The notes under the pieces were generated by a model that made no database searches, was not told where the DNA came from, and worked only from the letters and a program-made list of their open reading frames with translations. This document shows, in pieces, positions 1 to 41,171 of a stretch of 41,171 nucleotides of DNA. Both the position numbers and the translations under genes were made by a program. This DNA comes from Lentisphaerota bacterium. GTDB lineage: Bacteria > Verrucomicrobiota > Lentisphaeria > Victivallales > Victivallaceae. How positions within the stretch are numbered: the first letter of the stretch is position 1; each line of letters starts with the position of its first letter. The stretch lies in NCBI GenBank assembly GCA_015061695.1, contig SUWA01000015.1, forward strand, positions 1 to 41,171, given 5' to 3'.

Positions 1-823
<823 letters not shown>

Positions 824-871
824 GCTATATAAAACACCGGGCTTGCACAGCCCTTAAATAGCGCTTTATAT

Positions 872-900
872 ATTATACAACCATTTTATGAATTTTGCAA
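872..900 (-). promoter_or_regulatory. Promoter of tRNA-Ser
   Basis: On the minus strand, TTGCAA (900-895), a 17-bp spacer and a perfect TATAAT (877-872) precede the tRNA. Transcription would start near 865, leaving a leader of about 40 nt that contains a small GGGCT/AGCCC hairpin (839-853). Confidence 0.7.
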
Positions 901-933
901 ATCATTAAATGGCTTTTCCGGCAAAATTCTTAC

Positions 934-1440
934 TTATTTTGCCAATGATGCCTGCAATTCAGCATCCGCAGCTTCCACTTGCGCTGTTTGCGCTTTGCGG
1001 AAATCTTGCAGTTTCTGCTGCAAAGCCGCATCCGACAGTGCCAGAATCGACACCGCCAGCAAAGCCGCGTTTTTAGCCCCGGCTTTGCCCGTCGTTACCG
1101 TCCCCACCGGGATCCCCGGAGGCATTTGCACGGTCGCCAGCAATGCATCCAGTCCGTTGAACGGTTCGCTCGCCACCGGAATACCCAACACCGGCAGCAC
1201 CGTGTGGGCCGCCATCACCCCGGCCAAATGTGCCGCCATCCCGGCCGCACAAATGATCACTTTCAGCCCGTTGGCTTGCGCGTTGGCCGCAAATTCCATT
1301 GCCTTGCCCGGAGTGCGGTGCGCACTCATCACCCGCGCCGTGTAGGGTACATTAAATTCATCCAGCACCTTGAACGCACCTTCCAGCAAAGGAAGGTCGC
1401 TCTTGCTGCCCATTACTATTCCGACCAGCGGTTTTTCCAT
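934..1440 (-). CDS. purE: N5-carboxyaminoimidazole ribonucleotide mutase PurE
   Basis: Class I PurE converts N5-CAIR to CAIR in de novo purine synthesis (cytoplasm). At 168 residues it has the usual length. Family signatures are present: the N-terminal GIVMGSKSD (7-15), the catalytic-loop SAHRTP with His41, and the glycine-rich CAAGMAAHLAG and PVLGIPV segments. An AGAGGT ribosome site precedes the ATG. It lies 32 bp downstream of rpoZ on the same strand, so the two may be co-transcribed. No partner purK is visible, so N5-CAIR synthetase must be encoded elsewhere. The Ala/Gln-rich C-terminus (about 140-168) is slightly extended. Confidence 0.95.
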   Translation of the reverse strand: MEKPLVGIVMGSKSDLPLLEGAFKVLDEFNVPYTARVMSAHRTPGKAMEFAANAQANGLKVIICAAGMAAHLAGVMAAHTVLPVLGIPVASEPFNGLDALLATVQMPPGIPVGTVTTGKAGAKNAALLAVSILALSDAALQQKLQDFRKAQTAQVEAADAELQASLAK

Positions 1441-1472
1441 TGGTATACCTCTGAATTTATAGCACCGGATGT

Positions 1473-1736
1473 TTATTCAGCATCAGCCGGAGCAGTTTCT
1501 TCAGCTTCGACTGCATTTTCTTCCACAACTGCTTCTGCTTCAGGATTGCCGAACTCGTAGCCGATCAAGCCCTGACCGATTTCGAGCAGCGCCACATCCA
1601 GATGATTTTCCGAATCGCATTTGACCATCGGACGCGCGCCCAGCGCCAGCTGACGGGCGCGTTTGGCCGAAACAACCGACAAGATCTGCGGATCGGTGAT
1701 CACCTTTTTGGCCATATCCAAATATGCGTTGTTCAT
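1473..1736 (-). CDS. rpoZ: DNA-directed RNA polymerase omega subunit
   Basis: The protein has 87 residues from the ATG at 1736. This start is preferred over a GTG at 1745 because AGAGAG sits about 8 nt upstream of it. The omega core is recognisable: the N-terminal segment preceding KRARQLALGARP, followed by VALLEIGQGLI. Omega assists RNA polymerase assembly. The last 20 or so residues are an acidic Glu/Ala tail (AVVEENAVEAEETAPADAE), longer than in E. coli and probably disordered. It lies between a terminator (1792-1822) and purE, forming an rpoZ-purE unit. Confidence 0.87.
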   Translation of the reverse strand: MNNAYLDMAKKVITDPQILSVVSAKRARQLALGARPMVKCDSENHLDVALLEIGQGLIGYEFGNPEAEAVVEENAVEAEETAPADAE

Positions 1737-1791
1737 CTTATGCACTCTCTCTGGTTTTACCGGTTAGAACCGGATATTTAAATCTAAAACT

Positions 1792-1822
1792 CCGCCCGGT
1801 GCAATTTTATCACCCCGGGCGG
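1792..1822 (-). terminator. Terminator of the etfB-etfA-acd operon
   Basis: CCGCCCGG (1792-1799) pairs with CCGGGCGG (1815-1822). Read on the minus strand the hairpin is followed by GAGTTTTAGATTT. It lies 36 bp past the acyl-CoA dehydrogenase stop and before rpoZ. Confidence 0.7.
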
Positions 1823-1857
1823 GTTATTTATGACCGTTTTACCGATAAAAATGTTTA

Positions 1858-3570
1858 TCAGTAGTCGATCACATCGCGGTGATTTTCGATCACCGTCTGG
1901 TCGCCGGACATGACCTTGGCGTAACGTTTGGCAAATTCAGCCTGCGCATCGAGGATGTAGCGCTGGGCCAGCACAAAGCGGTCTTCGCACTTCTGCGCAT
2001 CGCGCAGCATCAGCATACCAACGAACACATAGGTTTCCATTTCCACCAGGTCGCGGGCGTGCAGATCGTGGTAGGCCACATCTTTGCGGTCGGCCACAAA
2101 CTTCACAGCTTCGAGCTGTTTGGCGTACAGACCCTTGAGGATTTCAGCCAGCTTGGCAGATTCACCTTCAAAGTTCAGCGCAAACATTTCGTTCAAACGC
2201 TTGTCGGCATCGCGCTGCATCACGCCGCCGATCGCCGCCACCACCTGCAGCTGGGTGGTACCTTCGTAGATGTTGGTGATACGCGCATCGCGGTAGAAAC
2301 GTTCCGCATTGAAGTCGCGCATAAAACCGGTACCGCCGTGGATCTGAATGGTGTCGTAAGCGATCTGGTTGGCACTTTCGGTCGCCAGAGCTTTGCACAT
2401 CGGAGTCAGGATCGCAGCCAGCTTGTTGTAGTATTTGGCCATATCTTTGATTTCCGGCGTGGCATCGGCGCCTTCAGCCAGATGCGTGTAGACCGTGCGC
2501 AAATCCACCGCGCGGGTGGTTTCGTACAGCAGAGTACGCGCAGCGGTCAGTTTGGCCTTCATGCCGGCCAGCATATCGTAGATCGCCGGGAATTTGTCGA
2601 TGCTCTTCTTGAACTGTTCGCGTTCGGCAGCGTACTGACGGGCAGCGCGGTAGGCCGCTTCGGCAATACCGACCGCCTGCGCACTGATCGCCACGCGGGC
2701 GCCGTTCATCAGGCTCATAACGTAACGGATCAGACCCAGACGGCGTTTGCCGCAGAGCTGGGCCGGCACGTCGTTGTACTGCAATTCGCAAGTGGCAACG
2801 CCGTGGATACCCATTTTATCTTCGATGCGGCGCACCACCAGCTGCGGGCAGGCTTCGCAAATGAACATCGAAAGACCGCGGCCATCGCTGGTGCCTTCTT
2901 CCGAACGGGCCAGCACCAGGTGAACCTGGGCGCAGCCGTTGGTGATGAAGCGTTTCATACCATTGAGGTACCACTGGCCGTTTTCGTCCTGCCAGGCGCG
3001 GAGTTTGACCGCCTGCAGGTCAGAACCGTAATCCGGTTCGGTCAAGTCCATGGAGCCATCGACTTTGCCCTGGGCAAAGAGCGGCAGATACTGCTGCTTT
3101 TGTTCTTCGCTGCCGAATTCCGCAATGGTTTCGGCAATATCCTGCAGACCGAAGAGGTTCTGCAAGCTCGCATCGGCACGGCTGACCATTTCGGTCATCA
3201 TCGTGTAAACCGACACCGGGAAGTTCAAACCGCCGAAACGGTGTTCGAGCATCACGCCCGAAACGTCCGCCTTGCGCAGATCTTCCAGGTTCGCCTGGGT
3301 CAGCGGGTGATAGGTTACCACGCCGTCGGCAAAGTGCGGACCTTCGCGGTCCACGGTGCGGCTGCGGGGCTCGATGTTGTCGCCGCAGATTTCGCCAACC
3401 ACGCTCAAAACGCGGTTGAAGTTATCCAGCGCGTCAGCATAATCCACCGGAGCGGTTTCAAATTCTTCAGCAAATTTGTAGTTATTTTCGCGCAGAGCCA
3501 CAGCTTCGAGCAAATCAAGATTGTTCAGCGTGAACTCAAGGTCGCGGTTATCAGAGAAAAAGTTCGCCAT
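1858..3570 (-). CDS. Acyl-CoA dehydrogenase with C-terminal extension
   Basis: This FAD-dependent enzyme oxidises an acyl-CoA to enoyl-CoA and passes electrons to ETF. At 570 residues it exceeds the roughly 380-400 of short- and medium-chain enzymes. The core carries the flavin-loop motif TEPDYGSD, the middle beta-domain, RDARITNIYEGTTQLQ with the expected catalytic Glu of IYEGT, and the QIHGGTGFMRDF segment. About 120 C-terminal residues follow as a helical extension, as in longer AcdA/FadE-type enzymes. A GGAAAGGA ribosome site precedes the ATG. It is the last gene of etfB-etfA-acd (18-bp gap to etfA), so these ETF subunits are its likely electron acceptor. Chain-length specificity cannot be read from the sequence. 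Confidence 0.9.
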   Translation of the reverse strand: MANFFSDNRDLEFTLNNLDLLEAVALRENNYKFAEEFETAPVDYADALDNFNRVLSVVGEICGDNIEPRSRTVDREGPHFADGVVTYHPLTQANLEDLRKADVSGVMLEHRFGGLNFPVSVYTMMTEMVSRADASLQNLFGLQDIAETIAEFGSEEQKQQYLPLFAQGKVDGSMDLTEPDYGSDLQAVKLRAWQDENGQWYLNGMKRFITNGCAQVHLVLARSEEGTSDGRGLSMFICEACPQLVVRRIEDKMGIHGVATCELQYNDVPAQLCGKRRLGLIRYVMSLMNGARVAISAQAVGIAEAAYRAARQYAAEREQFKKSIDKFPAIYDMLAGMKAKLTAARTLLYETTRAVDLRTVYTHLAEGADATPEIKDMAKYYNKLAAILTPMCKALATESANQIAYDTIQIHGGTGFMRDFNAERFYRDARITNIYEGTTQLQVVAAIGGVMQRDADKRLNEMFALNFEGESAKLAEILKGLYAKQLEAVKFVADRKDVAYHDLHARDLVEMETYVFVGMLMLRDAQKCEDRFVLAQRYILDAQAEFAKRYAKVMSGDQTVIENHRDVIDY

Positions 3571-3588
3571 GATCAGAAGTCCTTTCCA

Positions 3589-4614
3589 TTACGCCTTGGC
3601 TTTGAAGGCTTTGATCATCTGCGGAATGACCACGTTGAGGTCGCCGACGATCGAGTAATGCGCAACCGAGAAGATCGGCGCATTCGGATCGGTGTTGATC
3701 GCAATGATCTTTTTGGATTCTTTCATCCCCGCGGTGTGCTGCACCGAACCGGAGATACCGCAAGCAATGTAGAGGCGCGGACGCACCGTTACACCGGTCT
3801 GACCGACCTGATGATCGTGATCGATCCAGCCGGCGTCGACCGCCGCACGCGAAGCACCGACTTCACCGCCGAGAGCTTCCGCCAGATCACGGATCAGCTT
3901 GAAGTTTTCTTTGCTGCCTACACCGTAGCCGCCGGCCACGATGATCTGCGCACCCTTGAGGTCAACTTCCTTGTCCTGACGGACGCGTTCCAGAACTTTG
4001 ACCACAGTATCGACATCAGAAAGTTCCACCGGAACTTTGACCACTTCGCCCTTGCGGGTCGGATCAGCAGCGCCCATCTTCATGACGCCTTCGCGCACCG
4101 TAACCATCTGCGGGTCATCCCAGGTGTTGACGATGGTAGCAATGATGTTGCCGCCGAAAGCCGGACGGATCTGCATGAGCTTGTTCTTGTAGCTGACTTT
4201 GCTCACGGCGTCTTCAAAATCGTCGATCTTCAATTCGGTGCAGTCAGCAGTCAGACCGCAGCGCTTTTCGCTCGCAACGCGCGGAGCCAGTTCGCGGCCC
4301 TTCATGGTCGCACCAAACATCAGAATGTTCGGCTTGTGTTCCAGAATCAGCTGCATGATGATCTTGGCAAACGGCAGAACCGTAAAGGGTTCCAGGCGCT
4401 TGTCGCAAGCCATGAATACAGTATCGCAGCCGTAGCTGTAGAGCGTCGGCACAAATTTTTCCACATTTTCATCGCCCAGCAGCAGAGCTTCGACCTTGAG
4501 GCCAAGCTGGTCGGCCAGTTCGCGCGCCTTGGAAACCAGTTCCAGACTCACGTCAGCGATCTTACCGGCTTCGTGTTCGATGAAAACCCAAACGTTACCC
4601 ATTTTTTCAGCCAT
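3589..4614 (-). CDS. etfA: Electron transfer flavoprotein alpha subunit
   Basis: ETF alpha (341 residues) binds FAD and carries electrons from dehydrogenases. The N-terminal alpha/beta half (GNVWVFIEHEAGKIADVS) is followed by the FAD domain with VAGGYGVGS, ASRAAVDAGW, QVGQTG, YIACGISGSVQH and the terminal INTDPNAPIF signature. It follows etfB by 6 bp and precedes the acyl-CoA dehydrogenase by 18 bp, so the three are one operon. Whether this ETF is bifurcating (with NADH and ferredoxin, as in Bcd/EtfAB) or conventional cannot be settled by eye. A second Met (residue 5) is an alternative start because the ribosome site is weak. Confidence 0.95.
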   Translation of the reverse strand: MAEKMGNVWVFIEHEAGKIADVSLELVSKARELADQLGLKVEALLLGDENVEKFVPTLYSYGCDTVFMACDKRLEPFTVLPFAKIIMQLILEHKPNILMFGATMKGRELAPRVASEKRCGLTADCTELKIDDFEDAVSKVSYKNKLMQIRPAFGGNIIATIVNTWDDPQMVTVREGVMKMGAADPTRKGEVVKVPVELSDVDTVVKVLERVRQDKEVDLKGAQIIVAGGYGVGSKENFKLIRDLAEALGGEVGASRAAVDAGWIDHDHQVGQTGVTVRPRLYIACGISGSVQHTAGMKESKKIIAINTDPNAPIFSVAHYSIVGDLNVVIPQMIKAFKAKA

Positions 4615-4620
4615 GATTTT

Positions 4621-5499
4621 TTATCCCAGAGTATGATCGGAAATAAGTTCGTGAATAAGTTCAGTGACGCCGGCTTCGGTGGCTTCCACCTTTTTGGCTT
4701 CACTGGCGGTCAGCACCACGCTGGCGATCGCCTTGACTTTGGTCGGAGAACCGTTTTTGCCGATGCAATTCACATCCGCATCAACATCCGCAGCAGTCCA
4801 TTCGGTGATCAGCAGACCCTTGGCGGCCAGTTCGGCCATCTTGGCGTCAACAGCGGCGGCATCGGCGCAATCTTTGGCGATTTCGCTCTTGATGCGGGCG
4901 CGTTTGTACTGCATGATGCGCTTGGCCGCCATCGGACGGGGAATATTCGCATCAATCACGGTCATCACGGTCGGCAGCGGGCTTTCCAGCACTTCGTAAC
5001 CGCCTTCGATCGCGCGACGGGCCACGACTTTGCCGTCACCCAGGCTGATGACTTCTTCGGCATAGGCGATCTGGGGCAGGTGCAGTTTTTCAGCAACCTG
5101 CGGACCAACCTGCGCGGTATCACCGTCGATAGCCTGACGACCGCAGAGGATCAGGTCGAATTTGACCTTGCGCGCAGCGCAGCTCAACGCAAAGCTGGTG
5201 GCCAGCGTGTCGGCACCGGCGAACGCGCGGTCGGTCAGCAGAATGCCTTCGTCCGCGCCGCGGTACATCGCCTGACGCAGCACTTCGGCCGCAGCGGGCA
5301 GACCCATGGTGGCGACCACGACTTTGACGCCGTAACGGTCTTTGAGTTCCAGCGCCATTTCCAGCGCATTGAGGTCTTCCGGATTGAAGATCGCGGGCAG
5401 AGCAGCGCGGTTGACGGTACCGTCAGCCTTCATTGCATCGCCGGTGATGTTCTGGGTATCCGGAACCTGTTTGACAAACACGAGTACAGTGTAGCTCAC
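4621..5499 (-). CDS. etfB: Electron transfer flavoprotein beta subunit
   Basis: ETF beta (292 residues) begins with GTG at 5499, supported by GGGAGTG a few bases upstream. It shows the N-terminal VLVFVKQVPDT, the NPEDLNALEMALELK segment, ADTLATSFAL, and the nucleotide-binding CGRQAIDGDTAQVGPQ, where DGDTAQVGP is the family hallmark. It is somewhat longer than the typical 255-265 residues. It is the first gene of the operon; a possible promoter is at 5594-5622. A 1214-codon open frame on the opposite strand across the whole operon is a composition artefact. Confidence 0.95.
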   Translation of the reverse strand: MSYTVLVFVKQVPDTQNITGDAMKADGTVNRAALPAIFNPEDLNALEMALELKDRYGVKVVVATMGLPAAAEVLRQAMYRGADEGILLTDRAFAGADTLATSFALSCAARKVKFDLILCGRQAIDGDTAQVGPQVAEKLHLPQIAYAEEVISLGDGKVVARRAIEGGYEVLESPLPTVMTVIDANIPRPMAAKRIMQYKRARIKSEIAKDCADAAAVDAKMAELAAKGLLITEWTAADVDADVNCIGKNGSPTKVKAIASVVLTASEAKKVEATEAGVTELIHELISDHTLG

Positions 5500-5593
5500 A
5501 GTTTCACTCCCATTTTTGTTTAAGGATATTTTGAACTAACTAAAGGTTATTTACAACCGGATCAAAAACTGCAAATAAAATTACAGGTATCAT

Positions 5594-5622
5594 AATATAG
5601 CATCACTCCGGATAAAAAACAA
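5594..5622 (-). promoter_or_regulatory. Candidate promoter of etfB-etfA-acd
   Basis: On the minus strand TTGTTT (5622-5617), a 17-bp spacer and TATATT (5599-5594) lie about 95 bp upstream of the etfB GTG. The -35 match is weak. Confidence 0.4.
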
Positions 5623-5664
5623 ATATTCAATGGTTTTTTCGCCAAAATCCCTGTTTTCAAGCTG

Positions 5665-6303
5665 TTACTTACCTTTGAATGTGCGGTAGATCAGCAGTTC
5701 TCCGCCCGCGGGGAAGTCCAACTCAAACGAGTCGCCCAGCGCTTCATTCAAGGTCGCCTGATACCAGTGTTTGAGCAGTAATTTCTGCATCGGATACTTC
5801 AAATTCCGTGAACTTACTTCCAGCGGACCGGCCAGCGGAATTATGGATATTTGCATACCGGCAAACGATTCAAAGCGGCCGGATTTTTTAGCCACGGTAA
5901 AGCAGCCGTAGTCGGTAACGATCCGGATGGAGGGGACTTTTCCGGCATAAATACTCAACAGCGAGAGATTCCCCAGAGTATGATCTTCGCGCTTGCCGGT
6001 GGCGCCCAGAATAACGATATTTTTATAATTCATACGGCAGCAGTAATTGAAGGCTTTGCTCAAATCGTTGCTTTCCTGTTCGCTGACGTGTTCGATGCGG
6101 TCGGCAAAGCGTTTTTTGAATTCATCGCTCAAACTGTCCAGATCGCCGATGATTTTATCCGGGTCTCTGCCGTATGCCACCAGACTGCGGGCGGCGCCGT
6201 CGCAGCAGATGATCCGCGCCGCATTTTCAAGCAGATCCAATGCTTCACGCCCGGCGGGGAAAGCACCGTCGGCCAGAATAACTGTCAATTTTCCGTCGGA
6301 CAT
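5665..6303 (-). CDS. thiN: Thiamine pyrophosphokinase
   Basis: The enzyme transfers pyrophosphate from ATP to thiamine to give thiamine diphosphate. The protein has 212 residues from the ATG at 6303, which is preferred over a GTG at 6324 because AAAGAGA lies 7-8 nt before it. Family features are CDGAARSL, KIIGDLDSL (acidic active-site motif), EQESNDLSKAF and LGATGKREDHTLGNL. The start overlaps the end of the PnuC-like transporter by 19 bp, which indicates translational coupling. The pair looks like a thiamine uptake-and-trapping unit. No TPP riboswitch is visible upstream. Confidence 0.92.
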   Translation of the reverse strand: MSDGKLTVILADGAFPAGREALDLLENAARIICCDGAARSLVAYGRDPDKIIGDLDSLSDEFKKRFADRIEHVSEQESNDLSKAFNYCCRMNYKNIVILGATGKREDHTLGNLSLLSIYAGKVPSIRIVTDYGCFTVAKKSGRFESFAGMQISIIPLAGPLEVSSRNLKYPMQKLLLKHWYQATLNEALGDSFELDFPAGGELLIYRTFKGK

Positions 6304-6992
6304 TTTTTGATCTCTTTCTGCCACAAATAATAAAATAAGATCCCGTTAAGCAAGTTCAACACCCACATCATCAATACTGCCACCGAGCCGGAACCGGTTT
6401 GGTAGACTCTGTACCACATATATATACTGGCCAGATTCACCAGCGTCCACAGCATCCACTGCTCCATACAGCGCTTGACCGTCAGCGCCATGGCAATCAC
6501 CGATAAAACCGTAGTAAAAGCATCCAGTACCGGGGCCTGATCGCCCATTTTATGCAGCACGAGTGCCGCAGCAGCCGTGCCGGCGGCAGCGATCAGCGCA
6601 GTAAGCAAACGACCGCGCCAGCTCAAAGCGCGTTTGACGATTTCCTGCACTTCTTTTTTCAGATTTCTTTTCCAGAAAAAAAGTCCGGCAAACATCATCG
6701 GCAGATACCAGCCCCAGTTCAGCGCCACTTCGCCGTAAAGCGTGGCCCGATACGAGAGCCACCCGTAGGCAATGCTGTTGAATATACCGAAAAAGTAGCA
6801 CGAGAGTTTCCCTTTGCCGGCCCACAAACTGTATAATACTCCGGTAACTGCGGCGGCCGTACCCAACCAGTTATCGCCCAGATGGAGCGATATGACGACA
6901 GTAGACGCCACACAAAATAGCATCCACAGCCATTCCGCATAATGCCAGTTGGAAAATTCTCTGATTATAAACTTTTTCAGCACATTCAACAT
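6285..6992 (-). CDS. pnuT: PnuC-family vitamin transporter, probably PnuT (thiamine)
   Basis: This 235-residue integral membrane protein has about seven hydrophobic segments. It shows PnuC-family residues, including the FFGIFNSIAYGW segment, the WGWYLPM aromatic stretch and MLWTLVNLASIYMWY near the C-terminus. PnuC proteins are facilitators for nicotinamide riboside, riboflavin (PnuX) or thiamine (PnuT); uptake is driven by intracellular phosphorylation. The 19-bp overlap with thiN, whose product traps thiamine, argues for thiamine, but this is inferred from context. The gene lies 75 bp from the end of rpsD, behind its terminator. Its ribosome site is weak. Confidence 0.8.
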   Translation of the reverse strand: MLNVLKKFIIREFSNWHYAEWLWMLFCVASTVVISLHLGDNWLGTAAAVTGVLYSLWAGKGKLSCYFFGIFNSIAYGWLSYRATLYGEVALNWGWYLPMMFAGLFFWKRNLKKEVQEIVKRALSWRGRLLTALIAAAGTAAAALVLHKMGDQAPVLDAFTTVLSVIAMALTVKRCMEQWMLWTLVNLASIYMWYRVYQTGSGSVAVLMMWVLNLLNGILFYYLWQKEIKKCPTEN

Positions 6993-7015
6993 ATCAAATC
7001 AACGTTCTGCAAAAC

Positions 7016-7050
7016 AAAAAAGCGGCAGTTGAACAACCGCCGCTTTTTTT
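7016..7050 (-). terminator. Terminator after rpsD
   Basis: GCGGC(7022-7026)/GCCGC(7039-7043) plus an inner GTTG/CAAC form a hairpin bordered by A6 on one side and T7 on the other, so it could work in both directions. It lies 18 bp past the rpsD stop. Confidence 0.75.
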
Positions 7051-7067
7051 GAATACGTTCCGGTGGA

Positions 7068-7670
7068 TTACCGGGCGTAGTATTCGATCACGCTCATGAT
7101 CTGGACGTTGACCGGGATCTCATCGAGATTCGGTTCACGCACCAGAGTGGCCTTCAGCGCTTCCAGATCCACTTCCATATAGGGAGGGATGGTGGAGTTG
7201 CCTTTTTTGGCCATTTCGGCGATCGCGGGGGACTTTTCAGCATTGATGCTGATGACCGAACCGGGTTTCACAATGGCGCTGGCACGGTCAAGGCGTTTGC
7301 CGTCGACCAGAATGTGGCCGTGGTTGACGATCTGCTTGGCAGCAAAGATCGTGGGGGCAAAACCGGCGCGATAGACCAGCGCATCCAGACGCTGTTCCAG
7401 CGAACGGAACAGACGTTCGTGGGTCTGCCCCAAACCGGCTTTAGCTTTGGCATAAGCGATCTGCAGCTGTTTTTCGCTGATCGCGTAGTGGTTGCGGAGT
7501 TTCTGCTTTTCCAACAGCAAGCTGCCGTAGGTGGAAAGCTTGGCACGACGGCCTTTGCCGTGAGGACCGGCCGGATAAGGACGTTTGACGCTCGGACATT
7601 TGGGGTCGCCCCACAGGCACTGACCGACGCGGCGGCAGAACTTGTGCTTGGCTTGACTTGCGGTAGACAT
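7068..7670 (-). CDS. rpsD: 30S ribosomal protein S4
   Basis: S4 nucleates 16S rRNA folding and often represses its own synthesis. The 200-residue protein has normal length. The N-terminal domain carries three cysteines (12, 18, 25), resembling cysteine-containing S4 forms. The RNA-binding S4 domain follows (LDALVYRAGFAPTIFAAKQIVNHGHILVDGKRL). The AAGGGA ribosome site lies just before the ATG. The gene is solitary, away from the usual rpsM-rpsK-rpoA group. It has a roughly 160-nt leader from a candidate promoter at 7841-7869, which contains a nested stem (7697-7732). Confidence 0.96.
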   Translation of the reverse strand: MSTASQAKHKFCRRVGQCLWGDPKCPSVKRPYPAGPHGKGRRAKLSTYGSLLLEKQKLRNHYAISEKQLQIAYAKAKAGLGQTHERLFRSLEQRLDALVYRAGFAPTIFAAKQIVNHGHILVDGKRLDRASAIVKPGSVISINAEKSPAIAEMAKKGNSTIPPYMEVDLEALKATLVREPNLDEIPVNVQIMSVIEYYAR

Positions 7671-7696
7671 AATTATATCCCTTTCATACCGTTAAG

Positions 7697-7732
7697 AAGT
7701 CGGAAGCTCCAGCGCAGCTTGCAGCATGACTT
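7697..7732 (-). promoter_or_regulatory. Nested stem in the rpsD leader
   Basis: AAGTC(7697-7701)/GACTT(7728-7732) enclose AAGCT(7704-7708)/AGCTT(7716-7720), about 27-62 nt before the rpsD start. S4 is a known autogenous repressor, so a leader structure is a possible target; this is inference. Confidence 0.3.
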
Positions 7733-7840
7733 GCGCCGCAAAATTCCATACTTGCACTGAATTATTTTTTACTTCCAGCAATCAGGTGTCAAGCCCATTT
7801 TTTCTTCAATATGGGGCCTGACTGCAACTTCAGAGTGTTT

Positions 7841-7869
7841 AAAATAGCTCCAACAAGCACTTTTTGCAA
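7841..7869 (-). promoter_or_regulatory. Candidate promoter of rpsD
   Basis: On the minus strand TTGCAA (7869-7864), a 17-bp spacer and TATTTT (7846-7841). The leader would be about 160 nt. Confidence 0.5.
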
Positions 7870-7910
7870 ATAAAAGCGGCAAAAAAACTGCAATTTTTGC
7901 CGTTTGAAGA

Positions 7911-7939
7911 TTGCAAGTTTAATATTTTACCAGTAAAGT
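7911..7939 (+). promoter_or_regulatory. Candidate promoter of the lipoprotein/PpiC unit
   Basis: TTGCAA (7911-7916), a 17-bp spacer and TAAAGT (7934-7939), 35 bp before the start codon. A downstream TATATA (7941-7946) is an alternative -10 region. Confidence 0.5.
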
Positions 7940-7974
7940 ATATATATTGTTTTAAAGAAAGGATCTGTTGATTT

Positions 7975-8820
7975 ATGTTATACCGACTTTTGCCGATGCT
8001 GCTGCTGGCGGCATTTTTGATTACCGGCTGCGAGAAAAAGCGCGTTGCCGATCCACCCACGGCCCGGGCAGAACTGACCACACGGCTTTACGATGCCTTG
8101 CAGGACAAGCGTTACGAAGAAGCGCTGGCGATCATTGACAAACTCCTGGCCAGCGATCCGGATGATGTTGACCTGCTGGAAATGCAGATCCGGGTAACAG
8201 CCAACATGCACACAGTACAAATTCAGCAGGCGGTGGATGACGGCGATTTGGACAAAGCCCTGCAGCTTCTCCGCGAGGCGCGCAAAAAGCATCCGGCCAT
8301 CCGGCAGTTTTTGGATATGGAAGAAGAGATCACGGCCCTGACCGAACTGCGCGATGCGGCCGGAACGCTGGCCAACGCAAAAACCATTCCGGAACTGCGC
8401 AAGGCGCTGGAAACGATCCGGCTTATGGATATATCCGGGCAGTATCCGCAGGCAGTTGCCCTGCAGAAAGATATTGCCAAACGGCAGCAAGACCTCAAAA
8501 ATATGATCGCTGCCGAAGCTAAAGCTAAAGCCGAAGCCGAAGCCCGAGCCAGAGCCGCTGCCGAAGCTAAAGCCAAGGCCGAGGCCGAAGCCAAAGCCCG
8601 CGCCGAAGCTGAAGCCAGGGCTGCTGCTGAAGCCCAAGCCAAAGCTGCCGCCGAAGCTAAAGCCAAAGCCGAAGCTGAAGCCAAAGCTAAAGCCAAAGCT
8701 AAAGCCAAGGCTGAAGCCCAGGCTGGAACTGCGACCGACAAGCCGCAGCAGAATGTGCCCAAACTTATTCAGCCGGATCCGAATGTTTTTGTCGGGCCGC
8801 AAATTCCGCAGAAGCCATGA
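7975..8820 (+). CDS. Lipoprotein with TPR-like region and Ala/Lys/Glu-rich repeat
   Basis: This 281-residue protein has a lipoprotein signal (hydrophobic 3-16, LITGC with lipidated Cys19). Residues about 30-110 look like paired TPR-type helices (YEEALAIIDKLLASDPDD; LDKALQLLREARKKHP). A long stretch at about 179-249 consists almost only of Ala, Lys, Glu and Arg and should form an extended helix, in the manner of TolA domain II. The tail is Pro/Gln-rich. The product would be a membrane-anchored periplasmic scaffold that could span the periplasm or contact peptidoglycan. The stop codon overlaps the start of the next gene. The function is unknown; the TolA resemblance is compositional, not evidence of homology. 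Confidence 0.75.
   Translation: MLYRLLPMLLLAAFLITGCEKKRVADPPTARAELTTRLYDALQDKRYEEALAIIDKLLASDPDDVDLLEMQIRVTANMHTVQIQQAVDDGDLDKALQLLREARKKHPAIRQFLDMEEEITALTELRDAAGTLANAKTIPELRKALETIRLMDISGQYPQAVALQKDIAKRQQDLKNMIAAEAKAKAEAEARARAAAEAKAKAEAEAKARAEAEARAAAEAQAKAAAEAKAKAEAEAKAKAKAKAKAEAQAGTATDKPQQNVPKLIQPDPNVFVGPQIPQKP
8511..8724 (+). repeat. GCYGAAGCY/AAAGCY coding repeat
   Basis: This 214-bp tract is built of degenerate GCY-GAA-GCY and AAA-GCY units that encode the Ala/Lys/Glu helix of the lipoprotein. Such tracts are prone to slippage and length variation. Confidence 0.85.
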
Positions 8821-9692
8821 AAATATTCTGCAAGCTGTTTTCCGGGTGGCTGCTGCTGACCGCGATTTTACTGCCGGGAGCGGAACTGCCCGATCCGGCG
8901 TTTCGCCTCGGCAACAGAGATTTCAGCCGCGCCGAAGCAATTTTGCTGGCGGGGGGCGAGTCCGATCCGGAGCGGGCCAGAGCGCTGATCCAGAATAACT
9001 TTGCCGCTGCCGCCACCATAGTTGTATGCAGCAGATCCGGCATTGAGCTATCCGCAGAATCCACGCAAAAAACCTTACAGGAATCACTGTTGCTGATGTC
9101 GCCGGAAGCCCGGAAAAAATTCCTTCAGCAATTATCCGATAACGATATTTCTCCTGAAGAGTGGCAGCTCCGTCAAGCCCGGCGTTTGGAAAATCAGCTG
9201 AACGACGCCGTACGCCGGTGGTATGTGAAAAATTATGCTGCCCGACGCCGGATAAGTCAGGAGCATATTCAGGCCTGGTATTACCGGAACATGAATATTT
9301 TCCGCCGCACCGAGGTTAAAAGCGACTTTATCTGGGTGTTTGCACCGCAAGATACCGCCCGTCTGGAACAGGCTTTGGCTGCGCTCCGGCAAGGTGCTGC
9401 GCCGGATGCGGTACGCAAAGAGTTTGCGTTGCCGGTCAACATAGCTGATTTACTGGAAGATCTGCAGAAAAATTCCCGCCGGCGGACTCCGGCGGCGCCG
9501 GGCTACGAAATCATAAGAAGCGAACGCTGTCTTTACTTGCTCAAAGCCGACGCTTTGCAGCACTTTTATCTGCCCTTGGACGAAAAACTGCAGCTGGCGA
9601 TCGGCAACGCATTGTATGACGCGCTGGCCAAAGCCACACTGGCAGAAGTTCTGAAAAAAGAATTCCCGCATGGCGGAATAAAGTTCTATTGA
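8817..9692 (+). CDS. SurA/PpiC-like periplasmic chaperone (degenerate parvulin)
   Basis: The 291-residue protein has a signal peptide (residues 1-22, cleavage near LLPGAE) followed by a SurA/PrsA-like helical N-region. The phrase ISQEHIQAWYYRNMNIFRRTEVKSDF resembles the hinge before a parvulin domain (eei..yY..n...f..pe). The region after it (ALAALRQGAAPDAV) matches the start of a parvulin fold, but the usual isomerase motifs are not evident, so it may act as a chaperone only. It overlaps the lipoprotein stop (ATGA), so the two are translationally coupled and probably work together in periplasmic or outer-membrane protein handling. Assignment is moderate, made from motif resemblance. Confidence 0.6.
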   Translation: MKIFCKLFSGWLLLTAILLPGAELPDPAFRLGNRDFSRAEAILLAGGESDPERARALIQNNFAAAATIVVCSRSGIELSAESTQKTLQESLLLMSPEARKKFLQQLSDNDISPEEWQLRQARRLENQLNDAVRRWYVKNYAARRRISQEHIQAWYYRNMNIFRRTEVKSDFIWVFAPQDTARLEQALAALRQGAAPDAVRKEFALPVNIADLLEDLQKNSRRRTPAAPGYEIIRSERCLYLLKADALQHFYLPLDEKLQLAIGNALYDALAKATLAEVLKKEFPHGGIKFY

Positions 9693-9702
9693 AGTTCCGC
9701 GT

Positions 9703-10542
9703 TTATTTGATAACGATCTGCTGATCAACAGTCAAGTCGATCACCCGTTTGGAAGGCTCTTCTTTGAGCAGATAATCCGCGGTCAGACGCAGTTTTTCCA
9801 ACATTGCGGGGTAATTGCAATCCAGCAGCGGCAGTTTGACCACAAACTCTTCGGCTTCAGCGCCGTTGCCGTGATAACGGAATGTGCCGGAAAGGATATT
9901 TTTATTGCGCAATACAGAAATATTCACCGCCTCAAAACTGCCGTTTTCCTGCATGGCATTCAATAAGGCCAGGGCTTCCAGCGTGTCCGTTGCGGTGCTG
10001 CCGGGCTGATACTCATTGCCGCTGCCGCCCAATACGGTTATGACCGGCAGTTTTTCGTGTACACCCAGACATTCGCGGGAGTTCATGACCAGCGCATTAG
10101 AGTCAACAACCAGTTCTCCGCCGGCCAGAAACGCTTTCGGGACCCGTTCGTCGATCTTTATATGCAGTGTATCCGGCAGCATCCAGATCACCTGTGCATC
10201 GGCCACATTGGGTATGGCAAGGATTTTTTTGCGCAGTCCGTTCATATCCAGCGCCATCATATTGTCGGAACCCACCTTGAGATCCAATTCGCTCACCAGA
10301 TTTTCTTTATTGCCGCCCTGCCCCCAATAACCGGTACTGTCGATCTTGACCACTTGCAGAGTCAGGCGGGGATTTTTATCCAGCATCCGGCCCTTGAGCC
10401 ACCACAGTCCGAGTAAAAGCATTATCAACAGCGCGATCAACGCCGCCAGCAAGATGCTGCCGCGTTTGAATTTGCGCCGTTCCTGAACTTGTGCGCTTTT
10501 GGTCGAAGAACTGGTTTTGGTTTGACTTTTACGAACTGCCAT
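9703..10542 (-). CDS. ftsQ: Cell division protein FtsQ (POTRA domain)
   Basis: FtsQ/DivIB links early and late divisome proteins. The 279-residue protein has a basic cytoplasmic N-terminus, one transmembrane helix (about 29-50, LLAALIALLIMLLLGLWWL), a POTRA domain (about 60-130, with MNGLRKKILAIPNVADAQVIWMLPDTLHIKIDERVP) and a beta-rich FtsQ domain (LVVDSNALVM...LPVITVLGG). The order and the P-V-A-V-R-P-like element match the family. It is convergent with the SurA-like gene, whose stop lies 10 bp away. It is not inside a dcw cluster here. Confidence 0.85.
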   Translation of the reverse strand: MAVRKSQTKTSSSTKSAQVQERRKFKRGSILLAALIALLIMLLLGLWWLKGRMLDKNPRLTLQVVKIDSTGYWGQGGNKENLVSELDLKVGSDNMMALDMNGLRKKILAIPNVADAQVIWMLPDTLHIKIDERVPKAFLAGGELVVDSNALVMNSRECLGVHEKLPVITVLGGSGNEYQPGSTATDTLEALALLNAMQENGSFEAVNISVLRNKNILSGTFRYHGNGAEAEEFVVKLPLLDCNYPAMLEKLRLTADYLLKEEPSKRVIDLTVDQQIVIK

Positions 10543-10686
10543 AAATTATTTTCTTTCCCGATAACAGATTGCTGCACGAGCCTCCCCCCGCAGCGGTCGA
10601 TGAGGTAATATAACCTTACATTTGCGATTTTAAAGCCGCAACTTACGGAAAAGTGGAATTTTTTTTCAAAAGAATCTTTATTGCAG

Positions 10687-10714
10687 TTGAATCGAAAAGG
10701 TTTTGTGCTAAATT
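10687..10714 (+). promoter_or_regulatory. Candidate promoter of the MTHFR gene
   Basis: TTGAAT (10687-10692), a 16-bp spacer and TAAATT (10709-10714) preceded by TGC, an extended -10 form. The start codon is 21 bp downstream. Confidence 0.5.
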
Positions 10715-10735
10715 ATCAAAAAATAAACTGATGAA

Positions 10736-12193
10736 ATGGTGTGCAATATGGATGCCCGGCAAGCGGACATACAACTTGAAATGAATTTCAGCACTCCTTC
10801 CGGCAACCGCTTCCGGCGCTGTCTGGAAAATGGAGTGTTTACGGTGCTGTTTGAAGTTACAGCGCCGGGCTATGAGCTGCCCGACGACGAGGCCGCCGCC
10901 CGCCTTGCGCAGTTGGAAAAAACCGCGTTATCCTGTACCAAACTGCCCTGTGCGCTGGCGCTGACCGACCGCAGCTGGTCGGATAAACACCGCTCGGCAC
11001 TGGAATACGCTGCTTTGCTGCCCGAAAAAAACCGCAATTCACATATTTTTTATATCAGCGGCCGCCATGCCGACCACTCCGCGATGCGCAGCAAACTGGC
11101 GGCGGCCCGGAGTTTGAATCTGGCCAATCTGGTGGCAGTTTCCGGCACATCCATGCCCAACGAAGATGCCCGGGCGCTGCGCAAAATTGATTTTACCGAA
11201 AGCGTCCACACGCTGCAAATGCTCCGTGAACAGCCCGACAAACAGCTCTTTTATCCCGGCAGTACCATCAATGCCAATCTCTATTCAGCGCCCGGCCTTT
11301 ACAGCAGTATATTCAAACTGATAAAAAAATTCAACACCGGCAGTGAATTTGCCGTTACCCAGGCGGGATTTGATATTGCCCAGCTGGATAATCTGCGCAC
11401 TTATCTTTCGTGGCGCGGATTTCATCAGCCGCTGATCGCACGCCTGATGCTGCTGACGCCGGACAAGGTGGATAAGATCACAGCCAACGCCATGCCGGGG
11501 ATCAATATCTCCGGTGATTTTCTGCAGATACTGGATAAAGAGTTGAGATTTTCCTCCAGCCAGTTCGAAGCGGCGCAATACCGCCGGCTCGAATTGCAGG
11601 CGGTCGGATGCAAACTGCTGGGCTACAGCGGCATACAGATCGCCGGAGCAGATTCAGTCAACAAGATGCAAATAACCATGGACCGCATCGACCGGGCGCT
11701 GAAAGAGTTCAGCAATCTGAACCAGTGGGCCGAAGAATACAAGTATTACATGGCGCGTTCCGACATGGCCCCCGGCGAAAAAGATTTTTATTTGTTTGAA
11801 AAGCTCCTTGATTCCAACGCCGAAGAGCGCATCGCCCCCCAGCTGACCGAATTTACTTTGCCGGTCAGGAGTTTCGGCGGCCGCTGCCGGGAAAAGCTGA
11901 CCCGCTTTCTGTTTCCGGAAGCCGATCAACAGCCCGCTGCCGAGCGCCATTGGCTGAAAAAACTGCTGACCGGCTGTCCCGGCTGTGCAAACTGCCGGCT
12001 GCCGCAGACCCAATACCACTGTCCGCAGCTCTGCCCCAAAGAGTTGGCCAACGGCCCCTGCGGCGGCGTACGCGACAATGGTTTGTGCGAAGCTGCCGAC
12101 ATACCCTGCGTGCATTTGGATATCTGGCTGGATGCGGAGCGCCGCAAAGCCTGCGACGCGCTGGAAAACGACCTGATCGCCCCCGGCCGCTGA
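10736..12193 (+). CDS. metF: Methylenetetrahydrofolate reductase with MetV-like cysteine-rich C-terminus
   Basis: The protein has 485 residues. The N-terminal two thirds is a MetF-type TIM barrel: FEVTAP (Glu40, at the catalytic Glu position of MTHFR), LALTDRS, the AVSGT strand, FYPGSTINANLYS and the FAVTQAGFD strand. The C-terminus (about 410-485) holds a cluster of cysteines (GCPGCANC, HCPQLCPKELANGPCGG, CEAADIPC) that matches the MTHFR C-terminal domain found in acetogen MetV. In acetogens MetF and MetV are usually separate subunits; here both parts lie in one chain. The expected reaction is methylene-THF to methyl-THF. Met5 (10748) is an alternative start. A bidirectional terminator follows. 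Confidence 0.85.
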   Translation: MVCNMDARQADIQLEMNFSTPSGNRFRRCLENGVFTVLFEVTAPGYELPDDEAAARLAQLEKTALSCTKLPCALALTDRSWSDKHRSALEYAALLPEKNRNSHIFYISGRHADHSAMRSKLAAARSLNLANLVAVSGTSMPNEDARALRKIDFTESVHTLQMLREQPDKQLFYPGSTINANLYSAPGLYSSIFKLIKKFNTGSEFAVTQAGFDIAQLDNLRTYLSWRGFHQPLIARLMLLTPDKVDKITANAMPGINISGDFLQILDKELRFSSSQFEAAQYRRLELQAVGCKLLGYSGIQIAGADSVNKMQITMDRIDRALKEFSNLNQWAEEYKYYMARSDMAPGEKDFYLFEKLLDSNAEERIAPQLTEFTLPVRSFGGRCREKLTRFLFPEADQQPAAERHWLKKLLTGCPGCANCRLPQTQYHCPQLCPKELANGPCGGVRDNGLCEAADIPCVHLDIWLDAERRKACDALENDLIAPGR

Positions 12194-12233
12194 AAAAAAA
12201 CGCTTCCCGTCAGTATACATTTGGTATAAAAAC

Positions 12234-12266
12234 AGAGGCCGTTGCAAATTTTTTGCAACGGCCTCT
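12234..12266. terminator. Bidirectional terminator between convergent genes
   Basis: A 15-bp perfect stem with a 3-nt loop runs from AGAGGCCGTTGCAAA (12234-12248) to its complement (12252-12266). It separates the convergent MTHFR and LamG/glycosidase genes. A-rich and T-rich borders suit both directions. Confidence 0.85.
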
Positions 12267-12294
12267 TGATTCTGGAAGCCGGTTTGATCCGGCT

Positions 12295-15200
12295 TTAACG
12301 GGTTTGCAGTATGCAACCAACTTCGTGCGGATCAAGTTTGAGCTTGATTACCGCCTTGCTGCCTTTGATTTCCACCGGGAGCGACCGGTTGTTCCATACA
12401 TCCACATACCGGGCGCCGGGGAAGTGTTCCACCTCAATGACCGGTTGGTCGATCGAAACAAAATTGCCGTTGAAAAGCGTCCACAAAGTCCGGTCTTTGC
12501 CGGGGAAGCAGTTGGCATAAACCCCGTTGACCAGAGTCGGCACGAGCATTTCCGGTTTTTCGGAAAGGAAACAATCCTTGTATTCGTGCTGAATATCCAG
12601 CGTTTTTGCCAGATTCAAGCGGGTTTCTTCAAAGTAGAGCCAGAATGTTGTATCGTAGAGCGCATAACCGTTGAAAAGGTTGAACTTCATATACGCCCAG
12701 GTTTCGATAAAACCTTCCTGACCGACCTGGAAAACGATCTGCTTAAGCCGCGGGAACGAGAAGCGGTAAGCATCCGGAACCAGCATATCCGCGCCGCTCT
12801 GCGGAGCCGCATCATCGCGGTTGTATACTTTGGCCATATGTTCGTTCAGCGGCAGAGCCGAATAATTGATATTACCATCCATATATTGCGAGTTGATGTC
12901 CGTTACCGGGTACTCGCTCCAGATAGCTGTATCGGGCAAACTCTTGCGCAGTTCCTGCAAAAAGAGTCCGTCATCTTCGGCGATCCACGAGGGGATCCGG
13001 TGGCCGCAGCGAAGATTGATACAGCGTTCATCCCAATGCGTGCCGAATACATCCATGTAAACAACATCGTTATCAACATTGTTGACCAGACGTTTGAGCG
13101 CTTTGGCCGCGTAAGCGCGGCGGGTTTCGCCGCCGACACCGGTAAAGATGGTTTCGTTGTTCATATCCAGACTGCCGTCCGGCCGCTGCAGCACAAATTT
13201 GTCGCCATGACGTTTGTAAAACTCGGTATCGCGGTCGTAGCGATCCCAAATGGTGTAAAGCGACACAAGCATATTTTCGTCCTGCAGTTCGCCGATCAGC
13301 TTGCGGAATTTGGTTCGGCCGCCGATCAGCGTGCGGTAATCTTTATCGCCATATTCACCGTTGCGCGCCCCTTGGGGCCGGTATGACCACCAGTAAAAGT
13401 GGAAAATATCCGGCCGGCGGTTGAACTGCTTGCTGACGGCATCCAGATATGCCTTGACGTTGTATTTTTTGCTCTTCTGGTCGATCAAAAACGGCCACAA
13501 GCCCGCGTCGCAGGGGGCGGAAGCTGTTACATGGATGTAAAACGCATTGAGGAATTTTGTTTTATCCTGCGCATTGACCGGCTTGTACCAGCTGTTCACC
13601 CAGTTGCGGTAATACTCCATGCCGCGCTGCCAGCCGCCGCCGTGAACGGTAATACTGCGTTCGCACAACTGCAGAGTTTGGCCTGATTTGCCGCCCAGAT
13701 CATCGACCCGGTTGGCAATGTAGCCGGTCATGCCAAGCTGGTTTTTGCCGGCGGCATACCAGGTGGGCATTTGCGTTGAGTTATCGGTCATAAAGAGCAG
13801 TCCGCCGCCGGTAGTCTGGTTGAACAGATCAAAAAACTGCATGGTAAAGCCGCGATGATTGGGCTGTATGCAGAAATATTCGTTGGTGGTCAGTACGTTG
13901 CGGTATTGCGGATAGAAGAATCCGTTATCGGATAATTCACCGGTTTTAAGTTCGCTGAAAAAAGGCCAGCAAAGTTCAATTGCCGCGTTATTACTCTGCG
14001 GTATGACCGATGCATTGAATTTGATCTGCGCACTTTCGCTGCCGCTGATACTCAACTGAAATTCTGCGGGGATCGCTTGAATTCCGCCCAGCGTAAAGCT
14101 GACACTGTCTGCTCCGGTTTTCAGATTGCTGACCTTAAAGGCATTGCCGCTGAAGACCGCATCTTTCAAAGATATCTGCACACCGGAACCGGCGGCAAAT
14201 TCAATATCTTCACCGGTAAGTTTGTTGTAAAGCGATTTTACGGCAAAACCGTTGCTGAAATCCAGTTCCAGTTTATAGTAACTGTTTTCCATGACCACGG
14301 TTTGACCGTTGGCAGCAACTTTACAACCGGTGATTTCGACTGTTTTTTCGGCCGGGATCGGAACGGCTTTCAGTTCCGGCACAGTCTGCGGATAGAGCCG
14401 CCGGGCAGAGCTGTTGATCGTAACTGCCGCCAGCGCAATATCGTGGCGCGGGATCTTGTTGACAAACTCAACTTTGCTCAACACTTTTTCCGGATCCAGC
14501 GGTACCATGTAAGCACCGGAGAAATCGGAGATTTGATAGCCTTTTATCTTGAGTTGGAACGGAAAGGCTGTACTTGAACTGCCATCGCTGTAATAGAGTT
14601 TAACCTTAAACGCATCCGCATGATTTATCACCCGCGGAGCCGCCGGCAACGCATAACGGTTGGCCGCTGACGGCAGATCGGTACTCAAGAGGAAGAAGAG
14701 TTCCGACCCCTTCAAATTGACCTTGACCGTGATCGCATCGTTGCGCGAGGGCGGCTGATAGCTGCTGCGGCGCTGTTTGCGACCCAATACAGTAACTTCC
14801 CGGGCGGCAACGGTATTGAATGTATTTTTCGGCCGGATCAGATTGTTTTGGCTGCCGGCAGCCACCTGAAACGGGATGCCGGAAACAGTTACAACCGGGC
14901 TGTTGAACCGGCTGACCGGATCGACCACCGCTTGGTCTGCATTGTCCAGACGGCGGTTCAAGTTATCACTCAAACTCCAGTTGTAAGCGTCTGCTGCAAT
15001 ATAAATCGGCTTGAGATCGCCACTGAACTTGCCTGCCGGGTATTGATTTTGCGGAATATCCTTCAGCGAACGGGCAAAACCGATTTGAGCCACTTCCAGA
15101 AAGGCATTGCTGTTTTGGGTGCGTATTGAAAGTTTGATCCCTTGCAGCGGCGAATCGATTTTCACCTTTTTCCAGTAGGTGCGGTAAACACCATCCTGCA

Positions 15201-16290
15201 GTACTTCGGAGCTGTTCAACAGTACCGTGTTGCCGGCAGTAATGGCGCTTATCACCGGCTGCAGCTGGTGAGTCCGATTCAGCCCGGAAGCCCGCACGAC
15301 CATAAACACATAGCGGTATTGCGAGAGATCCAGCTGCGGAGTCATGCGGTTGCGCCATTCCTGACCGTGCAGTTGCCCGGCCTTACCGTTCACCTCCAGA
15401 TAAATCGACTGGTTTTCGCCGCTTTTTCGGGTGGATCCGGCCGCTTCGACTGCTCCGGCAGAATGTTCCAAAGCCCCGGTAAAACGATTGAAAAAGACCT
15501 GTTTAGCGGACTGGCCGCCGATCGCGCTGAACTCATCGGGATCCAAACTGACCATGTAAACGGCCTTGTCCGGCACCACGATCTTGCCGCTTTTGCCGGG
15601 CGTTGACTTCAAAAATGCCTCCTGAACTTCCGCCGGGGTCATGGCGTGATCGTAAATGGCGGCAAACTGCCAGTCGCCGCCGGAGGGATTGGGGATATTC
15701 AAGTTTGAGTTTTCGGCCAGCCGCAAAGCGGACTGGTCAGCGGCGATCGGCTCGACATTGCGCAAACTGCTGACCAGTTTACCGTTGATATAAAGGAACT
15801 GGTTATGCCCTTTGGCGGTGCTGTCATATACTGCCACCACATGATACCAGCGGCCGTCGGACGGCAGACGCCCGATCGAAGCACGGTGTTTTTCGTTATC
15901 GCCGCCGCCCAGATAAAATTCAAAAGTACCATCGCCGCCGGAGGTGTAATCCAACTGATACTGCGGCGAATAGCGCTTGCCGATCACCATGGTGCTGCCT
16001 GCAGTTCCGCTGGGGCGGAAGACTGCTTCGAGCGTAAATTTTTTGGGCAGATCGGACTTGTTTTTTACGTCAAACTCCACATATTCTTTATGACTGCCGG
16101 GGACGATGCGCAAAAATTTTTCGCCGCCGTCGGACACGAGCCGGGAGTCGCCGCTGCTGCTGTGCAGTCTGGCTTGCGGCGGCATATCATTGCCGCTGAA
16201 GTCCCATTGCCCGATAACGGCAGCAGGCAGCACGCCCAGGAAAAGCGCTCCGGCAACTGTTACCAGAAACTTAATTTTCAATAGCTTCAT
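12295..16290 (-). CDS. Secreted LamG-domain protein with putative glycoside hydrolase barrel
   Basis: This is a 1331-residue exported protein. It has a signal peptide (1-27, KFLVTVAGALFLGVLPAAVIG), then a LamG/concanavalin-like jelly roll (about 28-230, with FTLEAVFRPSG, WYHVVAVYD and a final DHAMTPAEVQEAF). A middle beta-rich region follows (about 250-850, including a galactose-mutarotase-like supersandwich near VVMENSYYKLELDFSNGFAVKSLYN). The last part (about 900-1250) resembles a TIM barrel of the DUF6259/GH101-like type, with NDVVYMDVFG (Asp1080) and AIWSEYPVTD (Glu1126) as candidate catalytic residues, and a small C-terminal beta domain. AGGGGGTT precedes the ATG. The substrate is probably a host or plant glycan. 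The exact family is uncertain; the enzyme assignment is inference. Confidence 0.65.
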   Translation of the reverse strand: MKLLKIKFLVTVAGALFLGVLPAAVIGQWDFSGNDMPPQARLHSSSGDSRLVSDGGEKFLRIVPGSHKEYVEFDVKNKSDLPKKFTLEAVFRPSGTAGSTMVIGKRYSPQYQLDYTSGGDGTFEFYLGGGDNEKHRASIGRLPSDGRWYHVVAVYDSTAKGHNQFLYINGKLVSSLRNVEPIAADQSALRLAENSNLNIPNPSGGDWQFAAIYDHAMTPAEVQEAFLKSTPGKSGKIVVPDKAVYMVSLDPDEFSAIGGQSAKQVFFNRFTGALEHSAGAVEAAGSTRKSGENQSIYLEVNGKAGQLHGQEWRNRMTPQLDLSQYRYVFMVVRASGLNRTHQLQPVISAITAGNTVLLNSSEVLQDGVYRTYWKKVKIDSPLQGIKLSIRTQNSNAFLEVAQIGFARSLKDIPQNQYPAGKFSGDLKPIYIAADAYNWSLSDNLNRRLDNADQAVVDPVSRFNSPVVTVSGIPFQVAAGSQNNLIRPKNTFNTVAAREVTVLGRKQRRSSYQPPSRNDAITVKVNLKGSELFFLLSTDLPSAANRYALPAAPRVINHADAFKVKLYYSDGSSSTAFPFQLKIKGYQISDFSGAYMVPLDPEKVLSKVEFVNKIPRHDIALAAVTINSSARRLYPQTVPELKAVPIPAEKTVEITGCKVAANGQTVVMENSYYKLELDFSNGFAVKSLYNKLTGEDIEFAAGSGVQISLKDAVFSGNAFKVSNLKTGADSVSFTLGGIQAIPAEFQLSISGSESAQIKFNASVIPQSNNAAIELCWPFFSELKTGELSDNGFFYPQYRNVLTTNEYFCIQPNHRGFTMQFFDLFNQTTGGGLLFMTDNSTQMPTWYAAGKNQLGMTGYIANRVDDLGGKSGQTLQLCERSITVHGGGWQRGMEYYRNWVNSWYKPVNAQDKTKFLNAFYIHVTASAPCDAGLWPFLIDQKSKKYNVKAYLDAVSKQFNRRPDIFHFYWWSYRPQGARNGEYGDKDYRTLIGGRTKFRKLIGELQDENMLVSLYTIWDRYDRDTEFYKRHGDKFVLQRPDGSLDMNNETIFTGVGGETRRAYAAKALKRLVNNVDNDVVYMDVFGTHWDERCINLRCGHRIPSWIAEDDGLFLQELRKSLPDTAIWSEYPVTDINSQYMDGNINYSALPLNEHMAKVYNRDDAAPQSGADMLVPDAYRFSFPRLKQIVFQVGQEGFIETWAYMKFNLFNGYALYDTTFWLYFEETRLNLAKTLDIQHEYKDCFLSEKPEMLVPTLVNGVYANCFPGKDRTLWTLFNGNFVSIDQPVIEVEHFPGARYVDVWNNRSLPVEIKGSKAVIKLKLDPHEVGCILQTR

Positions 16291-16317
16291 AAATTGTAAC
16301 CCCCTGCGGGTTTATAA

Positions 16318-16354
16318 AAAAGGCTCCGCGCCACAATTGGATACGGAGCCTTTT
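16318..16354 (-). terminator. Terminator after pseudopilin 1
   Basis: AAAAGGCTCCG (16318-16328) pairs with CGGAGCCTTTT (16344-16354), with T-rich sequence on the minus-strand exit side. It lies between pseudopilin 1 and the large glycosidase, so the latter may be partly insulated or independently expressed. Confidence 0.75.
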
Positions 16355-16380
16355 AAATCAATTAAAGACCGGGCGCAATC

Positions 16381-17070
16381 TCAATATTCGACATCGTCGA
16401 ATTTGATAAGTACGTTGAACGGGTCAAGGTTGGTTTGATCGGCAGATTTGATCGTATTGCTTCTGGCATCGCCACCCAGATACAGCGAGTTGATCGCAGT
16501 CGGATGGCAGCCGGTGGCACCGGTCTTGAGCACATTGGCGCGGGCCGTAGTCTGGTCAGCCCAGATGATCAAACCCGGGTTGTCGCGACCGGCAATTTCG
16601 CGCTTATGTTCACCGAGGCCGTTGGCTGCCGCCTGGGTCTTGTTCTGGAAGTGGGCAATGTAAGACATCTTGACATAGCCGCTGCCATCACCGAAAAGCG
16701 AACTATCGGAAGGACACTTGAAATACTTGCCGGCAATTTCTTTGGTCAGCTTGTTATCTTTGATCGTGCCGCCCAGATATCCGCCCAGGGCCAGTTTGTT
16801 GGCAGGCATTTCGGTATGGTTGGCTTCGTCAACAAAACTTTCAGCATAACCGGCACCAGTATCGGGATTGGCTCGGGTGGGGATATACCCACCTTTATTA
16901 TCACCGGCATACATCAAAGTAGCCGTGCCGATCTGTTTGAGGTTACTGATGCAATTGGCATTGCGGGCACGTTCGCGCGCGGCACTCAAGGCCGGCAGCA
17001 GCATGGCCGCCAGAATCGCAATGATCGCAATAACTACCAACAATTCAATAAGTGTAAACTGCTTCTTCAT
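16381..17070 (-). CDS. Type II secretion-like pseudopilin 1 (prepilin-type N-terminus)
   Basis: The 229-residue protein starts with the prepilin peptidase motif [20 protein letters not shown]: short basic leader, methylated Phe after cleavage, Glu+5, and a hydrophobic helix. [24 protein letters not shown] follows, as in the DUF1559-like and H-X9-DG pseudopilins abundant in Lentisphaerae and Planctomycetes. The C-terminal element [13 protein letters not shown] is a variant of H-X9-DG with GG in place of DG. Two cysteine positions (KCPSDS and the N-terminal C) also match its neighbour. Position between glycosidases suggests a role in presenting or exporting secreted enzymes, but this is inference. 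It is a paralogue of the upstream gene. Confidence 0.9.
16946..17010 (-). repeat. 65-bp perfect repeat (copy 1) in pseudopilin 1
   Basis: Identical base for base to 17682-17746 in pseudopilin 2, including all silent positions. It covers the end of the hydrophobic helix and the [13 protein letters not shown] region. The flanking coding sequence differs at many third positions. Confidence 0.95.
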
Positions 17071-17113
17071 AGTATTGATATTCTCTCTTCAACCGATGAA
17101 TCCAATCATTTGA

Positions 17114-17806
17114 TCAGTTTCTGTCCTGGTCGAATTTGTTGATAACATCGAACATATCCCAGTTCTGCTGATCGCTGAGTTTGACCACGTTGCCTTCCAC
17201 GTTGCCACCCAGGAACAGGGTGTTGATGCCGTTGGGGTGAATGGGGGTCTTGCTGCCTTTGTAAGCATTGATACGGCCGGCCGGCTGGTCATGGTAGATC
17301 ACCAGACCGGGACTGTCGGTACCAACGATGTTACGTTTCTTGAGGTTGGAATTGTAGTTTTCGATCTGGGCCTTGTTGTGGAAGTGGGCCACATAGCTGG
17401 TCAGGATCCAGGTGCTTTCCTGCACGCCGAACATGACACTGTCGGAGGGGCACTTGAACTGCTTGGCAATGATTTCTTCGGTGATTTTGCCATCAGTTAT
17501 GTTCATACCCATATAGCCGCCGAGGAGCAGTTTGTTGACAGGCCGTTCGGTGGCATTCTGTTCGGCGCGGGCATTTTCCGCCCAGCCGCAGGAGGCATCG
17601 CCGGGCATGTCGCGATCCGGTACATAGCTCTTGTTGTCGCCGGCATACATGGTAACACCAAGACCGATTTGTTTGAGCTGGCTGATGCAATTGGCATTGC
17701 GGGCACGTTCGCGCGCGGCACTCAAGGCCGGCAGCAGCATGGCCGCGAGGATAGCGATGATGGCGATTACCACCAAAAGCTCGATGAGGGTGAATTGTTT
17801 CTTCAT
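17114..17806 (-). CDS. Type II secretion-like pseudopilin 2 (prepilin-type N-terminus)
   Basis: The 230-residue paralogue of the next gene shares its first 48 residues almost completely. It has the FTLIELL prepilin processing site, one hydrophobic N-terminal helix (about 6-28) and then a globular periplasmic domain. The C-terminal motif is [16 protein letters not shown], the H-X9-DG-like element with GG. FKCPSDS is conserved in both. The AGGAAAG ribosome site is strong. It lies 43 bp upstream of pseudopilin 1 and downstream of the GH78 gene; a 160-bp gap separates it from GH78, so it may have its own promoter. The central regions of the two pilins have diverged, suggesting different partners. 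Confidence 0.9.
17682..17746 (-). repeat. 65-bp perfect repeat (copy 2) in pseudopilin 2
   Basis: Exact match of 16946-17010. Sequence on both sides of the block is only similar at the protein level. Confidence 0.95.
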
Positions 17807-17967
17807 TTTTTCTTTCCTTTCTGGAAAATGGTTTAGGGGTTGTTGTTAATTCTCAACTCTTTACACTGATCATTGTTATATACAAACGGTTAATGAAGCG
17901 CTCCGTTTTACATTGACCGCAGTACCGGTAATAACTTCCATCAACTCTTCAAATCGTATTCTTCAAA

Positions 17968-19581
17968 TCACATTTGCACAATTTCGATGCCATCCGGCAC
18001 GGTTATGACCGGTTCGGATTCGGCTCGGAGTTTGACCTTTATCGGGCCGTATGGCGTGGCAAATGCGCCTTCGGCAAACTCCAAACCGCACAGATCGGGT
18101 TGGAACGCTATCTTGCGGCAGCCACCGGACAACACCTTGATCCCCAGAATGTTCTGCATACACCAACTGACCGGCCCCGCCGCCCAGCCGTGGCACAAAC
18201 TGTGCCGCAAGCCCTGATAGCAATATCCGCCGAAATCCGCGTGGATATTTTTCCGGCCGGCTTCGGGCATTTCATCCAGTTTGACCGGATCGCCCTGACA
18301 CCACGCCAGATCGAAGTCTTCCCAAAAACTCGTTGCGTGCATATCGAGCATACCGCCCCAGTAGGTTTTGACCAGTTCCAGCGCCGCGGCCGGTTCTCTG
18401 GCGTTCAGCACATAGCCGCCCAAAAAGGTGGAAATACGCTTGAACGGTTCGTTTTCCAACACATCGCTGCGGTCGGCCAGACCGGCCAGATGTTGCAGTG
18501 CCGCCGCGCTTTTGTTGGTGCCCGGATGCGGTACTTGCTTTTTCAGGCGCTGCAGAGCTTCGGTTATCCGGCAGTTATCCAGCTGCCAGTGTTCGTACAT
18601 ATTACTGCTGGCGGTCAGCGCCATATACAGCAAACCATGTACGCCGGCCCGGGTTTCCACCGGGTTTTCGCTGCTGGGCCAGTCCAGAAAGGCGTGCCCG
18701 TCAAACGTAACTGTGCCATCCGGCGCGATCATTGCCAGATAGCGGTCGGTATTTTCAATTATAAACTCTTTATATTTGTCCAGCAAATCCTCACTGCCGC
18801 TGTGGAGCCACAAATCATAGATCACTTTGAGTATCCACAAAGTGTAACTGACGTGATCGTTGATAAATTTGCCTTTGCGGGTATGAAAGCAAAGCTGTTC
18901 CAGAGTCCGTTCGATCGGTTCGATCGCCCCGAAAACCGGCAGGATCGCCATTATTTCCGGGTGCATATCGCCGCCCCACAGCAGCCGGTCGCGCTTGACA
19001 CCGTCAATAATATAATCCTGTATGCACAAACTTACCGTATGTACCGCGGTATTGAAAATCTGATCCAGCCGGGGATCGGAACTTTTGAAATAACCCAGCT
19101 GCGGATAGTTATGCATCTCGGCCATTGCGCACACGTTAACCAGTGCCAGATCGCCTTTCAGCACATCCAGCCGCACAAAACGGAACCCCGTATTGCCGAA
19201 ATCCGTGCTGGCAAGCTGCGGCAGAGTAAGAATTACATCGTGTATGGCATGATCGCCATTGGGTTCGCTGCAGGCTTCCGTTACCGATTCGCCAAACCGC
19301 AGCCGCACGGAACAGGAAAGCATAAAATCGGTAACGATGCGCACCCCGCCGGAGAGTTCGATGCCGAAATCCAGTACCAGAAATCCCCCCTGTTCCACCT
19401 TGCAGACCGGGAATTCATTACAGGTAAAATTACGCAACACTCCGTTGCCGATCAAAATATCACTGCCGGTACAATTCCCGGAGGCGATCACCCGCCGGCA
19501 GCTGACTGTATAACGCTGCCCGGGGTAAACTTTGGCACCATTTAACATGCATTGATCCGGATTATTTTCTGAAAACATCAT
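17968..19581 (-). CDS. GH78 alpha-L-rhamnosidase-like protein
   Basis: The 537-residue protein has a beta-domain (about 40-155) followed by an (alpha/alpha)6 barrel. The GH78 active-site signature is present as D193-GVK-R-D198-RLLWGG-D205: D205 fits the general acid (D579 of the Bacillus enzyme), D193 fits D567, and the usual Glu (E572) is Asp198. TSFWE with Glu421 fits the catalytic base. The C-terminal beta sandwich (about 450-537) completes it. It lacks a signal peptide and the extra N-terminal beta domains of many rhamnosidases, so it probably acts in the cytoplasm on imported rhamnosides. It is divergent from an AraC regulator that is a likely controller. Confidence 0.8.
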   Translation of the reverse strand: MMFSENNPDQCMLNGAKVYPGQRYTVSCRRVIASGNCTGSDILIGNGVLRNFTCNEFPVCKVEQGGFLVLDFGIELSGGVRIVTDFMLSCSVRLRFGESVTEACSEPNGDHAIHDVILTLPQLASTDFGNTGFRFVRLDVLKGDLALVNVCAMAEMHNYPQLGYFKSSDPRLDQIFNTAVHTVSLCIQDYIIDGVKRDRLLWGGDMHPEIMAILPVFGAIEPIERTLEQLCFHTRKGKFINDHVSYTLWILKVIYDLWLHSGSEDLLDKYKEFIIENTDRYLAMIAPDGTVTFDGHAFLDWPSSENPVETRAGVHGLLYMALTASSNMYEHWQLDNCRITEALQRLKKQVPHPGTNKSAAALQHLAGLADRSDVLENEPFKRISTFLGGYVLNAREPAAALELVKTYWGGMLDMHATSFWEDFDLAWCQGDPVKLDEMPEAGRKNIHADFGGYCYQGLRHSLCHGWAAGPVSWCMQNILGIKVLSGGCRKIAFQPDLCGLEFAEGAFATPYGPIKVKLRAESEPVITVPDGIEIVQM

Positions 19582-19608
19582 TTTTCACTTTGCAAATCAA
19601 ATTTTTTG

Positions 19609-19641
19609 GTATACATTTAGATTGTTTGCTTATCAGTATAC
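19609..19641. promoter_or_regulatory. Candidate operator between GH78 and AraC genes
   Basis: Two palindromic half sites, GGTATACA at 19608-19615 and AGTATACT around 19635-19642, are spaced 27 bp centre to centre in the 109-bp divergent region. AraC-family proteins bind pairs of sites, so this is a plausible target; it is an inference. Confidence 0.35.
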
Positions 19642-19690
19642 TGAAAAAATCCGTAAAAACTTGAATAAATCTGTATTTTAATAGCACAAT

Positions 19691-20617
19691 ATGGCAAAAT
19701 ATCAAAAAACTGAATTAAAAAATCTGAATTTTGAGTTATGCGGCGGCAAAGTCAATATTCCTCTGTCGATCCGGCTGCAGGAATATCCGGGCATGAGCGA
19801 TCTGTGGCACTCGCACGATGATTTTGCCGAACTGGTGATCATTACCAACGGCAAAGTTGTCAACGAACTGCCGGATTGTTCGCGGCCCATGCAATCCGGC
19901 GATATAATGATTTTTTATCCCGGCAGCATCCACCGCTACAACCGCATCCGTCAGCTGCGCCACTACAATGTGTTGTTCGATCCGGCGCTGCTGGAGCTTT
20001 TTCCCGGGGTGCTGCGCGGCATGAGCAATTACAGCAGCATTGCGCCATCGGCCAACCATGCTTCGGAACTGCTGCATCTGGACGAAAAAGAGTTGTTCAA
20101 TGCCATTGCGCTGCTGGAAAATATGCGGAAGGAAAAAATCAACTTTTCGTCCGGGCACGAAGGCGTTATGCTGGCTGATTTTTATCTGCTGATCATCCAT
20201 ATCCTGCGGTACGCCAAGAGCCAGTCCGGTCAGGTCAGCAATGCCATGTTCCGCATCGGCCAGGCGGTCAGATTTATGGAACGCAACTTTGAGCAGAATT
20301 TTTCGTTGCAGCAGCTTTGCAGTTATGTACACATGTCCGAAAGCAGTTTCCGCCACCATTTCCGGGCGCTCACGGGATTGTCGCCCATTGATTATCTGAT
20401 CAAACTGCGGCTGCGCAAGGCGGCATTGATGATGTTCCACAGTGACCAGCCGATTTCCAATATCGCTTTACTCTGCGGTTTTTCGGACGGCAACTATTTT
20501 GCCAGAAAGTTCAGGCAGATATTTCAGGCCAGCCCGCGCGAGTTCCGCATGAATTGTTCGGCAGGCAGGCTGGATATTTTTCAGGAAGTGGCCAAACTGC
20601 AGCTGCCGGATATTTGA
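19691..20617 (+). CDS. AraC-family transcriptional regulator with cupin sensor
   Basis: The 308-residue protein has an N-terminal cupin (about 20-140), with a metal- or ligand-pocket-like segment LWHSHDDFAELVIIT and the MQSGDIMIFYPGSIHRY strand. A helix follows and then a C-terminal AraC double helix-turn-helix (about 205-300): FSLQQLCSYVHMSESSFRHHF and ISNIALLCGFSDGNYFARKF. The domain order is that of rhamnose/arabinose-type activators. It is divergent from the GH78 gene (109 bp), so it probably controls it and perhaps the pseudopilin/glycosidase block in response to a sugar. No clear ribosome site is seen before the ATG. Confidence 0.92.
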   Translation: MAKYQKTELKNLNFELCGGKVNIPLSIRLQEYPGMSDLWHSHDDFAELVIITNGKVVNELPDCSRPMQSGDIMIFYPGSIHRYNRIRQLRHYNVLFDPALLELFPGVLRGMSNYSSIAPSANHASELLHLDEKELFNAIALLENMRKEKINFSSGHEGVMLADFYLLIIHILRYAKSQSGQVSNAMFRIGQAVRFMERNFEQNFSLQQLCSYVHMSESSFRHHFRALTGLSPIDYLIKLRLRKAALMMFHSDQPISNIALLCGFSDGNYFARKFRQIFQASPREFRMNCSAGRLDIFQEVAKLQLPDI

Positions 20618-20658
20618 TAACCCCAACCACCATTTTGATATCTGTACCCGGCCGGGAT

Positions 20659-20687
20659 TTGCAAAATGATCGTTATGGGTGTAATTT
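20659..20687 (+). promoter_or_regulatory. Candidate promoter of the zinc-ribbon gene
   Basis: TTGCAA (20659-20664), a 17-bp spacer and TAATTT (20682-20687), 100 bp before the preferred start. Confidence 0.5.
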
Positions 20688-20787
20688 AAATTCAGCAGTT
20701 TGCAAGCAGTAAAACAAGCTGCGCTGTGATAAATATTTGCATTTCAAGATCATTTTTGCCGTTAAAATTATGGAGGCGGGAGTCGTT

Positions 20788-21597
20788 ATGGCTGAATTTA
20801 TTATAGATTGTCCGCATTGCGGAAATGTTGTGCAGGTTCAGAGCAGTCAGTCCAATCAGGAAATAGAGTGTCCAACCTGTCAGCAAAAGTTCACCGTTCC
20901 GCAGCTGCCGGATGTCCAGGTATCTGCCCATACACCGTATGAGGATTGGGAAGATGAGATCGTTCCGGCAAAAAACGAACACACTCCCTGGCCCGGCTGG
21001 GTGCTTGTTAAAGGTGTGATCTGCTTTGTGCTGGTATGTTTGATCATCACCGGCGGCGGCCAAATCTACGGATGCGCCAAAGCGCGTCAACAGGCCAGAG
21101 AACAGAAAGTTCTGCAGGATAAACATATTTCGGATATGAAAAACCTGGCGGCAAGGTATTTTGATGACGGGGATAATCTTTACAGTTTCAGAACCAAATG
21201 CGAGTTTGTTGATGCCGAACTTACGCCGGAGAGCAAAGATCATTACAGCGGCACTGTAACGTTTACCTGGAATGGCAAAACCCGGCAACGGCGGCTTGAA
21301 GGCACGGTGCGTAAAGAATCAGGCGAATCGTATTATGATGTATCTATTCTGCGCGAATACGATTCCAAGCCGGAACATCTGCTCGAAGATGCCGGAATAC
21401 TCTATGAACTGGTGCGCTGGGGCGGCAGTGGTGAAAATATATTATATTGGGCCGGATGGGATTTTGTCAGTGCCAGAACCGTCCGCAAAAATGTGTTGGC
21501 CATTACGGTCGAAAATAAAGAAAAAGCCACCAGAGAGTTTTTACTGCAAGTTACCGACGAAGGTTATAGACTCAAATGGGAAATCATTGATAAATAA
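20788..21597 (+). CDS. Zinc-ribbon membrane protein of unknown function
   Basis: I do not recognise a characterised family. The preferred start is the ATG at 20788 (269 residues), because GGAGGCGGG lies about 8 nt before it; the longer frame has no such site. Visible parts: an N-terminal zinc ribbon with CPHCG (near residue 8) and ECPTCQQKF (MJ0042-like); an acidic linker; one transmembrane helix (about 75-95, LVKGVICFVLVCLIITGGG); then a soluble domain of about 170 residues rich in beta strands (YSGTVTFTWNGKTRQRRLEGTVRKE). The zinc ribbon would be cytoplasmic and the rest periplasmic. It stands alone between two promoters and a strong terminator. Confidence 0.75.
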   Translation: MAEFIIDCPHCGNVVQVQSSQSNQEIECPTCQQKFTVPQLPDVQVSAHTPYEDWEDEIVPAKNEHTPWPGWVLVKGVICFVLVCLIITGGGQIYGCAKARQQAREQKVLQDKHISDMKNLAARYFDDGDNLYSFRTKCEFVDAELTPESKDHYSGTVTFTWNGKTRQRRLEGTVRKESGESYYDVSILREYDSKPEHLLEDAGILYELVRWGGSGENILYWAGWDFVSARTVRKNVLAITVENKEKATREFLLQVTDEGYRLKWEIIDK

Positions 21598-21639
21598 CCG
21601 GGGTTGCAGTGTTTATATGCCCCTTGACATAAAATTGTC

Positions 21640-21672
21640 CGCCGGAACGTTATGCTTCCGGCGTTTTTTTTT
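21640..21672 (+). terminator. Terminator of the zinc-ribbon gene
   Basis: CGCCGGAA (21640-21647) and TTCCGGCG (21656-21663) form an 8-bp stem followed by T9. It is convergent with the end of lpxK. Confidence 0.9.
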
Positions 21673-21681
21673 GCCGGCCGA

Positions 21682-22863
21682 TCAGATAAAGCAGATACGC
21701 TTGATGCACTGGTCAAAGTTTTCCTGACCGCTTAAAATATCGATCTGCACCCGCAGAAAGTAGAATTGGATGTCTTCGCGCAGCAGTTTGGGTATGCGCA
21801 CAGCATCTTTTTCGGTGGTAACGATCATTTCGGCCCCGGCGGCTTTGGCCTCGTTGACAAAGTCGATGATCTGCTGTTCGCTGTAGCGGTGATGATCCGC
21901 ATAACGCGCAGTATGAACTATTTCGGCCCCGAAATCCATCAGAAAAGCCTCAAAACTTTCCGGCTTGGCAATGGCCGAGATCGCGGCAACTTTGCAATCT
22001 TTCAGCGCCTGCAGCGGCTGCTGTTCGCCGCGCACAAAAACCCGTTCCAGATATTGCGGCCGGTGGCAGCATTCAATGATTTCTGCCCGGCGGTTATGGC
22101 GGCGGATAAAGGTTTTAAGATGCCGCAAATGGCTGCCGCCGTTGGATTTGGTCAAAAATACATAGTCGGCGCGCCGGATGTTTTTGATCGGTTCGCGCAA
22201 AAGTCCGCGCGGCAGAACATGGTGGTTGCCGAATGGCGCGGTCGAGTCCACCAGCACAATATTGATGTGCGATTTAAGCCCCAGATATTGAAAGCCATCA
22301 TCCAGGATCAGCGTATCAGTAGCGTATTCATCAATGGCATAGAGTGCTGAATTGACCCGGTCTTTATCGACCAGCACCGCTACATCGCGCAGATTGGATG
22401 CCAGCATGTAAGGCTCATCGCCGGCGGCATCGCTCTGCAACAGCAAGTCATGCCCGTCGGAAACCACCCGCGGCGGCAGGACTTCGCGCTTGCGCGAACT
22501 GAATTTGCCCTTGAGTTTCTGCCAGAAACTGCGCTGTTCCTTGCTGCGGTAGCCGCGGCTCAGGATCGCAACTTTGCGCCCCTGTTTGCGCAAACTTTTA
22601 GCAAAAACCTCCACCACCGGGGTCTTGCCGGTACCGCCGCAAGTCAGGTTGCCGATACTTACCACCTGACAACCCACCGCGTGATTGCGGAAAAAGCGTT
22701 TATCGTACAGCCAGAGCCGGAACTGCACCGCCGCCCGGTAAAAGCGCGAAAACACAAACAAAACCCCCAGCGCAAAGCGATCGCCGCGGCGATGCCGGCG
22801 TCCTTCGATGAGTTCCAGAAAATAACGTTCCCGGTGTTCCCAGAGATGTTTGAGTTTTTTCAC
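21682..22863 (-). CDS. lpxK: Tetraacyldisaccharide 4'-kinase LpxK
   Basis: LpxK phosphorylates the 4' position of the lipid A disaccharide at the inner membrane. The 393-residue protein shows the Walker A signature [12 protein letters not shown] (71-82), the [12 protein letters not shown] segment, the DEP-like GDEPYMLA region (typical VGDEP), and the LILDDGFQ motif followed by a DxxxP-type segment. An N-terminal hydrophobic, basic stretch would dock the membrane. Length is longer than E. coli LpxK (328). It is transcribed from a good candidate promoter (22907-22935), away from the BamD-like gene. Presence argues for a Gram-negative envelope with lipid A. Confidence 0.92.
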
Positions 22864-22906
22864 GACAAAAGATCCCGATTTTGTACTTTTCCGACTTATA
22901 TGGGGT

Positions 22907-22935
22907 AATATACACGCATTTTGCCGCTAATTCAA
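22907..22935 (-). promoter_or_regulatory. Candidate promoter of lpxK
   Basis: On the minus strand TTGAAT (22935-22930), a 17-bp spacer and TATATT (22912-22907), about 45 bp from the start codon. Confidence 0.55.
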
Positions 22936-23062
22936 ACTTACAATGCAAAAATAGCACATTTGCTCTCTTGTAATTTTGCCAAAGTGGCGCTACATTAATG
23001 GTGTGTATAGTTTTTTTCGGGAAATCCATCGGGATATAACAGAACAGGGAGTTGATTTTTTT

Positions 23063-24136
23063 ATGTTTTTGCGAAAATATCTGTCAGGCATGGTGCTGCT
23101 GATCTGCTGCTGTGCTGTATTGCCGCTGCCGGCGACCGATGCGGAAGCATCCGCAGCGTTCAGCAAGGGGTTGGAAGAACTTAAAGAACAGGACTATATT
23201 GATGCCGCTGAATACTTTGCCGAAGCTGAACAGCTGGCCGATGCGGTGGATCTCAAATTCCGCGCCGCCATGCAGGAAGCCGACAGTTACCGCAGCGCCG
23301 GGCATCGCGGCAAAGAGTTCGATGCTTTGGAAAAGATCATCCGCCGTTATCCGACCCGGATCGGCATCAGCGAGATCGTTGACCGCGAATATGCCATCGG
23401 CGAAGCGTATTTCCACGGCTACCGCGATCCGGCGTTCTGGAGTTTGCGTTTCATTCCGTGGCTGACCGACAAAAACCGGATGCCAGAGGTTTACGAAGCG
23501 GCGCTCAAACATGCGCCGTTTGCACCGGCCGGAGCCAATGCCAGACTGCGTTTGGCGGTGCATTATTTAAGCGAAGGCCGCAACGAAGAAGCACTCAAAC
23601 TGCTGCGCGAAGTCATCCGTATTTATCCCGGCAGCGAAAGCGCGCGCTTTGCCATGCTGGAACTGGGCAATGCGTTGAGCGAGATGGCGCTCAACGGCGA
23701 TGGCGACGGCAAACACTTTGATGAAGCGATGAGCATTTTCCGAGCCTACCGCGAGCAATACCCTGACGGCAGCGAAAATAATTGGGTGACTCAAAGCGAA
23801 AATAACGCCCGCAGCGCTTATGCCCAACGGCTTTACAACATTGCCGAATTCTATCACCGCGAGGGCCGCAACGATCCGGCCGGAGTTTATCTGCTGGAAG
23901 TCATGCGCCGTTTTCCGGATACCGATGCGGCCGTGGAGAGCGAAAAACTCCTGACCAAGCTCGACAAAACCTATTTCCCTGAACAGGTCAAGCCGGAGAT
24001 CCCGCCCAAATACCCGGAATACGAAGTTTTGAAATTCCCGCAGGAAACCAGAAAACTCATTCTGGCGCCCGAAAACAGCAACGGCAGATTCCTGTTGCCG
24101 ATATATGACCTTAATCTGAACAAGGAGAAAAAGTGA
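23063..24136 (+). CDS. BamD-like TPR protein
   Basis: The preferred start is the ATG at 23063 (357 residues), because AGGGAG precedes it by 10-12 nt; an upstream frame start lacks a site. After an N-terminal hydrophobic signal (GMVLLICCCAVLPLPATDA) come repeated TPR helices (YIDAAEYFAEAEQLA, EFDALEKIIRRYPTR, NEEALKLLREVIRIYPGS, DEAMSIFRAYREQYPDG, PAGVYLLEVMRRFPDT). The spacing and phrases resemble BamD, the TPR lipoprotein of outer-membrane beta-barrel assembly. The Cys stretch in the signal is ambiguous as a lipobox. It overlaps lptE by one base, which fits an envelope biogenesis role. The BamD name is an inference. Confidence 0.7.
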   Translation: MFLRKYLSGMVLLICCCAVLPLPATDAEASAAFSKGLEELKEQDYIDAAEYFAEAEQLADAVDLKFRAAMQEADSYRSAGHRGKEFDALEKIIRRYPTRIGISEIVDREYAIGEAYFHGYRDPAFWSLRFIPWLTDKNRMPEVYEAALKHAPFAPAGANARLRLAVHYLSEGRNEEALKLLREVIRIYPGSESARFAMLELGNALSEMALNGDGDGKHFDEAMSIFRAYREQYPDGSENNWVTQSENNARSAYAQRLYNIAEFYHREGRNDPAGVYLLEVMRRFPDTDAAVESEKLLTKLDKTYFPEQVKPEIPPKYPEYEVLKFPQETRKLILAPENSNGRFLLPIYDLNLNKEKK

Positions 24137-24660
24137 TGAATAAATATATGACCGGACTTTGGGGCATCCTGACCGGGGGATTGCTGCTGCTGGCAACCGG
24201 CGGATGCGGTTATCATATCGGTTTTATCAAACACCCGCAACTGAACAGCATTGCAGTAGCTCCGGCAGTCAACGAAACTGCCATTTACAACGCCGCTTCT
24301 GACGCGCGCATGATGATGTGCGAAGTCGTAATGCAGGACGGCACGTTTGAACTTTCCGACCAGCATAATGCCGATGCCATTCTTTATATGGTGGTCAAAG
24401 AAGTCGCTTTTGCCAGCGTCAGCGATGCATCGATCGAAAACGATAATCAGTACAAACCCTCGGAATGGCGCACCAAAGTTACTGTTGACTATAAATTGGT
24501 GATCCCCGGTCAGGGCGAACCGCTGCGGGCGGGTACGGTCAGCGGCGATGCGCGTTTTCAGGCGCCGCTGGATGTGGAAGGCAGCCGTTTGAGAGCCGTG
24601 CGTCAGGCTTGCTACGAAGCCAGCCGTCAGATAATATACAACATTGCCGAAGGCTGGTAA
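24136..24660 (+). CDS. lptE: LPS-assembly lipoprotein LptE
   Basis: LptE plugs the LptD barrel that inserts LPS in the outer membrane. The 174-residue protein (start at the ATG 24136, preceded by AAGGAG) has a signal with lipobox-like ATGGC (Cys24) followed directly by GYHIG, a hallmark of this family. Downstream are INSIAV-like SIAVAPAVNETAIYN, the DAILYMVVKEVAF strand and a C-terminal helix (LRAVRQACYEASRQIIYNIAEGW). The sequence TGATG joins it to the BamD-like gene, indicating translational coupling of envelope genes. A tRNA follows. Confidence 0.85.
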   Translation: MNKYMTGLWGILTGGLLLLATGGCGYHIGFIKHPQLNSIAVAPAVNETAIYNAASDARMMMCEVVMQDGTFELSDQHNADAILYMVVKEVAFASVSDASIENDNQYKPSEWRTKVTVDYKLVIPGQGEPLRAGTVSGDARFQAPLDVEGSRLRAVRQACYEASRQIIYNIAEGW

Positions 24661-24693
24661 TACAAAAAATTGCCGCTTTTAGCGTTTTTGAAT

Positions 24694-24721
24694 TTGCAAA
24701 AATCAAAATACAGGCTATATT
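24694..24721 (+). promoter_or_regulatory. Promoter of tRNA-Met
   Basis: TTGCAA (24694-24699), a 16-bp spacer and TATATT (24716-24721), 12 bp before the tRNA 5' end. Confidence 0.6.
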
Positions 24722-24733
24722 AAGTAGTGTTGC

Positions 24734-24809
24734 GGCGGGTTAGCTCAGTCGGTAGAGCAGCGGAATCATAATCCGCCTGTCGCTGGTTCGATCCCGGCAC
24801 CCGCTACCA
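24734..24809 (+). tRNA. tRNA-Met(CAT), elongator type
   Basis: 76-nt tRNA with acceptor GGCGGGT/ACCCGCT (first pair G-U), discriminator A and encoded CCA at 24807-24809. The anticodon stem GCGGA/TCCGC surrounds the loop ATCATAA, with anticodon CAT. T stem GCTGG/CCGGC with loop TTCGATC. The sequence of the anticodon arm resembles elongator tRNA-Met; a lysidine-modified tRNA-Ile(CAT) cannot be excluded from sequence alone. Confidence 0.93.
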
Positions 24810-24819
24810 TTTGAATTTG

Positions 24820-24848
24820 ACCGTCTTGAAAAGGGCGGTTTTTTTTTG
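24820..24848 (+). terminator. Terminator after tRNA-Met
   Basis: An ACCGTCTT/AGGGCGGT stem with two G-U pairs (24820-24839) is followed by T9 (24840-24848), right after the tRNA. Confidence 0.8.
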
Positions 24849-25164
24849 TCTTTTTTCCGCTGGTTTAAGTGTTGCCGGCGGCACCCCACGGCAGGCAGGC
24901 ATTCCCCATTCATCTGCAAATCACAACAAGATACGTTGAAACTTGACAAAATTAGCAATAAAGATGCTTTTCTATCAACGATTGTGAGATATATAATTAG
25001 ATATTAAAGGCAATTTTCTTTTGTTTGTTCAAAATATATAATAAATTTTTCTTGCATTGCTGTTGTAATTTTGATTTCATATGGTATTTTATATCGTAAG
25101 TTGTACTGTGTATTTTGCGATGGCAAAATTTGAAAAATAGAAGTTTTTGTATGGGAGATTTATT
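24849..25164. other. AT-rich spacer before the restriction-modification pair
   Basis: Composition changes to strongly AT-rich at about 24920. It holds a perfect TATAAT at 24992-24997, with no good -35 box, and no gene of support. The spacer and the two following genes differ clearly in base use from the rest of the window. Confidence 0.6.
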
Positions 25165-25941
25165 ATGGCAAACATGTGGACTGATTTAAGTATAAGCCTG
25201 GCAAATCAGCGCAATTACCTTGATCTGCTTTTTCGAGTATATCCAACAATTCCGGAAGATTGTCGGGATATTGATCAAGTTCTTTGGAATAAGATTGAGC
25301 AGGCCTATAACAATCGAAATACCCAACAATTGATAATGAACTTGTTAAAATTAAATTTGTTTCCTGTTAAGGACTCATATGTTGCCTATTTGAAAAAGGA
25401 TACTGGTGCTATTGCCAGAAATCCAGAAACTGTGAATCGACTTGCCGGTAGAGTCTTTGAGATGGGGCTTAATAAACTGTTTGAGAAATGTTCAGAGCCC
25501 AAAGAAACAAATCGACAAATAGGACCTCTTTTCAAACGCTGGATCAATAGTGGAGCACTGGGAATTATGCCAGTTTCTTACAATGAATTCGTTAATGCTC
25601 GTTGTAATGCAATTTTTAACGGTTCAGATGCAGAGATGATGAAATTCGCAAGAGAGCATTTGGGATACTACCGGGACAAAGGTTTAGATTTTCTTGCGAA
25701 ATTTAATGGAAAATACATTATTGGTGAGGCTAAATTTTTAACCGATTTTGGTGGACATCAAAATGCCCAGTTTGCAGATGCAATATCTACCCTTGAGGCT
25801 GATTGTAATGCTATTAAAGTTGCAATTCTTGATGGAGTTTTGTATATTCCTGGTTCGCACAAACTATATAAAGGAATAACTGAAAGGGATTCGTATATCA
25901 TGAGTGCATTGGTTTTGCGCGATTTCCTTTATCAGGTGTAA
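25165..25941 (+). CDS. Type II restriction endonuclease (PD-(D/E)XK), Tsp45I-like
   Basis: The 258-residue protein starts at the ATG 25165, preceded by GGGAGA. The catalytic core is D175-x12-E188-A-K190 (GLDFLAKFNGKYIIGEAKFL), a PD-(D/E)XK nuclease centre. It is followed by GGHQNAQFADAISTLE and the ALVLRDF C-terminus. The whole resembles the Tsp45I family (cleaves GTSAC), but I recall this from memory and the recognition site is unverified. The methyltransferase gene begins 3 bp after its stop. Codon and base use is AT-rich, unlike the flanking core genes, supporting recent acquisition. Confidence 0.85.
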   Translation: MANMWTDLSISLANQRNYLDLLFRVYPTIPEDCRDIDQVLWNKIEQAYNNRNTQQLIMNLLKLNLFPVKDSYVAYLKKDTGAIARNPETVNRLAGRVFEMGLNKLFEKCSEPKETNRQIGPLFKRWINSGALGIMPVSYNEFVNARCNAIFNGSDAEMMKFAREHLGYYRDKGLDFLAKFNGKYIIGEAKFLTDFGGHQNAQFADAISTLEADCNAIKVAILDGVLYIPGSHKLYKGITERDSYIMSALVLRDFLYQV

Positions 25942-25944
25942 ATT

Positions 25945-27069
25945 ATGATGAGATTAGATTACGAAGGAAAAATACCGGAAGTAGAATTTTTGGCAAGACA
26001 TGCAGAATCTCTTCCAACAACAACCTTTTTACCAGCAAATAAGCTGTTACTTCAAGGTGATAACCTTGAAGTAATGCGATTTTTATTGGAAAATGGATAT
26101 GCGGGAAAAATAGACCTGGTTTATATTGATCCACCATTTGCAACAAACAATATTTTTACAATAGGCGAGAAACGAGTAAGTACAATTAGTTGTAGTAAGA
26201 GAGACAAAACAGCATATTCTGATAATCTTACTGGGATTTCTTTTATTGAGTTTATAAGACAGCGCCTTATCCTTTTGCGCGAGCTTATGTCAGAACGAGG
26301 ATCAATATATCTTCACATAGATTACAAAATAGGCCACTATGTAAAGATTATCATGGATGAAGTATTTGGAGAAAACAATTTTCGTAATGATATTACTCGA
26401 ATCAAATGTAACCCGAAGAACTTTTCGCGAAGTGCCTATGGAAATATAAAAGATCTGATACTTTTTTATAGTAAAGGTAAAAATCCCATTTGGAATGATC
26501 CCAGACAAGAGCTTGAAGATTCTGAAGTTTCAATTCGTTTTAATAAGATTAATTCCCAAGGAAGACGTTATACGACAGTGCCATTACATGCGCCCGGAGA
26601 AACTCTAAATGGACCTACCGGAGCCATGTGGCGCGGTATGTTGCCGCCAGAAGGAAGACATTGGAGATCAGTGCCAGAGGAGCTTGAACGTTTGGATTCG
26701 GAAGGATTGATTGAGTGGTCAAAGACAGGTAATCCACGCAGAATAATCTTTGCTGATGAAAGAAAATCTCAAGGAAAGAAAATGCAGGATGTATGGACTT
26801 TCAAGGATTCACAGTATCCGCAATATCCTACGGAAAAAAACCTTGATCTTTTGGAATGTATAGTAAAGGCATCATCCACACAAGAAAGTGTTATTTTAGA
26901 TTGCTTTTGCGGAAGTGGAACGACATTGGTCGCTGCAGAAAAAGCAGGAAGAAAATGGATTGGCATAGATCAATCAGAAGAAGCTATTCGTGTGAGCGAT
27001 TTACGGCTTTCCAATCAAATGGATATTTTTGCAGAACGGTATAGCAAATATGAGTTTGTTAGAAAATAA
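25945..27069 (+). CDS. DNA methyltransferase, beta class (motif IV before motif I)
   Basis: The 374-residue enzyme protects the host site of the adjacent restriction nuclease using S-adenosylmethionine. The catalytic motif IV is DPPF (62-65) near the N-terminus; the AdoMet-binding motif I DCFCGSGTT (from Asp319) is near the C-terminus, the beta-class order (type III/type II M.MboII-like). It is therefore an adenine-N6 or cytosine-N4 enzyme; DPPF favours adenine. Two ATG codons begin the frame (25945, 25948). Translation is probably coupled to the nuclease. It is AT-rich and sits directly after tRNA-Met. Confidence 0.92.
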   Translation: MMRLDYEGKIPEVEFLARHAESLPTTTFLPANKLLLQGDNLEVMRFLLENGYAGKIDLVYIDPPFATNNIFTIGEKRVSTISCSKRDKTAYSDNLTGISFIEFIRQRLILLRELMSERGSIYLHIDYKIGHYVKIIMDEVFGENNFRNDITRIKCNPKNFSRSAYGNIKDLILFYSKGKNPIWNDPRQELEDSEVSIRFNKINSQGRRYTTVPLHAPGETLNGPTGAMWRGMLPPEGRHWRSVPEELERLDSEGLIEWSKTGNPRRIIFADERKSQGKKMQDVWTFKDSQYPQYPTEKNLDLLECIVKASSTQESVILDCFCGSGTTLVAAEKAGRKWIGIDQSEEAIRVSDLRLSNQMDIFAERYSKYEFVRK

Positions 27070-27097
27070 GCTGAAAATCAAGTGGCAAAATACAAAA

Positions 27098-27138
27098 CGG
27101 GCTGTTGTCAAACCTTATTTAAGGCAGGCAACAGCCCG
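27098..27138 (-). terminator. Terminator of the rubredoxin-rubrerythrin gene
   Basis: CGGGCTGTTG (27098-27107) pairs with CAACAGCCCG (27129-27138); on the minus strand TTTTGTATTTTG follows. An inner CCTT/AAGG hairpin sits in the loop. It lies 25 bp past the minus-strand stop and 29 bp after the methyltransferase stop, so it serves converging genes. Confidence 0.8.
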
Positions 27139-27162
27139 ATTTTCAGCCGATCTTAAACCGGA

Positions 27163-27696
27163 TCAATAGTTCTTGGCTTCGATTTCGAAGTAAGCACGCG
27201 GGTGTTTGCACACCGGGCAGAGTTCCGGAGCGCTTTCGCCAACGTGGATGTGACCGCAGTTGCGGCATTCCCAGCGGTTTTCGCCGACTTTGACCCAGAC
27301 TTCGCCTTTATCCACATTTTCGGCCAGCTTGCGGTAGCGTTCTTCGTGACGCTTTTCGATCAACGCCACGGCGGCAAACTGGGCGGCGAGTTCGTCAAAA
27401 CCTTCTTCTTTGGCCACTTCGGCAAAGTTCTTGTACATTTCGGTCCATTCTTCGTGTTCGCCGGCGGCGGCATCCAGCAGATTTTCGTAAGTAGTGCCGA
27501 TACCGTGGAAGGCTTTGAACCAGAGTTTGGCGTGTTCTTTTTCGTTATTGGCGGTGGATTCGAACAGCGCGGCGATCTGTTCGTAACCTTCTTTTTTGGC
27601 CTTGCTGGCGTAGTAGGTGTACTTGTTGCGGGCCTGCGATTCACCGGCAAAAGCGTACATCAGATTAGCTTCGGTCTTGCTTCCTTTGAGATCCAT
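27163..27696 (-). CDS. Possible internally initiated rubrerythrin
   Basis: Within the fusion gene, ATG 27696 (Met311) begins [20 protein letters not shown], which is the usual N-terminus of free rubrerythrin. Upstream is AGGAGAAGAAAACC (27697-27710), an AGGAG ribosome site with about 9 nt spacing, in frame. So a 177-residue free rubrerythrin could be made from the same mRNA, or the site may be a relic of a two-gene operon joined by loss of a stop. Expression is not shown by the sequence. Confidence 0.5.
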
Positions 27697-28626
27697 GGTT
27701 TTCTTCTCCTGTATTTGAGGTTCAATTTTTGTAAAGTCCGTTGCAGGGTGTTTACACAGCGGACAGGTGAAATCTTTTGGCAATTCGTCTGCGGTATGCT
27801 CGTAACCGCAAATATTGCATTTCCACACCGCCGGCGGCGGCATGAGGACAAATTTTTCGGCGCCTTTTTTACATTTGGGACAAATATAGTCCTCCGGAAG
27901 TTCCGCACCTTCGTAGATATACTTGCAAATACTGCACTTCCAGCGTTTGACCGGTACATCCGTTTTTGCTGCCGGAGCCGTTGCTGCGGCCGGGACTGCC
28001 GGAGCAGCCGGTACTGCGGCGTTGATCTGAACAAAATCCACCGCACCGTGCTTGCACAGCGGGCAGACGTAATCTGCCGGGAGTACAGAACCTTCGTAAA
28101 CATAACCGCACACCTTGCATTGCCAGCCGGATTGGCCGGCTACCGCTGCCGGCGCGGGTTTGATATGCTGCTGATAATAAGCGTAGGTAACGCTTTCGGC
28201 ACTGTCGGAAAGGATTTTCATATCCGTTATTTCGGCAACAAACAGTGTGTGACTGCCCAGATCCACTGAACCAGTTACCCGGCAGGAGAAACAGCTGTTG
28301 GCATCTTCGGTCAGATAATAGAGCCCGTTGCTGCTGCGCGGCAGTTCCAGCGATTGAAATTTATCGACCGCTTTTCCCGACTGGTAGCCGAAATGTTTGA
28401 AAACATCGAACTTGGCACTCTGCGACAAAACAGTTACATTGAATATTCCGCTTTCGGCCACCATCTGGCAGGTGAGATTTTCTTTGCAGACAGATACGCC
28501 CACTTGCAGCGGGTTTGATGCCAGCTGGGCAAAGGTGTTGACAATACAGCCGTTATCCCGCCCGCCGGAACGGGCCGTAAGAACATAAAGCCCATAAGGA
28601 ATTTTGAAAAGAGCTTGATTATCCAT
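27163..28626 (-). CDS. Flavin reductase / three rubredoxin / rubrerythrin fusion protein
   Basis: This 487-residue protein combines an N-terminal flavin-reductase (FMN) domain (about 1-150, as in high-molecular-weight rubredoxin, with [21 protein letters not shown] and [11 protein letters not shown]) with three rubredoxin-type domains. Their cysteine pairs are C170/C173 with C188/C191, C231/C234 with C249/C252, and C270/C273 with C288/C291. From Met311 a rubrerythrin follows: diiron helices ([32 protein letters not shown]) and a terminal rubredoxin ([10 protein letters not shown]...CPVCKHP). The expected role is NAD(P)H-driven peroxide or oxygen reduction in an anaerobe, with all electron carriers in one chain. 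GAGG precedes the ATG. Confidence 0.93.
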
Positions 28627-28669
28627 TTTTATCCTCTGTTGTATCGGGGCCTGCGCCCCCCCTTTTAAG

Positions 28670-28864
28670 TTAAAATAATACCGAGAAAACTCCGGCCGCC
28701 AACACGATGAGAGTGGCTGCAGCCATTATCCGGCAGCGTTTTTGCTGCTGCAAACGTTCCCTGCCGGGGGCAAAACCGGCTACGCGTATACAGCTTGATG
28801 TATGCCGGTAGCGGGCCAGTTTACTCTGACCGGGGCGGATCACTGGAGGAAAATCGTTACTCAT
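28670..28864 (-). CDS. Small single-span membrane protein
   Basis: The preferred start is ATG 28864 (64 residues), because GGAGT lies about 8 nt upstream, inside the end of the preceding gene. Residues about 20-40 are basic and one C-terminal transmembrane helix (ILA-type: [20 protein letters not shown]) ends the protein. It has no family I recognise. It is co-directional with, and 5 bp from, the coiled-coil gene, so they form an operon that reads towards the rubredoxin-rubrerythrin fusion; a GGGGC/GCCCC hairpin (28646-28659) with no T run lies before it. Confidence 0.5.
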
Positions 28865-28869
28865 ACTCA

Positions 28870-29478
28870 TCAACTCCATGCAGCAAAAAGGATCAATGCG
28901 CCGATCAGGATCGCCGCGGCGATGGTCAACCCGACCGTAAGCGCCTGGGCCGCTCCTTTTTTCAGCAGTGATTTGAATGTTGCTTCCGCCGGAGTTTCCA
29001 ACTGCGCCGGAGCAGAAGCTGTATTGCTGTGCAAAAGCATTTCCAGCTCGGCTTCGGTTTCAAAAAAATCCAACCGCAGCTTGTCGATCGCCCGGAACCG
29101 TTCGCCGGTTTGCGAGGGGGTAAGCTCGTTGATATTTTCGATTTGCAGCTTTTTCAATTCGCTTTGCAGAGTGGACAGTTGGGCCTGCAACTGCTGCAGA
29201 CGCTCCGCACGACGGCTCAATTCATCCAGCTGCAGCTGACTTTGCTTATTGCGGCGCAACAGCCGCTGTTCAAGGTCGCTGTAGAGTTGAAAAGTCTGAT
29301 CCCGGCGGCGTTCCAGCGCCGTGGAATTGCCGGAAACCGAACCTTTTTCCGCCTTTTCGGCCGGTTTGACCGAAACACCGTTGGCAATGGAATCCGGCGG
29401 AATAACATCGTTGACCGACTTGTGTTTGCCGCGCAGATTGACCAGACGGTCGCTGAGATAATCGACCCGGTTGTTCAT
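28870..29478 (-). CDS. Coiled-coil protein with C-terminal membrane anchor
   Basis: The preferred start is ATG 29478 (202 residues), preceded by CAGGAGT; an upstream in-frame start has no such site. It has a charged N-terminus, a heptad-rich coiled coil (about 60-130, with LQLDELSRRAERLQQLQAQLSTLQSELKKLQ), a linker and a C-terminal transmembrane helix (about 170-200, ALTVGLTIAAAILIGALILFAAW). The coiled coil would be cytoplasmic if the protein is tail-anchored. Unknown function. Transcription may start from the TTGCAC/TATATT promoter at 29522-29549. The small membrane gene follows within 5 bp. Confidence 0.7.
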   Translation of the reverse strand: MNNRVDYLSDRLVNLRGKHKSVNDVIPPDSIANGVSVKPAEKAEKGSVSGNSTALERRRDQTFQLYSDLEQRLLRRNKQSQLQLDELSRRAERLQQLQAQLSTLQSELKKLQIENINELTPSQTGERFRAIDKLRLDFFETEAELEMLLHSNTASAPAQLETPAEATFKSLLKKGAAQALTVGLTIAAAILIGALILFAAWS

Positions 29479-29521
29479 ATTGAAAAAACTCCTGTTTTTA
29501 TGCAAAAAATATACTTGAGGG

Positions 29522-29549
29522 AATATACACTTTTTTTTGAATAGTGCAA
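29522..29549 (-). promoter_or_regulatory. Candidate promoter of the coiled-coil gene
   Basis: On the minus strand TTGCAC (29549-29544), a 16-bp spacer and TATATT (29527-29522). Confidence 0.4.
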
Positions 29550-29577
29550 ACTTTTCAACGTGTTACGATCAACAATT

Positions 29578-31098
29578 TTATGCAAAAATATCGCCGTACC
29601 GGGCTGTCAGCATGTTGGCTTGGGCGGCCATTTCCGGCAAGTCATCGGCAATGACTCCACTGACTCCGTAATGCTGCTCGGCCAGTTCTCCGGCCAGCCC
29701 GTGCAGAAACGCCCCGCGGAGAGTTGCGCTTAAAGCATCATAACGGCACATATTGGAGGCAATGATCCCGGTCAGGCAATCACCGCTGCCGGCAGCAGCC
29801 AGCGCCGGCGAACCGCTGGTGTTGAGCCAAATTTCACCATCGGGAGCGGCCACGACTGTGCGCGGTCCTTTCAGCAGAACAATAACCTTGGCGGTGCGGG
29901 CCAGACTCCGGGCATCTTGTATATCGTTGCCGGATAAACTCAAATTCCAGGCTTGAGCCATGATCGCTGCTTCGCCCCGGTGCGGGGTGAAGATTGTGGG
30001 CGCCGTCCGGTCGCGAAGCATATTCAGCGGCAGTTGGCAACTTGCGTGGATAGCATCCGCATCCAGCAGCAGCGGTTTATCAATAAGCAGCAGTTGCCGG
30101 ATAAAATCGGCCACGCCGCTGCTGCGCCCCATGCCGGGTCCGGCAGCTATGGCATGGCACTTGGGCAGAATGGATTTTAACGCATCAAAACTTGTCTCCG
30201 AAAAATAACCGTTATCGGCGGCAAGGTGCATCGGAATCACTCCCAGCGTGCCGGTTCCCGGCAGTACGGCAAACGGCAGCGCCAGCCGTACCAGACCCGC
30301 TCCGGCGCGCAGCGCGCTGCGGGCGCTTAAAAAAGGCGCCTGAATATAATCGCGACTGCCGCCGCAGATCAGCAGATTGCCTTTCTGGTATTTGTGGCAG
30401 CTGCGCGGGAGCGTTTGGGTTGTGGCTTGATAGTATTGAAGATCAACAGCCTGACAGAGTGGAGCGTTTCCAGTTTCGGGCGTGATCGGCAGTGGCAATG
30501 GTATCCGGCGCAGAGTTCCGGCATTTTCGATCCCCTCCGGCGTGAACAGCAGATCCTTGAAATAGCCGATCACTGCGGTGCGGGAAGCCTTGATGCAGCG
30601 ATCCGATCCCAGACCGCTGGGCAGATCCACGGCAAAAACCGGAACGTGAGAGTTATTGATGTACTCAATAAGTGAGCAATATGGTTCGCGTATCGGCGCG
30701 GTGCAGCCGGTTCCCAGCAACGCGTCTATGACCGCATCGTGCCAATTGAGTTGGACTTCTCCGGCAGGCATGACGGTAACTTTTTTGTTCAGACGCTCAA
30801 AATAAAAATGCGAAGACTCCGAAAGTTTTTCCGGAACGGCCGCCATGGCCAGCACCACCGGAATCGACAGTTTATCGGCCAGGATCGAAGCGGCCACCAT
30901 GCCGTCGCCGCCATTGTTGCCGCCGCCGGTGTAGATAATCACGCGTTCACGCTTTTTTAATGTGGAAAAAAATTTCAGAAACTCCCCGGCGCAACCGTTG
31001 CCGGCAATCTGCATAAGCTCCAGTGCGTCGGCGGTACCGGCGGCAAAGTTACGCTCTTCGCACCGGCGCATCACTTCCGGAGAAACAACTCTGTACAC
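29578..31098 (-). CDS. nnr: Bifunctional NAD(P)HX epimerase/dehydratase
   Basis: The enzyme repairs hydrated NAD(P)H: the N-terminal YjeF_N half epimerises R-NAD(P)HX and the C-terminal ribokinase-like half dehydrates S-NAD(P)HX using ADP (or ATP). The 506-residue fusion shows GGGNNGGDG (58-66) and VFAVDLPSGL in the first half; the second half shows ICGGSRDY, AGPGMGRS, TPHRGEAAIM and the AAAGSGDCLTGI catalytic motif. The start is GTG at 31098, supported by AGGAG about 10 nt before. It lies 30 bp past a terminator. Confidence 0.95.
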   Translation of the reverse strand: MYRVVSPEVMRRCEERNFAAGTADALELMQIAGNGCAGEFLKFFSTLKKRERVIIYTGGGNNGGDGMVAASILADKLSIPVVLAMAAVPEKLSESSHFYFERLNKKVTVMPAGEVQLNWHDAVIDALLGTGCTAPIREPYCSLIEYINNSHVPVFAVDLPSGLGSDRCIKASRTAVIGYFKDLLFTPEGIENAGTLRRIPLPLPITPETGNAPLCQAVDLQYYQATTQTLPRSCHKYQKGNLLICGGSRDYIQAPFLSARSALRAGAGLVRLALPFAVLPGTGTLGVIPMHLAADNGYFSETSFDALKSILPKCHAIAAGPGMGRSSGVADFIRQLLLIDKPLLLDADAIHASCQLPLNMLRDRTAPTIFTPHRGEAAIMAQAWNLSLSGNDIQDARSLARTAKVIVLLKGPRTVVAAPDGEIWLNTSGSPALAAAGSGDCLTGIIASNMCRYDALSATLRGAFLHGLAGELAEQHYGVSGVIADDLPEMAAQANMLTARYGDIFA

Positions 31099-31128
31099 AA
31101 CTCAAAACTCCTGCTTGAGAAAATAAAA

Positions 31129-31170
31129 AAAATCGGCACCGGTGCATAACGCACTTGCAATGCCGATTTT
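31129..31170 (-). terminator. Terminator of the 58-residue protein gene
   Basis: AAAATCGGCA (31129-31138) pairs with TGCCGATTTT (31161-31170); on the minus strand a T-rich run follows. It separates the small gene from nnr. Confidence 0.8.
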
Positions 31171-31235
31171 GATGCTGAACCTTTATTCCCGGAAAGTACA
31201 TCGCGTGGGAAGATCCAGCTCGAAAAACCAGAATC

Positions 31236-31412
31236 TCAGATGTTGGCCTTTTCCCAGGTGGCCTTGCTCACAAAAGCAGTCAGATTACGGCCATCGGCAG
31301 TCTTGGCGCGGAAGGCATAGCGTTCATTGCCCGGCTGGCCGTAGGATACTTTTTCCAGCACTTCGGCTTCGACCTTGCTTTTGGTCTTGACGTCATAGAA
31401 GTTGTGTTTCAT
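31236..31412 (-). CDS. Conserved-looking 58-residue protein of unknown function
   Basis: A small gene (58 residues) starts at ATG 31412 with GGAGG 8-9 nt upstream and stops at 31236. The translation begins MKHNFYDVKTKSKVEAEVLE and ends in VSKATWEKANI. It is basic and likely a small beta protein; I recognise no named family. It has its own candidate promoter and a strong terminator, so it is a true transcription unit. Its neighbours (nagA, nnr) give no functional clue. Confidence 0.75.
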   Translation of the reverse strand: MKHNFYDVKTKSKVEAEVLEKVSYGQPGNERYAFRAKTADGRNLTAFVSKATWEKANI

Positions 31413-31437
31413 GAGAGGTTTCCTCCATTTATGGTTT

Positions 31438-31465
31438 GTTATAACTTGCTGAAATCACGCGTAAA
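31438..31465 (-). promoter_or_regulatory. Candidate promoter of the 58-residue protein gene
   Basis: On the minus strand TTTACG (31465-31460), a 16-bp spacer and TATAAC (31443-31438), 25 bp from the start. Confidence 0.4.
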
Positions 31466-31649
31466 TACATGAATCAGACGGTTTGTTGATAAGATAGCCG
31501 AAGAAAAAGGCTTTGGCAAACTTTTTTTACTGCAAAATCAAACTTTTTTCAAAAAAAAACGTTTTTTTTCAGAAAAACGGCCATTTCGTGTAAGATTTAC
31601 CCTCCGGAGAACGTTAAAACGTCCACGCCGGAGAGTATAACTGTACACT

Positions 31650-32807
31650 TTAAAGCACCATTGCGCCATCGACCCAGACGTTTTTGACTTCAAACTCGCT
31701 GTCCAGTGCGGTCAGGTCGGCAATGTATCCCGGTTCGATGCGGCCGAGTTTTTCCAACCTCAGCGAACGGGCCTGATTGTAACTGGTGGTTTTGACCAGC
31801 TGGGCCAGCGGCAGGCCGGTGATCTCGAAGACATTTTTCAGCGCCTTGTTCATCACCAGCACGCTGCCGGCCAGTGCGCCGTTGGACGCCAGGCGCGCCG
31901 CTCCGTCTTTGAGGATCAGCGGCAGACCGCCGATCTCGTATTCGCCATCGGGCATACCGGCAGCCTGACAGGCATCGGTGATCAGAACGATATGTTCAAT
32001 ATCTTTGAGCTGGAAGATCAGGTTGATCATATCGCTGCACAGATGAATTTTGTCGCAGATCATTTCGATAAACACTTCCTTGTGCCGCAATCCGGCGCCC
32101 ACCAGACCGATGTCGCGGTGGTGCAAGGCGGTCATCTGATTGCAGAAGTGCGAGAGGTTGCGCAAACCGTGATCGTAGGCGGCGGCAAATTCAGCGTAGG
32201 TGGCTTTGCTGTGGACGCAAGAAGGCGTGATGCCGGCGGCCAGCAGCTGCGAAGAAAATTCCTTGCCGCCTTCAACTTCCACAGCGTAAGATACTTTCAG
32301 CACCCGGTAAATCGAATTGAGTTTGTTTACTTCATCAATATCCGGCTGCCGGACAAAGGCCGGATTCTGGGCGCCCAGGCAGCTGGCGTTGATGTACGGC
32401 CCTTCCAGATGCACCCCGGGAATCTTGGCGCCGACGGCTTTGCTTGCGGTATATTGGGCCGCATTTTCCAACGCGGCAGCCAATGACTCATAACCCAGTG
32501 TCAGCGTGGTGGGCAGCCAACTGGTAACACCTTCAGTGAGCTTGTCTTTACACATGGTATTGAGGTGTCCGGGTACGCCGTCGGTAAATTCGTAACCGCT
32601 GCGGCCGTGGGTATGCACATCAATAAAACCGGGCATGAGCATCAGACCGGTCAGATCCTTTACTTCGTCGGCCGCCGGGAGCGCATCGCCGGGGGCAAAA
32701 ATCTGTTTGATAATGCCGTTTTCGATCAATACCGAGCCACCGGGCAGATCGCAGTCCGGCGAAATGATACGGGCATTTTTGAGCAGCAGAGTTGAGTTCT
32801 TTTCCAT
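31650..32807 (-). CDS. nagA: N-acetylglucosamine-6-phosphate deacetylase
   Basis: NagA removes acetate from GlcNAc-6-phosphate in amino sugar use and cell-wall recycling (cytoplasm). The 385-residue protein starts at ATG 32807 (AAAGG 8-9 nt upstream) rather than the GTG at 32813. It has the amidohydrolase metal motif HTHG (His65/His67), HLEGPYIN with the metal Glu, NLSHFCNQMTALHHRD and LITDACQAAG with the catalytic Asp. The C-terminal beta element RIEPGYIADLTALD completes it. The ttcA-like gene ends 28 bp upstream, so they may share a transcript. An imperfect hairpin without T run (31602-31633) lies after the stop. No nagB is adjacent. Confidence 0.93.
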   Translation of the reverse strand: MEKNSTLLLKNARIISPDCDLPGGSVLIENGIIKQIFAPGDALPAADEVKDLTGLMLMPGFIDVHTHGRSGYEFTDGVPGHLNTMCKDKLTEGVTSWLPTTLTLGYESLAAALENAAQYTASKAVGAKIPGVHLEGPYINASCLGAQNPAFVRQPDIDEVNKLNSIYRVLKVSYAVEVEGGKEFSSQLLAAGITPSCVHSKATYAEFAAAYDHGLRNLSHFCNQMTALHHRDIGLVGAGLRHKEVFIEMICDKIHLCSDMINLIFQLKDIEHIVLITDACQAAGMPDGEYEIGGLPLILKDGAARLASNGALAGSVLVMNKALKNVFEITGLPLAQLVKTTSYNQARSLRLEKLGRIEPGYIADLTALDSEFEVKNVWVDGAMVL

Positions 32808-32835
32808 CTTCACAACCTTTATGATGTTATTATTT

Positions 32836-33639
32836 TTATTGAGGTGATTTAAAATCCAGATATCGTTTATCCAACAGATAGGGCAATTCGACTTTTTTCA
32901 TACTTTTGAGCATCAGCTGCCGGAGATCGGGGATCTTTTGACTTATATCAGCCAGCATCCGCTTGACCCAGGCCCGGTCGCCGGAGGCATCAAGTTCATC
33001 TTTGTAAGGACATGCTCCGGCACCGGGAAATTCAAAATTTCCTGCCGCCCTTTTGACCATTGCTTCCGGCACGGTTGCCAGCGGCCGGATGATCCGCAGA
33101 CTGCCGCGACCGGCATTGTTTCCGTCCGCCGGCACATTGGGGCCCATCGTGGTTAATCCCTGCCCGCGCAGCAGCGAGATCATAAATGACTCCAACAGAT
33201 CATCGGCGTGATGCCCCAACGATAATTTATTCATATTCTGTTCGCGGGCGATCCGGTAAAGATTGCCGCGCCGCAGCCGCGAACAGCGTACACACGGCCG
33301 CCGGAATCTGCCATCGCCGGGATCATTAAGCCATTCAAAAATATCCAGCTTTATCAAATGGTGTTTGACTTGTTTCTGTGCGCAGTATTCCGCAATGCGT
33401 TCGGCGTTGAAATCCGGAAATCCGGGATCAAAAGTTACAGTTTCAAGCTCGAATTCAAAAGGTACACGCCTTTGAAGCTCCAACAAAACCTCCAACATTA
33501 CCAGACTGTCCAACCCGCCGGAAAGTGCCGCCAGCACCCGGTCGCCCGGCTCCAGCATGGCAAAATCCGCACTGGCCTTGCCTGCACTGCGGCAAACTCT
33601 GGCGAACGCGGCCGGCGGCTCAAGAACAGCGTGGCACAT
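32836..33639 (-). CDS. ttcA: TtcA-like tRNA thiolation protein
   Basis: TtcA makes 2-thiocytidine at position 32 of some tRNAs through an Fe-S cluster and PP-loop chemistry. The 267-residue protein has the PP-loop SGGLDS (40-45; TtcA usually reads SGGKDS) and the cysteine pair C116/C119 in RPCVRCSRLRRG, with a third cysteine C210 in GACPYK, matching the three-Cys cluster pattern of TtcA. GHHADDLLES follows. Length fits. It is 14 bp downstream of the unknown membrane gene and just upstream of nagA. It could be a related PP-loop enzyme with another substrate. Confidence 0.8.
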   Translation of the reverse strand: MCHAVLEPPAAFARVCRSAGKASADFAMLEPGDRVLAALSGGLDSLVMLEVLLELQRRVPFEFELETVTFDPGFPDFNAERIAEYCAQKQVKHHLIKLDIFEWLNDPGDGRFRRPCVRCSRLRRGNLYRIAREQNMNKLSLGHHADDLLESFMISLLRGQGLTTMGPNVPADGNNAGRGSLRIIRPLATVPEAMVKRAAGNFEFPGAGACPYKDELDASGDRAWVKRMLADISQKIPDLRQLMLKSMKKVELPYLLDKRYLDFKSPQ

Positions 33640-33653
33640 ACTGCAGACCGCGA

Positions 33654-34430
33654 TCAGTAGAAAAACGCTTTGTGTTCGTCCAGATTACCCTTATGGATAA
33701 GCACATAACGGCTGTCGAACACTTTTTGCATATCATCGGGCAGACTCTCGCCGGGAATCCGTTTGGTGGGGTCTGCAACTACAACGGCCCGGATGTAGCC
33801 GAGCTTGATCTGCTCGCTCAACCACTCATCGGGTTCGGTACAACCTTGCACGATCAACTGCGGCCGCCGGCTGGCCGACCAGCCATACATATCAAGATCT
33901 TTAAGATCTTTGAGTTCAACACGGCCGGCGGCAATCACCAGATCAACATTTTTCCGGCGGTTGATGGCAGTATTGATGCTGTCCGGGGCGGCACTGTTGG
34001 CACTGCCTCCGGTAATAAGCGTACCGTCAGAATCTTCGCCTTGATCAGACACAGCCAGCGGCATGTGTTCAACTTGCATTGAACCCAGCTCGTTTTGCAG
34101 TGCATCGTTGAATGTTACATTACCTTCCGGCGATATGAGCAATATGCGGCTGTTGTCCGGAAAATTATTTTTGATATATTTGCCCAGAACAACACCTTGC
34201 GAATAGTTGAATTTACGGTTGTTTTCCGCTACTGTATGGTCGGAAGACCCCAACCCCAGAAACGACAGGGCGCTGGATTGGCACATAAACATGCCGCCGG
34301 AGGCGATCACCACTACCAGCAACCCCAGTGCAACCAGTTGATACTTACTGTTTTTGCGTTGTTTGCGATTGCAAAATACCATGCCGCACAAGGCGGCGAT
34401 CATTACTGCGGTCAACAGTATGTTTATCAT
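33654..34430 (-). CDS. Membrane-anchored protein of unknown function
   Basis: The preferred start is ATG 34430 (258 residues), with AGGAG upstream. Two hydrophobic helices (MINILLTAVMIAALCGMVF and LVALGLLVVVIASGGMF) flank a short loop, followed by an extracytoplasmic domain of about 200 residues. This contains alternating strand-helix features resembling a Rossmann-like or ABC substrate-like fold (SRILLISPEGNVTF; VDLVIAAGRVEL; RAVVVADPTKRIPG). I recognise no family. A TTGCAA/TATCTT promoter is at 34479-34507. It precedes the ttcA-like gene by 14 bp, so they form a unit. Confidence 0.65.
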   Translation of the reverse strand: MINILLTAVMIAALCGMVFCNRKQRKNSKYQLVALGLLVVVIASGGMFMCQSSALSFLGLGSSDHTVAENNRKFNYSQGVVLGKYIKNNFPDNSRILLISPEGNVTFNDALQNELGSMQVEHMPLAVSDQGEDSDGTLITGGSANSAAPDSINTAINRRKNVDLVIAAGRVELKDLKDLDMYGWSASRRPQLIVQGCTEPDEWLSEQIKLGYIRAVVVADPTKRIPGESLPDDMQKVFDSRYVLIHKGNLDEHKAFFY

Positions 34431-34478
34431 TTTATGCGGAACTCCTGTTTTGCCCCTGTGTTCCAACGTCTCCGGTTT

Positions 34479-34507
34479 AAGATAAATGCAAAGTGGCTTT
34501 TTTGCAA
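34479..34507 (-). promoter_or_regulatory. Candidate promoter of the unknown membrane gene and ttcA
   Basis: On the minus strand TTGCAA (34507-34502), a 17-bp spacer and TATCTT (34484-34479). Confidence 0.5.
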
Positions 34508-34585
34508 ATTTTATCCGGCAAAATCATGCAAAAACAGCTCAAGATTGCAGAACACCATGCTGCAAGGTATTTTTTTGCGGCACTA

Positions 34586-35065
34586 TTATGCCTCAAAAAC
34601 CGACCGGTGGATCTTTACCACCACTTTTTTGACCGGTGCCGGATCGTTGCTGCACTCAATGCAGGGCATATGTCCCTCGCCGGGGAACAGCATCACAAAG
34701 TTGCCAGGTTCCAGCCGGCAGGCCGTGCCGGCTGCGGCATCAAAGTGATAAAATCCGCAATCTTTTTCCGGATCAAACGGCGTTTTTTCCTGCAAAGCTG
34801 CCAGCGGCGCATAATAGAGATTTTCAACCCCGTAAAGCAGGGTTTGGATGTCCACAAAATCCCGGTGATACTCCACGGCGCCGGCTTCGAGCTTTTTGGG
34901 CGTGTAGACTTGTACATTGGCGTAGATGAGTCCCTCGATCAAGACGTGTTTGCCTTCGGGCGTATCCGGCGTAAAAGTACGCAAAAACTCAATGGCCTGA
35001 CAGAATTCAGAAGCCTTGCTCCGCGGCACATAGCGCCGCCAATCACTCAAATTATCGTAAATCAT
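34586..35065 (-). CDS. YhcH/YjgK/YiaL family protein
   Basis: The 159-residue protein belongs to the DUF386 beta-sandwich family associated with sialic acid and other sugar use (YhcH is in the E. coli nan region). Marks are EGKHVLIEGLIYANVQVYTPK, the EYHRDFVDIQTLLYG segment with conserved His and Asp (metal-binding), and FPGEGHMPCIE. GGGAGA precedes the ATG. It is 19 bp downstream of the SGNH hydrolase gene, so the pair is likely co-transcribed and may handle an acylated sugar. The precise reaction is unknown for most members. Confidence 0.9.
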   Translation of the reverse strand: MIYDNLSDWRRYVPRSKASEFCQAIEFLRTFTPDTPEGKHVLIEGLIYANVQVYTPKKLEAGAVEYHRDFVDIQTLLYGVENLYYAPLAALQEKTPFDPEKDCGFYHFDAAAGTACRLEPGNFVMLFPGEGHMPCIECSNDPAPVKKVVVKIHRSVFEA

Positions 35066-35084
35066 GATTTTCTCCCGGTTTGGA

Positions 35085-36188
35085 TCAATTGAATACCAGT
35101 TGTTTACTTAAATTTTCCGCTATGCGGTAAAAACCCAGATCATTCAGGTGGCAGCCGTCGATCAGACACTCATCCCAGTCGCTGCCCATGAGTTTGCTGC
35201 CGTCGATAAAATAAATATTGCAGTCGCCGGCTTGCTGCAAAGACTCCACTGTCTGCTGCTGGAACTTGCGGGCCGCCGCACTGTCCGGATAGTTGGAGTC
35301 AACATCATCGTCAGTACCGAAAACAGTCATATCCGAGTGAGTTGTCCCGCTCATTACCGTCAGCGGAACTGTCGGGTGAATGTTCCGCAATATCCTGATA
35401 AAATCACTCAATGTGGCCCGGATGCCATCGTAATGCGCATTGGGTTCGTAATCCAGAATGATCGCACCGGGATCGGGGATCTGTGCCAGAAATTCCGCCA
35501 TCTGTGCTTCGCCTTTGCCGTTGCCGGAAAAGCCGAAGTTGAACACCTCCCGGTTGAGCTTGCGCGAGAGTATATTGCTCCACGCCATGCCGGGGCGCGA
35601 GGCGCATCCGCCCTGGGTGATGCTGGTACCGTAAACCAGCAGCGGTTTGCCGCTGAAATCAGTTGGCGGCAATATCTGACAATTTTCGTCCAGCCCGATC
35701 CACAACTCTTCCACCCCGTTGTACAGGGGAAAATTGATCAGATATTCGCGCATACCCGTGTGTTCCGGGCGGTTGTAAAGTTCGGCCGTAAATTCGGTGG
35801 CGTGATCTTTGAACTGCGCACTGCGCACTGCGCGCCACTTGCCCGGCCCGCCGACGTAAAAATCAAAACTGCTGTGGCCGGTCTGCGGCATGTGGTGCAT
35901 AAGATTGGAAAATTTGAGCTTGGCCTTGACTACCACTTTGCGGCTGGAACTTTTGAACTGCAGCTGCATACCGGCGGTGTAATCGGCCAGCCAGTCGACT
36001 TTTTCGTTGATCACCGGTTCAATGGGAATACGCCGCAAACGGCTTTGCAGCTGTTTTTGAAACGCGCTGCCCGAAAGTCTGAACGGTTCGCTGAAGGGCG
36101 AAAAAAACTCCATGCCGGCATCGTTGACCGGTTTCAAAGCCATATACCGGTCAATATCGCGTATATCTTTTACGGAACTGTTGTTCAT
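35085..36188 (-). CDS. SGNH/GDSL hydrolase with N-terminal accessory domain
   Basis: The preferred start is ATG 36188 (367 residues), supported by GAGGA. An N-terminal beta-rich domain (about 1-170) precedes an SGNH hydrolase fold with the block I serine in YGTSITQGG, block II Gly in FSGNGKGE, block III Asn in DYEPNA and block V Asp-x-x-His in DGCHLND. Such proteins deacetylate or de-esterify sugars and glycans. No signal peptide is evident, so it is probably cytoplasmic. It forms an operon with the YhcH-family gene. The substrate is unknown. Confidence 0.85.
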   Translation of the reverse strand: MNNSSVKDIRDIDRYMALKPVNDAGMEFFSPFSEPFRLSGSAFQKQLQSRLRRIPIEPVINEKVDWLADYTAGMQLQFKSSSRKVVVKAKLKFSNLMHHMPQTGHSSFDFYVGGPGKWRAVRSAQFKDHATEFTAELYNRPEHTGMREYLINFPLYNGVEELWIGLDENCQILPPTDFSGKPLLVYGTSITQGGCASRPGMAWSNILSRKLNREVFNFGFSGNGKGEAQMAEFLAQIPDPGAIILDYEPNAHYDGIRATLSDFIRILRNIHPTVPLTVMSGTTHSDMTVFGTDDDVDSNYPDSAAARKFQQQTVESLQQAGDCNIYFIDGSKLMGSDWDECLIDGCHLNDLGFYRIAENLSKQLVFN

Positions 36189-36316
36189 AGTAAAAATCCT
36201 CAAAAAATCGGGCCTGAAGTGAACAATTTTACTGTTTGTACGGTTCTCGGTTAGTTAATATAATTCTGCAACAGACAAAATCAAGCAGTTTAACGGCTCT
36301 TTAATGGATAAAAATA

Positions 36317-36345
36317 TTGAATTTAAGCTGATTTGGGATTATATT
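36317..36345 (+). promoter_or_regulatory. Promoter of the lpxA operon
   Basis: TTGAAT (36317-36322), a 17-bp spacer and TATATT (36340-36345), 43 bp before the lpxA start. Confidence 0.55.
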
Positions 36346-36388
36346 ATAAAAGTATTATTGTATAAACCAAAACCATGGAGAAGATATT

Positions 36389-37195
36389 ATGGCAAAAATT
36401 CATCCTACCGCGATAGTCGAAGATGGTGCAATCCTGGCTGATGATTGCGAAATCGGACCGCTTTGTTTTGTCGGCAGCAATGTCAAGATCGGTGCCGGAA
36501 CCAAGCTGATCGCCCAGTGCCACATCAGCGGCTACACCACTATCGGCGAAAATAACCTGATCTACCCCTTTGCCGCATTGGGCTGCGATGCACAGGATCA
36601 CGCGCTGGATCTCTCGACCAAGCGCTATCTGAAAGTCGGCGATCACAATATTTTCCGCGAACACACTGCCATCCATACCGGAACTCTGGCCGATACCACT
36701 ACCGAAATCGGCAGTCACTGCATGTTTATGAATTGCAGCCACGTTGCGCATAACTGCAAAGTCGGCAATAATGTCATCATGGTCAACGGTTCGGTCATCG
36801 GCGGCTATTCGGAAGTGCATGACAACGCCATCCTTTCCGGTCTGGTGGCCGTACACCAGTTCTGCCGGGTGGGCAAATTCACCATGCTTTCCGGCGGATC
36901 GGTATTCTCCAAAGATGTGCCGCCTTTTATGATCTGCGAAGGCCGCAACGGTTCGCCCTCCTCGGTCAACCGCGTCGGGATGCGCCGCAACGGTTTTTCG
37001 CACGAAGAGATCAACGCCATGTGCGATGTACTCAAGATCTTTACCCGCAGCGGCTTGAGCGTTCCCAACGCGCTGGCCAAGATCAAGGCTGAAGTGATGG
37101 ATTGCAAACCCGTACAGATCTTTGTGGAGTTCTGCGAAAACAGCAAACGCGGCGTGGTCTGCGGTATGACCGCCGGCCGTCATAACGTATATTGA
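36389..37195 (+). CDS. lpxA: Acyl-ACP-UDP-N-acetylglucosamine O-acyltransferase LpxA
   Basis: LpxA transfers a 3-hydroxyacyl chain to UDP-GlcNAc, the first step of lipid A synthesis. The 268-residue protein begins with left-handed beta-helix hexapeptide repeats (IHPTAIVEDGAILADDCEIG..., VGNNVIMVNGSVIGGYSEV), has the catalytic segment HVAHNCKVG (His118/His121, the latter matching the catalytic His125 of E. coli), and a C-terminal helical domain. Length fits exactly. ATGGAGAAG precedes the ATG. It heads an operon with gpmI; lpxC/fabZ neighbours are absent here. Confidence 0.95.
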   Translation: MAKIHPTAIVEDGAILADDCEIGPLCFVGSNVKIGAGTKLIAQCHISGYTTIGENNLIYPFAALGCDAQDHALDLSTKRYLKVGDHNIFREHTAIHTGTLADTTTEIGSHCMFMNCSHVAHNCKVGNNVIMVNGSVIGGYSEVHDNAILSGLVAVHQFCRVGKFTMLSGGSVFSKDVPPFMICEGRNGSPSSVNRVGMRRNGFSHEEINAMCDVLKIFTRSGLSVPNALAKIKAEVMDCKPVQIFVEFCENSKRGVVCGMTAGRHNVY

Positions 37196-37231
37196 TTTTT
37201 TAATAAATTTTACAGATAAGGAAGATAGATC

Positions 37232-38890
37232 ATGTTGGAAGCTTTGAAGAAAAATTCTGCCTGGCAGGGCCGTCGCGGTCCGGTAGTGCTTTGTATTGCC
37301 GACGGGGTCGGTATCGGTAAATATGCCGATGGTGATGCGGTCAAGGCCGCCAGCACCCCGGTGCTGGATGAACTGTTGGCCAGCTGCCCCAATACGGCGC
37401 TGAAAGCTCACGGTACCGCCGTGGGGATGCCTTCGGATGACGATATGGGCAACAGCGAAGTCGGCCACAATGCCATCGGCTGCGGCCGCGTTTTCTCGCA
37501 GGGCGCCAAACTGGTGGCCGAAGCGGTGGAAACCGGTAAACTTTTTGAAGGCGAAACCTGGAAAAAAGTCATTGCCAACGTTTTGAACAACAACTCCACG
37601 CTGCATTTTCTGGGCTTGTTCTCCGACGGCAACGTCCACAGCAACATCAATCACCTGAAAGCGATGGTCAAACAGGCCGCTGCCGAAGGCGTAAAGGTCA
37701 TCCGCATCCACGCTTTGCTCGACGGCCGCGATGTGCCGGAAACCAGCGCTTTGGATTACATCGACCCCTTTGAAGAATTTTTGAGCGGAATTCGCGCCAA
37801 CGGCTGCGATGCTAAAATTGCATCCGGTGGCGGCCGTATGAAAATCACCATGGACCGCTACAACGCCAACTGGGCCATGGTCGAAGCCGGCTGGAAAGTC
37901 CACGTTCACGGCGAAGGAGCCAAATTTGCTTCAGCGCACGAAGCAGTTACCGAACTGCGCAAAGCCACCGGTGCAATCGACCAGGATCTGGATGCGTTTG
38001 TCATTTCCGAAGACGGCCAGACCCCCATCGGCGCCATGAAAGATAATGATTCGGTGATCTTCTACAACTTCCGCGGCGACCGTTCGCTGGAAATCACTGC
38101 GGCGTTTGAACAGGACGAGTTCCCCTACTTTGACCGTGGCGTGCGCCCCAACGTCATGTATGCCGGGATGATGGAATACGACGGCGACTTGCATGCACCC
38201 AAGCTGTATCTGGTCAGCCCGCCGGAAATCGACCGCACACTGGGTGAATATCTGGCTGTGAGCAAAGTCCGTCAGCTGGCGGTGAGCGAAACGCAGAAAT
38301 ACGGCCATGTAACCTATTTCTTCAACGGCAACCGCTCCGGCAAATTCGACGATGCGCTGGAAGATTATGTGGAAGTACCCTCCGATGTGGTACCCTTTGA
38401 AGAACGCCCGTGGATGAAATCTGCGGAAGTAACCGATGTGGTGGTTGATGCCATCAAATCCGGCAAATACCCCTTCATCCGGTTGAACTACCCCAATGGC
38501 GACATGGTCGGCCATACCGGTGATTTCCAGGCGGTGCTGGTAAGCATGGGTGCGCTGGATATTGCGCTCGGCAGAGTGGTCAAAGCGGTCAAAGAGGCCG
38601 GCGGCGTGCTGGTTTTTTCGGCCGACCACGGCAATGCCGATGATATGCTCGAACATGACAAAAAAGGCAATGTCAAGCTGGATAAGAAGACCGGTGCGCC
38701 CGCCCGCAAGACCAGCCACTCGCTCAACGCCGTGCCGTGCATCATCTACGACCCGGAATACAAGGGCGAGTATGAGCTTAAACTCAACGAAGGTCTGGGC
38801 ATCAGTTCGCTGGCTGCCACCTGTCTGGAATTGATGGGTTATGTTGCTCCGGAGGGTTACGATCCGGCAGTTATGAATATGAAAAAATAA
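37232..38890 (+). CDS. gpmI: 2,3-bisphosphoglycerate-independent phosphoglycerate mutase
   Basis: This metalloenzyme interconverts 3- and 2-phosphoglycerate in glycolysis. The 552-residue protein is of the longer (plant-like) GpmI type. It shows the alkaline-phosphatase-superfamily metal motif CIADGVG near the N-terminus, MGNSEVGHNAIGCG with the phosphorylated Ser75, the HFLGLFSDGNVHSN and HALLDGRDVPE segments, and C-terminal FSADHGNADDM and TSHSLNAVP metal ligands. An AGGAAG ribosome site precedes the ATG. It follows lpxA by 36 bp and is followed 10 bp later by a second PGM-family gene. Confidence 0.96.
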   Translation: MLEALKKNSAWQGRRGPVVLCIADGVGIGKYADGDAVKAASTPVLDELLASCPNTALKAHGTAVGMPSDDDMGNSEVGHNAIGCGRVFSQGAKLVAEAVETGKLFEGETWKKVIANVLNNNSTLHFLGLFSDGNVHSNINHLKAMVKQAAAEGVKVIRIHALLDGRDVPETSALDYIDPFEEFLSGIRANGCDAKIASGGGRMKITMDRYNANWAMVEAGWKVHVHGEGAKFASAHEAVTELRKATGAIDQDLDAFVISEDGQTPIGAMKDNDSVIFYNFRGDRSLEITAAFEQDEFPYFDRGVRPNVMYAGMMEYDGDLHAPKLYLVSPPEIDRTLGEYLAVSKVRQLAVSETQKYGHVTYFFNGNRSGKFDDALEDYVEVPSDVVPFEERPWMKSAEVTDVVVDAIKSGKYPFIRLNYPNGDMVGHTGDFQAVLVSMGALDIALGRVVKAVKEAGGVLVFSADHGNADDMLEHDKKGNVKLDKKTGAPARKTSHSLNAVPCIIYDPEYKGEYELKLNEGLGISSLAATCLELMGYVAPEGYDPAVMNMKK

Positions 38891-38900
38891 GTTTGCAGTT

Positions 38901-40112
38901 ATGAATAAAGCAGTTATATTTTTGGCTGACGGCATGGCTGATTTGCCGATAGCTGAACTCAATGGCAAAACTCCTGTGGAGTACGCCAATACTCCGGGAA
39001 TGGATTTCATTGCCCAAAACGGTCAGTGCGGCACATTTTTTACTCTGCCGGATGGCTTGCCCACTTCGTCAGATGTAGCCAATATGTCGGTATTGGGGTT
39101 TTATCCCGAAAAGAATTATCCCGGCCGCGGCCCGATCGAAGCCGTAAGTCAGGGGATCGAGCTGGCCGCCGATGATATTGCATGGCGCTGCAATCTGGTA
39201 ACAGTTTCGCCCGATGGGGTGCTGCTGGATTACTCATCCGGGCATCTGGACGAAACCAAGGCGCGGATCCTGATGGAAGACTTGCAGAAGAATTTCGGTT
39301 CGGACAAAGTATCGTTCTACCCCGGCGTCAGCTACCGCAATCTTCTGGTGCTGCACGGCAAAGAGTTTTCGCCCAATCTGGATTATCACAAGCCGGATTC
39401 ATCGCAGGGCATACATGTGAGCGAACTCAAATTGACAACATTGGATGACAAGCCGGAAACCGCTTATACCAAAAAGTTTCTGGAAGATCTGGCCGTCAAA
39501 ACCGATGAGTTTTTGCGCAATCACCCGCTGAATCAGAATTGCGAAAGCCCCGCCAACGCCATCTGGCCGTGGAGCCCGGGCCGCAAGCCGGCGATCGCCG
39601 GTTTTGCCGAACGCTACAACGGCGCCAGAGGCGCGATCGTCAGTGCAGTGGACGTGGTCAAAGGCATCGGCAAATGCGCCGGTATGGATGTGATCGAAGT
39701 ACCCGGAGCTACCGGTTTTATTGACACAAACTACGCCGGCAAGGTCGCCGCCGGCTTGAAAGCGCTGGAAGATCACGATCTGGTCTATATCCACGTCGAA
39801 GCCATTGATGAGTGTTCGCACATGGGCGATATGAAACTCAAACTGCAGGCAATCGAAGACTTTGACAGCAAAGTCGTTGTGCCGGTGCTGGAAGCGCTGA
39901 AAGACCGCAATGATGTGCGTTTTGCCATTCTGCCCGACCACCCGGTGCCGTTGAGCTTGCGCAAACACACCACCACCCCGGTTCCGCTGGCTGTTTGCGG
40001 CTGCGGTATTGCTGCAGATGATACGGCGTTCTACGGCGAAAGCGTTGCGCCCAATGGCAAACTGGGCAAACTGGCCGGCGATCAACTGGTGAAACTTCTG
40101 CTGGGATTGTGA
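38901..40112 (+). CDS. ApgM-type phosphoglycerate mutase or proposed homoserine kinase
   Basis: The 403-residue protein belongs to the COG3635 branch of the alkaline phosphatase superfamily. It shows AVIFLADGMADLPI with the metal Asp, the phospho-acceptor segment LPTSSDVANMSVLGFYP, the NLVTVS strand, CNL-type DETKARILMEDLQ, EAIDECSHMGD and ILPDHPVPLSLRKHT metal ligands. Two functions are known or proposed for this family: cofactor-independent phosphoglycerate mutase (archaeal type) and, in several bacteria, an alternative homoserine kinase. With gpmI beside it, the second is attractive; this is inference. It is tightly linked to the gpmI and exonuclease genes. Confidence 0.85.
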   Translation: MNKAVIFLADGMADLPIAELNGKTPVEYANTPGMDFIAQNGQCGTFFTLPDGLPTSSDVANMSVLGFYPEKNYPGRGPIEAVSQGIELAADDIAWRCNLVTVSPDGVLLDYSSGHLDETKARILMEDLQKNFGSDKVSFYPGVSYRNLLVLHGKEFSPNLDYHKPDSSQGIHVSELKLTTLDDKPETAYTKKFLEDLAVKTDEFLRNHPLNQNCESPANAIWPWSPGRKPAIAGFAERYNGARGAIVSAVDVVKGIGKCAGMDVIEVPGATGFIDTNYAGKVAAGLKALEDHDLVYIHVEAIDECSHMGDMKLKLQAIEDFDSKVVVPVLEALKDRNDVRFAILPDHPVPLSLRKHTTTPVPLAVCGCGIAADDTAFYGESVAPNGKLGKLAGDQLVKLLLGL

Positions 40113-40115
40113 AAT

Positions 40116-40895
40116 ATGGATCTGGTACTGGAAAGACCGCTGGTATTTTTTGACATCGAAAGTACCGGAACCAACCCTTACCGCGACCGGATCGTGGAAA
40201 TCGCCGTGATCAAGGTGATGCCCGACGGTTCGCGGCAGGAAGTGGTGCGCCGGATCAATCCGACCATTCCGATCCCGGCGGGCGCCAGCGCGGTGCATGG
40301 CATTTACGATGCTGATGTGGCCGATGCTCCGACCTTTGATGTGATCGCGCATAATTTGTACAATTATCTGGATGGCTGCGACCTGGCCGGGTACAATATC
40401 GTCAAGTTCGATGTACCCATGCTGCAGGAGGAGTTCAAGCGCTGCAATCTGGAGTTGAACATGCGCGACCGCAAACTTATTGATGTATTCAATATTTTCT
40501 GCCGGTTGTACCCGCGCAACCTTTCAGCGGCGTACAAATTTTTCTGCGGCGGCGATCTGGAAGATGCGCACAGCGCGCTGGCCGATACCGATGCGACCGT
40601 AGCGGTGCTGCTCGGTCAGTTGGCCAAACATCCGGAACTCCCGCGCGAAATGGCCGGGTTGGCCGAATTTTCGGCGGCACGGGACGCTGACTTTGTGGAT
40701 TCAGAGGGGCGTTTGAAGTTTTCCGGCGACGAAGTGGTGATCAACTTCGGCAAAAATTCCGGGCGCAGATTACGCGATCTGGCCAACGAAGATCCCGGAT
40801 TTTTGCGCTGGATGCTGCGCAGCGATTTTTCTGACGAAGTCAAAAATGTGATCAAAAATGCGCTGGCCGGTTCATTCCCCAGCCGCAGCAAGTAA
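40116..40895 (+). CDS. DEDDh 3'-5' exonuclease with C-terminal DUF3820-like segment
   Basis: The 259-residue protein has a DnaQ/RNase T-type fold. The acidic residues are Asp13 and Glu15 (FFDIEST), Asp99 (YNIVKFDVPML), His152 and Asp157 (DAHSALADTDA), forming the DEDDh site. The C-terminal 60 residues (FGKNSGRRLRDLANEDPGFLRWMLRSDF) match the short DUF3820-type segment often attached to such exonucleases. It may proofread or degrade DNA or RNA. The gene begins 4 bp after the previous stop and ends at a strong terminator, closing the lpxA-gpmI operon. Confidence 0.9.
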   Translation: MDLVLERPLVFFDIESTGTNPYRDRIVEIAVIKVMPDGSRQEVVRRINPTIPIPAGASAVHGIYDADVADAPTFDVIAHNLYNYLDGCDLAGYNIVKFDVPMLQEEFKRCNLELNMRDRKLIDVFNIFCRLYPRNLSAAYKFFCGGDLEDAHSALADTDATVAVLLGQLAKHPELPREMAGLAEFSAARDADFVDSEGRLKFSGDEVVINFGKNSGRRLRDLANEDPGFLRWMLRSDFSDEVKNVIKNALAGSFPSRSK

Positions 40896-40916
40896 CAGCG
40901 TTATCTTACCCCCGGA

Positions 40917-40955
40917 CGGACTGATCCTGAAAACTGAAGATCAGTCCGTTTTTTT
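40917..40955 (+). terminator. Terminator of the lpxA-gpmI-exonuclease operon
   Basis: CGGACTGATC (40917-40926) pairs with GATCAGTCCG (40939-40948), followed by T7 (40949-40955). Confidence 0.95.
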
Positions 40956-41171
40956 ATCCGGATTTTTCAGCTGGCAGATAAAAATTTATATATCAAGCGG
41001 GGCAGCTGTTGGCATCATTATAAATGCGCTTCAAGACTTGTACGGGTTATTCAGCATTGTAGAGTTTGCGCATTCCAAGAGGGCATTGGCATTGCCCTCC
41101 TGGACCTCCCTTGCTCGTTTGGCCGCTATATCCAGCGCGCTGGTTACTTGGCGACTTTACAATAGAGCGGT

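Follow-up and report, generated by a model that had tools for sequence, protein, structure and literature searches.

A flavin reductase-rubredoxin-rubrerythrin fusion of a Lentisphaerota bacterium with a conserved Shine-Dalgarno site at the inner junction

Background

The in vivo electron donor of rubrerythrin is often unknown, and a natural fusion names this donor. In high-molecular-weight rubredoxin (Hrb) of the Moorella thermoacetica type a flavin reductase-like domain is followed by a rubredoxin, and the protein is fed by NAD(P)H (title cited in PMC9364112). According to a title cited in PMC12288474, Hrb and rubrerythrin are encoded together in Moorella. A second related design is found in the class F flavodiiron proteins FdpF of C. 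difficile (PMC6033852) and TvFDPF of Trichomonas (PMC9364112). In the accessible parts of both papers these are described as a self-sufficient combination of an NADH-oxidising flavoprotein, a short rubredoxin and a diiron reductase, with a flavodiiron instead of a rubrerythrin module and with NROR as C-terminal reductase; an internal start for the core is not reported in these parts. NADH-linked reverse rubrerythrins prefer H2O2 and also reduce O2 (PMC7482061).

Here we analyzed a fusion gene located on a contig of 41,171 nucleotides (the window). The assembly bearing it is 85% complete with a size of 2.65 Mb, and its nearest named relatives are gut bacteria of the Lentisphaeria/Victivallales. 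A literature search, with subscription journals mostly outside its coverage, revealed no publication that describes this fusion or an internal start within it. The architecture is apparently uncharacterised in the literature searched.

Results and discussion

Composition of the fusion gene

On the minus strand (28626-27163) the frame was open from ATG 28626 to TGA 27165-27163 and encoded 487 aa (Table 1). The initial annotation had described a flavin domain, three Cys4 rubredoxins and a full rubrerythrin with its own terminal rubredoxin in this frame, and both Pfam and NCBIfam agree with it. Pfam assigned Flavin_Reduct (E 2.3e-31), four RUBY_RBDX matches (total E 6.2e-43) and Rubrerythrin (residues 321-434, E 4.9e-24). 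The NCBIfam equivalog RuberyRbr spanned residues 312-487 with 288.6 bits against a cut-off of 200. A chance open frame is ruled out by these domain scores.

The closest solved structure to the N-terminal domain by sequence was the ferric reductase of Archaeoglobus fulgidus (PDB 1i0r, E 2.9e-29), which is, however, a stand-alone protein. Foldseek placed it among the top matches as well (rank 5, E 5.8e-16). As in Hrb, the FMN-type flavin reductase domain was followed by rubredoxin. In contrast to Hrb, which stands alone with its two domains and acts on a terminal reductase encoded separately, the chain runs on into rubrerythrin, and the fusions found here carry one to three short-spaced rubredoxins covalently joined to it. 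Neither the metallo-beta-lactamase and flavodoxin core nor the NROR domain of class F flavodiiron proteins was found in the Pfam/NCBIfam scans of the chain.

The four CxxC...CxxC units start at C170, C231, C270 and C454 with a spacing of 14, 14, 14 and 12 residues, respectively. All of them are short-spaced and of the rubrerythrin type; none is a classical rubredoxin of ~52 residues. The 16 rubredoxin cysteines and the diiron ligands had been reported as intact, which was confirmed. The ligands E329, E362, H365, E390, E393, E424 and H427 aligned with D. vulgaris rubrerythrin (1b71), where we take them to correspond to E20, E53, H56, E94, E97, E127 and H130, and they were invariant across 15 fusions. 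Residues 311-487 make up a complete classical rubrerythrin with a four-helix diiron domain, all Glu/His ligands and a C-terminal short-spaced rubredoxin, like that of D. vulgaris and that of C. difficile (9fj2, 62% identical). Unlike these, the fusion adds a reductase and an electron-relay arm at the N-terminus.

AlphaFold modelled the flavin reductase and the internal rubredoxins of the whole chain with confidence. The rubrerythrin part was poor (pLDDT 39-80; pTM 0.40) with only 15 aligned rows, so distances between the centres were not drawn from the model.

Table 1. Features of the fusion gene and of its surroundings in the window
Feature	Position	Strand	Basis
Complete fusion gene: flavin reductase - Rd - Rd - Rd - rubrerythrin - Rd	27163..28626	-	open frame; Pfam/NCBIfam; 5/5 genus genomes
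Weak Shine-Dalgarno AGAGGA of full-length start ATG 28626	28632..28637	-	sequence; duplex energy -5.8 kcal/mol
Flavin reductase domain of the Archaeoglobus ferric-reductase type, residues 8-157	28156..28605	-	PF01613; 1i0r
Rubredoxin unit 1, residues 168-201, Cys170-Cys191	28024..28125	-	RUBY_RBDX; CxxC-x14-CxxC
Rubredoxin unit 2, residues 229-262, Cys231-Cys252, after Pro/Ala-rich linker	27841..27942	-	RUBY_RBDX; CxxC-x14-CxxC
Rubredoxin unit 3, residues 268-301, Cys270-Cys291	27724..27825	-	RUBY_RBDX; CxxC-x14-CxxC
Internal Shine-Dalgarno core AGGAG, in frame (codons CAG GAG, Gln-Glu) and 9 nt ahead of ATG311	27706..27710	-	sequence; -7.4 kcal/mol
Codon of Met311, at which free rubrerythrin (residues 311-487, 177 aa) is predicted to start	27694..27696	-	alignment to 9fj2; conserved with SD
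Rubrerythrin diiron four-helix domain, residues 311-437	27316..27696	-	PF02915; NF045767 above cut-off; seven ligands invariant
C-terminal rubredoxin unit of rubrerythrin, residues 452-481, Cys454-Cys473	27184..27273	-	RUBY_RBDX; CxxC-x12-CxxC
Possible terminator: CGGGCTGTTG stem, ~21 nt loop, CAACAGCCCG, then TTTTGTATTTT	27098..27138	-	read by eye; absent from the scan's list, loop too long for the scan
DNA methyltransferase-like gene and likely restriction partner, next to the fusion gene on its downstream side, in convergent orientation	25147-27069	+	
Coiled-coil membrane protein, upstream of the fusion gene	29505-28870		named from sequence
NnrD/NnrE-like protein, upstream of the fusion gene	31098-29578		named from sequence

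Distribution and origin of the fusion

The fusion was present in all five genomes sampled from the genus, with three internal rubredoxins in two and two in three of them. It is ancestral in the genus, with the same upstream genes wherever flanks were read. Within the same family, two further genomes (G006 and G016) carried a fusion with one internal rubredoxin, and most other members a free rubrerythrin. The form with one internal rubredoxin occurred sporadically in anaerobes of the Bacillota, Bacteroidota, Planctomycetota, Spirochaetota and Verrucomicrobiota. At strict cut-offs, fusions were counted in 9/291 Clostridia, 1/295 Bacteroidales, 3/201 Negativicutes and 4/101 planctomycete-family genomes, where the counts include a few in-operon pairs or interrupted copies and the query genome each time. 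In the collection of named genomes, fusions were also found in Treponema, Muribaculaceae and others.

In total, 41 distinct fusions were obtained: 36 with one, three with two and two with three internal rubredoxins. The initial annotation had called the assembled wire unusual and proposed a domain-architecture search for the full order. For the number of rubredoxins this view stands, since two or three internal units look restricted to this genus (5 of the 41) and are a genus-level elaboration. The architecture itself is widespread, and its presence in at least five phyla rules out that it is unique.

To account for the fused state, the rubrerythrin tree requires 14 changes in all, of which at least five fall on well-supported branches, so that the fusion arose, moved or was lost several times. 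Repeated joining of reductase and rubrerythrin is probable from this. A hrb-rbr operon, as represented by the adjacent unfused pairs in L029 and L036, is the likely starting point.

Two near-identical fusions were found in an unplaced metagenome bin (L075) and in a genome that belongs to the phylum of the window but to a different family (L158, G083). They are placed among Bacillota sequences on the rubrerythrin tree, and recent horizontal transfer is likely. Two further fusions, L010 and L008, carried a single in-frame stop in the rubrerythrin domain (at ~5766 and ~5775, respectively) with otherwise intact halves; in L010, from a Muribaculaceae isolate, the stop is TAG.

The junction at Met311

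Of greatest interest in the gene is the conserved, putative start at the junction. Met311 aligned with residue 1 of the free rubrerythrin 9fj2, and the codons ahead of it are CAG GAG AAG AAA ACC. A junction ATG was present in 23 of the 41 distinct fusions, and each of the 23 had a strong Shine-Dalgarno sequence (SD) at the right distance. The SD energy at these sites averaged -9.7 kcal/mol and was never weaker than -7.4, compared with a mean of -1.7 kcal/mol at 129 other ATGs within the same genes, only 10 of which (8%) reached -5 or lower (Mann-Whitney p 3e-14). An SD-like motif anywhere in the linker was found in 23/23 fusions with and in 4/18 without a junction ATG. The mRNA was also more open at the junction, with 0.64 unpaired compared with 0.48 at the remaining internal ATGs (p 2e-8). 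In other rubredoxin-rubrerythrin fusions, led by hydrogenase, ferredoxin or rubredoxin, such an SD-ATG site was found in only 1/39. The inner SD was stronger than the SD of the full-length start in all five congeners and in G006.

Synonymous-codon shuffles with the protein held constant gave a combined p of 1e-4, with single genes mostly at 0.05-0.4 and the genes being related. As in nested-product genes, the in-frame start and its SD are thus conserved beyond protein constraint, the contribution of the codon shuffles being modest. The promoter scan listed no promoter just before Met311.

A second classical rubrerythrin was found neither in this 85%-complete genome nor in the congener genomes. 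That an internal start goes together with the lack of a separate rubrerythrin gene was not supported across lineages, where genomes without the internal start mostly lacked a separate rubrerythrin, too.

Alternative explanations

The full fusion, acting as a self-sufficient NAD(P)H peroxidase, could be the single product, with the junction SD-ATG as a silent relic of a former free rubrerythrin gene. The existence of unfused pairs is in line with this, and since the fusion probably arose several times, some junction sites may be left over from genes that were joined recently. Furthermore, 18 of the 41 fusions have no junction ATG, therefore the architecture does not depend on a second start. 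However, AGGAG-ATG was kept in 5/5 congeners despite a divergence of the flavin reductases in the genus of 0.4-0.85 changes per site, a changed number of rubredoxins and a codon identity of only 64% at same-residue sites (genus plus G006). In a Clostridia group of seven, which may comprise independent fusions, AGGAG was kept in 7/7 with a codon identity of only 49% at such sites. Depending on the species the core is read as KGE, QEE or QEK, and even within the Clostridia group both KGE and QEE occur; the bases are thus kept while reading frame and residues change. The SD codons also run contrary to the codon bias, as the window gene contains 39 GAA and 3 GAG codons, one of the latter lying in the SD (codon usage taken from the fusion gene and its locus only). 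Selection on the inner SD is favoured by four points, namely by the genus, by the Clostridia group, by the 39 other fusions and by the strength of the inner relative to the outer SD. We consider a single product with a silent relic unlikely.

It is improbable that the flavin reductase-rubredoxin part mainly serves another partner, such as a flavodiiron protein as in the case of Moorella Hrb, and that rubrerythrin is an independent enzyme which is only carried along. According to the title of Das 2001, which PMC12288474 cites, Hrb, rubrerythrin and FprA are encoded together in Moorella. Other electron routes exist in the genome of the window, since it also encodes a reverse rubrerythrin-like protein (L002), a classical rubredoxin (L175) and a weak NROR-like match (L178). 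Nevertheless, exactly these two modules were fused repeatedly in several phyla, which argues for direct transfer between them. The initial annotation had further named a sequencing error joining two genes at residue 311, and Met311 is indeed the natural first residue of a free rubrerythrin with its own SD. The identical in-frame junction was present in four further congeners, thus in five congeneric assemblies, and in dozens of other assemblies. An assembly or sequencing error is excluded by this, and its probability is negligible.

Proposed function

The explanation which we favour, with fair confidence, is an enzyme against oxidative stress in an anaerobic gut bacterium, a self-sufficient reductase of peroxide (and O2) with NAD(P)H, probably made as two nested proteins. 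Such a NAD(P)H-to-peroxide role had been proposed initially; it is supported by the sequence. The additional term self-contained is probably incomplete, as a conserved ribosome-binding site at the 311 boundary was overlooked. This site suggests that a free rubrerythrin is also made from the fusion gene.

We infer the following course. Ribosomes starting at ATG 28626 would make the 487-residue fusion, whose N-terminal flavin would be reduced by NAD(P)H. By analogy with class F flavodiiron proteins and NADH-linked reverse rubrerythrins, electrons should then pass one at a time along the short-spaced rubredoxins until they reach the C-terminal rubredoxin and the diiron site; the latter would reduce H2O2 and, more slowly, O2 to water. 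A point against this explanation is that centres of the rubrerythrin type usually lie far above flavins in potential. For the rubredoxins of rubrerythrins +185 to +280 mV are usual, and for the comparable short centre in FdpF of C. difficile about -110 mV is given in PMC6033852. As the internal units resemble the FdpF centre in place, a downhill path from flavin via internal and terminal rubredoxin to the diiron site is plausible.

Ribosomes may also initiate at the internal SD-ATG (27710-27694), which would yield a free rubrerythrin of 177 residues. Rubrerythrins work as head-to-tail oligomers, so fusion chains would be expected to assemble with free subunits, few reductase arms feeding many diiron sites. 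The free form could either join such an oligomer or take electrons from the separate rubredoxin of this genome.

That the fusion originated repeatedly, and in several phyla, points to Hrb-type flavin reductases as the physiological reductases of rubrerythrin there. Should initiation at the internal site be real, it would show how donor and enzyme are joined while free enzyme is still made in excess, and would make the gene a simple and testable example of a fusion keeping an old start site under selection. The second product would escape gene finders and protein annotation. Tentatively, we propose that several lineages of gut anaerobes fused the genes independently and that the inner ribosome-binding site is under selection for a fixed ratio of wired to free subunits in mixed peroxidase oligomers. 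The arm would later have been lengthened in the genus by added rubredoxins.

Neighbouring genes and other donor fusions

The order of the two upstream genes, encoding the coiled-coil membrane protein and the NnrD/NnrE-like protein, was unchanged in the flanks read, which came from three congeners. The methyltransferase/restriction-like pair had no counterpart at the congener loci read. Elsewhere in the window, two tandem pilin-like genes (17114-17806 and 16381-17070, minus strand) had near-identical N-terminal signals and different tails.

Other donors were joined to rubrerythrin as well. In L030 (1472-3520) Pfam identified a [FeFe]-hydrogenase in one chain with a rubredoxin-rubrerythrin-rubredoxin tail. 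Eight further proteins (L038, L040, L043, L045, L053, L055, L058 and L060), from Lachnospiraceae/Oscillospiraceae as L030, shared its length (~680-720 aa) and Cys layout. Proteins of this type are possible hydrogen-fed peroxidases. A further independent donor was seen in chains of 385-460 aa, where 4Fe-4S ferredoxin-type domains were joined to rubredoxin-rubrerythrin; for L042 (5634-6788) and L068 (3307-4593) this is according to Pfam, and L057, L061, L065 and L070 had similar lengths.
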